Assembly (NCBI GenBank): GCA_021166725.1
Contig: JAJPES010000057.1
Location: forward strand, 62,001-126,000
Direction: 5' to 3'
DNA length: 64,000 nt
From: Burkholderiaceae bacterium
GTDB taxonomy: Bacteria > Pseudomonadota > Gammaproteobacteria > Burkholderiales > Burkholderiaceae_E
The notes under the pieces are model-generated. The model had not been told where the DNA came from. It ran no database searches and saw only the letters and a list, made by a program, of their open reading frames with translations. Positions 1 through 64,000 of this stretch are shown here, in pieces (the stretch's first letter is position 1; each line of letters opens with the position of its first letter). A program made the translations under genes and the position numbers.

Positions 1-565
1 ACGGGCCGTACACGGTGAAGTAGCGCAATGCCGTCACCGGCAGCGCGAACAGGTGCGCATAGCTGTGCGCCATCAGTTCGTTCGCGCGCTTGGTCGCCGC
101 GTAGAAGCTCACCGGGTGGTCCACCGCGTCGCCCTCGGAGAACGGCAGTTCGCGGTTCGCGCCGTAGACGCTCGAGCTGCTGGCGAAGACGAGATGGCGC
201 ACTTCGAGTCGCCGGCACGCTTCGAGAACGACAGTGGTGCCGGTGAGGTTGCTGTCCGAGTACGCCATCGGGTTGGTCAGCGCGTAGCGCACGCCCGCCT
301 GCGCAGCGAGATGCACGACGCGTTGCGGGCGGTGGCGATCGAAGAGCGCGTCGATGGCGGCGCGGTCAGCGATGTCGGCCTCGTGGAAGGTGAAGGCGTC
401 GTATGTGCCCAGTTTCGCGAGACGCGCGCGCTTGAGCGTGGGGTCGTAGTAGGCGTTGAGGTTGTCTACGCCGACGACGGCCTCGCCGCGCTCGAGCAGG
501 CGGCGCGCGACGTGCATGCCGATGAAGCCGGCTGCGCCGGTGAGGAGGATGGGCGCTACCCGCAC
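1..565 (-). CDS. NAD-dependent sugar-nucleotide epimerase (5' part; 3' end outside window)
   Basis: The N-terminal ~188 residues of an extended short-chain dehydrogenase/epimerase are present; the gene runs off the left edge. The Rossmann motif TGAAGFIG lies at residues 9-16, the LAAQAGVRYA segment follows, SSSSVYG holds the catalytic Ser, and Y155xxxK159 (SFYAATK) is the catalytic pair. VDNLNAYYDPTLK after the second strand is typical of UDP-glucuronate 4-epimerase and related enzymes that make precursors for capsule or LPS. The chosen start is GTG at 565, immediately after the TAA of the toxin gene, because the protein then begins a few residues before the nucleotide-binding strand. Exact substrate cannot be told from this half. 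Confidence 0.85.
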   Translation of the reverse strand, partial: MRVAPILLTGAAGFIGMHVARRLLERGEAVVGVDNLNAYYDPTLKRARLAKLGTYDAFTFHEADIADRAAIDALFDRHRPQRVVHLAAQAGVRYALTNPMAYSDSNLTGTTVVLEACRRLEVRHLVFASSSSVYGANRELPFSEGDAVDHPVSFYAATKRANELMAHSYAHLFALPVTALRYFTVYGP

Positions 566-889
566 TTAGGCAATTCCCAGAAAGACTGCCAAAGCCCGAT
601 CGATCGATGCCATGGCGGGTTCGCCGACCACGCCGATGATCGGGCCGACCTTCCTGCGCGCCACGGTCTGGATCTTGTCGACCATTACCTGCGACGGCGA
701 ACGAAGTCCGTTCGACGAATCCGGTAACAGATCGATTCGAAAGATCGGGGCATGCCTCGGTTCACTCGTTATCGGCAGCACGGTCACCGAGGGATGCTGT
801 TCGAAAAGATTCGATTGAACGACAACCGCCGGCCGCGGCTTGCCGTAATCGCCCGGAATTGCGACGGCGACGACGTCGCCGCGCTTCAT
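566..889 (-). CDS. MazF/PemK-family endoribonuclease toxin
   Basis: A 107-residue protein with the hallmarks of the MazF fold: MKRGDVVAVAIPGDYGKPRPAVVVQ at the N-terminus (residues 1-25, with the G-KPRPAVV loop), then VTVLPITSE and a VMVDKIQTV segment before the last helix. MazF toxins cleave mRNA in a sequence-specific way when free of antitoxin. The ATG start overlaps the TGA of the upstream antitoxin gene (ATGA), so the two are translationally coupled. An in-frame ATG 12 codons upstream exists but would lie inside the antitoxin gene. The stop codon directly abuts the epimerase GTG. Confidence 0.85.
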   Translation of the reverse strand: MKRGDVVAVAIPGDYGKPRPAVVVQSNLFEQHPSVTVLPITSEPRHAPIFRIDLLPDSSNGLRSPSQVMVDKIQTVARRKVGPIIGVVGEPAMASIDRALAVFLGIA

Positions 890-1095
890 TGCCACCCGTC
901 GCGGTCCGCCACTACCTCGAGCCAAGCCAGGACTTCTTCTTCCTGCGGATCACCGAGCAGCGAAAGCGACTGACGACGACACGCGGCAACGAAGGCGGGA
1001 TCCCGTGTGTCGGGAACCCACAGTTGAACCGGACGAAGGCCCGCCGCGCGCAGCGCTTCGCGATGGCGGCGAACCCGGTCTGCACTGGAACTCAT
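886..1095 (-). CDS. MazE-type antitoxin, DUF3018-like
   Basis: A 69-residue protein with the pattern RVRRHREALRAAGLRPVQLWVPDTRDP followed by an acidic C-terminal helix ending DRDGWQ, characteristic of the DUF3018 antitoxins found beside MazF toxins. It is expected to bind and neutralise the toxin and to repress the pair. Start ATG at 1095 was chosen to match family length; an in-frame ATG at 1137 would add 14 polar residues. It overlaps the toxin start by 4 nt. Confidence 0.75.
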   Translation of the reverse strand: MSSSADRVRRHREALRAAGLRPVQLWVPDTRDPAFVAACRRQSLSLLGDPQEEEVLAWLEVVADRDGWQ

Positions 1096-1145
1096 TGCCG
1101 ACTCCTCCGCTGCGTCGTTTTCGCGCGAACGTTTCATGTAACATT

Positions 1146-2465
1146 TTAACGGGCTCGCGCCGACGGGTCCATCGTCCATCCGTCGTACGCCACCCTCCCC
1201 TCCACCACCGTCGCCCGCACCCGCCCCCGCACCTCGTAGCCGAGATACGGCGTATGCCGACTCTGGCTGAGCAGCGTCTCGCGCGAGACCTTCCAATGCG
1301 CGTCCGGATCGAATACGCACAGATCCGCCGGCATGCCGATCGCGACGCGCCCCGCAGCTTCATCGATGCCTAGCACCGAAGCCGCGCGCTGCGTGATCTT
1401 CGCGAGCGCGGCGAGCAGGTCGGTCTTCGTCTCGCTCGCCCACTTCAGCGTGAGCGGCAGCAGCAGCTCGAGCGCGGTGACGCCCGGCTCGGCTTCGGCG
1501 AAGGGCAGCTGCTTCGCGTCGTCGTCCACCGGCGTGTGGTCGGAGCAGATCGCGTCGATCGTTCCGTCGGCCAGCCCCGCGCGGATCGCATCGCGATCGG
1601 CGGCGGCGCGAAACGGCGGATCGACCCGAAGGTGGCTGTCGAAGTGTCCGATGTCGACGTCGATCAGATGCACGTGATGCACGGCAACGTCGGCCGTCAC
1701 CGGCAGGCCTTCGCCCTTCGCGCGCCGCACCAGCTCGATGCCGGCCGCCGACGACAGCCGGCACAGATGCACGCGACAACCCGTGTCGCGCACGAGGTCG
1801 AGAATCGTATGGATCGCGATCGTCTCGGCGATGACCGGTATGCCCGATAGCCCGAGGCGCGCAGCGACGACGCCCGCATGCGCCACTCCGCCGCGCGCCA
1901 GGTGCGGGTCCTGCGGTTGCAGCCACACGGTATAGCCGAAGGTGTTCGCGTACTGCATCGCGCGTTGCAGCACCTGCGTGTCGAGCACCGGCGCAAGCGC
2001 CTGCGAGAAGCCGACGCAACCGGCCTGGGCGAGCTGCGCCATTTCGGTGATCACCTCGCCGGCCAGCCGCACGGTGAGCGCCCCGAGCGGGTACAGATGC
2101 GCGAGGTCGAGTCCGCGCGCCCGATGTTTCAACATCTCGACGAGGCCCGGTTCGTCGAGCGGCGGGTCGGTGTCGGGCGGGCACGACAGCGACGTGACGC
2201 CGCCGGCCACTGCCGCGTGCATCTCCGACTCGAGTGTTGCGCGGTACTCGAAACCGGGTTCGCGCAGGCGTGCGGCGAGGTCGACGAGGCCCGGCGCGAC
2301 GACGAGGCCGCGTGCATCGATCGTGCGCTGCGCGCGAAACGCCTCGGGCGGCGCGCCGATCGCGACGATGCGTCCCTCGGCGACGTGCACGTCGGCGACG
2401 CGATCGGAACCCGAAGCCGGGTCGACCACGCGAGCACCGACGATCGAGATGCGCTCCGCGCTCAT
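1146..2465 (-). CDS. pyrC': Non-catalytic dihydroorotase homologue PyrC' (PyrX), partner of PyrB
   Basis: A 439-residue dihydroorotase-fold protein. In active enzymes the first metal-binding motif is D-x-H-x-H; here the equivalent stretch [13 protein letters not shown] (residues 59-71) has Ala at 64 and Arg at 66 in place of both histidines, so the metal site is destroyed. The rest of the fold is kept ([30 protein letters not shown]). Such inactive homologues are known in Pseudomonas and betaproteobacteria, where they act structurally in the aspartate transcarbamoylase complex. The ATG overlaps the pyrB TGA by 4 nt. A separate catalytic dihydroorotase should exist elsewhere in the genome. Confidence 0.92.
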
Positions 2466-3439
2466 GCCTGCGACTGCCCGAGAAGGCTCATCACCGCCAT
2501 TCGCACGGCGATGCCGAAGGTGACCTGGTCGAGAATCACCGATTGCGGCCCGTCGGCGACCGCCGACTCGATCTCGACGCCGCGGTTCATCGGCCCCGGA
2601 TGCATGACGATGCAATCCGGCGCGGCGAGCGCGAGCTTGTCCTGCGTGAGGCCGTAGTGCTTGAAGTATTCCTGCGCCGACGGCAGCAGTGCGCCGCGCA
2701 TCCGTTCGTTCTGCAGCCGCAGCATGATGACGGCATCGACGCCGCGCAGCCCTTCGCGCATGTCGGTGTACACCTTCAGTCCGAGCTCCTCGAGGCCTCC
2801 CGGCAGCAGAGTGTGCGGACCGATCGCGCGTACCTCGGGAACGCCCAGCGTCGTGAGCGCGTGGATGTCCGAACGCGCGACGCGCGAATGCAGGATGTCG
2901 CCGACGATGGCCACCCTCAATTGCGTGAAGTCGCCCTTGAAGTGGCGGATCGTGTACATGTCGAGCAGCCCCTGCGTGGGGTGCGCGTGGCGTCCGTCGC
3001 CGGCGTTGATCACGTTCACGTGCGGCGCGTGGCCGCGCATCCGCTCGATGTGCTGCGCGATCAGGTACGGCGCGCCGCTCTCGGCATGGCGCACGACGAA
3101 CATGTCGGCGTGCATCGCCATCAGGTTGTCGATCGTGTCGAGCAGCGATTCGCCCTTCGACGTCGACGACGTGTTGATGTTCAGGTTGATCACGTCGGCC
3201 GACAGCCGCTTGGCGGCGATCTCGAAGGTGGTGCGCGTGCGCGTCGAGTTCTCGAAGAACAGGTTGAACACCGACTTGCCGCGTAGCAGCGGCACCTTCT
3301 TCACTTCGCGCGCCGACACGCCGACGAAGCTCGCGGCAGTGTCGAGGATGTGATGGATCAGCTCGCGCGGCAGCCCTTCGATCGTCAGCAGATGCCGCAG
3401 CTCGCCCTTCTCGTTCAGTTGCGGATGGCGCATCGGCAT
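2462..3439 (-). CDS. pyrB: Aspartate carbamoyltransferase catalytic subunit
   Basis: A 325-residue enzyme making carbamoyl-aspartate from carbamoyl phosphate and aspartate in de novo pyrimidine synthesis. The carbamoyl-phosphate loop [13 protein letters not shown] is at residues 61-73 (STRTRT 65-70), [11 protein letters not shown] follows in mid-protein, and [11 protein letters not shown] is near the C-terminus. It lies between pyrR and the inactive pyrC', as in betaproteobacteria, whose class A ATCase is a PyrB-PyrC' complex. Start ATG 3439 has a purine-rich GAGG upstream; ATG 3433 and a GTG at 3460 that overlaps the pyrR stop are alternatives. Confidence 0.95.
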
Positions 3440-3456
3440 CGCCTCGTTCGCCTCCG

Positions 3457-3951
3457 TCACTCGATGCGCAGCAAGAAGCGACCCTGCGCGTCGCGCGCGA
3501 ACGCATAATTGCGCGGCGCAGCCAGCGGCTGCACGGCGCCGCAGTAGCGCGCCTCGATCGGCAGCTCGCGCCCGCCGCGATCGAGCAGCACGGCAAGTTC
3601 GATGCGTGCCGGGCGTCCGTAGTCGAACAGCTCGTTCATCGCCGCGCGCACGGTGCGCCCGGTGAACAGGATGTCGTCGACCAGCACGATGTCGGCGCCG
3701 TCCACCTCGAAGGGCAGTTCGGTGCCTTTCATCTCTCCCGGCAGGCCGCGACGTCCGTAGTCGTCGCGATGGAAGGCGCTGGACAGCGAACCGAGCGGCC
3801 GCTCGAGTCCGAGGTCGGCATGCAGCCGCTCGGCGATCCACGCTCCTCCGCTGTGGATGCCGATCAGCGAGACGTCGCGGCCGGCGATGCCTTCGCGCAA
3901 GGCGCTCAGCAGCCGCGCGTAGAGCGCTTCGGCATCGGGAGTCGCGTTCAT
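3457..3951 (-). CDS. pyrR: Bifunctional pyrimidine regulatory protein / uracil phosphoribosyltransferase PyrR
   Basis: A 164-residue type I phosphoribosyltransferase. The PRPP-binding motif [17 protein letters not shown] occupies roughly residues 86-102, and the flexible-loop region with [12 protein letters not shown] lies before it. In Gram-positives PyrR attenuates pyr mRNA; in betaproteobacteria the same protein heads the pyrR-pyrB-pyrC' unit. I see no obvious attenuator upstream, because ruvX begins only 18 nt away. Confidence 0.92.
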
Positions 3952-3969
3952 CCGTGGAGCGGGCGTGGG

Positions 3970-4443
3970 TCAGCGATGGGACAGGTATTGTCGCAGGATT
4001 ATCGCGGCGGCTTCCGCGTCGTCGGCTCCACGGCGTCCCCGGGCAACGAGCGCGGCCGCGGCTTCCAGGCTAGATCCGCTCTCGTCGACGAATTCGACCG
4101 GCAGGCGGAAGCGGCCGGCGAGTTGCCGCGCGAAGCGCTCGCAGCGCGCCGCGGTTTCGTGCACGTTCGAGCGATCCGCAGCTTCTGCGCCCTGCGCGGC
4201 GTCTTTTCGCCGTGCCCCGTCGGCCGGCGGCGCGCCCTCGTCCGCGGGCACCGCCGGGCGGCCGACCACGAGCAGATCGGGCCGCCACTCGTCGATCAGC
4301 GAAGCGATCGCCTTCCAGCGCCGCTCGAGCGGTTCGGCTTCGACGATGGCCAGTGCCCGGGCCGTTTGCGTCACCGTGTTGCCCAGGGCAACGCCGATGC
4401 GCAGCCGCCCGAAATCGAATCCGAGCAGCGTACTGGGCAGCAA
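3970..4443 (-). CDS. ruvX: Putative pre-16S rRNA nuclease / Holliday junction resolvase RuvX (YqgF)
   Basis: A 157-residue RNase H-fold protein with the first acidic strand [16 protein letters not shown] at residues 6-21 and a conserved VVGRP strand in the middle. About 30 residues rich in Ala, Asp and Gln are inserted after VVGRP compared with the usual short loop, and the motif normally written DERxxT/S is [10 protein letters not shown] here, so the conserved Arg is missing. These two departures make activity less certain, though position between pyrR and yqgE is the standard betaproteobacterial one. Stop is 9 nt from the yqgE frame upstream. Confidence 0.85.
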
Positions 4444-4452
4444 CTCTGCTTC

Positions 4453-5022
4453 TCAAGCGTGGCCGGCCGACATCGACAGGAAGGCGGGGTCGATTCCGAG
4501 CAATCGATACGCGCCGGGCAGGCGTTCCTCGATCGGCGTATCGAAGATCAGCTCGCTGGTCGCGGGCACGCTGAGCCAGGAGTTGCGCGCGATTTCTTCC
4601 TCGAGTTGCCCCGCTCCCCAGCCGGCGTAGCCGAGCGTGACGATCATCCGGTGCGGACCCGAGCCCTCGGCGACCGCCTCGAGCACGTCCTTGGACGAGG
4701 TGAGGCCCAGCCCGTCCCCCACCGTAACGGTGGAGTTCCACTCGCCGACCGGTTCGTGCAGCACGAAGCCGCGATCCATCTGCACCGGGCCGCCGAAAAG
4801 CACCGGCGACGAAGCGAGCGGCGCGATCTCCAGCTTCAGATCGATGCGTTCGAACAGTGTGGCGAGATCGATCTGCATCGGCCGGTTGATGACCAGGCCG
4901 AGCGCGCCCTTCGGACTGTGCTCGGCGATGAACACGACGGCGCCGCCGAAGTTCGAGTCGTTCAGGCTCGGCATCGCGATCAGGAACTGGTTGGTGAAAT
5001 CGGCGCTCGTGCTCTCGACCAT
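4453..5022 (-). CDS. yqgE: YqgE/AlgH family protein
   Basis: A 189-residue UPF0301 protein of unknown biochemical role. Conserved blocks are LTNxFLIAMPSL (here FTNQFLIAMPSL, residues 9-20), a GALGLVINRPM segment, VLFGGPVQMDRGFVLH and the GYAGWGAGQLEEEIARNSWL block. The ATG at 5022 places FTNQFLIA at the usual distance from the N-terminus; an in-frame ATG 14 codons further up is less likely. It is consistently adjacent to ruvX and pyrR. Confidence 0.9.
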   Translation of the reverse strand: MVESTSADFTNQFLIAMPSLNDSNFGGAVVFIAEHSPKGALGLVINRPMQIDLATLFERIDLKLEIAPLASSPVLFGGPVQMDRGFVLHEPVGEWNSTVTVGDGLGLTSSKDVLEAVAEGSGPHRMIVTLGYAGWGAGQLEEEIARNSWLSVPATSELIFDTPIEERLPGAYRLLGIDPAFLSMSAGHA

Positions 5023-5080
5023 GGTCCGATTGTAAAGAGGTGCACCGGACGGCACAACGGACATGGCGATCGGCTCCGGA

Positions 5081-8000
5081 TCAAGACACCTGCGCGCGCG
5101 ACTTGCGCTCGTGTACGAAACCGGCCACGTGAGCGAGCAACTCGTCGTCCCGATACGGCTTGCCGAGATACGCGTTCACGCCGAGCGACATCGCGTGGTT
5201 GCGATGCTTGTCGGCCATGCGCGACGTGATCATGACGATCGGGATGTCGTGCAGGCGCTCGTCGGCCCGCACGTTGCGCGTCAGGTCGAAGCCGTCCATG
5301 CGCGGCATCTCGATGTCGACGAGCATGACGTCGGGCTGTCGATCCTGCAGTTGCCGCATCGCGTCCACGCCGTCCTTCGCGAGCATCACCTCGTAGCCTT
5401 CGCGCGCGAGCAGGCGCTGCGTGACCTTGCGCACGGTAAGCGAATCGTCGACGACCATCACGGTGGGCGGCGCCTCGGCGAGCGCGCGACCGCCGCCGGC
5501 GGGGCGCTCGACCCACAGATCGCCGAGGACCTGCTGCGCGAGACGCGCGGCGTTCAGGATCAGGACGATTTCGCCGTCGCCGAGCACCGTCGCGCCGCCG
5601 ATGCCGGGCACGCGAGCGACCTGCGAGCCGACGTTCTTGACGACGACTTCCTGGTTCCGGCTGACCGCATCGACATGCATCGCAAGCCTGAGCGAACCGG
5701 AGCGCACGACGACCAGCGGCGACAGGTGCTGCGCCAGCGGACGCCGATCGTCGAGCCCGACGAGAGCGCCGAGATAGTGCACCGGCACGCGCGCACCCTG
5801 CCATTCGATCGAGCCGTCGTCGTAGGCGGCCGCCAGCGCCTGCGGCTTGAGCTGCAGCACCTGCTCGACACTCGACGACGCAATCGCATAACGCGTATCG
5901 CCGATCGTGACGACGACCACCTGCGCGATCGCCAGCGTGAGCGGAAGATGCACGGTGAAGCGAGTGCCCTGCCCGGCCTGCGAATCGATGTCGATGCGCC
6001 CGCCCAGTCCCTGCACCTCCGACCGCACGACATCGGTGCCGACGCCGCGACCGGCTAGCTCGGTGACCTCGCTCGCCGTCGAAAAGCCCGGCGCGAAGAT
6101 CATCTCGGCGAGCTCGCGCTCGGCGGGCTGGGCATCCGCGTCGACGAGTCCGATCGAACGTGCGCGCGCCAGGATCTTCGGGTAATCGAGCCCGCGTCCG
6201 TCGTCGGCAAAGAGCAGCACGACCTCGTTGCCTTCCTGGCGCACCTCGACGCGGATCTCGCCGGCCTCCGGCTTGCCGGCCGCCAGGCGCTCTTCCGACG
6301 ATTCGATGCCGTGCGCCACCGCGTTACGCAGCAGGTGCTCGATCGGTGCGACCATCCGCTCGAGCACGCCGCGGTCGATCTCCACCGACGCACCGCGCAC
6401 GTCCAGCGAAACCCGCTTGCCGACGTCCTTCGCCGCCTGTCGAACGACGCGGTACAGCCGATCGGAAATCGTGCCGAACTGAACCATCCGCATGCGCATC
6501 AGGTTCTGCTGCAGATCGCGCAGCACCTGCGAGTGGCGCAGCATGTCCTCCGACGCCGTGTCGAGACTGCGCATCGCGTTCGTCTGCACGGTGGCGACGT
6601 CGTTCACCGACTCGGCCAGCATGCGCGTCAGTTCCTGGAAGCGCGTGTAGCGGTCGAACTCGAGCGGATCGAATTCCGCCTTCGTTTCCTTCTGGTGCGC
6701 GATGCGCGTCTGGATCTGCGACTCGGCCTGGATCTCGACCTCGCGCAATTGCGCGTGCAGCCGGGAGACGTTCTCGGTCAGGTCCTGCAGCGCCTGTCGC
6801 ATCGCGCCGAGTTCGTTCTCGAGGCGCGCGCGCGCGATCGAAACTTCACCCGAATCGTTGACCGCGCGCTCGAGCAGGTCGGCACGCACGCGAACGAGCG
6901 ACGACCCGGCGAGCGCGGGAATGCGCGGGGCTGCTCGACGCTCGCCGGCCGCCGGCGAACGGGGCTCGGTGCGGCCTTCGGCCTGGTCCTGTGCCTGCAC
7001 CGCGTCCTGCGGCGCGTCCTCGGCCTGCGGCGAATCCTCGGCCTCGTGCGTGACATCGTCGCTGCGCACGGCGGCGGCGGACTGCATCGGGGCCGGCACT
7101 TCGGTCGTCGCCGGCGTCGCTGGCGGCGATCGGCGATCGCGAATCGCCTCGAACAGCGTGACGACCGCGTCGTGGTCGGCGACCAGTTCGTCGATCAGCG
7201 CATGCGGCACGACGGTGAGCACGCTCGCCGCCTCGATGCGCGTTTCCATCTCGTGCACGCGCTGCCCGAGCTTCATCGCGCCGGCCATTCGCGCGCTGCC
7301 CTTGACCGTGTGCAGGTCGCGCATCAACTGCTGCGGCAGCGAGCGGTCGTCGGGCGTTGCCTGCCAGCCGCGAAGGTTCTCGCCGATGCGCGGCAACTGG
7401 TCGCTCGCCTCCTCGACGAAGATCGGCAGCAGGTCGGCGTCGAGTTCCTCGTCGGGAAGCCCGACGGCGGCAACCGGCTGCATCCGCGCAGCGCGCGGAT
7501 CCCAGCGCACGGCAAGCGCGTGCGCGAGCGCCAGCGCATCCGGCTCCGGATGCGGATCGTTGCCGGCGGCGAACTGATGCAGCATCGCGCGAACGCGCTC
7601 GACCGCCTGCACGTAATCGTCGAGATCGGCGGGCGCGAGCGCGCGCGCCTGGGCTCGCTGACGCAACAGGAAGGTCTCGAGCTGCTCGGCGATCGCGTGC
7701 ACTTCGTCGAGTTGCACGAGCGCCGCGCTGCCCTTGAGCGAATGCATTGCGCGCTGCGCCGCTTCGGTGGCGCTGCGCCCGGGCTGCAACGCCCAGTCGT
7801 CCGCATCGGCACCCAGTGCCGCGACGATGTCGTCGGCTTCCGAAAGGAAGATCTCGTACAGCGTTCGGCTGATCGTACGTTCGCCGATGAGGACTTCGTC
7901 GGCGGGCGGCTCGGCGACTTCGATCGTCTCCGCGTCCATCGGCTCGGCGACTTCGATCGTCTGCACCGCATTCGCTTCCGCCACTTCGACGGCCTCGGCT

Positions 8001-10543
8001 GCTTCGGGCGCCTGCTCGACGTGCGCGTCGATCGAATCCGGCATCGCCTCGTCCGGCGCCGCCGACAGGACCGCCTCCGCCTCTCGCCCTTCGCGCAGCG
8101 CCGTCGCCGCCTCGACGACCGGCCGCGGATCGACCGGCGCAGCCGCATCGAGTTGCAGCGCCTGGACCCAGCGAGTGAAACGCGCACGAGCCGCGTCGAT
8201 CAACGCATGCAGCGTCGGGCTTGCCGGGCGCTCCTCGGCAAGCCACAGGTTCAGCACCTGCTCCATCGCCCACGCCGCATCGCCGAATTCGGCCAGCCCG
8301 ACCATTCGGCTCGATCCCTTCAGCGTGTGAAAGCCGCGACGAATCGTGGTGAGCAGCGCCGAGTCCTGCGGCGCAGCGCGCAAGCCCGCCGATGCTTCGG
8401 CGATCGCCGCGAGCACTTCCTGCGCCTCGCCCAGGAAGATCTCGAGCAGTTCGCTATCGACGTCGTCGTCGGAACGTGGCGCTTCCGGAGTCGGTGCCGG
8501 CACAGCGGCAGGCGACGGCTCGCCGGCGAGCTTCGCGACCGCCGTCCGGAGCCGGGAGAGATCGGCATCTTCGATGTCGAGGCACGCGATCGCGTCGCCC
8601 GCATGCGCTTTCAACGTCGCATCGTCGGCGAAGTGCGCATCGTCGCGAAGCTTCGCCAGCGTTCGACGCAACGCATCGCGCAAGCCCGCGTCGACCGGCC
8701 GATCGGCGAGTGTCGCGACCAGTTCCTGCGCCTGTCGCGTGTGCTGCGCGAGCAGCGACTCGGCCGTCGCGTCCAGTTCCACGACCGCCGTGCGCGGATC
8801 GGCCCGAGCCTCGTCGAGCACCGCGTCGAAGCGCCCGCTTGCCGCATCGAACGCGAAGCTCGCCCCGCTGCGGTTCGCCTGCTGCAGGCGTTCCACGAAG
8901 AAGCCCAGCGCACCGATGCTGTCCGCGACGGTCTGGCAGGCCTCCGCAGGGGGAACGTCCGGTCCGCATGCGAAATCGTCGACCTTCGCCGCTGCCGCAT
9001 TCGACGCGGCCGCCGCGTCCTCGTGACCGAGCAGTCCGAGCGCGCCGGCGACCTGGCGCAAGCGCTGCGCCGTGGCGGCGAGGTCCGAGCGCTGCGACGC
9101 ATCGCGAAAGAACGCGTCGAGCGTCTGCTCGGCCGAGCGCAGGTTGTCCTGCACTTCGGCGATGAACGTCGACATCGTGAGCCGTTCCTGTGCGGCCCGA
9201 CTGATGTCGCCCAGCCACTGAGGCATCGCATCGGCCGGCGGACGTCCCGCGCAGCATTGCAGCAGGCGCTCGGCCATCTCGCCGGCGCGCGCGTCGTGAT
9301 CGCCGCGGCCCTTGAGTCCGCGCTCGAAGATCTGCTCGTCGAACAGCAGCGCCGATGCGACTTCGAGCGCCAGTGCGTCCGACGGCATCGGGCTGCCGAG
9401 CGCGAGCACCCGACTCGCCTCGCCGAACGCATCGGCGAGCGCCCGCACGCCGGGGAACGGCAGTTTCGCCGTGGTCGAGCGCAGCGATGCGATCGCCTGC
9501 GCGAACGATGCAAGTTCGGCCGCATTGCCGGCGCACAGCTTCTCCCAGCCGAGCTTCGCGCGCGCGATCGCCTCCTTCGCGGTCTGCACTGCCTTCGCAT
9601 CGATGCGACCGAAGCGCGGCGTCGTGAAATCGGTGGGCACGCTGCCGACCAGGCCGAAGGCGCGCCGCACCTCGGCGAGCAGCGGCGAGCCGGCACTGCG
9701 CGTCTCGTCGGCGCCGGCCAGCGCGAACAGCGTGTCCTTCAGAAGCCGGTCGGCCACCGGCGCGCCGTCGGTCATCGAGCGGCGCAACTGCAGATTCAAT
9801 CGCGCCAGCAGGCGCTTGCCGTAGACGTCGAGCGGCAGCGCACCATCGCGCAGCGCCTCGAAATAGGCGAGCGCGACCTTCCAGAAAGTCGGATGAGCAG
9901 CGCCGATCTGCGATGCGCCGATCGTGGCTACGGACGCGTGCAGCGCGGCGAGACCCGCGCTGTCGAGCGGATCGCGCAGCACCGACAGCAACCCGCGCTC
10001 GAACGCCACCCGCGCGGCAGTCAGGTCGGCCGCATCGCGCGTTGGCGCGACATTCTCGGCGATGACCAGTTGCGCGCGTATCGGCACGACGAAGAGATCC
10101 GCCGGATGGACGCGCTCGGCTTCGCGCAACTGCAGCAGCGACGCGTAGTACGGAAACAGGTAGAGCGGCTGCTGCGACTCGCCGAGCACGAGTTCGTCGA
10201 GATACTCGAGGATCGCCGCGAAGGTGCGCGCCAGCGCGCCGAGCATCGCGTCGTCCAGTGCGAGCTGCCCGCGCGATGCGCGCTCGAGCACCGTTTCGGC
10301 TTCGCCGGTAACGGTGGTCACCCCGGCCAGGTCGACGATCGACAATGCGCCATGCGCCTGATGCAGCGCCGAGCGCGCAGCCGCGAGCCTCGGGCTGCCC
10401 GCGCCTTCGCCGCCGCCCTCCCGCAAGGCGGCGCGCAACTCCCGCTCGCATCCGGCGAGCGATTCACGAATCTCGCCGATGCACCACGACAGCGCCGAGA
10501 GATCGGCGGCTTCCAGGCTTTCGTTGCGTTGTGCGTCGGTCAT
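5081..10543 (-). CDS. pilL: Hybrid chemotaxis histidine kinase PilL/ChpA with C-terminal receiver
   Basis: An 1820-residue CheA-type kinase of the type IV pilus chemosensory system. Three phosphotransfer (Hpt) domains with clear phospho-acceptors are visible: FHTLKGSSRM (His 739), MHSLKGSAAL (His 934) and LHTVKGSARM (His 1078). The ~700 residues before them look like degenerate Hpt repeats without the His motif. An Ala/Pro/acidic linker follows, then the dimerisation helix, a HATPase domain around 1385-1525 (N box EHLLRNAVAHGIE, then DDGRGLD and GRGVGTDVV), a CheW domain about 1530-1665, and a receiver (1692-1815) with phospho-acceptor Asp 1743 in LVDIEMP. It is the last gene of pilG-H-I-J-L and is expected to phosphorylate PilG and PilH in control of twitching. 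Confidence 0.93.
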   Translation of the reverse strand: MTDAQRNESLEAADLSALSWCIGEIRESLAGCERELRAALREGGGEGAGSPRLAAARSALHQAHGALSIVDLAGVTTVTGEAETVLERASRGQLALDDAMLGALARTFAAILEYLDELVLGESQQPLYLFPYYASLLQLREAERVHPADLFVVPIRAQLVIAENVAPTRDAADLTAARVAFERGLLSVLRDPLDSAGLAALHASVATIGASQIGAAHPTFWKVALAYFEALRDGALPLDVYGKRLLARLNLQLRRSMTDGAPVADRLLKDTLFALAGADETRSAGSPLLAEVRRAFGLVGSVPTDFTTPRFGRIDAKAVQTAKEAIARAKLGWEKLCAGNAAELASFAQAIASLRSTTAKLPFPGVRALADAFGEASRVLALGSPMPSDALALEVASALLFDEQIFERGLKGRGDHDARAGEMAERLLQCCAGRPPADAMPQWLGDISRAAQERLTMSTFIAEVQDNLRSAEQTLDAFFRDASQRSDLAATAQRLRQVAGALGLLGHEDAAAASNAAAAKVDDFACGPDVPPAEACQTVADSIGALGFFVERLQQANRSGASFAFDAASGRFDAVLDEARADPRTAVVELDATAESLLAQHTRQAQELVATLADRPVDAGLRDALRRTLAKLRDDAHFADDATLKAHAGDAIACLDIEDADLSRLRTAVAKLAGEPSPAAVPAPTPEAPRSDDDVDSELLEIFLGEAQEVLAAIAEASAGLRAAPQDSALLTTIRRGFHTLKGSSRMVGLAEFGDAAWAMEQVLNLWLAEERPASPTLHALIDAARARFTRWVQALQLDAAAPVDPRPVVEAATALREGREAEAVLSAAPDEAMPDSIDAHVEQAPEAAEAVEVAEANAVQTIEVAEPMDAETIEVAEPPADEVLIGERTISRTLYEIFLSEADDIVAALGADADDWALQPGRSATEAAQRAMHSLKGSAALVQLDEVHAIAEQLETFLLRQRAQARALAPADLDDYVQAVERVRAMLHQFAAGNDPHPEPDALALAHALAVRWDPRAARMQPVAAVGLPDEELDADLLPIFVEEASDQLPRIGENLRGWQATPDDRSLPQQLMRDLHTVKGSARMAGAMKLGQRVHEMETRIEAASVLTVVPHALIDELVADHDAVVTLFEAIRDRRSPPATPATTEVPAPMQSAAAVRSDDVTHEAEDSPQAEDAPQDAVQAQDQAEGRTEPRSPAAGERRAAPRIPALAGSSLVRVRADLLERAVNDSGEVSIARARLENELGAMRQALQDLTENVSRLHAQLREVEIQAESQIQTRIAHQKETKAEFDPLEFDRYTRFQELTRMLAESVNDVATVQTNAMRSLDTASEDMLRHSQVLRDLQQNLMRMRMVQFGTISDRLYRVVRQAAKDVGKRVSLDVRGASVEIDRGVLERMVAPIEHLLRNAVAHGIESSEERLAAGKPEAGEIRVEVRQEGNEVVLLFADDGRGLDYPKILARARSIGLVDADAQPAERELAEMIFAPGFSTASEVTELAGRGVGTDVVRSEVQGLGGRIDIDSQAGQGTRFTVHLPLTLAIAQVVVVTIGDTRYAIASSSVEQVLQLKPQALAAAYDDGSIEWQGARVPVHYLGALVGLDDRRPLAQHLSPLVVVRSGSLRLAMHVDAVSRNQEVVVKNVGSQVARVPGIGGATVLGDGEIVLILNAARLAQQVLGDLWVERPAGGGRALAEAPPTVMVVDDSLTVRKVTQRLLAREGYEVMLAKDGVDAMRQLQDRQPDVMLVDIEMPRMDGFDLTRNVRADERLHDIPIVMITSRMADKHRNHAMSLGVNAYLGKPYRDDELLAHVAGFVHERKSRAQVS

Positions 10544-10559
10544 CGGCGGTACTTCCGGT

Positions 10560-12935
10560 TCACGCTACCTTGAATCGCACCACCGAGCTCTTCAGCTCGA
10601 GCGCGAGCTCGGACAGTTGACGAATCGAGCCCGCCGTGTGCAGCGTTCCCTCGCTGGTCTGCTCGGTGACGAGCAGGATGCGCTGGATCGACTGGGCCAC
10701 GTTTCCGGCCGACGACGCCTGGCGCGAAGTGCTCGCCGAGAAGTCCTCGATCAGTTCGGCGAGCAGCGTCGACACGCGGCCGATCTCGCCGAGCGCGCGT
10801 CCCGCCTCGTCGGACAGGCGGGCACCCTCTACCACGCCCTGCGTGCTGCGCTCCATCGCGGCGACGGCGTCCTGCGTGTCGGTCTGGATCGTTCGGATCA
10901 GCGCCGAGATCTGTCGCGTCGCCTCGGCCGAGCGCTCGGCCAGGCGCTGCACCTCCTCGGCCACCACGGTGAAGCCGCGACCGGCCTCGCCGGCCGACGC
11001 AGCCTGGATCGCCGCGTTCAACGCGAGCACGTTCGTCTGCTCGGTGATGTCCGAAATCAGTTCGACGATCTCGCCGATCTCCTGCGACGACTCGCCCAGC
11101 CGCTTGATCCGCTTGGCCGTATCCTGGATCTGGTCGCGAATGCCGTTCATGCCGGCGATCGCGTTGTCCACGGCACGCGAGCCTTCTTCGGAGGCGCCCA
11201 GCGACTGACGCGCCACCTGTACCGACTCCGCCGCGCGCGTCGACACCTCGTTGATCTGCCGCGCCATGCGCAGCACCGCTTCGCCGGTGTCGCGGATCTC
11301 GCGCGATTGCTGCTCGCTGGCCGCCTGCAGGCTCGTCGCCGTGACCTGCGCGCGCGTCGAAGCCTCGTTCACCTGGTCCGCCGTTCGGTTGATGCGACCG
11401 ACGATGCTGCGCAACTCCTCGATGGTGTAGTTCACCGAGTCTGCGATCGCGCCGGTGATGTCTTCGGACACGGTCGCCTGCACGGTAAGGTCGCCGTCGG
11501 CGACCTCCTGCAATTCGTTCATCAGACGAAGAATAGCGGCCTGGTTCTGATCGTTCGCTGCCTTCGCCTGCTGCTCCTGCCGTCGTGCCGCAGCTTCGTG
11601 CCGCTCGGCCTCGATGGCACGCTGCTCGCTCTCCGACAGGAACGCGCGGAACAGCCCGTACAGTGCAAGCAACGCGATCACGCCGAACACCCCCGCGCCG
11701 GCCACGTACCAGAAGCGAAGCGCGTCGCGCGACTGCAGCTTGGTGCGGATCGACTCGAGCAGGACCTGTACGACCTCGCTGTCCTCGAACACGTGCCGTT
11801 CGGCCTGCCGCGCCTGGTGCAGCCGCGGAATGCTGGCGAGGATGCCCGAGACCTGCGGCGCCACGCCGGTCACCGACTGCTTCAGCGAGGTCAGCGTGCG
11901 ACGCACCTCGGGATCGCTCACCGGCGTGATGCGTGCGCGCTCGTTGCCGTCGAGCAGCGCGTCGGTGAGTTCGCCCAGGTCGATCACCGCCTGGCGCAGT
12001 CGCATCTCGATCGAGCGATCGGGCGCGCCGGCGAGGATGAGCTCGTTGACGTCCTTCGCCATCGCCTGCGTGAGCGCAACCAGTTCGCCTGCAGCGGCTA
12101 CCTCACGCGCCGGTGCGCCGGCACGCAGTCGGCTGGCGAGAATCGCCTGCGCGTCGCGCAGCATCTGCGGCTCGAAGCGCATCACGTCGCGGCGCATGCC
12201 GTTGAGCGATTGCAGCAAGAGGTCCTGGTTCAGGATGACCGTCGCCGCGTGATCCGATTTCGACCAGACGAGGGTCAGCGTGCGCAGGTCCGCTTCCACG
12301 TTCGATGGCACCGGCCGCTCGTCGCCATCACCGTTGGCGAGCGTGGCCAGCGCGGAGTTCATTGCGCGTCGGGCGTCGCTCAGCTGCCCGAAGGCGATCG
12401 GATCGCCCGCGATCGCCTGTGAAGCCGCCTTGGCCGAGCGCTGCGACTGCATCAGCGCATCACCCAACTGGCGAAACCAGTGCGAAGCGTCGGTGGCCTG
12501 GCGGGCATCGAGCTGCAGCAGAAAGAAGGCGACGAGCAGCGACAGCAGCAGCGTCGGCAACCAGACCTGCATCTGCTTGCGGAACGGCATTGCGCCGACG
12601 ATCGGGATGCGAAAGCGCTCGCGTGGCGCGGCGACCGGAAGCGGGGCCCGGCCGGGAGCGGGCTCCTCCGGGCCGATGGGCAACGACGTCACCGGCGGGC
12701 GCTCGTAGATCTGCGTAACCGGACGTCCGGCCGGTGCCTGTCGCGCAGCAGGTGCCGCCTGGGACTGCGCGGCACCTGCGTTCGGGCCGCCGACGATCGG
12801 GCGCGCGACGGCCGCCGGCGATGCAGGCGGAGGCTCCGACAACAGGTCTTCGATGATCGCCGTATCCGGCCCTCCGGCGGCCTGCGCTCGGGGTTGCCGC
12901 TGCAGCAAAGTCGGAAACTTCGTGGCGATGCTCAT
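10560..12935 (-). CDS. pilJ: Methyl-accepting chemotaxis-type receptor PilJ
   Basis: A 791-residue membrane receptor for the pilus chemosensory array. A proline/alanine-rich cytoplasmic N-terminus (about 100 residues) precedes transmembrane helix 1 ([17 protein letters not shown], near residue 130), a periplasmic helical domain of ~270 residues, helix 2 ([19 protein letters not shown], near 410), a HAMP region and the signalling domain whose hairpin tip reads [19 protein letters not shown]. The chosen start is the ATG at 12935 because GGAGA lies 8 nt upstream; an in-frame ATG at 12953 precedes this ribosome-binding site. The gap to pilI is 22 nt. Confidence 0.93.
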
Positions 12936-12957
12936 CTTCTTGTCTCCACGCATCGGT

Positions 12958-13479
12958 TCATCGATTGACGGCGAGGAATCGCTCGTCGCTCGCGAGATCC
13001 TCCAGTAGCAACTCGGTCCACCGGCGGCCTTCGGAATCGAGCCAGTGGCGGCCCAGCCAACCCGGCGCGGACGCAGAATCCCCTGCTTGCGCCTCGGTCA
13101 ACGTCGCGTCGTTCTGCAATCCCAGCATCCGATCGACGACGATCGCGGCCTGGAGCCCTAGGCGCGGCGCGAACGCAAGCAGTCGCGACGACTTAGTCAA
13201 CGACGTGGCATGGCGGCCTTCGAAACGCGCGAGATCGGAGACGCCATACAGCGCGCCGCGCAGGTTCACCAGCCCGCGGAACCATTCGTGCGTAAGCGGC
13301 ACCGGCGTGATCGCGCCGGGCAGCGCGACGATTTCGCCGACATCCGACAGGCCGACGAGCAGGTTGCGATCGCCGACCTGCACGCCCAGGCGCGCCGACT
13401 GCGGCGGCGCCGATGCCGCCTGGCGCAGCCGCTCGGACAGCCGCACCTGGAACTCGCGCAGGTTCTTGCCGCTGGCCAT
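12958..13479 (-). CDS. pilI: CheW-like coupling protein PilI
   Basis: A 173-residue CheW-domain protein linking receptor PilJ to kinase PilL. The typical CheW features are [19 protein letters not shown], then [24 protein letters not shown] (the NLRG turn contacting the kinase and receptor) and VVDRMLGL. The start is ATG 13479, two nucleotides after the pilH stop, which suggests translational coupling. A long upstream in-frame extension covering pilH is judged spurious. Confidence 0.92.
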
Positions 13480-13481
13480 GT

Positions 13482-13850
13482 TCAGTGCGCCAGGTCGGCC
13501 ACCCGGGCAAGCAACTCCTCGGGCTTCACCGGTTTGACCAGATACTCGCGCGCGCCCTGGCGCAGCCCCCAGATCCGATCGGTCTCGTTGCCCTTGCTCG
13601 TGCACAGGATGATCGGGATCGATTGCGTATCGGGATCGCGCGACAGCGCGCGAGTCACCTGGAAGCCGTTCTGCCCCGGCATGACGACGTCGAGCACGAC
13701 GAGCGACGGCCGCTCGATCTTCACCTTCGCCATCGCTTCCTGGCCGTTCTCGGCGGTGATCACCTTGTAGCCCTTCTTCGACAGAAGATCGGCGATGAAG
13801 TGGCGTTCGGTCGGCGAATCGTCGACGACGAGGATCTTGTAGGCGGCCAT
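13482..13850 (-). CDS. pilH: Response regulator PilH (single receiver domain)
   Basis: A 122-residue stand-alone CheY-like receiver. The acidic pocket is Asp10-Asp11, the phospho-acceptor is Asp54 in VVLDVVMPG, the switch Thr is Thr84 (CTS) and the conserved Lys is Lys106 (VKP). There is no output domain. In Pseudomonas PilH opposes or modulates PilG in pilus retraction control; its position between pilG and pilI matches. The stop lies 2 nt before the pilI ATG. Confidence 0.93.
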   Translation of the reverse strand: MAAYKILVVDDSPTERHFIADLLSKKGYKVITAENGQEAMAKVKIERPSLVVLDVVMPGQNGFQVTRALSRDPDTQSIPIILCTSKGNETDRIWGLRQGAREYLVKPVKPEELLARVADLAH

Positions 13851-13887
13851 GGCGATCTCGATAGGTGTTCGGAGGGTTGGAAAGCGG

Positions 13888-14319
13888 TCAGGAAGCGGCG
13901 GCGCCGGCGGCGGCGAGCGCGGGTGTCCCGGCGCTGCGCGCGTGCTCGGTCGCGGCGCGCAGCAGTGCGTCCTTGGTGAAGGGCTTCGTCAGGTACTGGT
14001 CGGAGCCGACCATGCGCCCGCGCGCCCGATCGAACAGGCCGTCCTTGCTCGACAGCATCACCACCGGAATCGTGCGAAAGCGCGGGCTCTTCTTGATCAG
14101 CGCGCAGGTCTGGTAGCCGTCGAGCCTCGGCATCAGGATGTCGCAGAAGACGAGATCGGGATCGTGGTCGGCAATCTTGGCGAGAGCGTCGAACCCGTCC
14201 TCGGCGAGGATCACCTGGCAGCCCGCCTGCTTCAGGAAGATCTCCGCGCTGCGACGGATCGTGTTGCTGTCGTCGATCACCATGATCTTCACGCCGGCCA
14301 GTGCTGCTGGACTGCTCAT
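13888..14319 (-). CDS. pilG: Response regulator PilG (single receiver domain)
   Basis: A 143-residue CheY-like protein with Asp16-Asp17, phospho-acceptor Asp60 (VFCDILMPRLDG), a Leu-Ser switch segment (VVMLSS) and Lys112 (TKPF). It is the first intact gene of the Pil/Chp operon. The C-terminal ~20 residues after the receiver are Ala/Gly-rich. The ATG overlaps the TGA of the rubredoxin remnant as ATGA, so its translation was probably once coupled to rubredoxin. Confidence 0.93.
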   Translation of the reverse strand: MSSPAALAGVKIMVIDDSNTIRRSAEIFLKQAGCQVILAEDGFDALAKIADHDPDLVFCDILMPRLDGYQTCALIKKSPRFRTIPVVMLSSKDGLFDRARGRMVGSDQYLTKPFTKDALLRAATEHARSAGTPALAAAGAAAS

Positions 14320-14414
14320 CGACAGATCTCCGCCATCTCGAAGTTCTCCATGCGCGCACCGCACTCGGGGCGGGTGCAGCTCGTCGGGATGTCCAACGCG
14401 TCGTTCACCGTGAT
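14316..14414 (-). pseudogene. Rubredoxin gene remnant (C-terminal ~30 codons)
   Basis: The reading frame ending at the pilG ATG encodes ...DIPTSCTRPECGARMENFEMAEICR. This closely resembles the second half of rubredoxin, whose family pattern is D-x-P-x-x-W-x-C-P-x-C-G-A-x-K-x-D-F-E-x-x-E. Here the conserved Trp is Cys and the first Cys of the C-P-E-C-G knuckle is Arg; each is one base from the expected codon. The first CxxCG knuckle and the start cannot be found upstream in any frame, so the gene is truncated. Betaproteobacteria commonly carry rubredoxin directly before pilG, between it and thi genes, which supports the identification. Confidence 0.5.
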
Positions 14415-14784
14415 CCTCGGAGCTTCCTCGGCGCGCCGCCTCCTCGGGCGACGTTCGTTCGGATGCACCCGACGAGCGGGTCGACGGTCGGCGAAGGGAT
14501 GGTAGCGGGGGCAACACCGACGACTTGCGGCCGTACCGACCAGTGGCTGAGGGGTTGCGATGGACGCGAAGGGGTGTCGCCGGCGTTGTGACGGATTTCG
14601 CGACTTCCGGTACGGCCCGCTGCTCGAAAGCTGGAACTATCCACATCGCGCGTGCCCCAGATGCAGGCAACGCGCCGTTGTGGACGTTCGACCGGGGCGC
14701 GGCCTCGCTCCCGGAGGCACGAAGGTCGAGTGGGTTCGGCACAGCGCAAGAGGGTAAGCTCCAGGCTGCTGCGGGATATTCGGA
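14415..14784. other. Intergenic region between the pil operon and thiE (no gene seen)
   Basis: This 370-bp stretch separates the divergent pil operon and thiE and should hold both promoters. Open frames cross it on both strands, but none resembles a known protein. I looked for a THI-box (TPP riboswitch) upstream of thiE and did not find the conserved CTGAGA/ACCTGA pair. Confidence 0.5.
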
Positions 14785-15483
14785 ATGCCTCACGTAGATC
14801 TTCGACACACCGCCCAGCCTCTCCTCGACCGGCTCGAGCGCCTGCCAAAGGGCTTGTACGTCTTGACGCCCGAATCCGCCGACGACGACTGGCTCGTCGC
14901 GGCGGTCTGCGCAGCGATCCGCGGCGGCGCCTCCACCGTGCAGTACCGCAACAAGACGCTCGAGCCCGCGTTGCGGCTGCGGCAGGCGCGGAAGGTCCGA
15001 GAGGCGTGCAGCGTTGCGGGCGCGACGTTCCTCGTCAACGATTCGATCGAGTTGGCCGCCGAACTGGAGACCGATGGAGTTCATCTCGGGCGAGACGACG
15101 CCGCGCTCGCCGATGCGCGCTCAGCGCTCGGCCGCGACGCAATCCTCGGCGTGTCCTGCTACGACTCTTTCGACCGGGCGATGGTTACGAGCAAGCTCGC
15201 CGACTACTGCGCGTTCGGCAGCGTCTTCCTTTCGGAAGTCAAGCCCGGCGCGGTGCGCGCATCGCTCGCGCTCTTCGGTCGTGCGCGCGATGCGGGCTTG
15301 CATGCAGTCGCGATCGGAGGCATCGATGCTGCGAACGCCGCGCAGGTCGGAGCAGCGGGCGCGATGGCAGTGGCGGCGATTACCGCGGTATTCGGTTCGG
15401 CGTCGTCACCGTCGGAGCCGAAGCTCGTGGAGGCGAACGCGCGTCGCCTGCTGGCAGCGTTCGAGTCGGCGGGAACGATATAG
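14785..15483 (+). CDS. thiE: Thiamine-phosphate synthase
   Basis: A 232-residue TIM-barrel enzyme joining hydroxymethylpyrimidine diphosphate and thiazole phosphate. Recognisable blocks are GASTVQYRNK, FLVNDSIELAAELETDGVHLGRDD, LGVSCYDSF, AFGSVFLSEVKPGA, AIGGIDAAN and the final AVAAITAVF. The start ATG at 14785 gives an N-terminal extension of about 20 residues; no strong ribosome-binding site is visible. No other thi gene is adjacent here; thiL is 31 kb away. Confidence 0.93.
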   Translation: MPHVDLRHTAQPLLDRLERLPKGLYVLTPESADDDWLVAAVCAAIRGGASTVQYRNKTLEPALRLRQARKVREACSVAGATFLVNDSIELAAELETDGVHLGRDDAALADARSALGRDAILGVSCYDSFDRAMVTSKLADYCAFGSVFLSEVKPGAVRASLALFGRARDAGLHAVAIGGIDAANAAQVGAAGAMAVAAITAVFGSASSPSEPKLVEANARRLLAAFESAGTI

Positions 15484-15611
15484 ACGTTGGAACCTCGATG
15501 GCCACCTTCGATCGCGCGACAGCAGATCGGCTCTTCGGCAGCGCGTCGACGACGTCGCCCTGTGCAACCAGCCGTCCCGAACGCTTCGGCGGTCGCATTC
15601 GAGTCGTCGAG

Positions 15612-15806
15612 CTACCCGATGGCCATGCTCGGACCCCGAAAGCCGAGGCGCAGGCGTACCGGCGTGTCGAAGCCGTGCTCCATCACGAAGCGGCGCCGTG
15701 CACCCACGACGACAGGCAGCCGAGATCCGATCAGTTCCGCAACGGTGAGTCCGGCGAGCGCAGGCAGGTCGGGCGGCCGGAAACGCTCCACGTCGTCACC
15801 CCTCAA
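15612..15806 (-). CDS. Small hypothetical frame coupled to the acyl-CoA ligase stop
   Basis: A 64-codon frame starts with TTG overlapping the TGA of the acyl-CoA ligase gene (TTGA), which is a typical coupling arrangement. The product (RGDDVERFRPPDLPALAGL... ending RGPSMAIG) has no family I recognise. It could be the front of a decayed third gene of the ligase unit or simply noise in GC-rich DNA. The remaining ~130 bp up to thiE contain nothing recognisable. Confidence 0.25.
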   Translation of the reverse strand: MRGDDVERFRPPDLPALAGLTVAELIGSRLPVVVGARRRFVMEHGFDTPVRLRLGFRGPSMAIG

Positions 15807-17452
15807 CCCTCTCTTGCATCGGACGCGATCCGCGCGCGCAGCACGTGCTTGAGCACCTTGCCCGACGCGGTGTGCGGGAGTTCATCGACGACGACGAGCC
15901 GCTCGGGAAACTTCTGGCGCGCGAGCTTTGCATCCTCGAGGAACGCGACGACGTCGGTCAGTTCGAGCTTCGAGCCGGGCCGCAGCGCGACGTATGCGCA
16001 CGCTGTCTCGCCGAGCCGCGAATGCGGCATCGCTACCACCGCCGCCTCGACGATCGCAGGATGACGGTGCAGGACGTCCTCGATCTCCTTCGGGCTGATG
16101 TTCTCGCCGCCGCGGATGATCAGGTCCTTCTTCCGGCCACTGACGGTGATGTAGCCGTGCTCGTCGACAAAACCGAGATCGCCGCTGCGGAAGAACCCTT
16201 GCTCGTCGAACGCTTCGGCGTTGTGCCGGGGATCGGTGTAGCCGACCATCACCTCGGGGCCGCGCACGAGGATCTCGCCTTCGCGGCCCATCTCGACGTC
16301 GTTGCCGTCGCCGTCGACGATGCGCACCTCGTTGTTCACGATCCGCCCGTCAGTGGTGGCACCTCTTTCCACAGGATCACCACGCGCGACGCCGAGCGAT
16401 ACAGTGGGCGCCTCGCTGCTGCCGTAGACGCGAAAAGTGAGGCAATTCGGCAGCGCCTGCGTGGCCCGCTTGACGACTTCCGGCGGTACCGGAGCGCCGC
16501 CGCTGCCGTAAAGGCGCAGCGACGGCAGGGCGGTCTTCCTGCGTTCGACTTCCGACACGAGCTCGACGAGGAAGGGCGTGGCGCCGATGCTGAAACTCGC
16601 CCCGTGTTCCTCGATAAGCCGCACGCCAGCTGCCGCATCCCAGCGCTCCATCAGTACCGCCTTCATCGCGGTAGCAAACGGCAGCTCGAGCGCGTAGAGA
16701 TAGCCGGTAATGTGCGTGACCGGCGACGGCATCCACACCACGTCGCGCTCGGTGAACGCCCAGAACGAGATGACGGCGTCGATCTCGGCGCGAAGCGTGT
16801 TGTGCGTGTGCAGGACCCCCTTCGGATCCCCGGTCGTGCCCGACGTGTAGAGCAGTAGCTTGACGTCGTTCGGGTCGACGTCGGGGAAGCTCTGCTCGAG
16901 GGAACGAAGTTCGCCGTTCTGCTCCGTCATCCACCGATCGAACGACCGATAGCCTTCCCGGGTGTCGCGCACGAGGACCACCTCGCGCAGGTCGGGTAAC
17001 GACGGACGCAGTCGCGCGACCATGGCGAGATAGTCGACGCTTCGGAAGGTCGTCGGCACGAACAGTACGCGCGTGCGCGATTGCTTCAGGATGAACCCGA
17101 CCTCGGCGTCGCGATAGATCGGAATGATCGGATTGCAGACGAAGCCGCCGATCGATGCAGCGAGGTTTACGACCATCGCCTCATGCCAGTTCGGCAACTG
17201 AAAGCTGATCACGTCGCCGCGCTGCAGCCCGATGGCGCGGAGCGCCGAAGCGAGTCGCACGCCGCGCTCGTACAGCGGTGCAAAGCCGATCCTCCTTTCG
17301 CCGTCGACGACCGCGACGCGATTGGACTCGTTGCGTGCGCGTTCCCGCGCGCAACGCGCGAGCGTGACGCCAGTCCACTGGCCGCCTTCGCCGAAGCGCG
17401 CGATCGTCTCGTCGTCGACGCGGGTGGCCCAACCGCTCGGATCTCGTCGCAT
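15803..17452 (-). CDS. AMP-dependent acyl-CoA ligase (medium-chain/cyclic acid type)
   Basis: A 549-residue ANL-superfamily adenylating enzyme. Motifs in order are the P-loop LLYTSGTTGDPKGVLHTHN (about residues 190-208), YGSSEAP, GYTDPRHNAEAFDEQGFFRSGDLG, and the hinge/A8 motif VSGRKKDLIIRGGENISPKEIE. The A10 lysine lies in HTASGKVLKHVLR near the C-terminus. The overall pattern recalls cyclohexanecarboxylate-CoA ligase and related acid:CoA ligases, but substrate cannot be read from the sequence. AAGGAG lies before the ATG. It is 29 nt downstream of the tetR gene and probably activates the substrate degraded by the neighbouring acyl-CoA dehydrogenase and hydratase. Confidence 0.88.
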   Translation of the reverse strand: MRRDPSGWATRVDDETIARFGEGGQWTGVTLARCARERARNESNRVAVVDGERRIGFAPLYERGVRLASALRAIGLQRGDVISFQLPNWHEAMVVNLAASIGGFVCNPIIPIYRDAEVGFILKQSRTRVLFVPTTFRSVDYLAMVARLRPSLPDLREVVLVRDTREGYRSFDRWMTEQNGELRSLEQSFPDVDPNDVKLLLYTSGTTGDPKGVLHTHNTLRAEIDAVISFWAFTERDVVWMPSPVTHITGYLYALELPFATAMKAVLMERWDAAAGVRLIEEHGASFSIGATPFLVELVSEVERRKTALPSLRLYGSGGAPVPPEVVKRATQALPNCLTFRVYGSSEAPTVSLGVARGDPVERGATTDGRIVNNEVRIVDGDGNDVEMGREGEILVRGPEVMVGYTDPRHNAEAFDEQGFFRSGDLGFVDEHGYITVSGRKKDLIIRGGENISPKEIEDVLHRHPAIVEAAVVAMPHSRLGETACAYVALRPGSKLELTDVVAFLEDAKLARQKFPERLVVVDELPHTASGKVLKHVLRARIASDAREG

Positions 17453-17481
17453 CGTTTCGTCTCCTTTCCCGCGCGAGACGG

Positions 17482-18114
17482 CTATTTCAGCCCGTCGCGC
17501 ACCATCTTCATGTACGTACCGATCACCTTCTCGGGCAGCGATCGCGCGCGCGCCTTGTCCTTCACGTAGCGCAGGTACAGATAGCTGCGCGCCGCCATGA
17601 ACATGTAGGCGATCGTCTCGAGCTCTTCCTGGTCGAAGTGCCGGATCTCGCCCGACTGCAGCGCCCGGCGCAGCGAATCGACGTAGTGGTCTGTGAGCAG
17701 CTTGAAGTGCTTGCGATAGGCGGTGGGCGATGCAACCTCGGCTTCGTTCAGGATGCGAAAGAACCCGGGGTTGTCCTTCAGGTACTCAAAGAAGGCTCGA
17801 AAACCTCGCTCTTCCAGGTCGTAGACGTCCTTGGCCCCCGTCACCCGGTCGCGGATGAAATGCAGCATGTGGTGCCCCACGTGGGGCAGCAGTTCGTCGA
17901 ACAGTTCCTGGCGCGACCCGAAATACAGATAGAAGGTTCCCTGCGCTATCCCGGCCGCCTCGGTGATGCGATTGATCGACGCGTCGGCGTATCCGTGCTT
18001 GCCGACTACCTTCGATGCCGCCTCGAAGATCGCCTGCCGTGCGCCGGCGGCGCGCTCCTGTCGTGAGAGCCGCTTGCGCGGGCGAAGGGCGGCACTCGTT
18101 GCGGAATCGTTCAT
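17482..18114 (-). CDS. TetR-family transcriptional regulator
   Basis: A 210-residue regulator. The helix-turn-helix spans about residues 40-70 (INRITEAAGIAQGTFYLYFGSRQELFDELL), followed by an all-helical ligand-binding domain. Regulators of this kind next to acyl-CoA genes usually sense an acyl-CoA intermediate and repress. ATG 18114 follows the stop of the decayed livF by only 2 nt. The likely targets are the two similar inverted repeats at 20494 and 29571, in front of the divergent transcription units of this island; this link is inference. Confidence 0.9.
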   Translation of the reverse strand: MNDSATSAALRPRKRLSRQERAAGARQAIFEAASKVVGKHGYADASINRITEAAGIAQGTFYLYFGSRQELFDELLPHVGHHMLHFIRDRVTGAKDVYDLEERGFRAFFEYLKDNPGFFRILNEAEVASPTAYRKHFKLLTDHYVDSLRRALQSGEIRHFDQEELETIAYMFMAARSYLYLRYVKDKARARSLPEKVIGTYMKMVRDGLK

Positions 18115-18116
18115 GT

Positions 18117-18477
18117 CTATACGGCCAGATAGCGGTTGGCGATTTCGGGACGCGCGTCGAAGTCCGGCCAGCTTCCCTCGAAGACGACGCGGCCCGTGTC
18201 GATCACGTAGACGAAGTCGGCGCACTGCCGGGAAAACCAGAGGTTCTGTTCGGTCAGCAGCAACGCCGCCCCTGCTTCCGGCGCGCATTATTCACCTGTT
18301 CAGCCATCTGTTGCACGCGCAGCGGTGCAACGCCCTCGGTCGGCTCGTCCCAAAGCACGCACCGCGGCTTGGGAACGAGCCCACGCGCCAGGCGAGGATC
18401 TGCTGCTGGCCACCGCTCCACTGGTTGCCCATTCGGAATCGCAGCTCGGCGAACGCGGGAAACAGCTCAACGCCATC
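18117..18477 (-). pseudogene. Frameshifted livF-type ABC ATPase remnant
   Basis: Pieces of a LivF-like branched-chain ABC ATPase occur in order but in different frames. The first reads VELFPAFAELRF...NQWSGGQQQ (signature motif). The second has VLWDEPTEGVAPLRVQQMAEQV (Walker B and D-loop). The last, in another frame, is ALLLTEQNLWFSRQCADFVYV...IANRYLAV followed by TAG (switch His region, here Gln, and C-terminus). At least two frameshifts separate them, and the Walker A half is missing. A different, intact livF is present at 23603, so this is either a lost second transporter gene or a leftover of rearrangement. It lies between the acyl-CoA dehydrogenase and tetR. Confidence 0.8.
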
Positions 18478-19653
18478 TCAAGGTCTCCCGCCGGACCACT
18501 TGAAGACGTTGTTGCGCTGCACGGCCGATGAACCGCCGATGATCGGCAGCAGCAACGCATCGCGCACGTAGCGCTCAGCGTCGAAGTCCTTCACGTAGCC
18601 GTAGGCGCCGAAGATCGTCTGGCATTCGAGCGCGACCGATTTCGCTACTTCGGTGGCGAAGAGCTTCGCCATCGACGTCTCGACGCCGCAGCGTACGTGC
18701 TCGTTCGCCAGCCACGCGGCGTGGTAGAGCACGAGTCGTGCGGCGTGCAGCTGCGTCTTCATGTCGGCGAGCTTGTGCTGGATCGACTGATAATGGTCGA
18801 TCGTCTTGCCGAACTGCTTGCGCTCCGCGGCGTACGCCCACGCGTCGTCGAGCGCCGCGCGTGCGATCCCGACGCCGATCGCCGCAACCTCGAGCTTCTC
18901 GACGTCGAGCCCGGAGCCGACGATCATCGACCAGCCGTTGTTCCAGCCGGCCTCGCCACCGATCACGTTGTCGAACGGCACCTCGACATCGTCGAAGCTC
19001 ACGTCGGTGGTCGCCGCCCCTTTCATGCCGAGGCTTTCGATCGGCGTGATTGTCACGCCCCGTGCGGTGGGCGGGATCAGGACGAGCGATAGATTCTTGT
19101 AGCGCGCGTTCGCGTTGCCGCTGCGCACGAGCGCATAGATGTAGTCGGCGATCGCCGCGCCCGAGCAGAAGCGCTTTGCGCCGTTGATGCGCACGTTGTT
19201 GCCGACGCGCTCGGCGCGCGTCTTGACGCCCGCGAGGTCGGCGCCGGCATCGGGCTCGGTCCAGCCGTACGCGAAGATCAGCGAGCCGTCGACGACGCGC
19301 GGCAGCAACTCCTGCTTCTGCACCTCGGTGGCGCACTCGACGAGGTTCATTCCCGCGTAGCACGCCGCCATGATGTACGGCACCGAAACAGCCAGGCTGC
19401 GCCTCGACAGTTCCTCGATGACGACCATCGTCGCGAAGATGTCGCGCCCGGCGCCGCCGTATTCCTCGGGCACCGTCAGGCCCATCACGCCGAGTCGCGC
19501 GAGCTTGTCGAAGACGTCCCTCGGGAAGTAATTGTCGCGATCCCACTGCGCCGCGGCGCTGCGCGGCATCTCCTTCTCGACGAATCGTTCGAGCGATTCA
19601 CGCAGCTGGCGCACGTGGTCTGGTTCGCCGAAATTCATGCTGCCGCCGCTCAT
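18478..19653 (-). CDS. Acyl-CoA dehydrogenase
   Basis: A 391-residue FAD-dependent acyl-CoA dehydrogenase. The FAD/substrate blocks YGWTEPDAGADLAGVKTRAE and RINGAKRFCSGA are clear, and the C-terminal helices end RYVRDALLLPIIGGSSAVQRNN. The base of most family members, the Glu in YEGTS, is Gly here (IIGGSS). A Glu is present in GLDVEKLEVAA, where isovaleryl-CoA dehydrogenase and long-chain enzymes carry their catalytic Glu, so the base has probably moved. That hints at branched or bulky substrates. Its ATG overlaps the hydratase TGA by 4 nt. Confidence 0.9.
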   Translation of the reverse strand: MSGGSMNFGEPDHVRQLRESLERFVEKEMPRSAAAQWDRDNYFPRDVFDKLARLGVMGLTVPEEYGGAGRDIFATMVVIEELSRRSLAVSVPYIMAACYAGMNLVECATEVQKQELLPRVVDGSLIFAYGWTEPDAGADLAGVKTRAERVGNNVRINGAKRFCSGAAIADYIYALVRSGNANARYKNLSLVLIPPTARGVTITPIESLGMKGAATTDVSFDDVEVPFDNVIGGEAGWNNGWSMIVGSGLDVEKLEVAAIGVGIARAALDDAWAYAAERKQFGKTIDHYQSIQHKLADMKTQLHAARLVLYHAAWLANEHVRCGVETSMAKLFATEVAKSVALECQTIFGAYGYVKDFDAERYVRDALLLPIIGGSSAVQRNNVFKWSGGRP

Positions 19654-20444
19654 CGACCGGTGAACTTCGGCGCCCGCTTCTCACGGAACGCGTTGACCGC
19701 CTCCTGGTGATCGGCGGTGATGTTCGACAGCGCTTCGTAGGCGAGCGACGCATCCATGATCGAATGCGCGAGCTGCTTCAGTCCGATGTTCACCGACATC
19801 TTGCTCCAGCGGATCGCCTTGGTGGCGCCCGCCGCAAGGCGATCGGCGAACTGCACGACGAACGAGTCGAGTTCGTCCGAGGGCAACGCGCGGTTGATCA
19901 GCCCGATGCGCGCCGCTTCGGCCGCCGTCATCAGGTCTCCGGTCATCAGGTATTCCTTGGCGCGCGCGTAGCCGATCAGCTGGGGCCAGATCACCGCCCC
20001 GCCGTCGCCGGCAACGAACCCGACGCTCACGTGCGGATCGCCGATCTTCGCGTTCTCCGCTGCGAAGATCACGTCGCAGAACAGCGCGATCGTCGCGCCC
20101 AGCCCGGTGGCGTGCCCGTTCAGCTTCGCGATGACCGGCTTCTCGCAATCTAGCAGCGAGAAGACGATCTGCTTGCCTTCGCGCGCCGTCTTCTCGAACG
20201 ACGCCGGGTCGTCGATCATCTTCTGCATCCAATCGATGTCGCCGCCGGATGAGAAGGCGCGTCCCGCGCCGGTGAGCACCGCCAGGTCGCAGTCGCGATC
20301 ATTCGACACGTCGTCGAACACCCGAGCGAGTTCGGCGTGCATCTCCTCGTCGACGGCGTTGAGCTTCTCCGGCCGGTTCATGGTGATCTCGAGCACGCGG
20401 CCACGGCGCTCGAAGACGAGAGTCTTGTAGGTATCGAAGTTCAT
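19650..20444 (-). CDS. Enoyl-CoA hydratase/isomerase family protein
   Basis: A 264-residue crotonase-fold enzyme. The first oxyanion-hole strand is AFSSGGDIDWM and the second is LNGHATGLGATIALFCDVIFAAE, followed by KIGDPHVSVGFVAGDGG. In the hydratase pattern the catalytic Glu pair sits in this region; here Asp (GDPH) and Asp/Gly (AGDGG) occupy similar places, so hydratase versus other crotonase chemistry is uncertain. It is the first gene of the leftward unit hydratase - acyl-CoA dehydrogenase - (broken livF) - tetR - ligase. Confidence 0.88.
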   Translation of the reverse strand: MNFDTYKTLVFERRGRVLEITMNRPEKLNAVDEEMHAELARVFDDVSNDRDCDLAVLTGAGRAFSSGGDIDWMQKMIDDPASFEKTAREGKQIVFSLLDCEKPVIAKLNGHATGLGATIALFCDVIFAAENAKIGDPHVSVGFVAGDGGAVIWPQLIGYARAKEYLMTGDLMTAAEAARIGLINRALPSDELDSFVVQFADRLAAGATKAIRWSKMSVNIGLKQLAHSIMDASLAYEALSNITADHQEAVNAFREKRAPKFTGR

Positions 20445-20493
20445 TTGTGCCTCGCGGTACTTGTTTACGCGTATCCTATGTCGTCATGATTGA

Positions 20494-20515
20494 TGAGTCA
20501 ACGTTCACTGACTCG
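20494..20515. promoter_or_regulatory. Inverted repeat, candidate TetR operator (copy 1)
   Basis: The repeat GAGTCA-N8-TGACTC (arms 20495-20500 and 20509-20514) lies in the 100-bp gap between the divergent hydratase and SDR genes. A near copy is at 29571. The arms, the 8-nt spacer and much of the flank (TGATGAGTCAAC) are shared. The size and symmetry fit a TetR-type site, and a TetR gene lies in the hydratase unit. Confidence 0.6.
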
Positions 20516-20548
20516 TTGTTCATGTATCTGCCTACTGGAGAGCCGCGC

Positions 20549-21334
20549 GTGCCACTCGACGAAGCCGCAGACGAAGCGCCCGTTGCCGAATCCGACCGTC
20601 CGGTAGCCGTCGTCACCGGCGGCGCGAGCGGGATCGGTCGCGCGTGCGCGCAGGCATTGCAGGCAACCGGCGCCATCGTCGTCGTCGCCGATCTTCGAGC
20701 GGACGCCGACCATGCCGCGGCGCGCGGCAGCGGGCTCGTTCAAGTCGTCTGCGACGTGCGCAGGGAAGAGGACGTGGTCGCGCTCTTCGACAGGGTGCGC
20801 GTCGATTTCGGGCGCGTCGACGTTCTCGTGAACAGCGCCGGCGTGATCGAACGCGCGACCAGAACCATCGAACAGAAGGTCGGCGACTGGGATCGCGTGA
20901 TGTCGGTGAACGCGCGCGGCACCTTCCTGTGTTGCCGCGAGGCGGGACGCACGATGGTCGCTCGACGCAGCGGAGTGATCGTCAACATCTCGTCGGTGGC
21001 CGGGATCCTCGCGATCCCGGGGTCCAACGCGTACGGACCGAGCAAGGCGGCGGTCGCGCTGATGACGCGGAACCTGGCATGTGAATGGGCACGGTTCGGC
21101 GTGCGCGTGAACGCGGTCGCGCCCGGCTACGTCGACGCGCCGATGGCACACGAACTGTTCCAAGACGAGACGATGATGCGCAAGGCGCTCGAACGCGTGC
21201 CGCAGGCCCGGCTCGGGACGGCGCAGGAGATCGCCGCCGTCGTGTCGTTCCTGTGCTCGCCTGTCGCAGGCTACGTCACCGGCGCCGTCGTTCCCGTGAA
21301 TGGCGGATGGAGCGCGCTCGGCAGCGCGAGTTAG
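20549..21334 (+). CDS. Short-chain dehydrogenase/reductase (FabG-like)
   Basis: A 261-residue classical SDR. It has VVTGGASGIGRAC (NAD(P) binding), LVNSAGV, the catalytic Ser in NISSVAG and Tyr-x-x-x-Lys in NAYGPSKAA, and a C-terminal GAVVPVNGGW. The second-strand residue pattern VVVADLRAD favours NAD. Start choice: GTG at 20549 has GGAGAG 6 nt upstream, whereas the upstream ATGs at 20486 and 20522 have no ribosome-binding site, and 20486 would put the operator-like repeat inside the gene. It probably acts on a 3-hydroxyacyl or alcohol intermediate of the island. Its stop overlaps the stop of the convergent lipoyl gene. Confidence 0.87.
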   Translation: MPLDEAADEAPVAESDRPVAVVTGGASGIGRACAQALQATGAIVVVADLRADADHAAARGSGLVQVVCDVRREEDVVALFDRVRVDFGRVDVLVNSAGVIERATRTIEQKVGDWDRVMSVNARGTFLCCREAGRTMVARRSGVIVNISSVAGILAIPGSNAYGPSKAAVALMTRNLACEWARFGVRVNAVAPGYVDAPMAHELFQDETMMRKALERVPQARLGTAQEIAAVVSFLCSPVAGYVTGAVVPVNGGWSALGSAS

Positions 21335-21579
21335 GCGGGCTGCAGCGCGTCGATCACGCATACAGGCGCGCGTGCCGCCGCGGAATAACCGATTGGAACG
21401 AGAACCTCGAGAAGCGTGCCGTCGCACGGCGCCTCGACCTCGGTCGTAACCTTCTCGGTTTCCACCTGGTATAGCGACTCGCCCTTGCGAAACGACTCGC
21501 CGGGCGCCCGGTGCCAGGCGACGACCGTGGCCTCGTCCATGTTCATCCCGAACATCGGCATCTTCAGCGTGATTCTCAA
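21331..21579 (-). CDS. Free-standing biotinyl/lipoyl-attachment domain protein
   Basis: An 82-residue protein consisting of one lipoyl-type domain. The N-terminal strand is ITLKMPMFGMNMDEATV and the modification hairpin is VETEKVTTEVEAP, with the Lys flanked by Glu/Val as in lipoyl domains of 2-oxoacid dehydrogenase E2 proteins. There is no catalytic E2 domain. The start TTG at 21579 overlaps the E1-beta TGA; an in-frame ATG seven codons later is an alternative. It is the last gene of the long leftward operon. Confidence 0.82.
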   Translation of the reverse strand: MRITLKMPMFGMNMDEATVVAWHRAPGESFRKGESLYQVETEKVTTEVEAPCDGTLLEVLVPIGYSAAARAPVCVIDALQPA

Positions 21580-22580
21580 CGTACGTGTCCTCGTGGGCCC
21601 CCGGCGCCTGCCCCTGCAACGGCCGACCGGATCGCATCCATCACCCCGGCCTCGTCGGGAAGAACGGCTTCTTCGAGCGATGGTGCGTAGGGAATCGCGA
21701 CGTCGGCGACGGTGACACGCCGCACGGGCGCCTTCAGGCTCTCGAACGCATGCTCGAACACGAGCGCTGCGATCTCGGCAGCAGCGCCGCACGTGCGGCG
21801 CGCTTCGTCGACGACGACCAGGCGTCCGGTGCGTCGCACCGAATCGATGATCATCGATTCGTCGAGCGGAAAGACCGTTCGTGGGTCGACTACTTCCGCG
21901 TCGATGCCCTCGTCCGCAACCGCTTCGGCGGCTCGTACCGCGTGGCGAAGCATCGCGCCGATGGCGACAACCGTCACGTCGGCGCCCGGACGGACGATGC
22001 GGCCCTGGCCGATCGGCACGAGAACGTCGCCTCCGGGAACATCGCCCTGCTCGCCACCGCGCCGGATGGGTTGCAGGAACACAGTGGGCGCGTCGTCGCG
22101 AATGGCTGCTTTGAGCAGGCCCTTGGCGTCGGCGGGCGTCGCCGGAACGACCACCTTCAATCCGCCCAGGTTCATCAACGCCGGATAAGGCACGTCCGAG
22201 TGCTGTGCACCGATCGACCGCCCCGCTCCGTACACAGCCATGAAAACGACGGGCAACCGCATCTGCCCTCCGGTCATGTAGCGCAACTTCGCCGCCTGGT
22301 TCGCTATCGCGTCGAAGGCGGTGTAGAGGAAGTTCCCGTACATAAGGTGCAGGATCGGTCGACGCCCCGACGCAGCGGCGCCGACCGCCATGCCGGCGAG
22401 CAGCGCTTCGCAGATCGGCGTATCGCGCACGCGCTGGGTGCCGAAGCGGTCGACGAGCCCGCGCGTATCGCCGAACAGGCTCGTCTGGACGTCCTCGCCG
22501 AACAACACAACGTCGGAATCGCGCTCCATCTCCTCGACGAGCGCCTCGTTGATTGCCTGTGTGAGTCGCTTGCGCGCCAT
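21576..22580 (-). CDS. 2-oxoacid dehydrogenase E1 component, beta subunit
   Basis: A 334-residue transketolase-type pyrimidine-binding plus C-terminal domain protein. Blocks include LTQAINEALVEEMERDSDVVLFGEDV (the Glu that activates ThDP is in GEDV), RVRDTPICEALLAGMAVGAA, and the C-terminal VVVDEARRTCGAAAEIAALV. The sequence is of the acetoin/pyruvate/branched-chain E1-beta type. The gene directly follows E1-alpha (8-nt gap) and is coupled to the lipoyl domain gene. Substrate is unknown. Confidence 0.9.
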   Translation of the reverse strand: MARKRLTQAINEALVEEMERDSDVVLFGEDVQTSLFGDTRGLVDRFGTQRVRDTPICEALLAGMAVGAAASGRRPILHLMYGNFLYTAFDAIANQAAKLRYMTGGQMRLPVVFMAVYGAGRSIGAQHSDVPYPALMNLGGLKVVVPATPADAKGLLKAAIRDDAPTVFLQPIRRGGEQGDVPGGDVLVPIGQGRIVRPGADVTVVAIGAMLRHAVRAAEAVADEGIDAEVVDPRTVFPLDESMIIDSVRRTGRLVVVDEARRTCGAAAEIAALVFEHAFESLKAPVRRVTVADVAIPYAPSLEEAVLPDEAGVMDAIRSAVAGAGAGGPRGHVR

Positions 22581-22588
22581 TTCGGTAC

Positions 22589-23590
22589 TCAGTCGATCAT
22601 CTGCGAGAACGCTGCTCGGCGGTCAGGCTCGGGTCGTGCGATCGCGTCGATCCAGACGCGTGCGACCTCGGCGTCCACCGACTCCGCCAATTCCGCGAGC
22701 TTCGCTCGTTCCACACCGCGCTCGGCGAGTTGCGCGGCGAATCGCGGAATCGGGTCGCGCGCCTGCCACTGCTCGACCTCGTCGTCGGTGCGATAGGCGC
22801 GAGAGAGGAAGCTCTTCTCGGTTTCTACGTGACCTCGATGACGATATGTGAGCGCCTCGATGAAGGTCGGGCCTTCGCCCCGTCGCGAACGACCGACCGC
22901 CTCCCGCGCGGCGCGCCAGACTTGCACGACGTCGTTGCCGTCGATGCGCACCGAGGGCACACCGAACGGGTGCGCACGTTCCGCAATGCCGCCTGCCGTC
23001 ACTGCATCGCTGCGCGAGAACTCCGAATAGCCGTTGTTCTCGCAGACCAGCAGCAACGGTAGTTTCCACAGCGCGGCCAGGTTCAACGCCTCGGCCACCA
23101 CTCCCTGGTTCGCGCCGCCATCGCCGAAGAACGCGACCGCCACCCGATCGTTGCCGGCGAGTTGCATCGACCACGCAGCGCCGACTGCGATCCCTATGCC
23201 GCCGCCGACGATGCCGTTCGCCCCGAGCATTCCGCGTTCGATGTCGGCGACGTGCATCGAGCCGCCCTTGCCGCCGCAGCTTCCGCTGGCTCGCCCTAGA
23301 ACCTCGCTCGCCATCGCGCTGGGCGATCCTCCCTTCGCGAGGAAATGGCCGTGTCCGCGATGCGTGCTGGCGATCCAATCGTCGTCGGACAGATGCGCAC
23401 AGACACCCACCGCGACCGCTTCCTGCCCGATCGACAGATGAACGGCGCCCGGCACTTCGCCGGCAGCGACCAGTTCGCCGAGCCGCTCCTCCATAGCCCG
23501 GATCAGCAACATCGCGCGATGGAACGACAGCAACTGGTCGAGCGACAGCTCTCCGCACGCTTCATCGTCGCCCTGCCGGATACACGACAT
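22589..23590 (-). CDS. 2-oxoacid dehydrogenase E1 component, alpha subunit
   Basis: A 333-residue ThDP-binding subunit. The ThDP motif starts FFGDGGANQG and continues to the conserved Asn (CENNGYSEFSR). STHRGHGHFLAKG and GKGGSMHVAD are the active-site loops seen in acetoin dehydrogenase and pyruvate dehydrogenase E1-alpha. A perfect GGAGGAG lies 7 nt before the ATG. It pairs with the beta subunit. No dihydrolipoyl acyltransferase or dehydrogenase is nearby. Confidence 0.9.
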   Translation of the reverse strand: MSCIRQGDDEACGELSLDQLLSFHRAMLLIRAMEERLGELVAAGEVPGAVHLSIGQEAVAVGVCAHLSDDDWIASTHRGHGHFLAKGGSPSAMASEVLGRASGSCGGKGGSMHVADIERGMLGANGIVGGGIGIAVGAAWSMQLAGNDRVAVAFFGDGGANQGVVAEALNLAALWKLPLLLVCENNGYSEFSRSDAVTAGGIAERAHPFGVPSVRIDGNDVVQVWRAAREAVGRSRRGEGPTFIEALTYRHRGHVETEKSFLSRAYRTDDEVEQWQARDPIPRFAAQLAERGVERAKLAELAESVDAEVARVWIDAIARPEPDRRAAFSQMID

Positions 23591-23602
23591 CGTGTTCTCC
23601 TC

Positions 23603-24328
23603 CTAGCTTCCAAGGTACGCGCGCAGCACCGTCTCGTCGCGCAGGATGCCTTCCCATTGATCGGGGCCGATCTCGTGGACGACGCGCCCCAGCGACATGA
23701 CGTACGCGCGGTCGGCGATCTCCGCAGCGAGTGCGACGTTCTGCTCCACCAGCAGGATCGCCATACCTCGCTCGCGCAATACGGCTACCGCTTGAGCGAT
23801 GTAGCGCAACACCTTCGGCGCAAGTCCGGTCGACGGCTCGTCCATGATCAGCAGATCGGGCTGCAGCAGTAGCGCCCGCCCGATCGCCACCATTTGCTGC
23901 TCGCCGCCGCTGAGCAGTTCCACCGGCGCGTCGAGCCGCTCGCGTATGAACGGGAACAGCGAGCAGACGTCGTCGATCGTGAAGCGGCGCTCGACATTGC
24001 GCGAAGTCCCGCGAAGCCGGGCGATCTCGAGGTTCGCGCGCACGCTCAACTCGCCGAAAAGGTGCCGGTTCTCGAGCACCACGCCGATGCCTTCGCGTAC
24101 GCGGAGGTGCGGCGCGAGCGTTCCGACCGGCTTGTCGCCCTTGTAAATCGAACCGGAGGTGATCGGCAGCAGGCCGCAGATTGCACGTACCAGCGTGCTC
24201 TTGCCGGCGCCGTTGGCGCCGATGATCGCAACGCTCTCGTTCGCGCCGATCTCGATGCTCAACTGCCGCAGGATCGGAATGGATCCGTAGCCCGCGTCGA
24301 TCGCATCGACCCGCAGCGTGCGTGCCAT
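23603..24328 (-). CDS. livF: Branched-chain-type ABC importer ATPase (LivF-like)
   Basis: A 241-residue ATPase with Walker A GANGAGKST, signature LSGGEQQMVAIGRAL, Walker B LLIMDEPSTGLAP and the LivF-type switch region LLVEQN (Gln in place of His, usual for LivF). It energises uptake together with LivG, LivM, LivH and the binding protein. ATG 24328 follows the livG stop by 4 nt; an in-frame ATG at 24355 would overlap livG. This is the intact copy; a decayed one lies at 18117. Confidence 0.9.
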   Translation of the reverse strand: MARTLRVDAIDAGYGSIPILRQLSIEIGANESVAIIGANGAGKSTLVRAICGLLPITSGSIYKGDKPVGTLAPHLRVREGIGVVLENRHLFGELSVRANLEIARLRGTSRNVERRFTIDDVCSLFPFIRERLDAPVELLSGGEQQMVAIGRALLLQPDLLIMDEPSTGLAPKVLRYIAQAVAVLRERGMAILLVEQNVALAAEIADRAYVMSLGRVVHEIGPDQWEGILRDETVLRAYLGS

Positions 24329-24332
24329 CGCT

Positions 24333-25097
24333 TCAGACCCCCAGATACGCTTCACGCACGCGCGCGTCGACCTTCACCTCGTCGAACGGGCCGGCCGCGA
24401 TGATCTCGCCGAAGCACAGCACGTTCACCCTCGAAGCGACGCTCACCAAATCCATGTCGTGCGAGACGAGGAGGATCGCAGTGCCGCTCGCTTCGAGCCC
24501 CTCGAGCGCGGCGCGCAGCGCCGCAACCTCGTCGACGTTCAAGCCCGACGAAGGCTCGTCCAGGCAGACGAGCCTTGGCGAAGTAACAACCGCTCGCGCG
24601 AGCTCGACGAGCCTTTGGCGTCCGGCCGGCAGATCTCCCGCGCGACGATTCCACACCGCCTGCAGCTCGAACCGCTCGCAGGCGGCTTCGGCGATGGCGG
24701 CCATGCGCTGTCGATCACGCCGTGCCCCGGGTACCGCGAACAGGTCGGAGATGAAACCGCTCGTCGTCGACCGGTACCCTGCCGCCATCAGGTTCTCGCG
24801 CACGCTCATGTGCGCGAACAACTGCGGCGTCTGGAAGGTGCGGACCAACCCGGCCCGGCTGCGCCGGGTAACCGACCACCGCGTGATGTCCTTTGCGTCG
24901 TAGACGAGACGACCGCTGCCGGGATTCAGAAAGCCCGAGACGATGTTGAACAGCGTGCTCTTTCCGGCGCCGTTCGGTCCGATCAGTCCGGTGATACCAC
25001 CGGCAGGCACCTGAAAACTCACGTTTCGCAGCACGCTCAGGCCGCGAAACGACCTGGAGACCGAGTCGACGCTGAGCAGCACGGCCGAACTCATCAC
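24333..25097 (-). CDS. livG: Branched-chain-type ABC importer ATPase (LivG-like)
   Basis: A 254-residue ATPase with Walker A GPNGAGKST, Q-loop VRTFQTPQLF, Walker B LVCLDEPSSGL and switch His in LLVSHDMDLV. The ABC signature, normally LSxGQQ, is LPAGRQRLVELARAV, a marked departure from consensus. It begins 4 nt inside the end of livM. The LivG/LivF pair forms the nucleotide-binding dimer. Confidence 0.9.
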   Translation of the reverse strand: MMSSAVLLSVDSVSRSFRGLSVLRNVSFQVPAGGITGLIGPNGAGKSTLFNIVSGFLNPGSGRLVYDAKDITRWSVTRRSRAGLVRTFQTPQLFAHMSVRENLMAAGYRSTTSGFISDLFAVPGARRDRQRMAAIAEAACERFELQAVWNRRAGDLPAGRQRLVELARAVVTSPRLVCLDEPSSGLNVDEVAALRAALEGLEASGTAILLVSHDMDLVSVASRVNVLCFGEIIAAGPFDEVKVDARVREAYLGV

Positions 25098-26128
25098 GGT
25101 TCTCCCGCAGGCGCGACGGTGGACGCTCCCGACCCCTGGACTGGCGGTGCGGAGGGTGCAGTCGGGTCAGTTGCATCAGAGTGTGCAGCGAACGCCCGTT
25201 GCCACCAGCGCTTGAGCACGCCGCCGAAGCCTTCGGGCAGGAAGATCACGGTGACCACGAGCAGGATCGCGAACAGCAACGCGTGGATGTCGCCGAAGCG
25301 GCTGAGCGCATCGGGAGCCAACGTGACGAACAACGCGCCGAGCACCGTGCCGGCGACCGTCTGAGCGCCGCCCAGCACGGCGATCAGCAGGAAATTGATC
25401 GCTCGCCCGACGCCGAAGCTGTCGACGCTCACGAACGAGACGTAGTGCGCGAAAAGACTTCCGGCGAGCGAACCCAGGACCGCGCTCAGGACGAAAACCT
25501 TCACCTTCAACAGGTGCACCGGAATGCCGAGTGCGAGCGCGGCATCGGGCGCATCGCGCATCGCACGCATCGCGAAACCGTTGCGCGAACGAAGTAGCGA
25601 GTAGTGCAGCGCGAAGACGACGGCGACGACCGGCCACACGAAATAATAGAAGCGCTGCGGCGTGGCGAGCGTCCATCCGAACAGGCTCAGGCGGGGAATC
25701 CCGCCGGTACCGAGCGTGCCGCCCGTGAGCCAGTCCCACTCGACGAACAACGTGTGACCGATGATCGCCAGTGCCAGCGTGGCCAGGGCGAGGAAGAAGC
25801 CCGACAATCGCAGGATCGGCAGTCCGATCACGGCCGCGATTGCGCCGCTCACGCTCATGCCGACCAGCATCGCGGCCCACCACGGCCATCCGAGCGTGAC
25901 GCAAGCGTACGCGGTGGCATAGGCGCCGATCCCGTAGAAGACACTCTGCGCCAAGGAGACAATTCCGCATTGGCCGAGCAGGAAGCTCACGCCGATGCCC
26001 GCGATCGAATACAGCGCGGTGAACACGAGCAGGTCGACGAGCGCTCGCGAAGCGAACGCCGGGATCGCCGCCCAAACGACTAGTCCGACCAGCACGAGCG
26101 CCCAGCGCGTCACTGTACTAGCCGCCAC
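25094..26128 (-). CDS. livM: Branched-chain-type ABC importer permease (LivM-like)
   Basis: A ~344-residue polytopic membrane protein with about nine to ten hydrophobic helices, the GIGVSFLLGQCGIVSLAQSVFYGIGAY block typical of LivM, and the EAA-like cytoplasmic loop MRAMRDAPDAALALGIPVHLLK. The start GTG at 26128 has AGGAAGG upstream; the in-frame ATG at 26155 would overlap livH further. The last ~25 residues after the helices are Pro/Ala/Thr-rich. Confidence 0.88.
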   Translation of the reverse strand: MAASTVTRWALVLVGLVVWAAIPAFASRALVDLLVFTALYSIAGIGVSFLLGQCGIVSLAQSVFYGIGAYATAYACVTLGWPWWAAMLVGMSVSGAIAAVIGLPILRLSGFFLALATLALAIIGHTLFVEWDWLTGGTLGTGGIPRLSLFGWTLATPQRFYYFVWPVVAVVFALHYSLLRSRNGFAMRAMRDAPDAALALGIPVHLLKVKVFVLSAVLGSLAGSLFAHYVSFVSVDSFGVGRAINFLLIAVLGGAQTVAGTVLGALFVTLAPDALSRFGDIHALLFAILLVVTVIFLPEGFGGVLKRWWQRAFAAHSDATDPTAPSAPPVQGSGASTVAPAGEP

Positions 26129-27008
26129 TGCGCCCCTTCCTGCCGAGAATGCCATTCGGCATGAGGATCATGATGACGATCAGCAGCGTCATCGAGATCA
26201 CTTCCTTGTAGCCGGACGAGATGGTGACGACGGCGAGCGCCTCGATCAGCCCGAGCGCGATGCCGCCGACGACGGCACTGAACGGATTGGTCAGGCCGCC
26301 GAGGATCGCCGCAGCGAATCCCTTCAGCGTCAGCAGCAGGCCCATCTCGTAGTGGATCGTGATCAACGGCGCGACGAGCATTCCGGCAAGCCCGCCGATC
26401 GCGCCTCCGAGCACGAACGTCAGCGAACGCATCCACGGGACGTTGATTCCGACAGTGGCCGCTCCATCCGCGTCGATCGACGCGGCCGTCATCGCGACGC
26501 CGAGCGGCGTGCCCGTGTAGAAGAGGCGCAGCAGCGCGACGACGACGACGCTGATCGCCATCAGCCACAGCGAATGGATGCGGATCGCGGCATTGAAGAG
26601 ATCCACCGAGCCCTCGCCTCCGATGCCGGGCAGCACCCGGTTGTCGCGCCCGAAGAAGTACAGCGCCGCGGCCGAGATCGCGAAAGCGATGCCGAGCGTG
26701 ATCAACAGGTAGGTGTCGTCAGTCGCGCCGCGCCGCCGAGCCGGGCGAACGAGCACCGTCTCGACGAGCAGCCCCACCACGCCGCCGGCGATGACGCCGC
26801 CCACGAACGCAAGCGCCATGTGCAGCCCGAGGACGGTGAGCACGAGGTATCCGACGATCCCGGCGATCAGACCGAACTCGCCCTGCATCGCGTTGATGAT
26901 CCGGGTGCCGCGGTAGACGACGGACAGTCCGAGCCCGATCAGCGCATAGACGAATCCGTTCGTGAGTCCAGTGAGGACGCCCTGGAACAGCAGCGTTCCG
27001 TTCGGCAA
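26118..27008 (-). CDS. livH: Branched-chain-type ABC importer permease (LivH-like)
   Basis: A 296-residue polytopic permease with about eight helices. It has GLTNGFVYALIGLGLSVVYR (LivH N-terminal pattern), INAMQGEFGLIAG, and the cytoplasmic coupling segment TPLGVAMTAASIDADGAATVGIN. The start is TTG at 27008, because AAGGAGAG lies 4 nt upstream and no ATG gives a ribosome-binding site. It overlaps livM by about 10 nt. The 119-bp gap to the binding-protein gene holds no gene. Confidence 0.87.
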   Translation of the reverse strand: MPNGTLLFQGVLTGLTNGFVYALIGLGLSVVYRGTRIINAMQGEFGLIAGIVGYLVLTVLGLHMALAFVGGVIAGGVVGLLVETVLVRPARRRGATDDTYLLITLGIAFAISAAALYFFGRDNRVLPGIGGEGSVDLFNAAIRIHSLWLMAISVVVVALLRLFYTGTPLGVAMTAASIDADGAATVGINVPWMRSLTFVLGGAIGGLAGMLVAPLITIHYEMGLLLTLKGFAAAILGGLTNPFSAVVGGIALGLIEALAVVTISSGYKEVISMTLLIVIMILMPNGILGRKGRSGG

Positions 27009-27127
27009 TCGACTCTCCTTCGGGGCAGGTGGCCGCGGCCCGTCGCGCACCGGCGGCGGCGGGACGCATCAGTGGTGCGGACGAGCGGCACATCCGTGCC
27101 GCTCCGCTCGCCCGACGAGCCGTTTCC

Positions 27128-28291
27128 TCAGGCTCCGCCCGCGCGGAACGGCAGGCGCGTGAATTTGCCGTTCACGAGCTTCGAGTAGACGAAGCTGGAC
27201 AACTCGATACCGGTCATGTCCGGTGCGCTGAAGTCGTACGTCGCCATCGCTCCCTCGAACGGATGGCGCATCGCTTCGGCGATCACCTCCCGCTTGGCGT
27301 CCGCACCGACCTTGGTGAGGGCGTCGGCGATCAGGTGCACGGCGTCCCATCCCGCGGCCTCGAAGTTCTTCGGCGGCGCGTTGTACTCCTTTCGGTACAG
27401 CTCGACAAACTCGGCTTGGCGGGGCAGCGGATCCTCGCCGACGACGAACTCGGGGAACACGATGTCGTTGGCGAACTCGCCCATTCCCTTGACGTAGTCG
27501 TACGAAGCCGAGCCGATCGCCGAGACGATCGGCTGCTCGATCTTCATCTGCCTCGCATTGCGGAACGGCACCGGCGAAGTCGCGACCACGAAGACGACCT
27601 CAGGCTGCGCGGCCCGCACCTTGGCCGCCTGCGCCGATACGTCGGTTGCGCCGACCTCGAAACGCTCGACCGCGACGTACTCGATTCCGTACGGGTCGCT
27701 GTTCTGCTTCAGGCTCGCCATGACCGCCTGGCCATAGCCGGTGTCGTGCAGGACGCCGATCTTCTTCGCCTTCAGCGCGCGCGTTGCGTACTCGAGCATC
27801 GCCTTCGCGTTCAGGCTCTGCGGCGGCAGCACGTGATACAGCGATTTGTACGTCAGCTCGATCTGCGGCCCGAGGCCGGTGAATGTAACCTGCGCCATCT
27901 TCTCGGCGTTGGTGATCGCCGCGATTGCTCCCGTGCTCGCCGTGAGCGACGGCCCGATCATCGCGACCGACTTTTCGCCGAAGATGAGGTTCTCCGCCTT
28001 GCTCTTCGCGAGATCGGGCTTCGAGCCGTCGTCCTCGATCAAGACCTCGAGCGGACGGCCCTTGACGCCGCCCTTCGCGTTGATCGTCTTCACCGCGAGC
28101 AGGATGCCGTTGCGTTCGGGGTGCCCCAGCCCTGCCCCGGGGCCGGTCAGCGACAACACCGATCCGATCTTGATCGGCTGGCCTTGTGCGAACGCGAATC
28201 CCGGCGCCAGCGAAGCGCCGGCAACCGCCTTCAAAAGCGTACGTCGCGTGATCCCCGCGACGAGTTCATTCTTGTGCGTCGTGCCCGTCAT
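27128..28291 (-). CDS. Substrate-binding protein of the branched-chain-type ABC importer
   Basis: A 387-residue periplasmic binding protein (PBP type I fold, LivK/HAAT family). The N-terminus carries a twin-arginine-like signal, TRRTLLKAVAGASLAPGFAFAQ (first 20: TRRTLLKAVAGASLAPGFAF), with Arg16-Arg17. Mature sequence starts near IKIGSVLSLTG, then GAGLGHPERNGILLAVKTIN. GGAGG precedes the ATG. Such proteins bind amino acids, aromatic acids or other carboxylates; the ligand is not evident, but the operon suggests the compound degraded by this island. Confidence 0.88.
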   Translation of the reverse strand: MTGTTHKNELVAGITRRTLLKAVAGASLAPGFAFAQGQPIKIGSVLSLTGPGAGLGHPERNGILLAVKTINAKGGVKGRPLEVLIEDDGSKPDLAKSKAENLIFGEKSVAMIGPSLTASTGAIAAITNAEKMAQVTFTGLGPQIELTYKSLYHVLPPQSLNAKAMLEYATRALKAKKIGVLHDTGYGQAVMASLKQNSDPYGIEYVAVERFEVGATDVSAQAAKVRAAQPEVVFVVATSPVPFRNARQMKIEQPIVSAIGSASYDYVKGMGEFANDIVFPEFVVGEDPLPRQAEFVELYRKEYNAPPKNFEAAGWDAVHLIADALTKVGADAKREVIAEAMRHPFEGAMATYDFSAPDMTGIELSSFVYSKLVNGKFTRLPFRAGGA

Positions 28292-28371
28292 GTCGTCCTC
28301 CAAGTGGATCGATGCGCGGCCGATCGAAGGCCTGCGGCTTTCGGTCGGCAAGCGTTCCTTTCCGATCGCAA

Positions 28372-29292
28372 TCAGCCGGCCATCTGGGCCAACGTTTCCT
28401 TCAGCCAGACCGACTGGACCTTGCCCACTTTCCCGAGGTGATCGCGGTTGGTGTACAGACTCATGTGGTCGACACCCTGCACGGAAGCGAATGCCTTGTT
28501 GGGATTCGTGATGGCGTTGAAAGTCTCGGCCTCGAGATCGGCCGACGTGATGTTGTCGCCAGCGGCAAGCGTCATCATCACCGGTGTCTCCACGATCCGC
28601 TCGCAGAACGGAGCGACCTTGTACTGCAGTAGCAGCTCGACCGATTCGATCGTATTCCAGTGCTCGTGCCGCGGCGCTTCTTTCGCCTTGATCCCTGCGA
28701 AGCCCGAGTACACGTGCGGGAACGGCCAAGACGTCAGTTCCAGGTTCGGATCCTTCTCGGGCGACATCGGCATGCGACCGCTCGGCTTGCCCTGGAAGCG
28801 CGCGCGGCGATCCTCGAGAATCATCCGGTTCAGCATGGCGAAGCGCGTCTCGCCGTGCACGCGCCGCATCGTCTGGTAGCCGTCGACGACGGGAATCGTC
28901 GAGATCGCGAACTTGGCGCGCGAATCGAGCGCGGCGACGATCAGCACGTGCCCGCCGCTGTAAGAGATGCCCCAGACTCCGGTCCGGGACTTGTCGATGC
29001 CCGGCAGGCTCTCCGCGAACGTCAGCGCGTTGCGGTAGTCCTCGATCTGGTCCCACGGATTGATGTGCTGACGCGGCTCGCCGGTGCTCTCGCCGAAGCG
29101 GCGATAGTCGAAGCGCAGCGTCGCGCAACCGAGTTCCTCGAAGAACTTGCCGTACCAAGGCATGACGATTTCCTTGGTATAGCACCAGCCGCCCGCCATG
29201 ACGACCAGCGGGGTGCTCCCTTGCACGCCCGCGGGCCTCGTCAGCACCGCCTTGCAGGTATCGGCTCCGCTCTTGAACTCGACCATCTCCAT
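28372..29292 (-). CDS. Alpha/beta hydrolase
   Basis: A ~306-residue hydrolase. The nucleophile elbow is GISYSGG, an acidic residue candidate lies in LAAGDNITSADLEAE, and the His is in VQGVDHMSLY. HGGW-like oxyanion segment is VVMAGGWCYTKE and FDYRRFGESTGEPRQ follows, as in peptidase S15/acyl-ester hydrolases. AAGGAG is 7 nt before ATG 29292 (a GTG one codon earlier is possible). It is the first gene of the long leftward operon and may cleave an ester, lactone or C-C bond of the imported compound. Confidence 0.83.
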   Translation of the reverse strand: MEMVEFKSGADTCKAVLTRPAGVQGSTPLVVMAGGWCYTKEIVMPWYGKFFEELGCATLRFDYRRFGESTGEPRQHINPWDQIEDYRNALTFAESLPGIDKSRTGVWGISYSGGHVLIVAALDSRAKFAISTIPVVDGYQTMRRVHGETRFAMLNRMILEDRRARFQGKPSGRMPMSPEKDPNLELTSWPFPHVYSGFAGIKAKEAPRHEHWNTIESVELLLQYKVAPFCERIVETPVMMTLAAGDNITSADLEAETFNAITNPNKAFASVQGVDHMSLYTNRDHLGKVGKVQSVWLKETLAQMAG

Positions 29293-29570
29293 CACTTCGC
29301 TCCTTTGTCAGGTCCCGGCGGACTTGCCGGATTTGGGGTTGCCTTCTGAATGCCGAGCCGGGGCACCGGTCGTCACTGAAGACGAGACGTCACGACCTTC
29401 CGAAGAAAACGCTCAGGGTGGCGTCGCTTCGGAGTCGGTTGCAAGGAGAGAAACCAGCGCTCGAGCCACGAGGCAGGCGCCGGCATTCCGCGCGCAATCA
29501 GTGCTGGTGAACTGCTCGACGTCTCCTGGGAACCGCTTGCCGCTTTCCGAGGAGTCTAAGGTTACCTGAG

Positions 29571-29604
29571 TGATGAGTCAACAGTCAGTGACTAGAGACT
29601 CATC
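29571..29604. promoter_or_regulatory. Inverted repeat, candidate TetR operator (copy 2)
   Basis: AGTCA-N8-TGACT (29576-29593) inside TGATGAGTCAAC matches the repeat at 20494 in arms, spacer length and left flank. A second, wider inverted repeat, GATGAGTC...GACTCATC (29572-29579 and 29597-29604), overlaps it. It lies about 280 bp upstream of the hydrolase start, the first gene of the transporter/dehydrogenase operon, and just before the IS remnant. The 29293-29570 leader contains no gene that I can see. Confidence 0.55.
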
Positions 29605-29642
29605 GGAAAGCAGAAGATCCGGTTCTCAGCCTCGCGGTATGT

Positions 29643-29860
29643 CCTGGCACTGATGGTCGTCGCAGCGACGCACACCAACCCGGCCAGGTATGGGCGATGG
29701 ACTTCGTGTCCGATGCACTGGTCAACGGAGCCAGGTTCCAGCTGCTGTTAGTCTTCGTCGACAACGGTTCCGAATTCACCGGGCGCCTGATGGACATGTG
29801 GGCATACCACCACCAGGTTCGCATCGACTTCGGCCGGCCTGGTTACCGCAGCACGGCGAG
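29643..29860 (+). mobile_element. IS3-family transposase (ORF B) remnant
   Basis: One frame reads QVWAMDFVSDALVNGARFQLL and shortly after VDNGSEFTGRLMDMWAYHHQVRIDFGRPG. These are two separate blocks of the DDE integrase core of IS3-family OrfB: the first Asp strand and the second Asp (DNGxEF) region. The roughly 60 residues normally between them are deleted, and the sequence loses similarity after RPG. No terminal repeats are visible. It marks the boundary between the catabolic island and the more AT-rich pilin-modification block. Confidence 0.75.
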
Positions 29861-29989
29861 GAAGTGCGCTTCCTGCGCCAGATCCTTGCATGCCTTCACG
29901 CGGAAGGCACGTTCGCGCTCACCTGCGGTCAGCAGTTTGTGCAGCGCTTTGGCGCGGAGTCGGCGCGCAGCACCTGAACACGGCGCATC

Positions 29990-31225
29990 TTATCCGAGTA
30001 GGCTTGGCGACTTGTCAGGACGACAAGTCCCTCGCGTTGCTCCGACAAACAAAACGACCAACAGGGCGAAATGCACTAATGCAATGGCGTGATAAAGAAG
30101 GCCGTCAATCAGCGCATAAGCAAGGAAGGCGAGAACGGCAGAGGTAAGAACCACGAGGCCGGGAGGCATATTCGACCATCGCTTCCTGGTCGACTCGCTG
30201 CCGCCCCCGCACTCCTGCCAGACAACGATACACAGCTTTGCGAACAACGCGCATCCGACAAACCCGAACTCTAGAAGAAACTGCAGGACAAAATTGTGCG
30301 GTTGAGCTACAGCGCTATTGCAGCAGGCCGAGAATATGTAGCCCTCCGGACCATATCCGAACGCGGGCCGCCGCAGGATGGCGTTGAACGCCTGCATCCA
30401 GATCTCGAGCCGATCTGCAACGTAAGCGGCCCGGCCAATGCCTTCGCCAAACCGGTAAAAAAGACTGGGAGCACGAACAAGATCGGCAGCGCCTAGGAAA
30501 TAGACCGAGCCCGCCGACAGCATTAGTGCAGACGCGCAAAATACAAACAACTGTTTGCGGGATCGTCCTAACACAATCGCCGCTGCCACGAACACCAGCC
30601 AGGCACCGATCGCTCCGCGAGCGCCGAGCAGGATAATGCCGAACAATGCCGCCGTAGTCAGCACGAACGCAGTCGCCTGCAATCTACTCGTCCGCACGAA
30701 AAGCGACGTGGCGAATGCAGCCGCGATGAAACCGTGATACGCAAAGTGACGTATATTGGCGTAGTGCGGGGCGCCTGTCGCAGGCAAACCCGAACCCGCC
30801 TGCAACGAGATCACCCAAAAAACCACGTATACGAGAAAGACGGCATGAACCAGCGGAACAAGAAGTAGGTACCTGTTCAGCACGTCGTCCACGGACCCTG
30901 CATGCACGACATAAAGGGCAATTCCGAACAGGAGGATGCTGTAATAAAGATGAAGACGGTTCAACGACCCGTAAAGGTTGGCTGCTCCCCAGACCGACAC
31001 CGCCACCGACATGGAAAAGACCGCTGCCCAGAAAAGCAAACGCCGACTGACGTGCAGTTCACGACCGGAAATCATCGCACCGACGAGCAACGTCGCCGCC
31101 GCAATGAAGACGTATTCGCCTACCTGTCGGTTGTAGCCATTCGGCGAAAGGCCGTAGTTGTCGACCGCCACGTAAACAAGTAACGCAAAACCCAGCGGCG
31201 GTAACCAGCCGATCGCGAGATGCAT
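29990..31225 (-). CDS. O-antigen ligase / O-oligosaccharyltransferase-like membrane protein (Wzy_C)
   Basis: A 411-residue polytopic protein with about ten to eleven predicted helices and a large periplasmic loop before the last helices. The Wzy_C signature region is AQPHNFVLQFLLEFGFVG (H-x-x-x-L-Q). Proteins of this family either ligate O-antigen to lipid A or transfer glycans to pilin (TfpO/PglL type). The gene lies downstream of pilA on the same strand, with a 3-nt gap after the sulfatase-fold gene, so a role in pilin modification is likely. Codon use is visibly more AT-rich than in flanking genes. Confidence 0.78.
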   Translation of the reverse strand: MHLAIGWLPPLGFALLVYVAVDNYGLSPNGYNRQVGEYVFIAAATLLVGAMISGRELHVSRRLLFWAAVFSMSVAVSVWGAANLYGSLNRLHLYYSILLFGIALYVVHAGSVDDVLNRYLLLVPLVHAVFLVYVVFWVISLQAGSGLPATGAPHYANIRHFAYHGFIAAAFATSLFVRTSRLQATAFVLTTAALFGIILLGARGAIGAWLVFVAAAIVLGRSRKQLFVFCASALMLSAGSVYFLGAADLVRAPSLFYRFGEGIGRAAYVADRLEIWMQAFNAILRRPAFGYGPEGYIFSACCNSAVAQPHNFVLQFLLEFGFVGCALFAKLCIVVWQECGGGSESTRKRWSNMPPGLVVLTSAVLAFLAYALIDGLLYHAIALVHFALLVVLFVGATRGTCRPDKSPSLLG

Positions 31226-31228
31226 CGC

Positions 31229-33121
31229 TCATCCCCCTGCGGAAAGGAGTATCCGCGCGCGATACGCGTCGATTCTCTCGATATCGTCCGGTGCCGGCTC
31301 GCGCGCCGTGAGCCGCCTGCCGGAATCATCGATTCGGTAGGCGATGTAGCCATCCACAGCAGGGGAATAATAGGTTATTCGATTCCCGCACCTCAAACCG
31401 ACGTCCTTGGTTCGCGCTAATGCAGGAAGAATGCGCTCACGCAGTCGCAAACGTCCTTGCGGATCGATTTCATAATAGCCCGCCCCGTCGCTTGCCAACC
31501 GGCGCTCGTCGAGCGTCTGGAAATCTTCGGCAGCGGCAAACCGGATCCCGGTTTCGACGGTCATGCAGGGATCCGCGGCTGTCAAACGGACTGTTCCCGT
31601 GAGAATGTAATGCTCAACTGCCGCGCGCAAGTCCGTGAGCGAAACCTGGTCGGTACGCACGTCGACATTCCGCGCCGAGGCGCGACCGTTTCGAAACGGA
31701 ACCAGGCCCAGAACTACTCGACTCTCGTCTTCGCTTAGTATTTGTGCACCGTGGCCGAACGCGGAGATCTTCAATCGACCGTTCGAGCCGCTGATCTCGC
31801 CTTCGATTTCACCCAGACTCTCACCGTGATCGGACAACACGACGACCAGTGCATCTTGGAGATACCCGCGATCGCGCAGCGCCGAAACAAGTTGACCGAC
31901 CTGCCGGTCCACCACCGCGAGCGCCGCAATATACCCAGCATAAAGACGATCGGAATCCGAGTCGTCCGGCCGCGCGTATCTCGACTTGTACGGATAATGC
32001 GCCGATTCGAAATGCACCGCGAGAAACACCTGGCGTGCGCCGCTCAGCGCCGCTATCGTCTCCTCGACGAACGCTCGCTTGTCGTAGTTCGCGAATGAAG
32101 CTGCATTGAGCCAGGAATAGGGCAGCAATACATGGCCGAGACGAGTCTGGAGCAAGAGATTGGTCAATGGGGTATCGTTGAACCGCTGAAGCAAGAAATC
32201 GAGAGCCCCAATCTTCGGACCTACGGTGCGGTCGAATCCAAATGATTCGTCGATATTCGAGAATCGGCGCTCATCGATCGCGAAAATTGTTCGATAGCCG
32301 GCCGCACGGAGGGTATGCGGCAGCAGATCCGATCGATCGACACGCTCCAAACCTCGCAGATTGAAGATCGCTCGATGGTCGGCGGGATAGCGTCCGCTGA
32401 GAATGGAAGTCCACGCGGGAAACGTGCGCCCCAGAGGCGTATATGCACGCTCAAATGTGGTTCCTTGCGAAAGAAGCGCCGTCAGGTTCGGAAGACGCTC
32501 GCTTTCATTCTCGATCACGCGCGCCGAAAGCGAATCGACGCCGATCATGATGACGTTGCGCGACTCGGGAGCGACGACGATCGAAATGCTTCGCCCCGAA
32601 TTGGCGTTCGCCGTAAGAGCGGTCACTAGCGAAATGCCCACCAGCGCGGGGAGCAGCTTTTTCGGGGCGACGGTACTTGCCGCCACCATCACTGCGAGAG
32701 CAAGGACCAGCGCACCTCCAATGAACATGCCGGGCCCAGCGACGGAGTCCAATGCCAGTGAGTAGTCTGACAGCGGGAAAGCGAGGCGATTACCGGCGAC
32801 GAGGACGAACCAGGCACCAATGAATAGAACCAGGCGGGACAACGCAGGTCGAAGGCCGACTGCATCAGTGAGCCGATCCGCAAGGAATTTCAGAACAAGG
32901 TAGAGAGCCAGCAGTGGAACCAGATGCCCGAATAGCACATTGCGGAGGACCTCCAACTGAACTGGCCGTTTCGCAAGCGCATCGAATGCGAGTGTTCCCA
33001 CTCCTTGTGGAAGATCGACCAGCGACTCCCAAGTCGAGAGACTGGGCGCGTAGTAGGCCAGAACGAAAGCGAGGAAGCCGCTTACCGCCAGAACCGAATG
33101 CCGTGGTGACGGGACACACAT
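31229..33121 (-). CDS. Membrane-anchored sulfatase/phosphoethanolamine-transferase-fold protein
   Basis: About 630 residues: five hydrophobic helices in the first ~190 residues, then an alkaline-phosphatase-superfamily domain. Metal and active-site segments are RNVIMIGVDSL (first Asp), LGRTFPAWTSILSGRYPADH (Thr/Ser nucleophile region), HFESAHYPY and VLSDHGESLG (Asp-His). This layout matches phosphoethanolamine/phosphoglycerol transferases and membrane sulfatases. A partner gene for a pilin- or glycan-modifying enzyme is suggested by its position between pilA and the ligase-like gene. The start is uncertain: 33121 (MCVPSPRH) or 33142. Confidence 0.75.
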   Translation of the reverse strand: MCVPSPRHSVLAVSGFLAFVLAYYAPSLSTWESLVDLPQGVGTLAFDALAKRPVQLEVLRNVLFGHLVPLLALYLVLKFLADRLTDAVGLRPALSRLVLFIGAWFVLVAGNRLAFPLSDYSLALDSVAGPGMFIGGALVLALAVMVAASTVAPKKLLPALVGISLVTALTANANSGRSISIVVAPESRNVIMIGVDSLSARVIENESERLPNLTALLSQGTTFERAYTPLGRTFPAWTSILSGRYPADHRAIFNLRGLERVDRSDLLPHTLRAAGYRTIFAIDERRFSNIDESFGFDRTVGPKIGALDFLLQRFNDTPLTNLLLQTRLGHVLLPYSWLNAASFANYDKRAFVEETIAALSGARQVFLAVHFESAHYPYKSRYARPDDSDSDRLYAGYIAALAVVDRQVGQLVSALRDRGYLQDALVVVLSDHGESLGEIEGEISGSNGRLKISAFGHGAQILSEDESRVVLGLVPFRNGRASARNVDVRTDQVSLTDLRAAVEHYILTGTVRLTAADPCMTVETGIRFAAAEDFQTLDERRLASDGAGYYEIDPQGRLRLRERILPALARTKDVGLRCGNRITYYSPAVDGYIAYRIDDSGRRLTAREPAPDDIERIDAYRARILLSAGG

Positions 33122-33371
33122 TCTGATCGACGCGTGGAACAACCGAATGGTGGCCGGTGAGGACTACCTGCTCACGACCGTCCCCGCGGGGCCGCATGAA
33201 CGGGACGGGCGGAGTCGAGCGAAGCGGACATCAAGCATAGCGCTGTGCAACCATGCGAGTTGTTTCGCGCGGACCGCGATTGACAGCGGCCTTCTTGCGT
33301 GCAACCGAGGGACTTGTCGAGTCCTCTCGCAATACATATTGTCTTACCTCTCTCCGACGCTCACTCTGGAA

Positions 33372-33921
33372 ATCGGGATAGGGGCGGTCAGCAAAGCTGA
33401 CCGATCCCCTCCCGCACCATTCGGCATGAGGGTCCGCACCGGACGGTTCGAGCGTTGAGGTCATGAGATCCGGGGCACGCCGAGCCGGTCAAACCAGGCA
33501 ATGGCATCGCCCGATTCAACCGCATACGGCTGTTACGTCACCAGCACCGGCTCCCACTCGTTCGGCCCTTCGCCCCGTGCCGGGGGGGGCTACTACGGCC
33601 TCTGCTGACTTCTCGCTCCGGGTGATCCCATCAGCCTTTCAGCCGCAAGGCGAGATCTCCCCGGGGGTAAGAGCGCACTCCTTCGCTGCACAACCGCCGG
33701 ATTTCCGCCGCCTCGCCTTGATCACGAGAGCTTCACGGTTTCATGCCCGCTCTGCTCGGTAGCGCCCTGCAACCAGTTCTCGTCCATCCGCTCGCAACTC
33801 ATGCTCCACGCTTCCTCCCCGTGCTCGGTCGCCCTCGCGCAGTTGCGCTTCGCTTCGCTCGCTGCGATCAACTTGCGGCGGGACTTGCACCTGCAGGAGT
33901 GTGCCCATATGCCGGGCGCAC
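33372..33921 (-). mobile_element. ORF-less group II intron (class C/IIC-like)
   Basis: On the minus strand the element starts GTGCGCCCGGCATATGGGC, the group II 5' consensus with the IIC-type first hairpin. Conserved internal segments follow in order: GTGCAAGTCC, GAGGAAGCGTGGAGC, CTTACCCCCGGGGAG and AGAAGTCAGCAGAGGCCGTA. Domain V is recognisable at about 33413-33449 (GAACCGTCCGGTGCGGACCC on minus), then a domain VI hairpin (GGTCAGCTTTGCTGACC) and a 3' end CCTATCCCGAT. Only ~100 nt separate domain III from domain V, so the reverse transcriptase ORF normally in domain IV is absent. The element lies directly behind the pilA terminator, the known target type for class C introns. Splicing competence is not shown; domain V seems to have one C-A mismatch. 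Confidence 0.82.
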
Positions 33922-33954
33922 AAAAAAGAGACTGCCCTATATGAGCAGTCTCTT
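33922..33954 (-). terminator. Rho-independent terminator of pilA
   Basis: A perfect 10-bp stem AAGAGACTGC/GCAGTCTCTT with a 9-nt loop is followed on the minus strand by TTTTTT, 20 nt after the pilA stop. The group II intron begins right after the T-run. Confidence 0.9.
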
Positions 33955-33973
33955 CCGAGATGACGCGGAAAGA

Positions 33974-34411
33974 TCAAGTGTGCCGACACTCGGCAGGAAC
34001 GTATTTGTAGTTGGCAGCGTTCGACGTCTTGCAAGCCCACGTCACGCCAGCACTCGCCGTAGCCGGCGTGAAGGTAAGTGCAACACCTTTTGCCGCTGTC
34101 GTGCCTGTTACCGTAACTACGCCAGAAGCGCATGCGATAGAGGCCATATTCGTGGTGGCAGTTGCAGTCGTATTGACTCCGTTGCATGAGTTGGCATCGA
34201 TGGTGCCGCCGGCATTGGCGATATTTTCACCGATCGTTGCTTTCGCGCCTGAAGCCATGATGGCCAGCTCCGAAACTCGCGCGCGAACCGTGTAGTCCTG
34301 ATACGCCGGCAGCGCCACCGCCGCCAGAATTCCGATGATCGCCACGACGATCATCAGTTCGATCAGCGTAAAGCCCTTCTGCACCTGCCTACGAACCTGA
34401 GTCATCTTCAT
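33974..34411 (-). CDS. pilA: Type IV major pilin
   Basis: A 145-residue type IVa prepilin. The leader [13 protein letters not shown] (13 residues) is cut before Phe, and the mature N-terminus [20 protein letters not shown] has Glu at position 5. [13 protein letters not shown] follows, as in classical PilA. The C-terminal Cys pair in [21 protein letters not shown] brackets the disulfide loop. The globular part is rich in Ala, Thr and Ser, giving many possible O-glycosylation sites. GGGGAG precedes the ATG. It is followed by a strong terminator, a group II intron and two likely pilin-modification genes; the pil chemosensory genes are 20 kb away. Confidence 0.95.
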
Positions 34412-34469
34412 CTCGAACTCCCCAATGGGTGATTGAATCGGCCGAGGTCGTCGGCACATACTTGAAGAC

Positions 34470-34484
34470 GCAGGCAACGTGCCA
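34470..34484 (-). promoter_or_regulatory. Sigma-54 (-24/-12) promoter of pilA
   Basis: TGGCACGTTGCCTGC on the minus strand has GG and GC 10 bp apart, matching the sigma-54 consensus TGGCAC-N5-TTGC in spacing and most positions. It lies 59-73 bp upstream of the pilA ATG, so transcription would begin about 45 bp upstream of it. PilA in Pseudomonas is driven by sigma-54 with PilR; pilSR is not in this window. Confidence 0.75.
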
Positions 34485-34809
34485 TCGGGGATCGTCGGTT
34501 TGGACGGGCCGACGAACGGCGCGGGTGATCAAGCGAGCGTGAGATCCATCACGCGCGTCGTGCCGTCGAGGTCGCAACGGCCAGTTCGTTACTTCCAAGA
34601 CGCGGTTTTGCTAGTGAGGGGCTGACGTACAGCGTCACCAGAGAGTGACGCTTCAAGTCACTCGGTCGGTTCGCTCACGAAACGCAGAACGGGAATTCCC
34701 GTAAGCGCACGCTCATTTTGACTACTACAGTTGACCGTCCGCCTGGGTGGACTCGTCATCGTCGCGCTCGGCGCCTTCTGTCGAGGCGATCGCCTGAGCC
34801 CACCCCAAC
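34485..34809. other. Intergenic region pilA - MBL gene (no gene seen)
   Basis: This 325-bp stretch should contain PilR-type enhancer sites for pilA, although I cannot name them. A perfect hairpin GCGTCAC-N6-GTGACGC sits at 34632-34651, without a T-run. No convincing reading frame was found. Confidence 0.4.
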
Positions 34810-35574
34810 CTACAACTCCAGCACGTCCCCCCGCTCGAGCATCCTCGGCGAAAACCGCCCCGCCCACGCCCCCACCTCCCGCGCGATCGTCTCCCGATCC
34901 GACGGTTTCAGGTGCGTAATGAGGATCTCCGGATCGCGCTGCAGCTTCGCCAGTTCCTGCCCCAACTGGATCGGGAACAGGTGCTTCGCCGTCACCGCCA
35001 GGTCCTGGTCGCGATTGGCGAACGCCGTCTCGATGATCAGGTACTTCAGGTTCGGCACGCCGTTCACCTGCCGCCAGAACTCGTCGTTCGGCCCGGTGTC
35101 GCCCGAGAAAACGAGCCCCGCCCGCTCTGTGTACGCGTGGAACGCCAGCGCCGGCACCGTGTGGCTGGCGGCAAGGCTGCGAACCCAGCGCCCGCCCACT
35201 TCGACGATCGAGCCGATCGACAGCGGTTCGAACACCATCCATGGCCGTTCGTAATGCGGGATCTCGGTGAAGTCCGGCCAGATCACCCAGTTGAAGATGT
35301 GCTCCTTCAACGCGGAAATGGTCTCGGGCAGTGCGTGCACGACGATCGGTCGCGCCCGCAGTCCACCCACCGAGTCGACGAGCAGCGGCAAGGCCGCGAT
35401 GTGATCGAGGTGCGAGTGCGTGAGGAACACGTGGTCGATCGCCGCGAGCTCCTCCACCGAGAGGTCTTCGACGCCGGTGCCCGCGTCGAGGAGGATGTCG
35501 TGATCGACCAGGAAGGACGTCGTCCGGGCGCGCGCTCCGATGCCCCCGCTACACCCCAGGACTCGAACCTTCAT
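34810..35574 (-). CDS. MBL-fold hydrolase, class II cyclic-nucleotide phosphodiesterase-like
   Basis: A 254-residue metallo-beta-lactamase-fold enzyme. The start MKVRVLGCSGGIGARARTTS is typical of class II 3',5'-cAMP phosphodiesterases and related proteins. Metal ligands lie in FLTHSHLDHIAAL (H-x-H-x-D-H), ASHTVPALAF, FSGDTGPNDEFW and the late LITHLKPSD. ATG 35574 lies 26 nt inside the end of the adenylate cyclase gene, so the two are coupled; cyclase plus phosphodiesterase would make a self-contained cAMP module. Direct proof of the substrate is lacking. Confidence 0.75.
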   Translation of the reverse strand: MKVRVLGCSGGIGARARTTSFLVDHDILLDAGTGVEDLSVEELAAIDHVFLTHSHLDHIAALPLLVDSVGGLRARPIVVHALPETISALKEHIFNWVIWPDFTEIPHYERPWMVFEPLSIGSIVEVGGRWVRSLAASHTVPALAFHAYTERAGLVFSGDTGPNDEFWRQVNGVPNLKYLIIETAFANRDQDLAVTAKHLFPIQLGQELAKLQRDPEILITHLKPSDRETIAREVGAWAGRFSPRMLERGDVLEL

Positions 35575-37573
35575 GGAGGCTTTCCGTGGCTCTCTGGTTC
35601 GTCGGCGTGGACGTGGGCATCGGAATCGTCGGGTGGCCGCCGCGCTCGTCACCGCCGTCCACGGTACCGGGCACGAAGATGCGCACCGACTCCGTGCGGC
35701 CCGCGATGGTCGTGCGGGCCAGTTCGCGGAAACGCTGGTGGCGACAGCGCTGCGCCGTCGTTTCTCCGACGATGATCGGCACTTCGTAGCGCCGGGTCAA
35801 ACTTTCCAGACGAGAGGCGAGATTCACGGCATCGCCGATCACCGTATAGGCGCGACGCAGCTTCGAGCCCATGTCACCGACACGAACGACGCCGGTGTTG
35901 ATTCCGATGCCAACGGCCAGCGCCGGCAGTCCGCGCGAGACGAAACCGGCCGACAGGCGTGCGACTTCGCGCTGCATTGCCAGCGCCGCGGCCACCGCGT
36001 GGTCGGCATGTTCGTCGTCGTCCATCGGCGCGCCCCAGAACGCCATTACCGCGTCGCCGATGTACTTGTCGACGGTGCCGCTGTGCGAATGGATCACCTC
36101 GGTCATCGCGGTGAGGAAGGTATTGATGTATTCGCGCAGCAGCTCGGGCTGCATCGATTCCGCGATCCGCGTGAATCCGCGGATGTCGGCGAACAGCATC
36201 GTCAGTTCGCGGTTGCTGCTCTCGGCGACCTGCCAGTTCACCGGGTCGTGCGCCATCTGCTCGACGAGCGCCGGCGATACGTACTCGCCGAAGCGCGCGA
36301 GCACCGCGCGGCGGGCGCGCCCCTCGGCGAACCAGCCGACCACGAGGTTGAACAGACCCAGACAGACGACCGCGAAGATCGACGCGGCCAGCGGCAGCAC
36401 GAGCGCGAAGTTCGACCAGGCGATCGCGTTCGCACCCAGGAGCACGAGCGCGCCCACCGATGTGGCCGCCACCGCACCGACGACGCCGAGCGCCGGCAGT
36501 GCGATCGCCAGCAATCCGCCGACCAGCGCCGTCGAGATTGCACCCGCCGCCGCGCCGCCATCCGGCCGTTGCTTGAGGACGCCGTCCAGCGCACCGGCGA
36601 TCAGTGCGGCGTGGATCTCGACGCCGGGAAACACTTCGCTGACCGACGTGGCGCGCAGATCGGTCTGGCCCGGAGCCGTGGTGCCGATCAGCACGATGCG
36701 GTCGTGCATGCGCTTCCAGTCGACACGCCCGGAGAGCACGTCGGCCGCCGACACGTAGCGAAAGTGACCTCCATCGGGGCCGCCTGCGCCGGTAACCGGG
36801 GCCATTGCGGTGAAGCCTACCGAAACCGGTAGTTCGACTCGCGCGCGCTCGCCGGCGATGATCATCGTGTCCGCGCGCGGATCCACCTGCACGGCGCCGT
36901 TGCCCAGGTATTGCCGCAGCACGGCCACGGCGAGCGACTCGTAGACGCCGTCCGCATAGCTCGCCAGCAGCGGCAACGCCCGAATGACGCCATCCGGGTC
37001 GACGTCGGCGCCGAGGAACGGGTTGAAGAAACCCGAGGCGCGCGCGGCGCGCTGCAGCGGCGCAAGGTTCGAGCCGTAGCCGTCGGCATGGGTGACATGC
37101 AATCGAAGCTCTTTCGCGGCGTCGCCCTCGAACAACGGCATGGGCAGCGCGCCGCTGGCTTGTGCCCCGCGGTTGCTGGTGAAGTAGTAGCCGAGCACCA
37201 CGGGTCGATCGGCCAGCGCGCGGGCGAGCCGGGCGTCGTCGTCGCCTTCGGCCTGCTTCTCGGCGAAGACGACGTCGAAGCCGACGACGGCGGGGCGCCC
37301 CTGCTCGACGATCGCGTCGAGCAGTTGCGCGATCTTCGCGCGGTCCCACGGCCAGCGACCGTAGGCGCCCAGGCTGCGTTCGTCGATATCGACGATGACG
37401 ATGCGCTCGTCGAGCACCGGCGCGACGCTTCGCTGTCGGCCATCGTAGAGCTCGCGATCGAGCGCACCCAGGCCGCCCACGCGTACCAGTCCGAGGTCGA
37501 TCGATACGAAGACCAGCACGATCGCCATGCCGCCGATCGAGCGCAGGATCCGGGAGCGCTGCAAAGCCGTCAT
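35549..37573 (-). CDS. CHASE2-domain class III adenylate cyclase
   Basis: A 674-residue membrane enzyme. After one N-terminal helix comes a periplasmic CHASE2 sensor domain (VIVDIDERSLGAYGRWPWDR, PAVVGFDVVFAE, MHDRIVLIGTTAPGQTD) of about 320 residues, three more helices, and a cyclase domain. Metal-binding Asp residues are in LFADIRGFT and KYIGDAVMAFWGAP; the adenine-specifying Lys is in TVDKYIGD and the paired Asp in YTVIGDAVNLASRLE, which points to ATP rather than GTP. Expected to make cAMP in response to an envelope signal, with Vfr/CRP-type output, fitting the nearby pilus genes. Confidence 0.9.
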   Translation of the reverse strand: MTALQRSRILRSIGGMAIVLVFVSIDLGLVRVGGLGALDRELYDGRQRSVAPVLDERIVIVDIDERSLGAYGRWPWDRAKIAQLLDAIVEQGRPAVVGFDVVFAEKQAEGDDDARLARALADRPVVLGYYFTSNRGAQASGALPMPLFEGDAAKELRLHVTHADGYGSNLAPLQRAARASGFFNPFLGADVDPDGVIRALPLLASYADGVYESLAVAVLRQYLGNGAVQVDPRADTMIIAGERARVELPVSVGFTAMAPVTGAGGPDGGHFRYVSAADVLSGRVDWKRMHDRIVLIGTTAPGQTDLRATSVSEVFPGVEIHAALIAGALDGVLKQRPDGGAAAGAISTALVGGLLAIALPALGVVGAVAATSVGALVLLGANAIAWSNFALVLPLAASIFAVVCLGLFNLVVGWFAEGRARRAVLARFGEYVSPALVEQMAHDPVNWQVAESSNRELTMLFADIRGFTRIAESMQPELLREYINTFLTAMTEVIHSHSGTVDKYIGDAVMAFWGAPMDDDEHADHAVAAALAMQREVARLSAGFVSRGLPALAVGIGINTGVVRVGDMGSKLRRAYTVIGDAVNLASRLESLTRRYEVPIIVGETTAQRCRHQRFRELARTTIAGRTESVRIFVPGTVDGGDERGGHPTIPMPTSTPTNQRATESLHEGSSPGV

Positions 37574-37589
37574 CGGCGGCCCCGGCGCG

Positions 37590-38216
37590 TCAGCAGTCGA
37601 CGCGGAAGCGCAGCATCGCGCCGGCGAGTTCGATCAGGTCGCCGTCGGCGAGCGGACAGGCGACGAGCCCGATGGGCTCGCCGTTCACCTGCGGCAACGC
37701 CGGTCCCTCGAGATGCGTGAGGTGGAAGCGGCCGTTGCGCCGCGACAGCACCGCCACCTGCTCGGCCGAGCCGTCGATGCGCGTGATCGTGCGCTCGATG
37801 TGTTGCGAGCTTCCGGCCTTCGGCCCGGACAGGAAATCGATCCAGCCGGCCAGCGCATCACGCTTCTTCACCAGCTGCGGTCGGTCTACGACGAAGCGCA
37901 ACCGGTAGATGCCGATGTCGATCACGTCGCCATCGCAAAGCACGCGCCGGCTCACCGTCAGGCCGTTGACCAGGGTTCCGTTGCGACTGCCGAGGTCGTG
38001 GACGATGCTTTCGGTACCGTGGGTCTCGATCACTGCGTGCTCGCCGCTTACGGTGAGGTCGTCGAGGGCGACATCGTTCTGCGGGCGCCGCCCGATCGTC
38101 AGGCGTTCCTTCGTGACGACGACGATGCGCAACACGGAGCGACCGCTGCCGACCAGCAGTCGGATCGCGGCCGTCGCGCGCTCTTCCTGCATTCCCGGAT
38201 GCTCGGCGTCGTGCAT
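37590..38216 (-). CDS. Double FHA-domain protein
   Basis: A ~208-residue protein with a clear N-terminal forkhead-associated domain: LTIGRRPQNDVALDDLTVSGEHAVIE, then LGSRNGTLVNG, holding the Gly-Arg, Ser, His and Asn-Gly residues that bind phosphothreonine. A weaker second FHA-like half follows (LAGWIDFLSGPKAG... ending GDLIELAGAMLRFRVDC). It precedes the cyclase by 16 nt in one unit and probably scaffolds or modulates it through a phosphorylated partner. ATG 38216 was used; GTG one codon earlier is possible. Confidence 0.85.
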   Translation of the reverse strand: MHDAEHPGMQEERATAAIRLLVGSGRSVLRIVVVTKERLTIGRRPQNDVALDDLTVSGEHAVIETHGTESIVHDLGSRNGTLVNGLTVSRRVLCDGDVIDIGIYRLRFVVDRPQLVKKRDALAGWIDFLSGPKAGSSQHIERTITRIDGSAEQVAVLSRRNGRFHLTHLEGPALPQVNGEPIGLVACPLADGDLIELAGAMLRFRVDC

Positions 38217-38388
38217 CACCGGACGATATCGGGACGCCCAAATCGGCCCGAGGAACTATTTCATGAACGGTAGTTGGTCCGGGTCGGACGGGTAGCGAAC
38301 GACGCGTGCGCGCATCGCCGGCGTCGGGGCACTGCACGCGGTCCGCAGCCGGCAACGACGTTCGGCGCGGAATTTGCCTCGGCGCATT

Positions 38389-39117
38389 TCAACGCTCGTC
38401 GGCCTGGGCGCTCGGCCGACGGCGTGCGCCGATCGTCTTGCCCAGTGCGACGACGAGCAACGCGCCGATGATCTCCGCCGCGTACTTCAAAGGGTCGCTC
38501 GGGTCGCCGCCCAGCCAGCGAATGGTGATCGGATCGGTGATCATCATGCCGCCGGCGATCCAGCCGAGCAGCGCGCCGCCGAGCGTGACGACGACTGGAA
38601 AACGCTCGATGAGCTTGAGCACCAGCGTGCTGCCCCAGACGATCAGCGGAATGCTCACCAGCAACCCGAAGATCACGAGGCCCATCTGGTGATCGGGATC
38701 GGCCTGCTGTGCAGCGCCGGCGATCGCGATGACATTGTCCAGGCTCATCACGAAGTCGGCGATGACGATCGTCTTCACCGCCGACCACAGCGTGGTGGCG
38801 CTGGCGACGTTGCCGTGCTCGTCTGCGTCCTCGGGCAGCAGCAGCTTCACGCCGATCCACAGCAGCAGCACGCCGCCGACCAGCTTCAGGAACGGCACCT
38901 GCAGCAGCGCAACGGCGAAGGCGATCAGCACGACGCGCAGCACGATCGCGCCCGCCGTTCCCCAGAGGATCCCCTTCATCCGCTGCTCGCGCGGCAGGTT
39001 GCGACAGGCGAGCGCGATCACCACCGCGTTGTCGCCGCCCAGCAGGATGTCGATGATGATGATCTGGAGGACCGCCCCCCAGTGCATCGACGTCAGGAAG
39101 TCGATCGCGGCCTCCAC
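38389..39117 (-). CDS. TerC/YjbE-family integral membrane protein
   Basis: A 242-residue protein with about seven helices. It has the two family signatures IIIIDILLGGDNAVVIALAC near residue 20 and IADFVMSLDNVIAIAGAA near 120, each with the Asn-Ala/Val following Asp in the membrane. TerC proteins act in metal ion export (manganese) or tellurite resistance. It lies 10 nt after sucD and is commonly found there in betaproteobacteria. About 170 bp to the FHA gene contain no gene. Confidence 0.88.
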   Translation of the reverse strand: MEAAIDFLTSMHWGAVLQIIIIDILLGGDNAVVIALACRNLPREQRMKGILWGTAGAIVLRVVLIAFAVALLQVPFLKLVGGVLLLWIGVKLLLPEDADEHGNVASATTLWSAVKTIVIADFVMSLDNVIAIAGAAQQADPDHQMGLVIFGLLVSIPLIVWGSTLVLKLIERFPVVVTLGGALLGWIAGGMMITDPITIRWLGGDPSDPLKYAAEIIGALLVVALGKTIGARRRPSAQADER

Positions 39118-39127
39118 CGGCGGCGGC

Positions 39128-40009
39128 TCAGAGCACGCTCTTCAGCAGCTTGCCCATCTCGGACGGGTCCTTGGTGACGCGGATGCCGCAGGCCTCCATC
39201 ACCTCGAGCTTCTCCTGCGCCGTGCCCTTGCCGCCCGAGATGATCGCGCCGGCGTGGCCCATCCGCTTGCCCGCAGGCGCGGTGACGCCGGCGATGAAGC
39301 CGACCACGGGCTTCTTCATGTGCTCCTTGACCCACTGCGCGGCGGTTTCCTCGTCGGAGCCGCCGATCTCGCCGATCATCACGACGGCGTCGGTATCGGG
39401 GTCGTCGTTGAACATCTCCAGCACGTCGATGTGCTTCAGCCCGTTCACCGGATCGCCGCCGATGCCCACCGCCGACGACTGCCCCAGGCCGAGCGCCGTG
39501 ATCTGCGCGACTGCCTCGTAGGTGAGCGTTCCCGAGCGCGAGACGACGCCGATGCGTCCCTTGCGATGGATGTGGCCGGGCATGATGCCGATCTTCAATT
39601 CGTCGGGCGTGATCGTGCCCGGGCAGTTCGGACCGAGCAGCAGCGTGCGCCGATTCTCGCGGCGCATCTGCTCGCGCACGAGGATCATGTCGCGCACCGG
39701 AATGCCCTCGGTGATGCAGATGACGAGCTCGAGATCGGCCTCGACCGCCTCGCGGATCGCGTCGGCCGCGCCCGCGGGCGGGACGTAGATGACCGAGACG
39801 GTGGCACCGGTTTGCTGTTTCGCGTCCTTCACCGTCGCGAAGATCGGAATGCCTTCGAAGTCCTCGCCGGCACGCTTCGGATGCACACCCGCGACGTAGG
39901 CCGCGCGGCCGTTGGCGTATTCGCGGCACATCCGCGTGTGGAACTGGCCGGTCTTGCCGGTGATCCCCTGCGTGATGACCTTGGTGTCCTTGTTGATCAG
40001 GATCGACAT
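39128..40009 (-). CDS. sucD: Succinate-CoA ligase, alpha subunit
   Basis: A 293-residue TCA-cycle subunit that binds CoA and carries the phosphohistidine. It has the CoA-binding [38 protein letters not shown] and the active-site His in [15 protein letters not shown]. It pairs with SucC, whose stop is 17 nt upstream. Confidence 0.96.
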
Positions 40010-40026
40010 GTCTCGGGTCTCCGGTT

Positions 40027-41190
40027 TCAGCGCGCGGCGGCGGCGACGACTTTCTCGGCCGCCTCGCCCATCGTGTCGGCCGAGATGATGGGCAGGCCCG
40101 AATCGGCGAGCAGCCTCTTGCCCAGTTCCTCGTTCGTGCCTTTCATGCGCACGACGAGCGGCACCTTCAGGCCGACCGCCTTCGACGCGGCGATCACGCC
40201 CTCGGCGATGACGTCGCAGCGCATGATCCCGCCGAAGATGTTGACGAGGATCGCCTGCAGGTTCGGATTGCGCAGCATGATCTTGAAGGCCTCGGTGACC
40301 TTCTCGGTGGTGGCCCCGCCGCCCACGTCGAGGAAGTTCGCCGGCTCGCCGCCGAACAGCTTGATCGTGTCCATCGTCGCCATCGCCAGCCCCGCGCCGT
40401 TGACCAGGCAGCCGATGTTGCCGTCGAGCTGGATGTAGGCGAGGTCGTATTTCGACGCCTCGATCTCGGCCGGATCCTCCTCGTCGAGATCGCGCAACTC
40501 GACGATCTCCGGGTGGCGGAACAGCGCGTTCTCGTCGAAATTCATCTTCGCGTCGAGCGCGATCACCTTGCCGTCGCCGGTGAGGATCAGCGGATTGATC
40601 TCGGCGAGCGAGGCGTCGGTGTCCCAGAACGCCTTGTAGAGACCCTGGAGAATGCAGCGTGCCTGCGGCACGCTGGCATCGGGGATGCCGATCTTGCGCG
40701 CGACGTCGTCGGCCTGCGCGTCGGTAAGCCCGGCCACCGGATCGATCATCACCTTGTGGATTTTCTCGGGCGTCTTCGCGGCGACTTCCTCGATGTCCAT
40801 TCCGCCCTCGCTCGATGCCATCAGGCACACGCGCTGCGAGACGCGATCGACCACCATGCCGACATACAGCTCCTTGCGGATGTCGGCGCCCTCCTCGATC
40901 AGCAGGCGGCGCACCTTCTGGCCCTCGGGTCCCGTCTGGTGCGTCTTCAACTGCATGCCGAGGATCTGCGAGGACAGCATGCGCACCTCGTCGAGCGAGC
41001 GCGCGAGCTTCACGCCTCCACCCTTGCCGCGGCCACCCGCGTGGATCTGCGCCTTGACGACCCACACCGGCCCGCCCAGCGCCTGCGCGGCGCTCACCGC
41101 CTCGTCTACGGAAAAGCACGGAATGCCGCGCGGCACCGCGACGCCGAAGCGCTTCAGGAGTTCCTTGCCTTGGTACTCGTGGATCTTCAC
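40027..41190 (-). CDS. sucC: Succinate-CoA ligase (ADP-forming), beta subunit
   Basis: A 387-residue ATP-grasp subunit. [17 protein letters not shown] opens the protein, [18 protein letters not shown] is the nucleotide-binding strand, AEINPL and [14 protein letters not shown] hold metal ligands, and [10 protein letters not shown] is near the interface. Start codon is GTG at 41190 with AGAGGA upstream; the preceding DUF2889 stop overlaps it (GTGA). Confidence 0.96.
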
Positions 41191-41867
41191 GGTTGTTCCT
41201 CTCTGGATGCTGCGGAATCGGCGGGGGCGGGGGTAGCGGGCGAGCGGAGGTCGGCGGCGCGTGAACCGGCGCTGGCGGGACGGGCGCGGGGCGCACTGGT
41301 GCCTTGCGCACTGCGGTACCACGCCGGGTAGTAGAGCTGCACGGCCGGACCGTCGCTGCGCAGCGCATGACAGCGGTCGATCTGGAACGGGCGCGGGCCA
41401 TGCCCGTTGGCCTGGCGCTCCATTTCCTGCTGGCGGCGCTGGTCCCCGGCAAAGGCCTGTACGGCGGCGGTAGGCAGCGACTGCGCGAGCTCGGTGAGAT
41501 GCGTGCAACCATCACGCTCACCGAGGCGCTCGCGCAGTCCGGCACGAAAGCCACGAACCAGGTTCAGGCCGACGAGCTTGTCGTAATCGCCGACGATCGC
41601 CTCGCAATAGCCGGGGTAGGGAACGGAATCGGAAACGGCGATCGCGTCGACGACGTTGAAATCGCCGTCCACGGTGACGCGCAAGCGCATCTCGTGCATC
41701 GCGTCGCCGCCCTTGCGCACGCCGCTTTGCAGCGGCACGTCGTGCGGCTTGACGTCGACCAGCTCGGCTTCCAGATCCCAGTGACCGTCGTCCCGACGGT
41801 ACGCGTCGACCCGCACCGTCCGGGTGTGCATCGGCGTACGCGGATACTCGACAGGGGGAAGCGGCAT
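41187..41867 (-). CDS. DUF2889 family protein
   Basis: A 226-residue protein of unknown function. The family core is present: [52 protein letters not shown] and [22 protein letters not shown]. The last ~45 residues are Ala/Pro/Arg-rich. Located between recX and sucC, the common order in Burkholderia-type genomes. ATG 41867 fits family length. Confidence 0.85.
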
Positions 41868-41989
41868 GCTCGAAGAAGCGGCGCGAGCGAAGCGCGCGCG
41901 CCGACGGTCGGCGGCCTGGTCGGCGAGGGTGGGAAAGCCTTGGAGTCTAGCATGGGGTGAGAGTGCTCCCAGGCCCGACCGCGTGCGGC

Positions 41990-42083
41990 GGCGTCGGCGG
42001 CGTCGGCGCGTCGGCGCGTCGGCGCGTCGGGGCATCGGGGCGTCGGGGCATCGGGGCGTCGGGCGTCGGGGCGCAGCGTCGGC
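41990..42083. repeat. GC-rich short tandem repeat
   Basis: About ten units of 8-9 bp variants of GCGTCGGC and GGGGCATCG/GGGGCGTCG stand between the DUF2889 gene and the left RAYT palindrome. No spacers, so not CRISPR. The units could promote slippage; no coding frame is supported. Confidence 0.8.
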
Positions 42084-42103
42084 TCGGGTCAGTCTTCAAA
42101 AAC

Positions 42104-42147
42104 GAGCCTTTTCCGATGTGGAACTCATTCCACATCCGAAAAGGCTC
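42104..42147. repeat. REP-like palindrome left of RAYT
   Basis: A 20-bp inverted repeat (42104-42123 and 42128-42147) with 19 of 20 positions matched and loop CTCA. Core TGTGGAA-CTCA-TTCCACA is shared with the palindrome at 43335 on the other side of the transposase gene. Possibly also a terminator for the RAYT gene. Confidence 0.85.
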
Positions 42148-42211
42148 CAATTTGGGGCCCGAGCCGCGGACGAGGTATTGGAGAAGCAGGACACCCCGGG
42201 ACAACGTGCTC

Positions 42212-43183
42212 TTACGGACGCCCGATGACGTCCTGGCGCGCGGGAACAATCGACAACGACATGGCGGACAAGCGCGAGTCCGCGAGAATCAAGGCCATTG
42301 CCTGCAGCTCCTCGCGTGTCAGGGGCAATCGTCGAACGCGTGCTTCGACGCCCTGATCGTTGACGTCGCAATTCTCGACGCCATGTCGGTCGGCCGCCGC
42401 GCCGGCTGCTTCCGCGCATCGAATCATCTTGCGCGCAGCAGTAGGGTGGCAACCGACGTACCGCGCCAACTCCGCGGCGCAGTAGCGGGTCCAGCGAGAT
42501 GCCGACAACGGGAAAAGCCGTCGCTCGGCAGCGCCGAATTCGTGCGTCCCGCCGCAAGGGCTCCGGAGCGCTCGCAAAACCGCAGACGCAATGGCGCCGA
42601 GCGACGCGTCCTTTTCGCCCGCTCGGAGCCATGCGGCGGAATCCGCCACGCGTCCCGCATGGGAGACCGAGGGATCGGAGGACACGTACTCGTGTAGCCA
42701 TTCGGCACAGGACGGCATTCGTCTTCCCATCGCTCTCGCCCATCGGGTCCGGTCGACGTTCGGCCGGGCAACCGCGCCGATCCAGTCGCGATGCGTGCTC
42801 CACTCCCACTCGAGCGGATCGCTACAAAGCGAGTCGCGCGTCGGGTTCAAATGGATGTAGCGAACGGTGCGCGCGATGTGTCTCTTGTCACGCTGCACCT
42901 TCTCCGGTGGCGGCAGAGGCTCCCAGTCGAACGCGAGCGCGCCATGCGTCCGCGCCTGCATCCGATGCCGGAAGGCCGACAGCACGCGGGCGAAGGTGCG
43001 TAACGCGACCTCGTGCTCGATCGGCGCCAGAACATGCACGTGGTCGGGCATCAGCACGCAGGCGACGAGATCGAAACTTCGCGTGATACCGGCCCAGAGA
43101 TCCGCACAAGCGAATCGTCGGTCGAAGGGCCGAGCGTGCGACGCCGTGCGCGCGACGAGATGCAGCAGCGGAAGATCGGGCAT
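42212..43183 (-). CDS. REP-associated tyrosine transposase-like (RAYT, HUH Y1) protein
   Basis: About 323 residues. The HUH motif is VLMPDHVHVLAP (His-Val-His) near residue 50 and the catalytic Tyr lies in VRYIHLNPTRDSL, the RAYT/IS200-related pattern. WEWSTHRDW follows, as in family members. The C-terminal ~180 residues include a DnaA/ParB-like helical segment (LARYVGCHPTAARKMI) beyond the usual RAYT length. Start ATG 43183 (MPDLPLLHL) matches the typical RAYT N-terminus; ATG 43204 is possible. It is flanked by two related palindromes, which fits the known relation of RAYTs to REP elements. No terminal IS repeats seen. Confidence 0.8.
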   Translation of the reverse strand: MPDLPLLHLVARTASHARPFDRRFACADLWAGITRSFDLVACVLMPDHVHVLAPIEHEVALRTFARVLSAFRHRMQARTHGALAFDWEPLPPPEKVQRDKRHIARTVRYIHLNPTRDSLCSDPLEWEWSTHRDWIGAVARPNVDRTRWARAMGRRMPSCAEWLHEYVSSDPSVSHAGRVADSAAWLRAGEKDASLGAIASAVLRALRSPCGGTHEFGAAERRLFPLSASRWTRYCAAELARYVGCHPTAARKMIRCAEAAGAAADRHGVENCDVNDQGVEARVRRLPLTREELQAMALILADSRLSAMSLSIVPARQDVIGRP

Positions 43184-43334
43184 GCACACATGGTGCCCTG
43201 CCATCCTCGTACCGGCAGTTGAACGAAGGGGCTAGGCCACGGCCAGGCCGAGAAGGCCACGCACACGAGCAAACGCTGCAAGAGCCGCAGCGAGCCCCGC
43301 GCCTGAAAACGACGCGCGAATCAAGAACGGCTCC

Positions 43335-43390
43335 AAAAGCGAGCCATTTCGGCTGTGGAATACATTCCACAACCAAACGCGCTCGCTTTT
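43335..43390. repeat. REP-like palindrome right of RAYT
   Basis: Arms of 26 nt (43335-43360 and 43365-43390) match at 21 positions, loop TACA. The outer ten bases AAAAGCGAGC and the inner TGTGGAA are perfect. The inner core TGTGGAA-TACA-TTCCACA parallels the left palindrome. It lies ~105 bp past the recX stop and could also end the recA-recX transcript. Confidence 0.85.
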
Positions 43391-43495
43391 CGAGCCCGAA
43401 TCTGCGTCGCGATCGACGCTCTGCCATATGCGGGGCAGCGCGCTTCGGCTCCGCGCTTCGGCTCCGCGCTGCTCGCAAGCCTTTGACGCAACCGC

Positions 43496-43957
43496 TCAAT
43501 CGAACTCGGCTGCTCTCCCTCGGACGATCCGACCGACCACGTCGGCCGAAAAGCCGCGCGACAACAGGAAGCGCATCTGCCGTGCGCGCTCCGGCGCCGA
43601 CTGCGGGATCGTCCCGAAGCGCCGTAACCACAGCGCGCGTGCGCGCTCGAGCTCGGTATGCTGCAAGGCGGCAACGTGCTCGGCAACCGCCTCGTCACCC
43701 AACCCATGTGCGCGCAATTCGTGCCGGACCACGGCCGCCCCCCGCGTGGAAGCGCGCCGGTGCACGACCGACTGCGCGAAGCGCTCGTTGGACAACAGCC
43801 CGGTTTCCATCAGTCGGTCGAGCAGCGCGTGCAGTTGCTCGGCGCTCTCCGCGTACGGCGCGAGCTTGCGTTCGAGTTCGGCGCGGCTGTGCTCGCGCCG
43901 CGCAAGCGCGCGCAAGGCGCGCGCCTTCAACGCCGGCTCGGGACGCGAAGCAGGCAT
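43496..43957 (-). CDS. recX: RecA regulatory protein RecX
   Basis: A 153-residue three-helix-repeat protein: ALRALARREHSRAELERKL at the start, LLDRLMETGLLSNERFAQSVVHRRAS in the middle (the usual family block), and a C-terminal RQMRFLLSRGFSADVV. RecX binds RecA filaments and inhibits them. It is 47 nt downstream of recA on the same strand and probably co-transcribed. Confidence 0.92.
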   Translation of the reverse strand: MPASRPEPALKARALRALARREHSRAELERKLAPYAESAEQLHALLDRLMETGLLSNERFAQSVVHRRASTRGAAVVRHELRAHGLGDEAVAEHVAALQHTELERARALWLRRFGTIPQSAPERARQMRFLLSRGFSADVVGRIVRGRAAEFD

Positions 43958-44004
43958 CGCGCCCGCGTCGCAGCAGCTTACGACCCGACGCGCCGAACGG
44001 CGCG

Positions 44005-45063
44005 CTAGGCCGCCGCCTCTTCTGCCGCGGCGCCGCGCGGCGACACGCCGAAATGCGCGCGCACCTTGTTCTCGATTTCGAGCGCGAGTTCGGGGTTCTC
44101 GCGCAGATACTCGCGCGCGTTGTCCTTGCCCTGGCCGATGCGATTGCCGGCGTAGCTGTACCAGGCACCGCTCTTGTCGACGATGCTGGAGGCGGCGCCG
44201 AGGTCGAGGATTTCGCCCTGGCGGGACGTACCTTCGCCGTACAGGATGTCGAATTCGGCGGTCTTGAACGGCGGTGCGACCTTGTTCTTGACGACCTTCA
44301 CGCGCGTTTCGCTGCCGACGACTTCGTCGCCCTTCTTGATCGAGCCGGTGCGGCGGATATCGAGACGCACCGACGCGTAGAACTTCAGCGCATTGCCGCC
44401 GGTGGTGGTTTCGGGGTTGCCGAACATGACGCCGATCTTCATGCGAATCTGGTTGATGAAGATGACGGTGGTGTTCGTGCGATTGATGGTGCCGGTGAGC
44501 TTGCGCAGCGCCTGCGACATCAGGCGCGCCTGCAGGCCGGGCAGCGAATCGCCCATCTCGCCTTCGATTTCCGCCTTCGGCGTGAGCGCGGCGACCGAGT
44601 CGATGACGATGAGGTCGACCGAGCCCGAGCGCACCAGCGCATCGGTGATCTCGAGCGCCTGCTCGCCGGTGTCAGGCTGCGAGATGAGCAGTTCGTCGAG
44701 ATCGACGCCCAGGCGCGCGGCGTACTGCACGTCGAGCGCGTGCTCGGCGTCGATGAATGCGCAGGTGCCGCCGAGCTTCTGCATTTCGGCGATGACCTGC
44801 AGCGTGAGCGTGGTCTTGCCCGACGACTCGGGACCGTAGATTTCGATGACGCGTCCGCGCGGCAGGCCACCCACCCCCAGCGCGATGTCGAGGCCGAGCG
44901 AACCGGTGGAGACGACCTGGATGTCGCGCGAGACGTCGGCGTCGGAGAATTTCATCACCGAGCCCTTGCCGAACTGCTTCTCGATCTGCGCCAGCGCCGC
45001 GGACAAGGCCTTCGCGCGCTCGGTACGGGATTTTGCGTCGTTCATCTCGATTACTTTTTCCAT
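44005..45063 (-). CDS. recA: Recombinase RecA
   Basis: A 352-residue RecA with Walker [10 protein letters not shown], the [22 protein letters not shown] loop L1 region, [20 protein letters not shown] (L2) and a C-terminal acidic/Ala tail EEAAA. Alternative start LKKVIE-like methionine: the first ATG ([12 protein letters not shown]) was used. A LexA-type box lies 55 bp upstream. Confidence 0.98.
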
Positions 45064-45117
45064 CTGCGGGCCTCGTCCGGGGGCGGTGAGAACGGTCCGG
45101 AGTATGGCATGAAACTA

Positions 45118-45133
45118 CTGTATAAACAATCAG
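45118..45133. promoter_or_regulatory. LexA (SOS) box upstream of recA
   Basis: CTGTATAAACAATCAG fits the LexA consensus CTG-N10-CAG. It lies between the pncC stop and the recA start, in position to repress recA. Confidence 0.85.
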
Positions 45134-45135
45134 CT

Positions 45136-45681
45136 CTACGTCGTAGGCCGGTCGTCTTCCAGGCGTTCGAGGGCGCCGAGCAACGCATGCAGCGCGGAGG
45201 CGTCGCGAACCGCAGCCCGGTCGCCGGCGAAATGCATCGTGGCGGTGCGCGGTGCCTCGCCGATCGACGCCCAGCCGAAGCAGACGGTGCCCACCGGCTT
45301 GTCGGGCGTGGCGCCGCCGGGGCCGGCGATTCCGGTGACCGACAAAGCGAGCTGCGCCCGGCTGCGCTTCAAGGCGCCTTCCGCCATGCGCGCCGCCACC
45401 GCTTCGCTCACCGCGCCGCACGACGCGAGCACCTCCGCGGGCACTTCGAGCAGGTCGAGCTTCGACGCGTCGGTATAGGTGACGAAGCCGCGCTCGAACC
45501 ACGCGCTCGAGCCGCCGATCTCGGTGAGCGCGCGCGCGATGGAACCGCCGGTGCACGACTCCGCGGTGGCGATCATCCAGCCGCGCATCTCGAGCGCACG
45601 TCCGAGCGCCACGGCGGCTTCGACGACGCCGATCCAGCGGTGTGCCGCTTCCGGCACGGCGTTCGGGGAGTCGGGGGTCAT
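45136..45681 (-). CDS. pncC: Nicotinamide-nucleotide amidohydrolase (CinA C-terminal domain, PncC)
   Basis: A 181-residue protein consisting only of the CinA_C domain. ATAESCTGGSIARALTEIGGSS holds the catalytic Ser, then FERGFVTYTDASKLDLL, GAVSEAVAARMAEGAL and LALSVTGIAGPGG. It deamidates NMN to nicotinate mononucleotide in pyridine nucleotide salvage. Gene order pgpA-pncC-recA is normal for proteobacteria. Confidence 0.92.
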   Translation of the reverse strand: MTPDSPNAVPEAAHRWIGVVEAAVALGRALEMRGWMIATAESCTGGSIARALTEIGGSSAWFERGFVTYTDASKLDLLEVPAEVLASCGAVSEAVAARMAEGALKRSRAQLALSVTGIAGPGGATPDKPVGTVCFGWASIGEAPRTATMHFAGDRAAVRDASALHALLGALERLEDDRPTT

Positions 45682-45744
45682 GGCGTTGCGAAACGTCTGG
45701 CGATGCGGATCGGCGATGCGGCGGTAGATCGGCTCGCGTTGCGC

Positions 45745-46215
45745 TCAGCGATACCAGAGCGCGAACAACAGCAGCGTGTAGAACGCCGCCAGCACGTCGT
45801 CGGACATGATACCGAGGCCGTCCTTCAGGGTGCGCTCGAAGTGCCGGATGGGCGGCGGCTTGACGATGTCGAAGAAGCGGAAAACGACGAATGCGCCGAA
45901 TCGGTCGGCCAAGCCCGACGGCACGAAGAGCAGCACCAGCCAGAATGCGACGATCTCGTCCCAGACGATCGAGCCGTGATCGGGCACCCCGAGATCGCGT
46001 GCGGTGCGCGTGCACGCCCAGATGCCGAGCGCGAATCCGCCGACGACGAGCACCGCCCAGCCGACCGGCGAAATCCAGCGCTCGAGCACGGCGAACGCCA
46101 ACCACGCCCACAGGGTGCCGGCGGTGCCGGGCGCGACCGGCGACAGTCCGCTGCCGAAGCCCATCGCGATCCAGCGCGACAGCCGCACGCGCATGAAGCG
46201 CGAATCGGCCCGCAC
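45745..46215 (-). CDS. pgpA: Phosphatidylglycerophosphatase A
   Basis: A ~156-residue membrane phosphatase of phosphatidylglycerol synthesis. It has AMGFGSGLSPVAPGTAGTL near the N-terminus, VWDEIVAFWLVLLF and KPPPIRHFERTLKDGLGIMSDDVLAAF, all conserved in PgpA. Start is uncertain: GTG 46215 keeps the DSRFMRVRLSRW stretch that aligns with family N-termini, whereas ATG 46194 would drop it. thiL lies 22 nt upstream. Confidence 0.9.
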   Translation of the reverse strand: MRADSRFMRVRLSRWIAMGFGSGLSPVAPGTAGTLWAWLAFAVLERWISPVGWAVLVVGGFALGIWACTRTARDLGVPDHGSIVWDEIVAFWLVLLFVPSGLADRFGAFVVFRFFDIVKPPPIRHFERTLKDGLGIMSDDVLAAFYTLLLFALWYR

Positions 46216-46237
46216 CGGAATGCGCGCCGGTGCACGC

Positions 46238-47191
46238 TCACGCGAAGTGGTCGAACCCACGAGCTTCGACGGGCAGCGCGCGCCCGCGCGCATCGCGCAC
46301 GCGAATCGCCGAGCCGCAGACGACGCGGCCGATACGCGCCAGCGGCAGCCCCAGCCGCGCGCCGACGGCGGCGATCGCCGTCCGGTTCTCGGACGCGGCG
46401 CTGAACAGCAGTTCGTAGTCGTCGCCGCCCGACAAGGCCAGGCGAAGGCGTTCTTCTTCGTTCAGCGACTGCAGGCGGGCATCGACCGGCACCGCGGGCC
46501 AGTCGATCTCCGCACCGACGCGGGAACGTTCGACGATGTGGCCGAGATCACCGAGCAGCCCGTCGGACAGGTCGATTGCGGAGCGCGCGAGATGGCGCAG
46601 CGCGAGCCCGAGTTCGATGCGCGGTTGCGGACGGTCGAGGCGGATCGACGCTTCGTCGTCGAGCGCCAGCGGACGCCCCGCATTTCGCTCGCGCACGGCG
46701 AGGGCCGCTGCGCCCAGCGCTCCCGAAACCCACAGATCGTCGTCGGGCTGAGCTCCGTCACGGCGCAAGGCCGCGCTTTCGGGCACTTCGCCGAACACCG
46801 TGATGCAGATCGTGCGCGGTCCGCGCGTCGTGTCGCCGCCGACGAGTTCGCAGCCATGGCGATCGGCGAGCGCAAAAAGACCCTCGCAGAAGGCGGCGAG
46901 CCACGGCTCGTCGATCTCGGGCAGCCCGATCGCCAGCGTGAACGCGCGCGGGCGGGCGCCCATCGCAGCGAGATCGGAAAGGTTCACCGCCAGCGACTTG
47001 TGGCCGAGCGACGCGGGGTCGGCGTCGGCGAAGAAGTGTCGGCCCTCGAGAAGCAGGTCGGTGGAGATCGCGAACACGCCGTGCGGATCGAGCGGCGCGA
47101 GCAATGCGCAATCGTCGCCCACGCCGAGGCGCGCATCGCGCGCGGGGCCGCGGTCGAAGAACCGGCGGATGACATCGAACTCGCCGGGCAT
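46238..47191 (-). CDS. thiL: Thiamine-monophosphate kinase
   Basis: A 317-residue enzyme phosphorylating thiamine phosphate to thiamine diphosphate. ATP/Mg segments: GVGDDCALL near residue 24, STDLLLEGRHFFADADPASLGHKSLAVNLSD, GGDTTRGP, and SGGDDYELLF in the C-terminal half. ATG 47191 is 4 nt after the nusB stop; the upstream in-frame ATG is inside nusB. Confidence 0.95.
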   Translation of the reverse strand: MPGEFDVIRRFFDRGPARDARLGVGDDCALLAPLDPHGVFAISTDLLLEGRHFFADADPASLGHKSLAVNLSDLAAMGARPRAFTLAIGLPEIDEPWLAAFCEGLFALADRHGCELVGGDTTRGPRTICITVFGEVPESAALRRDGAQPDDDLWVSGALGAAALAVRERNAGRPLALDDEASIRLDRPQPRIELGLALRHLARSAIDLSDGLLGDLGHIVERSRVGAEIDWPAVPVDARLQSLNEEERLRLALSGGDDYELLFSAASENRTAIAAVGARLGLPLARIGRVVCGSAIRVRDARGRALPVEARGFDHFA

Positions 47192-47195
47192 CGTC

Positions 47196-47711
47196 TCAAC
47201 CCGTCTGCGGGAACTCGAGCGGCCGCAGCCGCGCGGCAACCCGATCGAGCACCGCGTTGACGTACTTGAAGCCGTCGGAACCGCCGTAGCTCTTGGCGAT
47301 CTCGACCGCCTCGTTCAGCACGACGCGATAGGGGATCTCCGGCATGCGAAGCAGCTCGAAAGTGGCGAGCATCAGCACCGCGTGCTCGACCGGGCTGAGC
47401 TCGCCGATGCGGCGATCCAGATGAGGCTCGATCTGCGCGTCGAGCTCATCGGCCGCACGAATCGCTCCATGCAGCAGCGCGTCGAGATGTTCGTGGTCGG
47501 CCTTCTCGAAGCCCGGCGTTTCGGTGAGGTGCGCATGGATCGCGCCGGCATCCTCGCGCGCGAGCAGCCATTGATACAGACCCTGCAGCGCGAGCTCGCG
47601 CGCGCGGCGGCGGGCACTCTTCGGCGGCGTGCCGCCGGAAGTCCTGCGGTTCGATCCGGAGGCCGCGCTCGACGTCGCTTCGCGCCGAGGCGGCTTTCCC
47701 GGTTCGGTCAT
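47196..47711 (-). CDS. nusB: Transcription antitermination factor NusB
   Basis: A 171-residue all-helical Nus[19 protein letters not shown] begins the conserved core after ~30 basic/Ser residues that are longer than in most NusB proteins. [52 protein letters not shown] complete the family pattern. It overlaps the ribH stop by 4 nt. Confidence 0.95.
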
Positions 47712-48337
47712 TCGCGACGCCCCCGGATCGGCCGGGACGGTTCGTCGTCGTCCTCCTCTACCTGAAGCTCCTCGTCGTCGTCATCGTCGTCGTCGTCATC
47801 GTCGTCGTCATCATCATCATCGTCGTCGTCATCGTCGTAATCGTCCTCGTCATCCTCGTCGTCGCCGCCGAGCGCCGACAGCGACGACGCGAGATTCGCC
47901 ATCTCGATCGCGACGCGCGCGGCCTCTGCGCCCTTGCCCTCGGCCCGCGCCTGCGCCTGCTCGTCGGTGTCGGTGGTCAGCACGGCGTTGGCCACGGGAA
48001 GATTGAAGTCGAGCGCAACGCGCGCAATGCCCGCAGCGCTTTCGTTGGAGACGACCTCGAAATGATAGGTGTCGCCGCGAATCACGGCACCGACGGCGAC
48101 GAGCGCATCGAATTCGCCGGAGGCCGCCAGCTGCTGCAGCGCGACCGGCACCTCGAGCGCGCCGGGCACGGTACACACGAAGATGTCTTCGCCGGCGACG
48201 CCGAGCGAGACCAGCTCGTCCAGGCATGCGTTACGCAGGGTTTCGGACACCGGCTCGTTGAAGCGCGACTGGACGACGCCGATGCGCAGCCCGCTGCCGT
48301 CGAGATCGGACTGGAATACCTCGATTTCCGTTGTCAT
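47708..48337 (-). CDS. ribH: 6,7-dimethyl-8-ribityllumazine synthase with poly-aspartate tail
   Basis: A 209-residue protein. The lumazine synthase core (about residues 1-155) is complete: [47 protein letters not shown] (catalytic His region) and [14 protein letters not shown]. After LSALGG comes an extension of some 50 residues: short Asp/Glu runs, 21 consecutive Asp, then [12 protein letters not shown] and a basic end RPIRGRRE. The tract is a GAC/GAT triplet repeat at 47772-47837. Family members normally stop near residue 155-160. The tail is likely exposed on the icosahedral or pentameric assembly; function unknown. Confidence 0.95.
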
Positions 48338-49455
48338 CGCTCCTCCTCCATCGATTCGAAACCGACCACCTCGAGCTCGTAGCCCGTCATGCTCGGCATC
48401 TTGCGCCGCTGCGAAAGCAGGCGCATGCGACCGACGCCGAGATCCTTCAGGATCTGCGCGCCGATTCCATAGGTGCGCAGATCGAGCTTGCCGCTGCGCC
48501 GCCGCGCGTTGGCGTGCGCCGCCCCCTCGCCGAGCGCTTCTAGCTCGTCGAACAGCGCACCGGGCGACTGCGTGCAGTTCAGCAGCACCGCGACGCCGCT
48601 GCGCTGCGCGACGATGCGCTCCAACGCACGATCGAGCGGCCACGAGTGAAGCTTCGAGCCCGCATCGAGCAGATCGATGAGCGACAGCGGCTCGTGCACG
48701 CGAACCAGCGTTTCGCGCTCGCGCTCGATCTCGCCATGCACGAGCGCGAGATGCGCTGCGCGGGCGACATGATCGCGATAGGCGACCAGCATGAGCCGCC
48801 CCCAACGCGAGTCGATCGGCCGTTCCGCGACCCGCTCGATCAGGCTCTCGTGCGCGCTACGGTACTGGATCAGGTCGGCTATGGTGCCGATCTTCAGCCC
48901 GTGCACCGCGGCGAACTCGACGAGGTCGGGCAGCCTGGCCATCGAGCCGTCGTCGCGCAGGATCTCGCAGATGACTGCCGCCGGCGTGCGCGCCGCGAGC
49001 CGCGCGAAATCGCAGCCGGCCTCGGTGTGTCCGGCGCGCATCAGTACGCCGCCCGGTTGCGCCATCAGCGGAAAGATGTGGCCGGGCTGGACGACATCCT
49101 CGGGCCGCGCGTCTTTCGCCACCGCTGCCTGCACGGTGCGCGCACGATCGGCCGCCGAGATTCCCGTGGTGACCCCTTCGGCGGCCTCGATCGAGACAGT
49201 GAAGTTCGTGCCGTGGCGCGCGCCGTTGTGCTCGACCATGCGCGGCAAGCGCAGCTGGCGACAGTGCTCCTCGGTGAGCGTCAGGCAGATCAGCCCCCGG
49301 CCGTAACGCGCCATGAAGTTGATCGCTTCGGGCGTGACGCAATCGGCGGCGAGGACGAGGTCGCCTTCGTTCTCGCGGTCTTCCTCGTCGACGAGGATCA
49401 CCATCCGGCCGGCGGCGATCTCGGCGATGATTTCGGCGGTGCTGGACAGGGTCAT
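48334..49455 (-). CDS. ribBA: DHBP synthase fused to degenerate GTP cyclohydrolase II (RibBA)
   Basis: A 373-residue two-domain protein. Residues 1-200 are 3,4-dihydroxy-2-butanone-4-phosphate synthase with [15 protein letters not shown] and [16 protein letters not shown]. Residues ~210-370 align with GTP cyclohydrolase II ([26 protein letters not shown]), but the zinc cysteines and their motif (SECLTGDxxxSxRCDC) are missing, so the second domain should be catalytically dead. A separate RibA would be needed. It overlaps ribH by 4 nt. Confidence 0.93.
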
Positions 49456-50069
49456 CGGGCGATTCTACCGGTGGACAGCATGCGCTCTACATAGCGCGCG
49501 ATCAGGTCGACCTCGAGGTTCACGCGCGTGCCGGCATGCAGCGCATGAAGCGTGGTGACGCGCAACGTATGCGGCACCAGGTTGATCTCGAACTGGCTGC
49601 CCGCGTTCGTATCGACGACGCGATTGACCGTCAGGCTGACGCCGTTCACGGTGATCGACCCCTTGTACGCGAGGTACTTGCCGAGCGCCTCGTCCGCACG
49701 CACGACGAGCCGCCAGGACTCGCCGACCGGCTCGAAGGAGACGACTTCGCCGATGCCGTCGACGTGGCCGGAGACGAGGTGCCCACCCAGCCGGTCGGTG
49801 ATCGTGAGCGCCTTCTCGAGATTCACCTCGCCGGGGGCATCGAGCCCCACGGTCTTCGAAAGGCTCTCGCCGGAGACATCGACGACGAAGCGGCGTGCGT
49901 CGATGCCGACGACTGTCATGCAGGCGCCCTGGATGGCGATCGAGTCGCCGGGGCGGACGTCGCCGAGGTCGAGCTCGCCCGCGTCCACCTCGATGCGAAC
50001 GCCTGCCTGCTCGCCGAGCGATTCGACTTTTTCGATGCGGCCGACGGCCGCGACGATTCCGGTGAACAT
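49452..50069 (-). CDS. ribE: Riboflavin synthase (alpha chain)
   Basis: A 205-residue duplicated-barrel enzyme making riboflavin from two lumazines. [12 protein letters not shown] starts the first barrel, [13 protein letters not shown] and [13 protein letters not shown] the conserved loops, and the second barrel has [17 protein letters not shown] and HTLRVTTL. Overlaps the ribBA start by 4 nt, within the ribD-ribE-ribBA-ribH operon. Confidence 0.96.
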
Positions 50070-50074
50070 GGTTG

Positions 50075-51175
50075 TCAGATCCTGTCGGTTCGGCGCGCGA
50101 TTATGCGCAGATCGTCTCCGATGCGCTCGATCGACTGGAAGCGCAGCGCGACGCCACGATCGATCGCCTCGGCAGCGGGCAGCATGGCCAGCGGGACCGC
50201 GTCGCCGAGCAGCAACGGCGCGACATACAGCAGCAGTTCATCGACGCAGTCTGCGCGCAGCAGCGAGCCGTTGAGCTTCGAGCCCGCCTCGACGTGCAGT
50301 TCGTTGATTCCGCGGCGCGCGAGCTCCGCCAGCAGCGCGACCAGATCGACCTTGCCGTCGGGACCGGCGAGCGTGACGACCTCGCAGCCGAGTTCGGCGA
50401 GCGCGCCCGTCTTCTCGACGCGAAGCGCCGGGTCGAGCGCGCAGACCACCAGCGTATTGCCGCCTTCGACGATGCGCGCGGCGACGTTCACCTCGAGGCG
50501 CGAATCGACGAGCACGCGCAGCGGCTGGCGCGTGGTGCGCACGTGCCGCACGGTCATCTGCGGATCGTCGTCGCGCACCGTGCCGATACCCGTGAGCACC
50601 GCGCAGGCGCGCGCGCGCCATGCGTGGCCGTCGACGCGCGCCGGCTCACCGGTGATCCACTGGCTGCGCCCGTCGGGCAGCGCGCTGCGCCCGTCGAGGC
50701 TGGCCGCGACCTTCATCCGCACCCACGGGCGTCCGCGCGTCATTCGCGAGACGAAGCCGATGTTCAACTCGCGCGCCTCCTGCGCCAGCAGCCCGCAGCG
50801 CACGTCGATGCCGGCGGCGCGCAGCCGCTCGAGTCCCTGCCCGTTTACCGCCGGATTCGGATCCTCCATCGCGGCGACCACGCGACCGACGCGTGCTTCG
50901 ATCAGCGCGCCGACGCACGGCGGCGTGCTGCCATGGTGATTGCACGGCTCGAGCGTCACGTAGGCGGTGGCGCCGTGCGCGCGCGCACCGGCTTCGGCCA
51001 GCGCCAGCACCTCGGCATGCGCCTCGCCGCGGCGGCGGTGCCAACCCTCCCCCACGACCTGGTGCTCGTGCACGATCACGCAACCGACGCGCGGATTCGG
51101 CGTGCAGGTGTTCATCCCCTGCGCAGCGAGCCGCAGCGCATGCAGCATGAACTCGTGGTCGGCCGCGGTGAACAT
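50075..51175 (-). CDS. ribD: Bifunctional riboflavin deaminase/reductase RibD
   Basis: A 366-residue enzyme. The deaminase domain has the zinc ligands HAEVLALAEAG and TLEPCNHHGSTPPCVGALIEA; TPNPRVGCVIV precedes. The reductase domain starts about residue 150 (VRMKVAASLDGRSALPDGRSQWITGEPAR) and includes GINELHVEAGSKLNGSLL. First ATG chosen at 51175 (MFTAADHEFM); ATG 51184, closer to the AGGAGA, is also possible. No FMN riboswitch fits in the 77-bp gap to the divergent gene. Confidence 0.94.
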   Translation of the reverse strand: MFTAADHEFMLHALRLAAQGMNTCTPNPRVGCVIVHEHQVVGEGWHRRRGEAHAEVLALAEAGARAHGATAYVTLEPCNHHGSTPPCVGALIEARVGRVVAAMEDPNPAVNGQGLERLRAAGIDVRCGLLAQEARELNIGFVSRMTRGRPWVRMKVAASLDGRSALPDGRSQWITGEPARVDGHAWRARACAVLTGIGTVRDDDPQMTVRHVRTTRQPLRVLVDSRLEVNVAARIVEGGNTLVVCALDPALRVEKTGALAELGCEVVTLAGPDGKVDLVALLAELARRGINELHVEAGSKLNGSLLRADCVDELLLYVAPLLLGDAVPLAMLPAAEAIDRGVALRFQSIERIGDDLRIIARRTDRI

Positions 51176-51252
51176 GCCCGGCATTATCTCCTGTCGGGCG
51201 CAGGCGACGGCCCGACCGACCGCCCTACAATCGTCGATCGAGGAGGAACGAC

Positions 51253-53010
51253 TTGAGCGGAACGTTTCCTGCGCGCGAATCCGTCGTGACGAACAGCGAG
51301 CGCGTCGCGTCCACCGGCGAGCGGGCCGCGCCCCAGCGCGAGCGCATCGGCGGGCACATCGTCGCCGACGCGTTGATCGGCCAGGGCGTCGACACCGTGT
51401 TCGGCGTTCCCGGCGAAAGCTACCTCGCCGTGCTCGACGGCCTGCATCGGCATCGCGATCGCCTGCGCTTCGTCGTCTGCCGGCAGGAAGGCGGCGCGGC
51501 GTACATGGCCGATGCATACGCAAAACTCACGGGGCGAACCGGAGTGCTAATGGTCACGCGCGGCCCCGGAGCGACCAACGCCTCGGTCGGCGTGCACGCA
51601 GCGTTCCAGGACTCGGTGCCGATGGTCGTTCTGGTCGGGCAGGTGGGCACCGATTTCTTCGATCGGGAAGCCTTCCAGGAGATCGACTACCGCCGCACGT
51701 TCGGCCCGATGACGAAATGGGTCGCGCAGGTCGAGCGGGTCGAACGCATCCCGGAGTACATCGCGCGCGCATTCCAGATCGCGACGAGCGGACGCATGGG
51801 ACCAGTCGTGCTCGCGCTGCCCGAAGACCTGCTGGCGGCGCGCGCGAGCGTGACGGACGCCGCACCGCATTCGCCATTGCGCGCCAGCCCCGGCGCTGCG
51901 CAGATCGAGAGACTGCACGCGATGCTCGCCGGCGCCGTGCGCCCGCTGGTGCTGCTCGGCGGCAGCGGCTGGACACGCTGGGCCTGCGACGACCTGCGCG
52001 TCTTCGCGGAAAGGAATCGGCTGCCGGTCGCGTGCGCGTTCCGCTATCAGGACCTCTACGACAACCGCCTGCCGAACTACGTCGGCGACGTCGGCATCGG
52101 TGTGAATCCGAGACTCGCTGCCCGTGTTCGCGATGCCGACCTGTTGCTCGCGATCGGGCCGCGCCTGGGCGAGATGACGACCTCGGGCTACGCGCTGATC
52201 GAAGCCCCCATCCCGCGGCAGCGTCTGGTGCACGTCCACGCGGGCGTCGACGAACTCGGCCGCGTCTATCAGGCGGAGTTGATGATCGCCAGCGGCATGC
52301 CGGAGATCGCGGCGGCGCTGCGCGACATCGCAGTGGATCCCCAGGCCTGGGCAGGATCGGTGGAACAAGCGCGCGCGCAATACGAAGCGTGGCAACAGGA
52401 GCCGCCGATCTACGCGAGGGCCAGGCAGGCGACGGCGCTGAACCTCTGGCAGGTCGTGCAGACGCTGCGCCGCCTGCTGCCGCCGGACGCGATTCTCACC
52501 AACGGCGCCGGCAACTTCGCCACCTGGGCCAACCGCTTCTGGCCCTACGCCGGACTGCGCACGATGCTATCGACCACCGCCGGCTCGATGGGTTACGGCG
52601 TGCCGGCCGCAGTAGCCGCAGCGATCGCCGAACCGAATCGCACCGTCGTCTGCTTCGCCGGCGACGGCGACTTCCTGATGACCGGACAGGAACTCGCCAC
52701 CGCCGCGCAATACGAGGCAGGGCTTGTCGTCATCGTCTTCGACAACGGCATGTACGGCACGATCCGGATGCACCAGGAACGCGAGTTCCCGGGCCGCGTC
52801 TTCGGCACCGCGCTGGCGAACCCCGATTTCGCGAAACTCGGCGAAGCCTACGGCGGCTTCGGCGCACGCGTGCGCACCACCGACGAGTTCGAACCCGCGA
52901 TGCGCGCTGCGCTCGCGCACGCGCGCAATCAGCACCGGCCGGCGATCGTCGCACTCGAGGTAGATCCGCAGGCGATCACGCCGAACGCGACGCTGGACGA
53001 GATACGTTGA
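51253..53010 (+). CDS. ThDP-binding enzyme of the acetolactate synthase-like family
   Basis: A 585-residue three-domain ThDP enzyme. The pyrimidine domain has FGVPGESYLAVLDGL, the catalytic Glu in VVCRQEGGAAYMADAYAKLTG and VTRGPGATNASVGVHAA; the central domain runs about 215-355; the PP domain has FAGDGDFLMTGQELATAAQY and the Asn in FDNGMYGTIRMHQE. Start TTG 51253 is supported by AGGAGG 6 nt upstream. It resembles unclassified acetolactate-synthase-like proteins rather than IlvB; no small subunit is nearby. Substrate unknown. Confidence 0.87.
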   Translation: MSGTFPARESVVTNSERVASTGERAAPQRERIGGHIVADALIGQGVDTVFGVPGESYLAVLDGLHRHRDRLRFVVCRQEGGAAYMADAYAKLTGRTGVLMVTRGPGATNASVGVHAAFQDSVPMVVLVGQVGTDFFDREAFQEIDYRRTFGPMTKWVAQVERVERIPEYIARAFQIATSGRMGPVVLALPEDLLAARASVTDAAPHSPLRASPGAAQIERLHAMLAGAVRPLVLLGGSGWTRWACDDLRVFAERNRLPVACAFRYQDLYDNRLPNYVGDVGIGVNPRLAARVRDADLLLAIGPRLGEMTTSGYALIEAPIPRQRLVHVHAGVDELGRVYQAELMIASGMPEIAAALRDIAVDPQAWAGSVEQARAQYEAWQQEPPIYARARQATALNLWQVVQTLRRLLPPDAILTNGAGNFATWANRFWPYAGLRTMLSTTAGSMGYGVPAAVAAAIAEPNRTVVCFAGDGDFLMTGQELATAAQYEAGLVVIVFDNGMYGTIRMHQEREFPGRVFGTALANPDFAKLGEAYGGFGARVRTTDEFEPAMRAALAHARNQHRPAIVALEVDPQAITPNATLDEIR

Positions 53011-53110
53011 AGGAAAAACGGGAAAAACGGGGGAAAAAACGGGGTCAGACCACGGTTTAGCGGAAGCGAAACCGTGGTCTGACCCCGTTTTTCCCGTTTT
53101 CCCCCGTTGT
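53011..53110. repeat. Long palindrome between convergent genes, probable bidirectional terminator
   Basis: A perfect 21-bp inverted repeat (53038-53058 and 53069-53089) with a 10-nt loop has GGGGTCAGACCACGG in its arms. The flanks extend the symmetry with A-runs and G-runs on one side, T-runs and C-runs on the other. It lies 28 bp after the ThDP enzyme stop and 26 bp before the glyA stop. The GGGGTCAGACC motif is common in intergenic repeats of betaproteobacteria. Confidence 0.85.
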
Positions 53111-53114
53111 TCCC

Positions 53115-54359
53115 CTACCCGTAGACCGGAAACTCCGCCGTCATCTGCTCGACCTTCTCCCTCACCATCGCGATCCGCGCCACATCCTCCGGCGCATCGA
53201 GCACGTCGGCAATCAGATGTCCCACCTGTTCCGCCTGCTCGACACCGAAGCCGCGCGTGGTCATCGCCGGCGTACCCAGCCGGATGCCGCTCGTCACCAT
53301 CGGCTTTTCCGGGTCGTTCGGGATCGCGTTCTTGTTGCAGGTGATGTGGGCGTCGCCCAGCACGCGCTCGGCTTCCTTGCCTGTGATGCGCTTGGCGCGC
53401 AGATCCACCAGCATCAGGTGCGACTCGGTGCGCCCCGACACGATGCGCAAGCCGCGCTCGATCAGCGTCTGCGCGAGAACCTGCGCGTTGGCCGCGACCT
53501 GCTTCGCGTAGTCGCGGAACGACGGCTGGCCCGCCTCGTGGAAGGCCACCGCCTTGGCGGCAATGACGTGCATCAGCGGGCCGCCCTGCAGCCCGGGGAA
53601 GATCGCCGAGTTGATCGCCTTCTCATGGGCCGGAGGCATCAGGATGAATCCGCCGCGCGGGCCGCGCAGACTCTTGTGCGTGGTGGACGTGACGATGTCG
53701 GCATGACCGACCGGGTTCGGATAGATGCCGCCGGCGATCAGCCCCGAGTAGTGCGCCATGTCGGCCATCAGCAGCGCGCCGACGTCGCGCGCGACCTTCG
53801 CGAAGCGCGCCCAGTCGATGCGCAGGCTGTAGGCCGAAGCGCCGGCGATGATCAGCTTCGGCTTGTGCTCGTGCGCCTTGCGCTCCATGGCTTCGTAGTC
53901 GATCGCCTCGGCCTCGTCCAGCCCGTAGGAGACGACGCGGAACCACTTGCCCGACATGTTCAGCGACATGCCGTGCGTGAGGTGCCCGCCCTCGGCCAGG
54001 TTCATCCCCATGATCGTGTCGCCGGGCTGCAGAAATGCCAAAAGCACCGCTTCGTTGGCCTGTGCGCCCGAATGCGCCTGCACATTCGCGCAGTCGGCGC
54101 CGAACAGCGCCTTCACCCGGTCGATCGCCAGCTGCTCGGCGACGTCGACGTGCTCGCAACCGCCGTAGTAGCGCTTGCCCGGGTAGCCCTCGGCGTACTT
54201 GTTCGTCAGCTGGCTGCCCTGCGCCGCCATCACCGCGGGGCTTGCGTAATTCTCCGAGGCGATGAGTTCGATGTGCGCTTCCTGGCGGCGGTTCTCGAGC
54301 CGGATGGCATTCCAGAGTTCCGGATCCACCTGGGAAAGGGCGATGCTGCGATCGAACAT
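53115..54359 (-). CDS. glyA: Serine hydroxymethyltransferase
   Basis: A 414-residue PLP enzyme interconverting serine and glycine with tetrahydrofolate. It has [64 protein letters not shown] and the PLP Lys in [16 protein letters not shown] (first 20 of that block). Length is typical. Confidence 0.97.
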
Positions 54360-54660
54360 GGCAGTACCTCGAGGGAAAGGCGCGACGGGCGACGACGGAA
54401 GGTGCCGAGCGGAAGCGGGAGATGCGTGGCCGGCTGCGCTCGCTGGCCGGCGTCACGAATTCTAAAGGATCGTTCGCGAGGGACCGCCGGCCCGACCCAT
54501 GCTGCATGACGCAGCGTTATCGCTTGCGCAAACCGTTTCGCGAACGCAGATACCGCATTTCGCAGCGCGCGAGCGCGAGCGCGGCAACCGAAGCGCAACA
54601 AGCGAGGCAACCCGAAGCGCGACAACACGCGCAGGCCGCCATTGCCCCCGCGCGGCGCGT
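54360..54660. other. Intergenic region upstream of glyA (no gene seen)
   Basis: About 300 bp holding the glyA promoter side and the end of the histidine phosphatase unit. Reading frames in it are Arg-rich and match nothing recognisable. No riboswitch-like pattern was identified. Confidence 0.4.
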
Positions 54661-55311
54661 CTACGGGTGTCCGCGTGCCTGCGCCGCGTCGTCGAGCGCC
54701 TCGGCAAGATGCTCCGCATCGGACCAAGACAGCAGCTCGAACGATCCGCTCTCCCAGGAGATCCGGTTCACGCTCGCGTTGAGCAACTCGTGCGTACGCG
54801 GCGCTTCGATCGCCAGGCCCGTCGCAACGCGAAACGCGCAATCGAGCACGCCGCCGTGCGTGACGACCACTACCGTCTCGCCCTCGTGCCGGCGCGCGAG
54901 GTCTCGCAGCGCCGCCTCGACGCGCTCGTGCAGCAACAGCAGCGTTTCGCCCCCGCCGGGAAGCGCGAAGGACGGCTCGCGCGCTCGCCAGCGCCCATAT
55001 CCTTCGGGATCGATGCGTTCGATCTCCTCGTAGGTGCGCCCTTCGTAGCCGCCGTAGTGGCGTTCGCGCAGGCGCGGCTCGACGCGCAGGTCGAGGCCGT
55101 GCGGCTCGGCGATCGCCTCGGCCGTCTGGCGTGCGCGCAGCAGGTCGCTCGTGTAGATGGCAGCAAGCGGCCACGAGGCCAGCCGCCGGCCGGTCTTGCG
55201 AGCCTGCTCGAAGCCCTGCTCGTCGAGCGGCGTGTCGAGCTGGCCCTGGAAGCGCCGTTCGCGATTCCAGGCAGTGATGCCGTGCCGGACGAGGACGAGT
55301 TCGGTCTTCAG
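54661..55311 (-). CDS. Histidine phosphatase (phosphoglycerate mutase-like) family protein
   Basis: A 216-residue histidine phosphatase. Catalytic His lies in LVLVRHGITAWNRE at the N-terminus; SDLLRARQTAEAI, RERHYGGYEGRTYEEI and VVVVTHGGVLDCAFR (second His) complete the site. No ATG or GTG exists at the right place: the frame begins with CTG overlapping the TGA of the PEBP gene (CTGA), giving (M)KTELVLVRHG, which is exactly where homologues start. This suggests a coupled CTG start. Confidence 0.85.
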   Translation of the reverse strand: MKTELVLVRHGITAWNRERRFQGQLDTPLDEQGFEQARKTGRRLASWPLAAIYTSDLLRARQTAEAIAEPHGLDLRVEPRLRERHYGGYEGRTYEEIERIDPEGYGRWRAREPSFALPGGGETLLLLHERVEAALRDLARRHEGETVVVVTHGGVLDCAFRVATGLAIEAPRTHELLNASVNRISWESGSFELLSWSDAEHLAEALDDAAQARGHP

Positions 55312-55934
55312 GCCAGCCTCGGGTTCAGCGTGAAGGTGCCGGTGATCGACGCATGGCCGAGCCGGTGATGCGCGATGACCTTCAGCGCGTCGGGTCCGCC
55401 GAAGCGCCCCATCAGCGGCAGCCGTTCGACGTCGAGCGCGTACACGGTGAACGTATAGCGGTGGACGATCGAATCGTTCCACGGCGGACACGGACCGTCG
55501 TAGCCGTAGTAGTCGCCGCTCATGTCGTGGTCGTTCGCGAACCAGCCGGTGTAGTCGTTGATGCCCTGGCGCGCCCCGTGCTTCGCGGTGGGGCCCGGCT
55601 TGCCGCGCGGAGTGACCTTGTCGGAGAACTCGCCGGCGGAGATTGCGTGCAGTCCGATAGGCAGGTCGATCAGCGTCCAGTGGTAGAAGTGCACGCGCGG
55701 CAATGTCGCCGGGATCTCGCGCCCCTCCTGGTTCACGTCGTCGGGCTTGCTCGGCACGTCGACGTCGTGGCAGACGATCGCGAAGGAACGCGTGCCCACC
55801 GGCGCATCCGACCAAGACAGCTGCGGATTGCGGTTCGACGACAGCGCGACGTGCGACTTCGGGTCGATCTTGCAGAAGGCATATTCGACGGGAATCGGCT
55901 GGCCGTCGGCGAAGGATTCGCTGGAAAGTCTCAT
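55308..55934 (-). CDS. YbhB/YbcL (PEBP-like) family protein
   Basis: A 208-residue phosphatidylethanolamine-binding-protein-like protein. SSNRNPQLSWSDAPVGTRSFAIVCHDVD, HFYHWTLIDLP and YYGYDGPCPPWNDSIVHRYTFTVYAL are the family ligand-pocket segments; the middle has the PEBP-typical long loop. GGGAGG precedes ATG 55934. Function in bacteria is not defined. Confidence 0.9.
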   Translation of the reverse strand: MRLSSESFADGQPIPVEYAFCKIDPKSHVALSSNRNPQLSWSDAPVGTRSFAIVCHDVDVPSKPDDVNQEGREIPATLPRVHFYHWTLIDLPIGLHAISAGEFSDKVTPRGKPGPTAKHGARQGINDYTGWFANDHDMSGDYYGYDGPCPPWNDSIVHRYTFTVYALDVERLPLMGRFGGPDALKVIAHHRLGHASITGTFTLNPRLA

Positions 55935-55995
55935 TCGGTAGAACCTCCCTGCTTCGAGTGTCGCATGCCAGCGTAGGTTGCCCGCTCGCAGCCAG

Positions 55996-56478
55996 TCAAG
56001 CGAGCGTGGAGTTTGTCGTTCGGCCATCGCTCGATCGCGGCCGGGAGCGCAGCCACAACGTGACCGGCCCGTCGTTGACGAGCGAGACCTGCATGTCGGC
56101 ACCGAAGCGTCCCGCCTGGACGCGACGATGCGTTCGGCGCGCGAGCGCGACGAAGCGCTCGAACAGCCGCTCGCCTTCGTCGGGCGGGGCAGCCGCCGAG
56201 AAACCGGGACGATTGCCGCTCGACGTCTCGGCGGCGAGCGTGAACTGCGGCACGACGAGCAGCTCGCCGTCGACGTCGCTCAGGCTGCGGTTCATCCGAC
56301 CGGCTTCGTCGGGAAAGCAGCGCAAGCGCAGCACCCGGCCGAGCAGGCGCTCGCAGTCGGCCGCCTCGTCGCCACGCTCGGCACAATAGAAGACGAGCAG
56401 CCCGCGGCCGATCGCTGCCAGCCGCTCGCCGGCGACTTCGACCTGCGCTTGCGAGACGCGCTGCAGCAGCGCGAGCAC
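55996..56478 (-). CDS. dtd: D-aminoacyl-tRNA deacylase
   Basis: A ~160-residue Dtd that removes D-amino acids from tRNA. Catalytic motifs are VVPQFTLAAET (usually SQFTL; the Ser is Pro here) and the Gly-cis-Pro-like NDGPVTLWL following FGADMQVSLV. Start GTG 56478 gives VLALLQRVSQAQVEV, matching the usual MxALLQRVxxAxV; it begins one nucleotide after the tyrS stop. Confidence 0.9.
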   Translation of the reverse strand: MLALLQRVSQAQVEVAGERLAAIGRGLLVFYCAERGDEAADCERLLGRVLRLRCFPDEAGRMNRSLSDVDGELLVVPQFTLAAETSSGNRPGFSAAAPPDEGERLFERFVALARRTHRRVQAGRFGADMQVSLVNDGPVTLWLRSRPRSSDGRTTNSTLA

Positions 56479-56479
56479 T

Positions 56480-57775
56480 TCAGCCGACCGCGGCTTCGCC
56501 GGGCTCGATGCGAACGCGTGCGAAGCGCCGCTTGCCGATCTGCACGACGTAGGTGCCGGGAAAGAGCTCGAGCGCCCGGTCGGAAACGCGTTCACCGTCG
56601 ATGCGCACGCCGCCCTGCTCGATGCTGCGGTTCGCCTCGCTGCTCGACGGCACGAGTCCCGCACGCTTGAGCAGCTGCGTGAGCGCGACCGGCGCGCCGT
56701 GCAGCACGACCTCGGGCATGTCGGCCGGCGCCGCGCCGAGCCGGAATCGCGCGTCGAAGCCCGCCGTCGCACGTTCGGCGTCCGCACGCGAATGGAAACG
56801 TTCGACGATCTCCTGCGCGAGCAGCACCTTGACGTCGCGCGGATTGCGCCCCTGTGCGCACTCGTCGCGCAGCGCCTGCACCTCGCGCAGCGGGCGGAAA
56901 GACAGCAGTTCGAACCAGCGCCACATCAGCGTGTCGGAGATCGACATCAGCTTGCCGAACATCTCGTCGGGCCGCTCGGTGATGCCGACGTAGTTGTTCT
57001 TCGACTTCGACATCTTGTCGACGCCGTCGAGGCCTTCGAGCAGCGGCATCGTCAGGATGCACTGCGGCTCCTGGCCGTATTCGCGCTGCAATTCGCGCCC
57101 CACCAGCAGGTTGAACTTCTGGTCGGTGCCGCCGAGCTCGAGGTCGGCGCGCAGCGCCACCGAGTCGTAGCCCTGCATCAGCGGGTACAGCAACTCGTGG
57201 ATCGAGATCGGCAGGCCCTCGCGATAGCGCTTCGCGAAATCGTCGCGCTCGAGCATCCGGGCGAGCGTGTGGCGAGCGGCGAGTTCGATCATGCCGCGCG
57301 CGCCCAGCGCGTCGGACCACTCCGAGTTGTAGCGGATCTCGGTGCGGCTCGCGTCGAGGACGAGGCTCGCCTGGTCGAAATAGGTGCGCGCGTTCTGCTC
57401 GATCTGTTCGCGCGTGAGCGGCGGTCGAGTGACATTTCGCCCCGACGGGTCGCCGATCATCGCCGTGAAGTCGCCGATCAGGAAGATCACGGTATGGCCG
57501 AGATCCTGCAACTGGCGAAGCTTGTTCAGGACGACGGTGTGCCCGAGGTGCAGATCCGGTGCGGTGGGATCTAGCCCGAGCTTGATGCGCAGCGGCTTTC
57601 CGCTCGCCTCGCTGCGAGCCAGCTTGGCCAGCCACTCGCTCTCGACCAGCAGTTCCTCGGTGCCGCGCAGCGTGACCGCCAGCGCCTCTCGAACGGCGCC
57701 GCTGACCGTCGGCGCAGCGTCCCGGATCGGCCCCGACTGCTTTTCGTTCCGGAAACCGGGGCCGTTCGTCGTCAT
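56480..57775 (-). CDS. tyrS: Tyrosyl-tRNA synthetase
   Basis: A 431-residue class I synthetase. [18 protein letters not shown] is the HIGH-type motif (HLGH), [12 protein letters not shown] the KMSKS motif, and a C-terminal S4 domain ([21 protein letters not shown]) binds tRNA. The first ~35 residues are Gly/Ala/Ser-rich beyond the usual start, so a later start is possible, but ATG 57775 is the first good one. The 176-bp gap to the divergent peptidase gene should hold both promoters. Confidence 0.96.
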
Positions 57776-57951
57776 CGGGTAGGTGATATCCACTAGAGAT
57801 CCGGTAGAATCCGCGCGACTTCTGCCGGACCCGAACCTCGCCGAAGCGGCGCGCGCCGGGGCTGTCGTCGGGGGTGAAGGGCCAGATTCTAGCCGAGGGG
57901 CGGAAGCGCCCGCGACCATGTAACTCCAGACCGGACCAGCCGATCAGCCCG

Positions 57952-59271
57952 ATGAGCCACCCATTCCGCTCCCGATTCTCCAAGGTAGCGACGGCCGTCG
58001 CCGTGACGACGGCCCTGGCAGCGGTCACGGCGCTGGCCACGGCGCCGCTGCGGCATCCCGACGAAAGCGCGCCTTCCCTGAAGACGGTGATCGACACGCT
58101 TTCCGTCGCCGCGCCCGCCCTGCAGGGCGAATCCGACGAAACCTTCGTGCGCAGCGAGCGCATCCGGCGCGGCGAGACGCTCGCCTCGCTGCTCGACCGG
58201 CTCGGCGCCACCGATCCCGAATTCCACAAGTACGTTGCGTCGAACCCGCTCGCGCGCAAGCTGCTGCAGCTTCCGTCCGGGCGCACGGTCAACGCGGATA
58301 TCGACTCGGCCGGCCGCGTCCGGTCGCTGCAGTACCGCTTCGGCAGCCTCGACCCCAATTCCGCGCAGCCGGCGCGCCGGCTGACCGTCGAACGCCACGA
58401 CGAAGGCTTTCACGTCACCGAGGAACCGGTGCCGATCGAGCGCCAGGTGGCCATGGGCGTCGCCGAAATCCAGAGCACCCTGTTTGCGGCGATAGACGCG
58501 TCCGGCATCCCCGATGCGGTGGCCAGCCAGATCGCCGACATTCTCGAGGACAAGGTCGACTTCACGCGCGACCTGCGCCGCGGCGATCGGCTGCGCGTGC
58601 TTTACGAGATGATCCGCGAGTCCGACAGCCTCGATCCGCCGGTTGTCGGCCGCGTGCTCGCACTCGAGTTCGACAACGACCGCGTACGCCACGAAGCGGT
58701 CTGGTTCGACCGCGGCGGCGGCCAGGGCGAATACTTCGCATTCGACGGCCGCAGCCTGAAGCGGTCGTTCCTGCGCCAGCCGGTGGAGTTCAGCCGCATT
58801 TCGTCGGGCTTCCAGGCGGCGCGCATGCACCCGATCCTCAAGTACACGCGCGAGCACAAGGGCACCGACTTCGCGGCGCCGATCGGCACCAAGGTGCGCA
58901 GCTCGGGCGACGGCGTCATCGAGTTCATCGGCCAGCAGCGCGGCTACGGCAACGTCATCGTCGTCAAGCATCGCAACGACATCCGCACGCTGTACGCGCA
59001 CCTGCACGGATTCGCCAACGACCTCTCCACTGGCACGCACGTCGCGCAGGGCGAGGTCATCGGCTACGTAGGCGCCACCGGCATCGCCACCGGGCCGCAT
59101 CTTCACTACGAGTTCATCGTCGATGGCGAGAACGTCGACCCGATGACGGTCGCCATGCCCGGGTCGGCGCCGCTCGACAAGAGCGAGATGAAGCGGTTCA
59201 CCGCACAGGCCGACGCACTGCGCATGCGTCTCGCGCAACTCGACGGCATGAGGCTCGCGCGCTTCGAGTAG
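57952..59271 (+). CDS. M23-family peptidoglycan endopeptidase
   Basis: A 439-residue secreted/membrane-anchored enzyme. An N-terminal hydrophobic segment (VATAVAVTTALAAVTALATA) anchors or exports it. A LysM/OapA-like RRGETLASLLDRLG region follows, then the M23 domain with metal ligands HKGTDFAAP (His, Asp), LYAHLHGF and GPHLHYEF (His-x-His). It is the gene usually found between tyrS and anmK, where it serves in cell-wall hydrolysis. ATG 57952 fits better than the in-frame ATG at 57874. Confidence 0.9.
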   Translation: MSHPFRSRFSKVATAVAVTTALAAVTALATAPLRHPDESAPSLKTVIDTLSVAAPALQGESDETFVRSERIRRGETLASLLDRLGATDPEFHKYVASNPLARKLLQLPSGRTVNADIDSAGRVRSLQYRFGSLDPNSAQPARRLTVERHDEGFHVTEEPVPIERQVAMGVAEIQSTLFAAIDASGIPDAVASQIADILEDKVDFTRDLRRGDRLRVLYEMIRESDSLDPPVVGRVLALEFDNDRVRHEAVWFDRGGGQGEYFAFDGRSLKRSFLRQPVEFSRISSGFQAARMHPILKYTREHKGTDFAAPIGTKVRSSGDGVIEFIGQQRGYGNVIVVKHRNDIRTLYAHLHGFANDLSTGTHVAQGEVIGYVGATGIATGPHLHYEFIVDGENVDPMTVAMPGSAPLDKSEMKRFTAQADALRMRLAQLDGMRLARFE

Positions 59272-59308
59272 CGGGCGCCGCGGTCCTTTCTTCTCGCTCG
59301 CGCTGCGG

Positions 59309-60508
59309 ATGCGTCGCTTCGTCGGGCTGATGTCGGGAACCAGCGTCGACGCCGTCGATGCGGCCCTGGTCGAGATCGACGAATTCGACTTCGGCATTCG
59401 CACCGGCGGTTTCGCAAGTCTCGCGCTCGATGACGCGTTGCGTGACGAGTTCCACGCGCTGCAGGCCAGCGGTCCCGACGAACTCGAACGCGCGATGCGA
59501 GCAGGCGTCGCCCTCGCCGATCGCTACGCCGATGCCGTCGAAGCGCTGCTCGCGCAAAGCGGCTTACGACCGGAGCAGATCAACGCGATCGGCGCGCATG
59601 GCCAGACCGTTCGCCATCGGCCGGAACAGGGCTATTCGATCCAGTTGCTGAACGCCGCACGGCTCGCCGAGCGTTGCGGCATTGCCGTCGTCCACGACCT
59701 GCGCGCGGCCGACATCGCCGCCGGCGGCCAGGGCGCGCCACTGGTCCCGGCCTTTCATGCGCAGGTGTTTCGCAGTCCGCTCGAACGACGCGCGATCGTG
59801 AACCTCGGCGGCATCGCCAATGTCACCCTGCTGCCCGCCGACTGCGGATCGGAAGAGCCGGTGCGCGGCTTCGATACCGGCCCGGCGAACACGTTGCTCG
59901 ACGCCTGGTGCCGGCGGCATACCGGGCGCGCGTTCGACGCGGATGGCGCGTGGGCGCGCAGCGCAGCGGTGCACGAAGCGTTGCTCGCGCGAATGCTGTC
60001 GGACCCGTACTTCTCGCGGCCGGCGCCGAAGAGCACCGGGCGCGACTTGTTCGATTCGAACTGGCTGCAGCGCGCGATCGATGCCGCGTGCGATCGCGGC
60101 GATCTGGGCAGAAGAGGGGACAGCGCTGGCGCCGGCAGCGACGTCCGCGTGGGAAGCGGCGGCAGCGACGAACCCGCTGCCGCCGACGTCCAGGCGACGC
60201 TAGTCGAACTGACGGCCGTCACCGTCGCCCGCGCGTGCGCCGACTACGGCGCACAGGCGGTCTATGCCTGCGGCGGCGGCACGCGCAATGCGTTCCTCAT
60301 GGAGCGTCTCGCGCATCGGCTCGCACCGACGCCGTTGGAAACGACTGCTGTGCTGCGCATCGATCCGCAAGCCGTGGAAGCCGCGGCCTTCGCCTGGCTC
60401 GCCGCGCAGCGCATCGACGCGAAGGCGGCCAACCTCACCTCGGTAACCGGCGCATGCGGGCCACGCGTACTGGGCGCGATCAGCGATCCGCGCGTGTCGC
60501 GCAGCTGA
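59309..60508 (+). CDS. anmK: Anhydro-N-acetylmuramic acid kinase
   Basis: A 399-residue ASKHA-fold kinase for recycling of anhydroMurNAc. FVGLMSGTSVDAVDAAL opens the protein, IGAHGQTVRHRP holds catalytic residues, VNLGGIANVTLL and GFDTGPANTLLDAW follow, and YACGGGTRNAFLMERL is near the C-terminus. A ~35-residue Gly/Ser/Asp-rich insertion (after IDAACDRGDLG) precedes the adenosine-binding half and is unusual. Peptidase gene and anmK are on one strand, 37 nt apart. Confidence 0.93.
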   Translation: MRRFVGLMSGTSVDAVDAALVEIDEFDFGIRTGGFASLALDDALRDEFHALQASGPDELERAMRAGVALADRYADAVEALLAQSGLRPEQINAIGAHGQTVRHRPEQGYSIQLLNAARLAERCGIAVVHDLRAADIAAGGQGAPLVPAFHAQVFRSPLERRAIVNLGGIANVTLLPADCGSEEPVRGFDTGPANTLLDAWCRRHTGRAFDADGAWARSAAVHEALLARMLSDPYFSRPAPKSTGRDLFDSNWLQRAIDAACDRGDLGRRGDSAGAGSDVRVGSGGSDEPAAADVQATLVELTAVTVARACADYGAQAVYACGGGTRNAFLMERLAHRLAPTPLETTAVLRIDPQAVEAAAFAWLAAQRIDAKAANLTSVTGACGPRVLGAISDPRVSRS

Positions 60509-60568
60509 GAGAATCGCGCACCGACGCGAAGCCGGCGGCTACCTCGCGCCGGATCAGCGCCGACCACT

Positions 60569-60916
60569 TCAGGAGAACGACGAACCGCAGCCGCAGGTGC
60601 TCGACGCGTTCGGATTCTTGATGACGAACTGCGCGCCGTCGAGGTCGTCCTTGTAGTCGATCTCGGCGCCCATCAAGTACTGCAGGCTCATCGCGTCGAC
60701 GAGCAGCGTGACGCCGCCCTTCTGTAGCACGGTGTCGTCCTCGGCCGTTTCCTCGTCGAAGGTGAAGCCGTACTGGAAACCCGAGCACCCACCGCCCTGC
60801 ACGAACACGCGCAGCTTCAACTCGGGATTGCCTTCCTCGTCGATCAGCGACTTCACCTTGACCGCGGCTGCTTCCGTGAACAACAGCGGATCCATCGTCT
60901 CGGCGACAGCTTCCAT
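60569..60916 (-). CDS. erpA: Iron-sulfur cluster insertion protein ErpA
   Basis: A 115-residue A-type carrier with the three cysteines in [10 protein letters not shown] and [29 protein letters not shown] (first 20 residues of the strand) and [23 protein letters not shown] are family blocks. It delivers Fe-S clusters to apoproteins. Convergent with anmK. Confidence 0.95.
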
Positions 60917-61247
60917 TCGATACCTCCGGTTTGTACCTATTGTACGGCGTGGCCGCGCGCGCGGTGTCGAGCGCCTGGGGTCGGGGCGGCTCGGCTGGTT
61001 GCGCGAGGCCGCTCGGCTGGTTGCGCGCGACGCCGCTCAGCTGCGGGCAGATGCACGCAAAACCGGCTCCGGCGCTTCGTCGCTGCGTAAGCCCGCGCTA
61101 CGCCACGTAGCGCATCGGCGCGTGGGACACGTTCCACGGTTGCGAACGCAACATCTCGTTGCCACCCGGCGACTGCCCGACGAACGTCGACCGTTGCGCA
61201 GCGTCAAACGTGTATAATTTCCATACTGAAAATAGATCATATCTACA
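60917..61247. other. Intergenic region with direct repeats and a promoter
   Basis: Divergent promoters for erpA and brnTA should lie here. GCTCGGCTGGTTGCGCG occurs twice, at 60989-61005 and 61011-61027. A consensus -10 TATAAT at 61213-61218 lies 30 bp before the brnT start, in a notably AT-rich patch. No gene was identified. Confidence 0.55.
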
Positions 61248-61517
61248 TTGCGCTTCGAATTCGATCCCGCCAAGAGCGCTTCGAACAGAAGCAAACACGG
61301 TATCGACTTCGTCCAGGCGCAGGATCTATGGCGGGACGACAACCTGCTCGAAGTGCCCGCACGCACCACGGACGAACCGCGATTCCTTGTGGTCGGGCGG
61401 ATTCGCGACACCATGTGGTCAGCGGTCATCACCTATCGCGGCGAAGCGATTCGACTGATTTCGGTCCGGCGCTCACGGCGCGAGGAGATCGAACTTTATG
61501 AAGACGATGGCACGTGA
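61248..61517 (+). CDS. brnT: BrnT-family ribonuclease toxin
   Basis: An ~89-residue RelE-like toxin. FEFDPAKSASNRSKHGIDF at the N-terminus (the KxxxNxxKHGI motif of BrnT), GRIRDTMWSAVITYRGEAIRLISVRRSRREE toward the end with the conserved Arg/Tyr pattern. The start is TTG 61248 (no ATG available), 30 bp after TATAAT. The antitoxin gene overlaps its 3' end by 20 nt. Confidence 0.9.
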   Translation: MRFEFDPAKSASNRSKHGIDFVQAQDLWRDDNLLEVPARTTDEPRFLVVGRIRDTMWSAVITYRGEAIRLISVRRSRREEIELYEDDGT

Positions 61518-61731
61518 GTTCGACGAACACTTCGATGCCGGCGAGGACGTATCCGCCTGGATCGACCGATCCGCAGCTCGTCGCCCCCTTCAGCAGGCTC
61601 GACGGGTAAACGTCGATTTTCCGTCCTGGATGGTCGAGTCGCTCGACCGCGAAGCGAAGCGACTGGGCGTCACCCGTCAGTCGATCATCAAGGTCTGGAT
61701 CGCCGAAAGGCTCGAGCGCCAAGCGGATTGA
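61498..61731 (+). CDS. brnA: BrnA-family antitoxin
   Basis: A 77-residue ribbon-helix-helix antitoxin. RRVNVDFPSWMVESLDREAKRLGVTRQSIIKVWIAERL is the RHH DNA-binding block that in the BrnTA family represses the operon and neutralises BrnT. Toxin-first order, as normal for brnTA. Confidence 0.9.
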   Translation: MKTMAREFDEHFDAGEDVSAWIDRSAARRPLQQARRVNVDFPSWMVESLDREAKRLGVTRQSIIKVWIAERLERQAD

Positions 61732-61751
61732 CCGCGGCCGAGCGAGCCCGA

Positions 61752-62813
61752 TCAGGGCAGGATCGGCACCTGCGTGAGCCCCGCATCCTCGGGCAACCCG
61801 AACATCAGGTTCATCACCTGCACGCCCTGCCCCGAGGCGCCCTTCACCAGGTTGTCCTCGACGACGAGCACCATCAGCAGGTCGCTGTCGGGCGGCCGGT
61901 GCACCGCGATGCGCACGAAGTTCGACGCGCGTACCGAGCGCGTCTCGGGCGCCGAACCGGCCGGCATCACGTCGACGAAGGGCTCGGAGGCGAAACGCCG
62001 CTCGTAGAGTGCCTGGAAGTCGAGATCGCGCGCGCGCGGCGTGATGCGCGCATACAGCGTCGAGAAAATGCCGCGGATCATCGGCACCAGGTGCGGCGTG
62101 AACGCGAGCTTCACCGGCTTGCCCGCGACCGCCTCGAGCCCCTGCCGGATCTCGGGCAGGTGCCGATGGCCGGTGACCGAATACGCCCGGAAGTTGTCGC
62201 TCGCCTCGGCAAGCAACGTGCCGACCTCCGCCTTGCGCCCCGCGCCCGACGCGCCCGACTTGCAGTCGGCGATCAGCGAATCCAGTTCGACCAGGTCGCC
62301 GCCCTGCACGCGCGCCGCTTCCGGATCGAGCACCGGCAGGAAACCGAGCTGCACCGACGTGGGATAGCAGCCCGGCAGGCCAATGACGCGCGCGTCGCGG
62401 ATCGCTTCGCGATTGACCTCGGGCAGCCCGTACACCGCCTCGGCGAGCACGTCGGGGCACGAGTGCGGCATCTTGTACCAGCGTTCGAACTCGGCAGTGC
62501 TCTTCAGGCGGAAATCGGCTGCGAGGTCGATCAGCCGGACCCCGGCGGCGAGCAGCTGCGGCGCCTGCGCCATCGCAACCCCATGCGGAGTCGCGAAGAA
62601 GACGACATCGCACTTCTCCAGCGGCGCCGATGAAGGATCCGAGAAAGCAAGATCGACGCGCCCGCGCAGCGACGGAAACATCTCCGCCACCGGCATGCCG
62701 CTTTCCTTGCGCGACGTGATCGCGACGAGTTCGGCGTGCGGATGCTGCGAGAGCAACCGCAGCAGCTCGACACCGGTATAGCCGGTGCCGCCGACGATTC
62801 CGACCTTGATCAT
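61752..62813 (-). CDS. argC: N-acetyl-gamma-glutamyl-phosphate reductase
   Basis: A 353-residue arginine-pathway reductase. [19 protein letters not shown] (NADP-binding), [20 protein letters not shown] with the catalytic Cys, and GHRHLPEI hold the active site. GGAGGTTGCG lies before ATG 62813. Converges with brnA (20-nt gap). Confidence 0.97.
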
Positions 62814-62874
62814 CGCAACCTCCGAAGGATGCCGGGCCGCAGCGCCCGGCCCGGGGAGCTGCGACGCGAAACGC

Positions 62875-63267
62875 TCAGCGCTTCGAGAACTGCTTGCGCC
62901 GGCGCGCCTTGTGGAAGCCGACCTTCTTGCGCTCGACCTCGCGCGCATCGCGCGTGACGAGACCGGCGTTCGACAGCGCGGGCTTCAGCGTCGTGTCGTA
63001 GTCGATCAGCGCGCGCGTGATGCCGTGGCGAACGGCGCCCGCCTGTCCCGACTCGCCGCCGCCGTGCACGTTGACCTGGATGTCGAAGGACTCGAGGTTC
63101 TGCGTGAGGTCGAGCGGCTGGCGCACGATCATGCGGCCGGTTTCGCGTGCGAAATAGTCGTCGAGCGGCTTGCCGTTGACGACGATCTTGCCGCTGCCGC
63201 GCTTCAGGAACACGCGCGCGACGGAAGTCTTGCGCCGGCCGGTGCCGTAGTTGTAGTCGCCGATCAT
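62875..63267 (-). CDS. rpsI: 30S ribosomal protein S9
   Basis: A 130-residue S9. [15 protein letters not shown] at the start, [16 protein letters not shown] in the middle and the basic tail [15 protein letters not shown], whose last Arg reaches the P site. Five nucleotides after rplM. Confidence 0.98.
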
Positions 63268-63272
63268 CGGAA

Positions 63273-63701
63273 TCAGACCTCCAGAGCCTTCGGCTGCTGC
63301 GCCGTGTGCGGATGCGTTGCCTCGCCGTACACCTTGAGCTTCTTGATCATCGCGTAGCCGAGCGGGCCTTTCGGCAGCATGCCCTTCACCGCTTTCTCGA
63401 GGGCACGGCCAGGATGCCGCGCCTGCATCTTCGCGAAGCTCTGCTCGCGAATGCCGCCCGGATAACCGGTGTGCCGGTAGTAGATCTTGTCGTCGGCCTT
63501 GTTGCCGGTGACCTTGATGCGCGCCGCGTTCACGACCACGATGAAGTCGCCCGTGTCGACGTGCGGCGTGAACTCGGGCTTGTGCTTGCCGCGCAGGCGA
63601 TGCGCGATCTCGACGGCCAGGCGCCCGAGCACCTTGTCGGTGGCATCGACGACGAACCAGTCGCGCTGAACTTCGTGCGGCTTGGCGGAGAAGGTCTTCA
63701 T
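63273..63701 (-). CDS. rplM: 50S ribosomal protein L13
   Basis: A 142-residue L13. [37 protein letters not shown] and [15 protein letters not shown] plus [20 protein letters not shown] are classic. ATG 63701 was chosen; the longer in-frame extension upstream is the leader. It is co-transcribed with rpsI. Confidence 0.98.
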
Positions 63702-64000
63702 TAGAATCTCTGGCTGGAGCGGCGCGCGAGCGCTTCGCCCGGAAACGGCAGGCGCCGTCCCGGAAAACGACCGAGGGAAGGCAGCAGCCGCAGAAAAGCC
63801 CTCGATTGTAATGTCGGACGACCGCTGCGTCAAAACAGTCGACTCGGGTCGGCCCCCATCGGTCCTTCGGTCGAATGGAATCGCGACGAACCATCGCCTG
63901 AGTCAGGGTTGGTCCACTGGTCGAGTTGCGCTGGAAATGAACTCACCTGACACGCCGACGGTCGTCAACATCCATCCTTCTCGCACTCCGGGGCGCCTGA
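63702..64000. other. Leader region of rplM and window edge
   Basis: The rplM promoter should lie here. A rightward frame opens with ATG at 63937 ([21 protein letters not shown]) and runs off the window; it might be the start of a divergent gene, but nothing is recognisable in 21 codons. Confidence 0.3.

Follow-up and report, generated by a model that had tools for sequence, protein, structure and literature searches.

A probable decaying deletion derivative of a group IIC intron behind the pilA terminator in a Burkholderiaceae bacterium

The locus and its question

Directly behind the terminator of a type IV pilin gene, an intron-like element without a reverse transcriptase frame raises the question of whether such a copy is maintained by a maturase acting in trans or is dying, the two outcomes that the original prediction had allowed. 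That prediction described a 550-bp minus-strand element directly following the T-run of an intrinsic terminator, and its place, strand and ends were right. Within the window, i.e. the whole 64-kb stretch of DNA analysed here, a 550-nt group IIC intron occupies the minus strand of 33372-33921; its first base is 33921 (GTGCGCCCGGC) and its last base is 33372, where the predicted CCCGAT 3' end closes. The terminator hairpin and its T-run abut the first intron base, and no gene is interrupted. The element and its surroundings are as follows.

29990..31225, minus strand: Wzy_C (O-antigen ligase family) protein (Pfam PF04932)
31229..33142, minus strand: sulfatase-family protein behind the intron (Pfam PF00884)
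33372..33921, minus strand: ORF-deleted, degenerate group IIC intron (Rfam RF02001 and RF01998, R1 D5-D6 model, ends matching intact introns)
33565..33650, minus strand: second core segment, RF01998 group-II-D1D4-1 match (50.2 bits, cut-off 35, E 4.6e-6)
33671..33838, minus strand: D1 body, RF02001 group-II-D1D4-3 match (52.7 bits, cut-off 32, E 9.8e-8)
about 33922..33953, minus strand: pilA intrinsic terminator, the 5' exon and insertion site (fold)
33974..34408, minus strand: pilA, type IV pilin (Pfam PF00114, PF07963)

An ORF at 29697-30092, which adjoins the Wzy_C gene, resembles by eye part of a transposase or integrase, and Pfam returned no family for it at E 0.001. The flank of the intron copy in G299, a genome of the same family, also occurs in Quisquiliibacterium transsilvanicum of the Burkholderiaceae (L078, L153), and the host of the element therefore probably belongs to the Burkholderiales.

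Class and ends of the element

A scan of the window with all Rfam models at gathering scores gave two matches only, both to group II models and both inside the element on its strand. Since RF02001 and RF01998 exceed their cut-offs, the predicted class C is upheld, and insertion directly behind an intrinsic terminator agrees with that class, as had been proposed. Both ends of the element, when aligned with homologous copies, coincide with those of intact relatives, and no reverse transcriptase ORF is present inside it (ORF list, by eye). The class, the ORF-less state, the exact terminator site and the ends are thus supported.

The Rfam D5 model RF00029 has no match in the element; this miss says little, because L005, L028 and L032, whose D5 is intact, are missed as well and L007 alone is reached among ten intron loci scanned, and RF00029 was therefore set aside as a test of D5. 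A D5-D6 model built from 12 relatives with the window left out (R1) gives the element 73.8 bits (E 1.4e-12), its own members from G007 and G002 scoring 96.5 and 90.7 bits, and places domains V and VI at the 3' end of the element.

Probable origin by deletion from an ORF-bearing intron

A genome of the same genus (G007) carries a 1840-nt intron (L028:209-2048) whose reverse transcriptase frame is open; it shares the 5' and 3' ends of the element and a terminator-like site. Identity between the two is 86% over query positions 1-371 and 76% over 372-550, and in the alignment the element follows positions 1-369 of the G007 intron and then 1661-1840. It differs from that intron in the absence of the intervening segment, which includes the reverse transcriptase and a DIVa-like segment, and in a changed D5. 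The G007 maturase passes NCBIfam TIGR04416, and its best solved relative is the GsI-IIC reverse transcriptase (6ar1, E 2.5e-129). The following features within the element were placed by comparison with its relatives or by folding.

33374..33413, minus strand: domain VI hairpin, which folds well; the CCCGAT 3' end runs on to 33372 (fold)
33416..33447, minus strand: domain V core, 4 of 32 bases changed, including the third triad base (alignment)
33461..33550, minus strand: broken C-terminal stub of the intron reverse transcriptase, about 30 codons (alignment)
33550..33551, minus strand: deletion junction joining position 369 of the G007 intron to position 1661, 1291 nt missing (alignment)

The stub is damaged by an in-frame stop and a one-base frameshift, and its alignment scores to three introns are 81-97, as against 30-34 for the best of 300 shuffles. 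The reported lack of a reverse transcriptase therefore holds apart from this remnant, and the element is no mobile group IIC retroelement, which would have a class C reverse transcriptase in domain IV. Intron matches were found in 12 of 61 genomes, the host included, and matches to an ORF-less relative in 68 of 399 genomes of the order, with at most two candidates scored per genome in the latter search.

Signs of decay in the intron core

The intron set used for comparison comprised 44 introns with both ends (43 and L005), of which 13 do not exceed 700 nt, 24 measure 1731-1883 nt and seven lie between or are longer; in one member, L254, a run of N gave a false start. Near-invariant columns were counted in 39 of these, L254 and the deletion forms L014, L103, L104 and L175 being left out. 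In a leave-one-out comparison the element departs at 23 of 213 such columns (15 of 160 in the 5' part and 8 of 53 in the 3' part), as against a median of one departure in the other 38 introns, 36 of which have nine or fewer and two of which, of unusual length, have 82 and 53; the both-ends search finds only introns fitting the end patterns, and more decayed copies escape this comparison. Eight intact ORF-less introns in the same set show 1-6 departures, much like the ORF-bearing ones, so that ORF loss by itself brings no decay.

The two core models behave differently. RF02001 scores 106.8-114.8 bits in L028, L032, L005 and L007, about twice the value in the element, whereas for RF01998 the trend is opposite, the element scoring above L028 (45.8), L007 (41.6) and L032 (35.9), with no match in L005. 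This latter part of the core is well kept and counts against reading the element as a relic. One of the conserved intron segments of the original prediction, CTTACCCCCGGGGAG, carries two extra bases relative to eight of nine other aligned ORF-less introns, the ninth (L175) being deleted there, and these bases are better read as a sign of decay than of conservation.

Across the 44 rows, D5 has no change in 30, one in nine, two in three and three in one, and the four changes in the element are the most. An intact catalytic triad and D5 stem are lacking, the triad being placed as described in the literature, and a compensating base pairs with the altered triad position. When folded alone, the D5 of the element loses its usual hairpin and does no better than shuffled sequence (z 0.09, 99 of 200 shuffles as good), as compared with z -2.67 and 1 of 200 for an intact D5, but the hairpin forms once D6 is attached. 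D6 and both ends of the element look sound.

A domain IV segment of the form TCAGA...GTGAAGC (or close) occurs in all 35 of the other aligned introns and is missing in the element; that alignment comprised 36 introns, and the eight without the anchor motif that were left out (L014, L084, L103, L104, L214, L215, L223, L237) include deletion forms that perhaps also lack the segment. By its position we infer that the missing segment is DIVa, taken as maturase-binding. The element has thus neither the DIVa-like segment nor the constrained core that would mark an ORF-less intron mobilised in trans.

Maintenance in trans or decay

The host genome (G000) is a draft of 3.57 Mb in 88 contigs, 89% complete. 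The class C maturase that had been proposed as a target of search in the rest of this draft was not found: PF00078 has no match there, the same search being positive in 3 of 14 control genomes, and the G007 maturase matches only the element and, weakly, a stretch of contig C61 (E 0.0065). The latter was considered as a second maturase stub and rejected, as it reads by eye as an acyl-CoA ligase gene. A maturase may be missing from this 89%-complete assembly.

Two further pieces of the host genome were noted. An 87-nt intron 5' fragment (C23:32652-32738, L002), 89% identical to the element, lies about 100 nt downstream of a tRNA-Ala gene and, as judged by eye, follows a different terminator. A hairpin of 37-38 nt resembling D6 and the intron 3' end (C7:6453-6489, L003) lies directly behind a tRNA-Val gene; it is palindromic and matched on both strands, and may be a fragment or due to chance.

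Most plausibly, the element derives from a class C intron by deletion and is now decaying rather than maintained in trans, a reading to which a probability of roughly 0.8 is assigned. Between the two outcomes originally allowed, dying is favoured over help in trans because 23 of the 213 near-invariant positions and D5 are changed, the domain IV segment is lost and no maturase was found in the draft. As judged from its site and ends, an ORF-bearing IIC intron like that of G007 would have entered by reverse splicing at the site that adjoins the hairpin of the pilA terminator. As the alignment shows, domain IV lost about 1.3 kb, including the putative DIVa and all but the last ~30 maturase codons, and the element would since have drifted behind the terminator as a non-mobile, probably non-splicing and little transcribed relic, as the lack of a visible maturase in the genome suggests.

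That the element is still active as a non-autonomous intron, its splicing and movement depending on a maturase supplied in trans in the manner of the ORF-less introns of Thermosynechococcus elongatus, appears improbable. Such mobility is known, as an excerpt of PMC2882425 describes, and the clean ends, terminator site, sound D6 and well-kept RF01998 segment would suit it, while the intron fragment on contig C23 shows that a source once existed; however, no maturase was found in the draft, the DIVa-like segment is gone, D5 and the RF02001 region are changed, and only one copy of the deletion form was found in that genome. Still less probable is a self-splicing, maturase-independent intron like C.te.I1 of Clostridium tetani, a bacterial intron which, as reported in an excerpt of PMC4424553, is ORF-less and unaccompanied by a related protein gene. 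The changes in the triad and D5 stem and the lost conserved positions argue against an efficient ribozyme, and with no interrupted gene there is nothing obvious that selects for splicing, although some residual activity is conceivable in view of the sound D6 and ends and the compensated triad change. Practically no weight falls on chance or an assembly artefact in place of an intron, for which no supporting point was found and against which stand matches to two curated models and an independent one, the coincidence of its ends with those of an ORF-bearing relative, and the T-run that precedes the intron at related sites, as counted below. Decay after deletion therefore remains the preferred reading of the copy.

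The pilA terminator as an insertion site

The terminator at which the element lies folds well (33921-33975: -23 kcal/mol, z -5.25, equalled by 0 of 200 shuffles). The pilin of G002, used as query, has matches in 16 of 18 genomes of the genus (none in G007 and G001), and 14 loci, one per genome, were read as the major pilin gene, the weaker pilin-like genes of G017 and G010 being left out. Intron sequence follows the pilA stop codon, with scores above all 300 shuffles, in six of these 14 loci (G000, G005, G008, G009, G011, G014), that of G011 being weak (score 38, best shuffle 26); the other eight score like shuffles. The sequences at the pilA terminator in G008, G011, G005, G014 and G009 (L126, L127, L132, L133 and L134, respectively) are 5' class C relics of about 70-150 nt. 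G002 has the gene order of the window and the terminator without an intron, and the terminator thus separates both gene blocks whether or not an intron is present. The original prediction had suggested that the element might influence read-through from pilA into the genes that follow.

A tree of the neighbouring phosphodiesterase-like gene, covering 12 of the 14 loci (all but G014 and G015), mixes occupied and empty sites: the locus of the element groups with the empty G012 (98/96), and G008 with the empty G003 (100/100). Its well-supported branches require at least three changes of state, either three gains or one gain and two clean losses, and a single gain alone is no explanation of the scattered occupancy. 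Over its first 88 bases the element is 90% identical to the G007 intron and 92% to the G299 copy, as against 58-77% to the other pilA relics, a closeness that would fit repeated insertion; a single ancient insertion that was later lost cleanly from some genomes is also conceivable, as is exchange of the pilA region. The relics of G005, G009 and G014 look alike beyond their break and probably represent one event. A common deletion point near position 90 of the 5' fragments was considered and rejected, as the fragments enter unrelated sequence and only these three share a continuation (by eye). An rpoB tree of eight genus members was discarded, the longest frame being wrong for some rows (two inner branches of ~1.6), and the rpoB search gave no match in G000, G007 and G009.

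Related sites were surveyed at 142 or more distinct places, all outside the genus except the window itself (as L045). Among the matches listed, TTT occurs in the 12 bases immediately preceding the intron at 132 of 142 distinct sites, and pilin genes lie directly upstream of three of 141 non-window sites (L094, L150, L248); in 120 contig stretches among the matches listed, the only two pilin-motif frames are both beside introns (L150, L248). It is tentatively proposed that class C introns land preferentially and repeatedly at the terminator of the major pilin gene, an idea that we regard as somewhat doubtful; the intron RNP may first encounter highly transcribed terminators, where the DNA is often open. 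Titles and abstract openings among the literature matches listed hold nothing on a pilA intron site.

ORF-less relatives in other bacteria

Six intact ORF-less IIC introns share one domain IV (L006, L007, L011, L075, L146, L218), their hosts being alpha- and betaproteobacteria.

L006:2510-3157: ORF-less intron, Cupriavidus campinensis plasmid
L007:2503-3131: ORF-less intron, Rhizobium sp. CIAT894 plasmid
L011, in G056: ORF-less intron; the coordinate list of the six gives L032:335-964, minus strand, instead
L075 / L107, in G336: ORF-less intron
L146:2197-2849, minus strand: ORF-less intron, Zoogloea MAG
L218, from 7234: ORF-less intron, Massilia cavernae

All six keep the DIVa-like segment, no maturase stub is visible in them, and by their sequences they are a candidate non-autonomous lineage. 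In G336, a single contig that is 99% complete, the 409-aa part of the G007 maturase has no match at E 0.001. L005, L202, L175 and the element look like separate ORF losses. A class-wide search with the lineage domain IV matched one of 369 genomes (36 nt, E 9.3e-4, at most two candidates scored per genome), and 72,556 plasmid records yielded nothing beyond the two already known; at this sensitivity the lineage is not widespread. Among the literature matches listed, titles and abstract openings hold nothing on this shared-domain lineage. Bacterial ORF-less introns are described as rare and nearly always accompanied by related introns in the same genome (excerpt of PMC4424553), and as increasing in some genomes (excerpt of PMC8919778).

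Miniature derivatives were also seen, namely L014 (G055, 223 nt), L104 (G253, 231 nt), L103/L105 (G381, 488 nt) and L026/L038 (G046, about 410 nt). In each of them the two ends of the intron are preserved and D5-D6 can still be recognised, large parts of D1 and the bulk of the ORF having been lost, and each lies behind a terminator (by eye).

Significance and comparison with known systems

In the element a known course of events, in which an intron loses first its protein gene and then its function, is seen at an intermediate stage, and the intact parent type occurs in the same genus. The common pilA site, which may be empty or hold 550 nt or the short relics, offers a natural series for the re-targeting and decay of class C introns, and its history is of more interest than the copy itself; the recurrent occupancy of the pilA terminator and the shared domain IV of the six ORF-less introns are the wider points.

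With respect to known systems, the ORF-less introns of T. elongatus belong to another class than the element. C.te.I1 resembles the element in that no related intron protein was found in its genome, but it self-splices in vitro, whereas the catalytic core of the element is partly degenerate and its host genome incomplete (excerpt of PMC4424553). In T. elongatus, as in the element, a deletion in domain IV removed the ORF and left a remnant of its terminus; however, those introns comprise 17 copies with common break-points, which related proteins mobilise in trans, whereas the element is single and degenerate (excerpt of PMC2882425).
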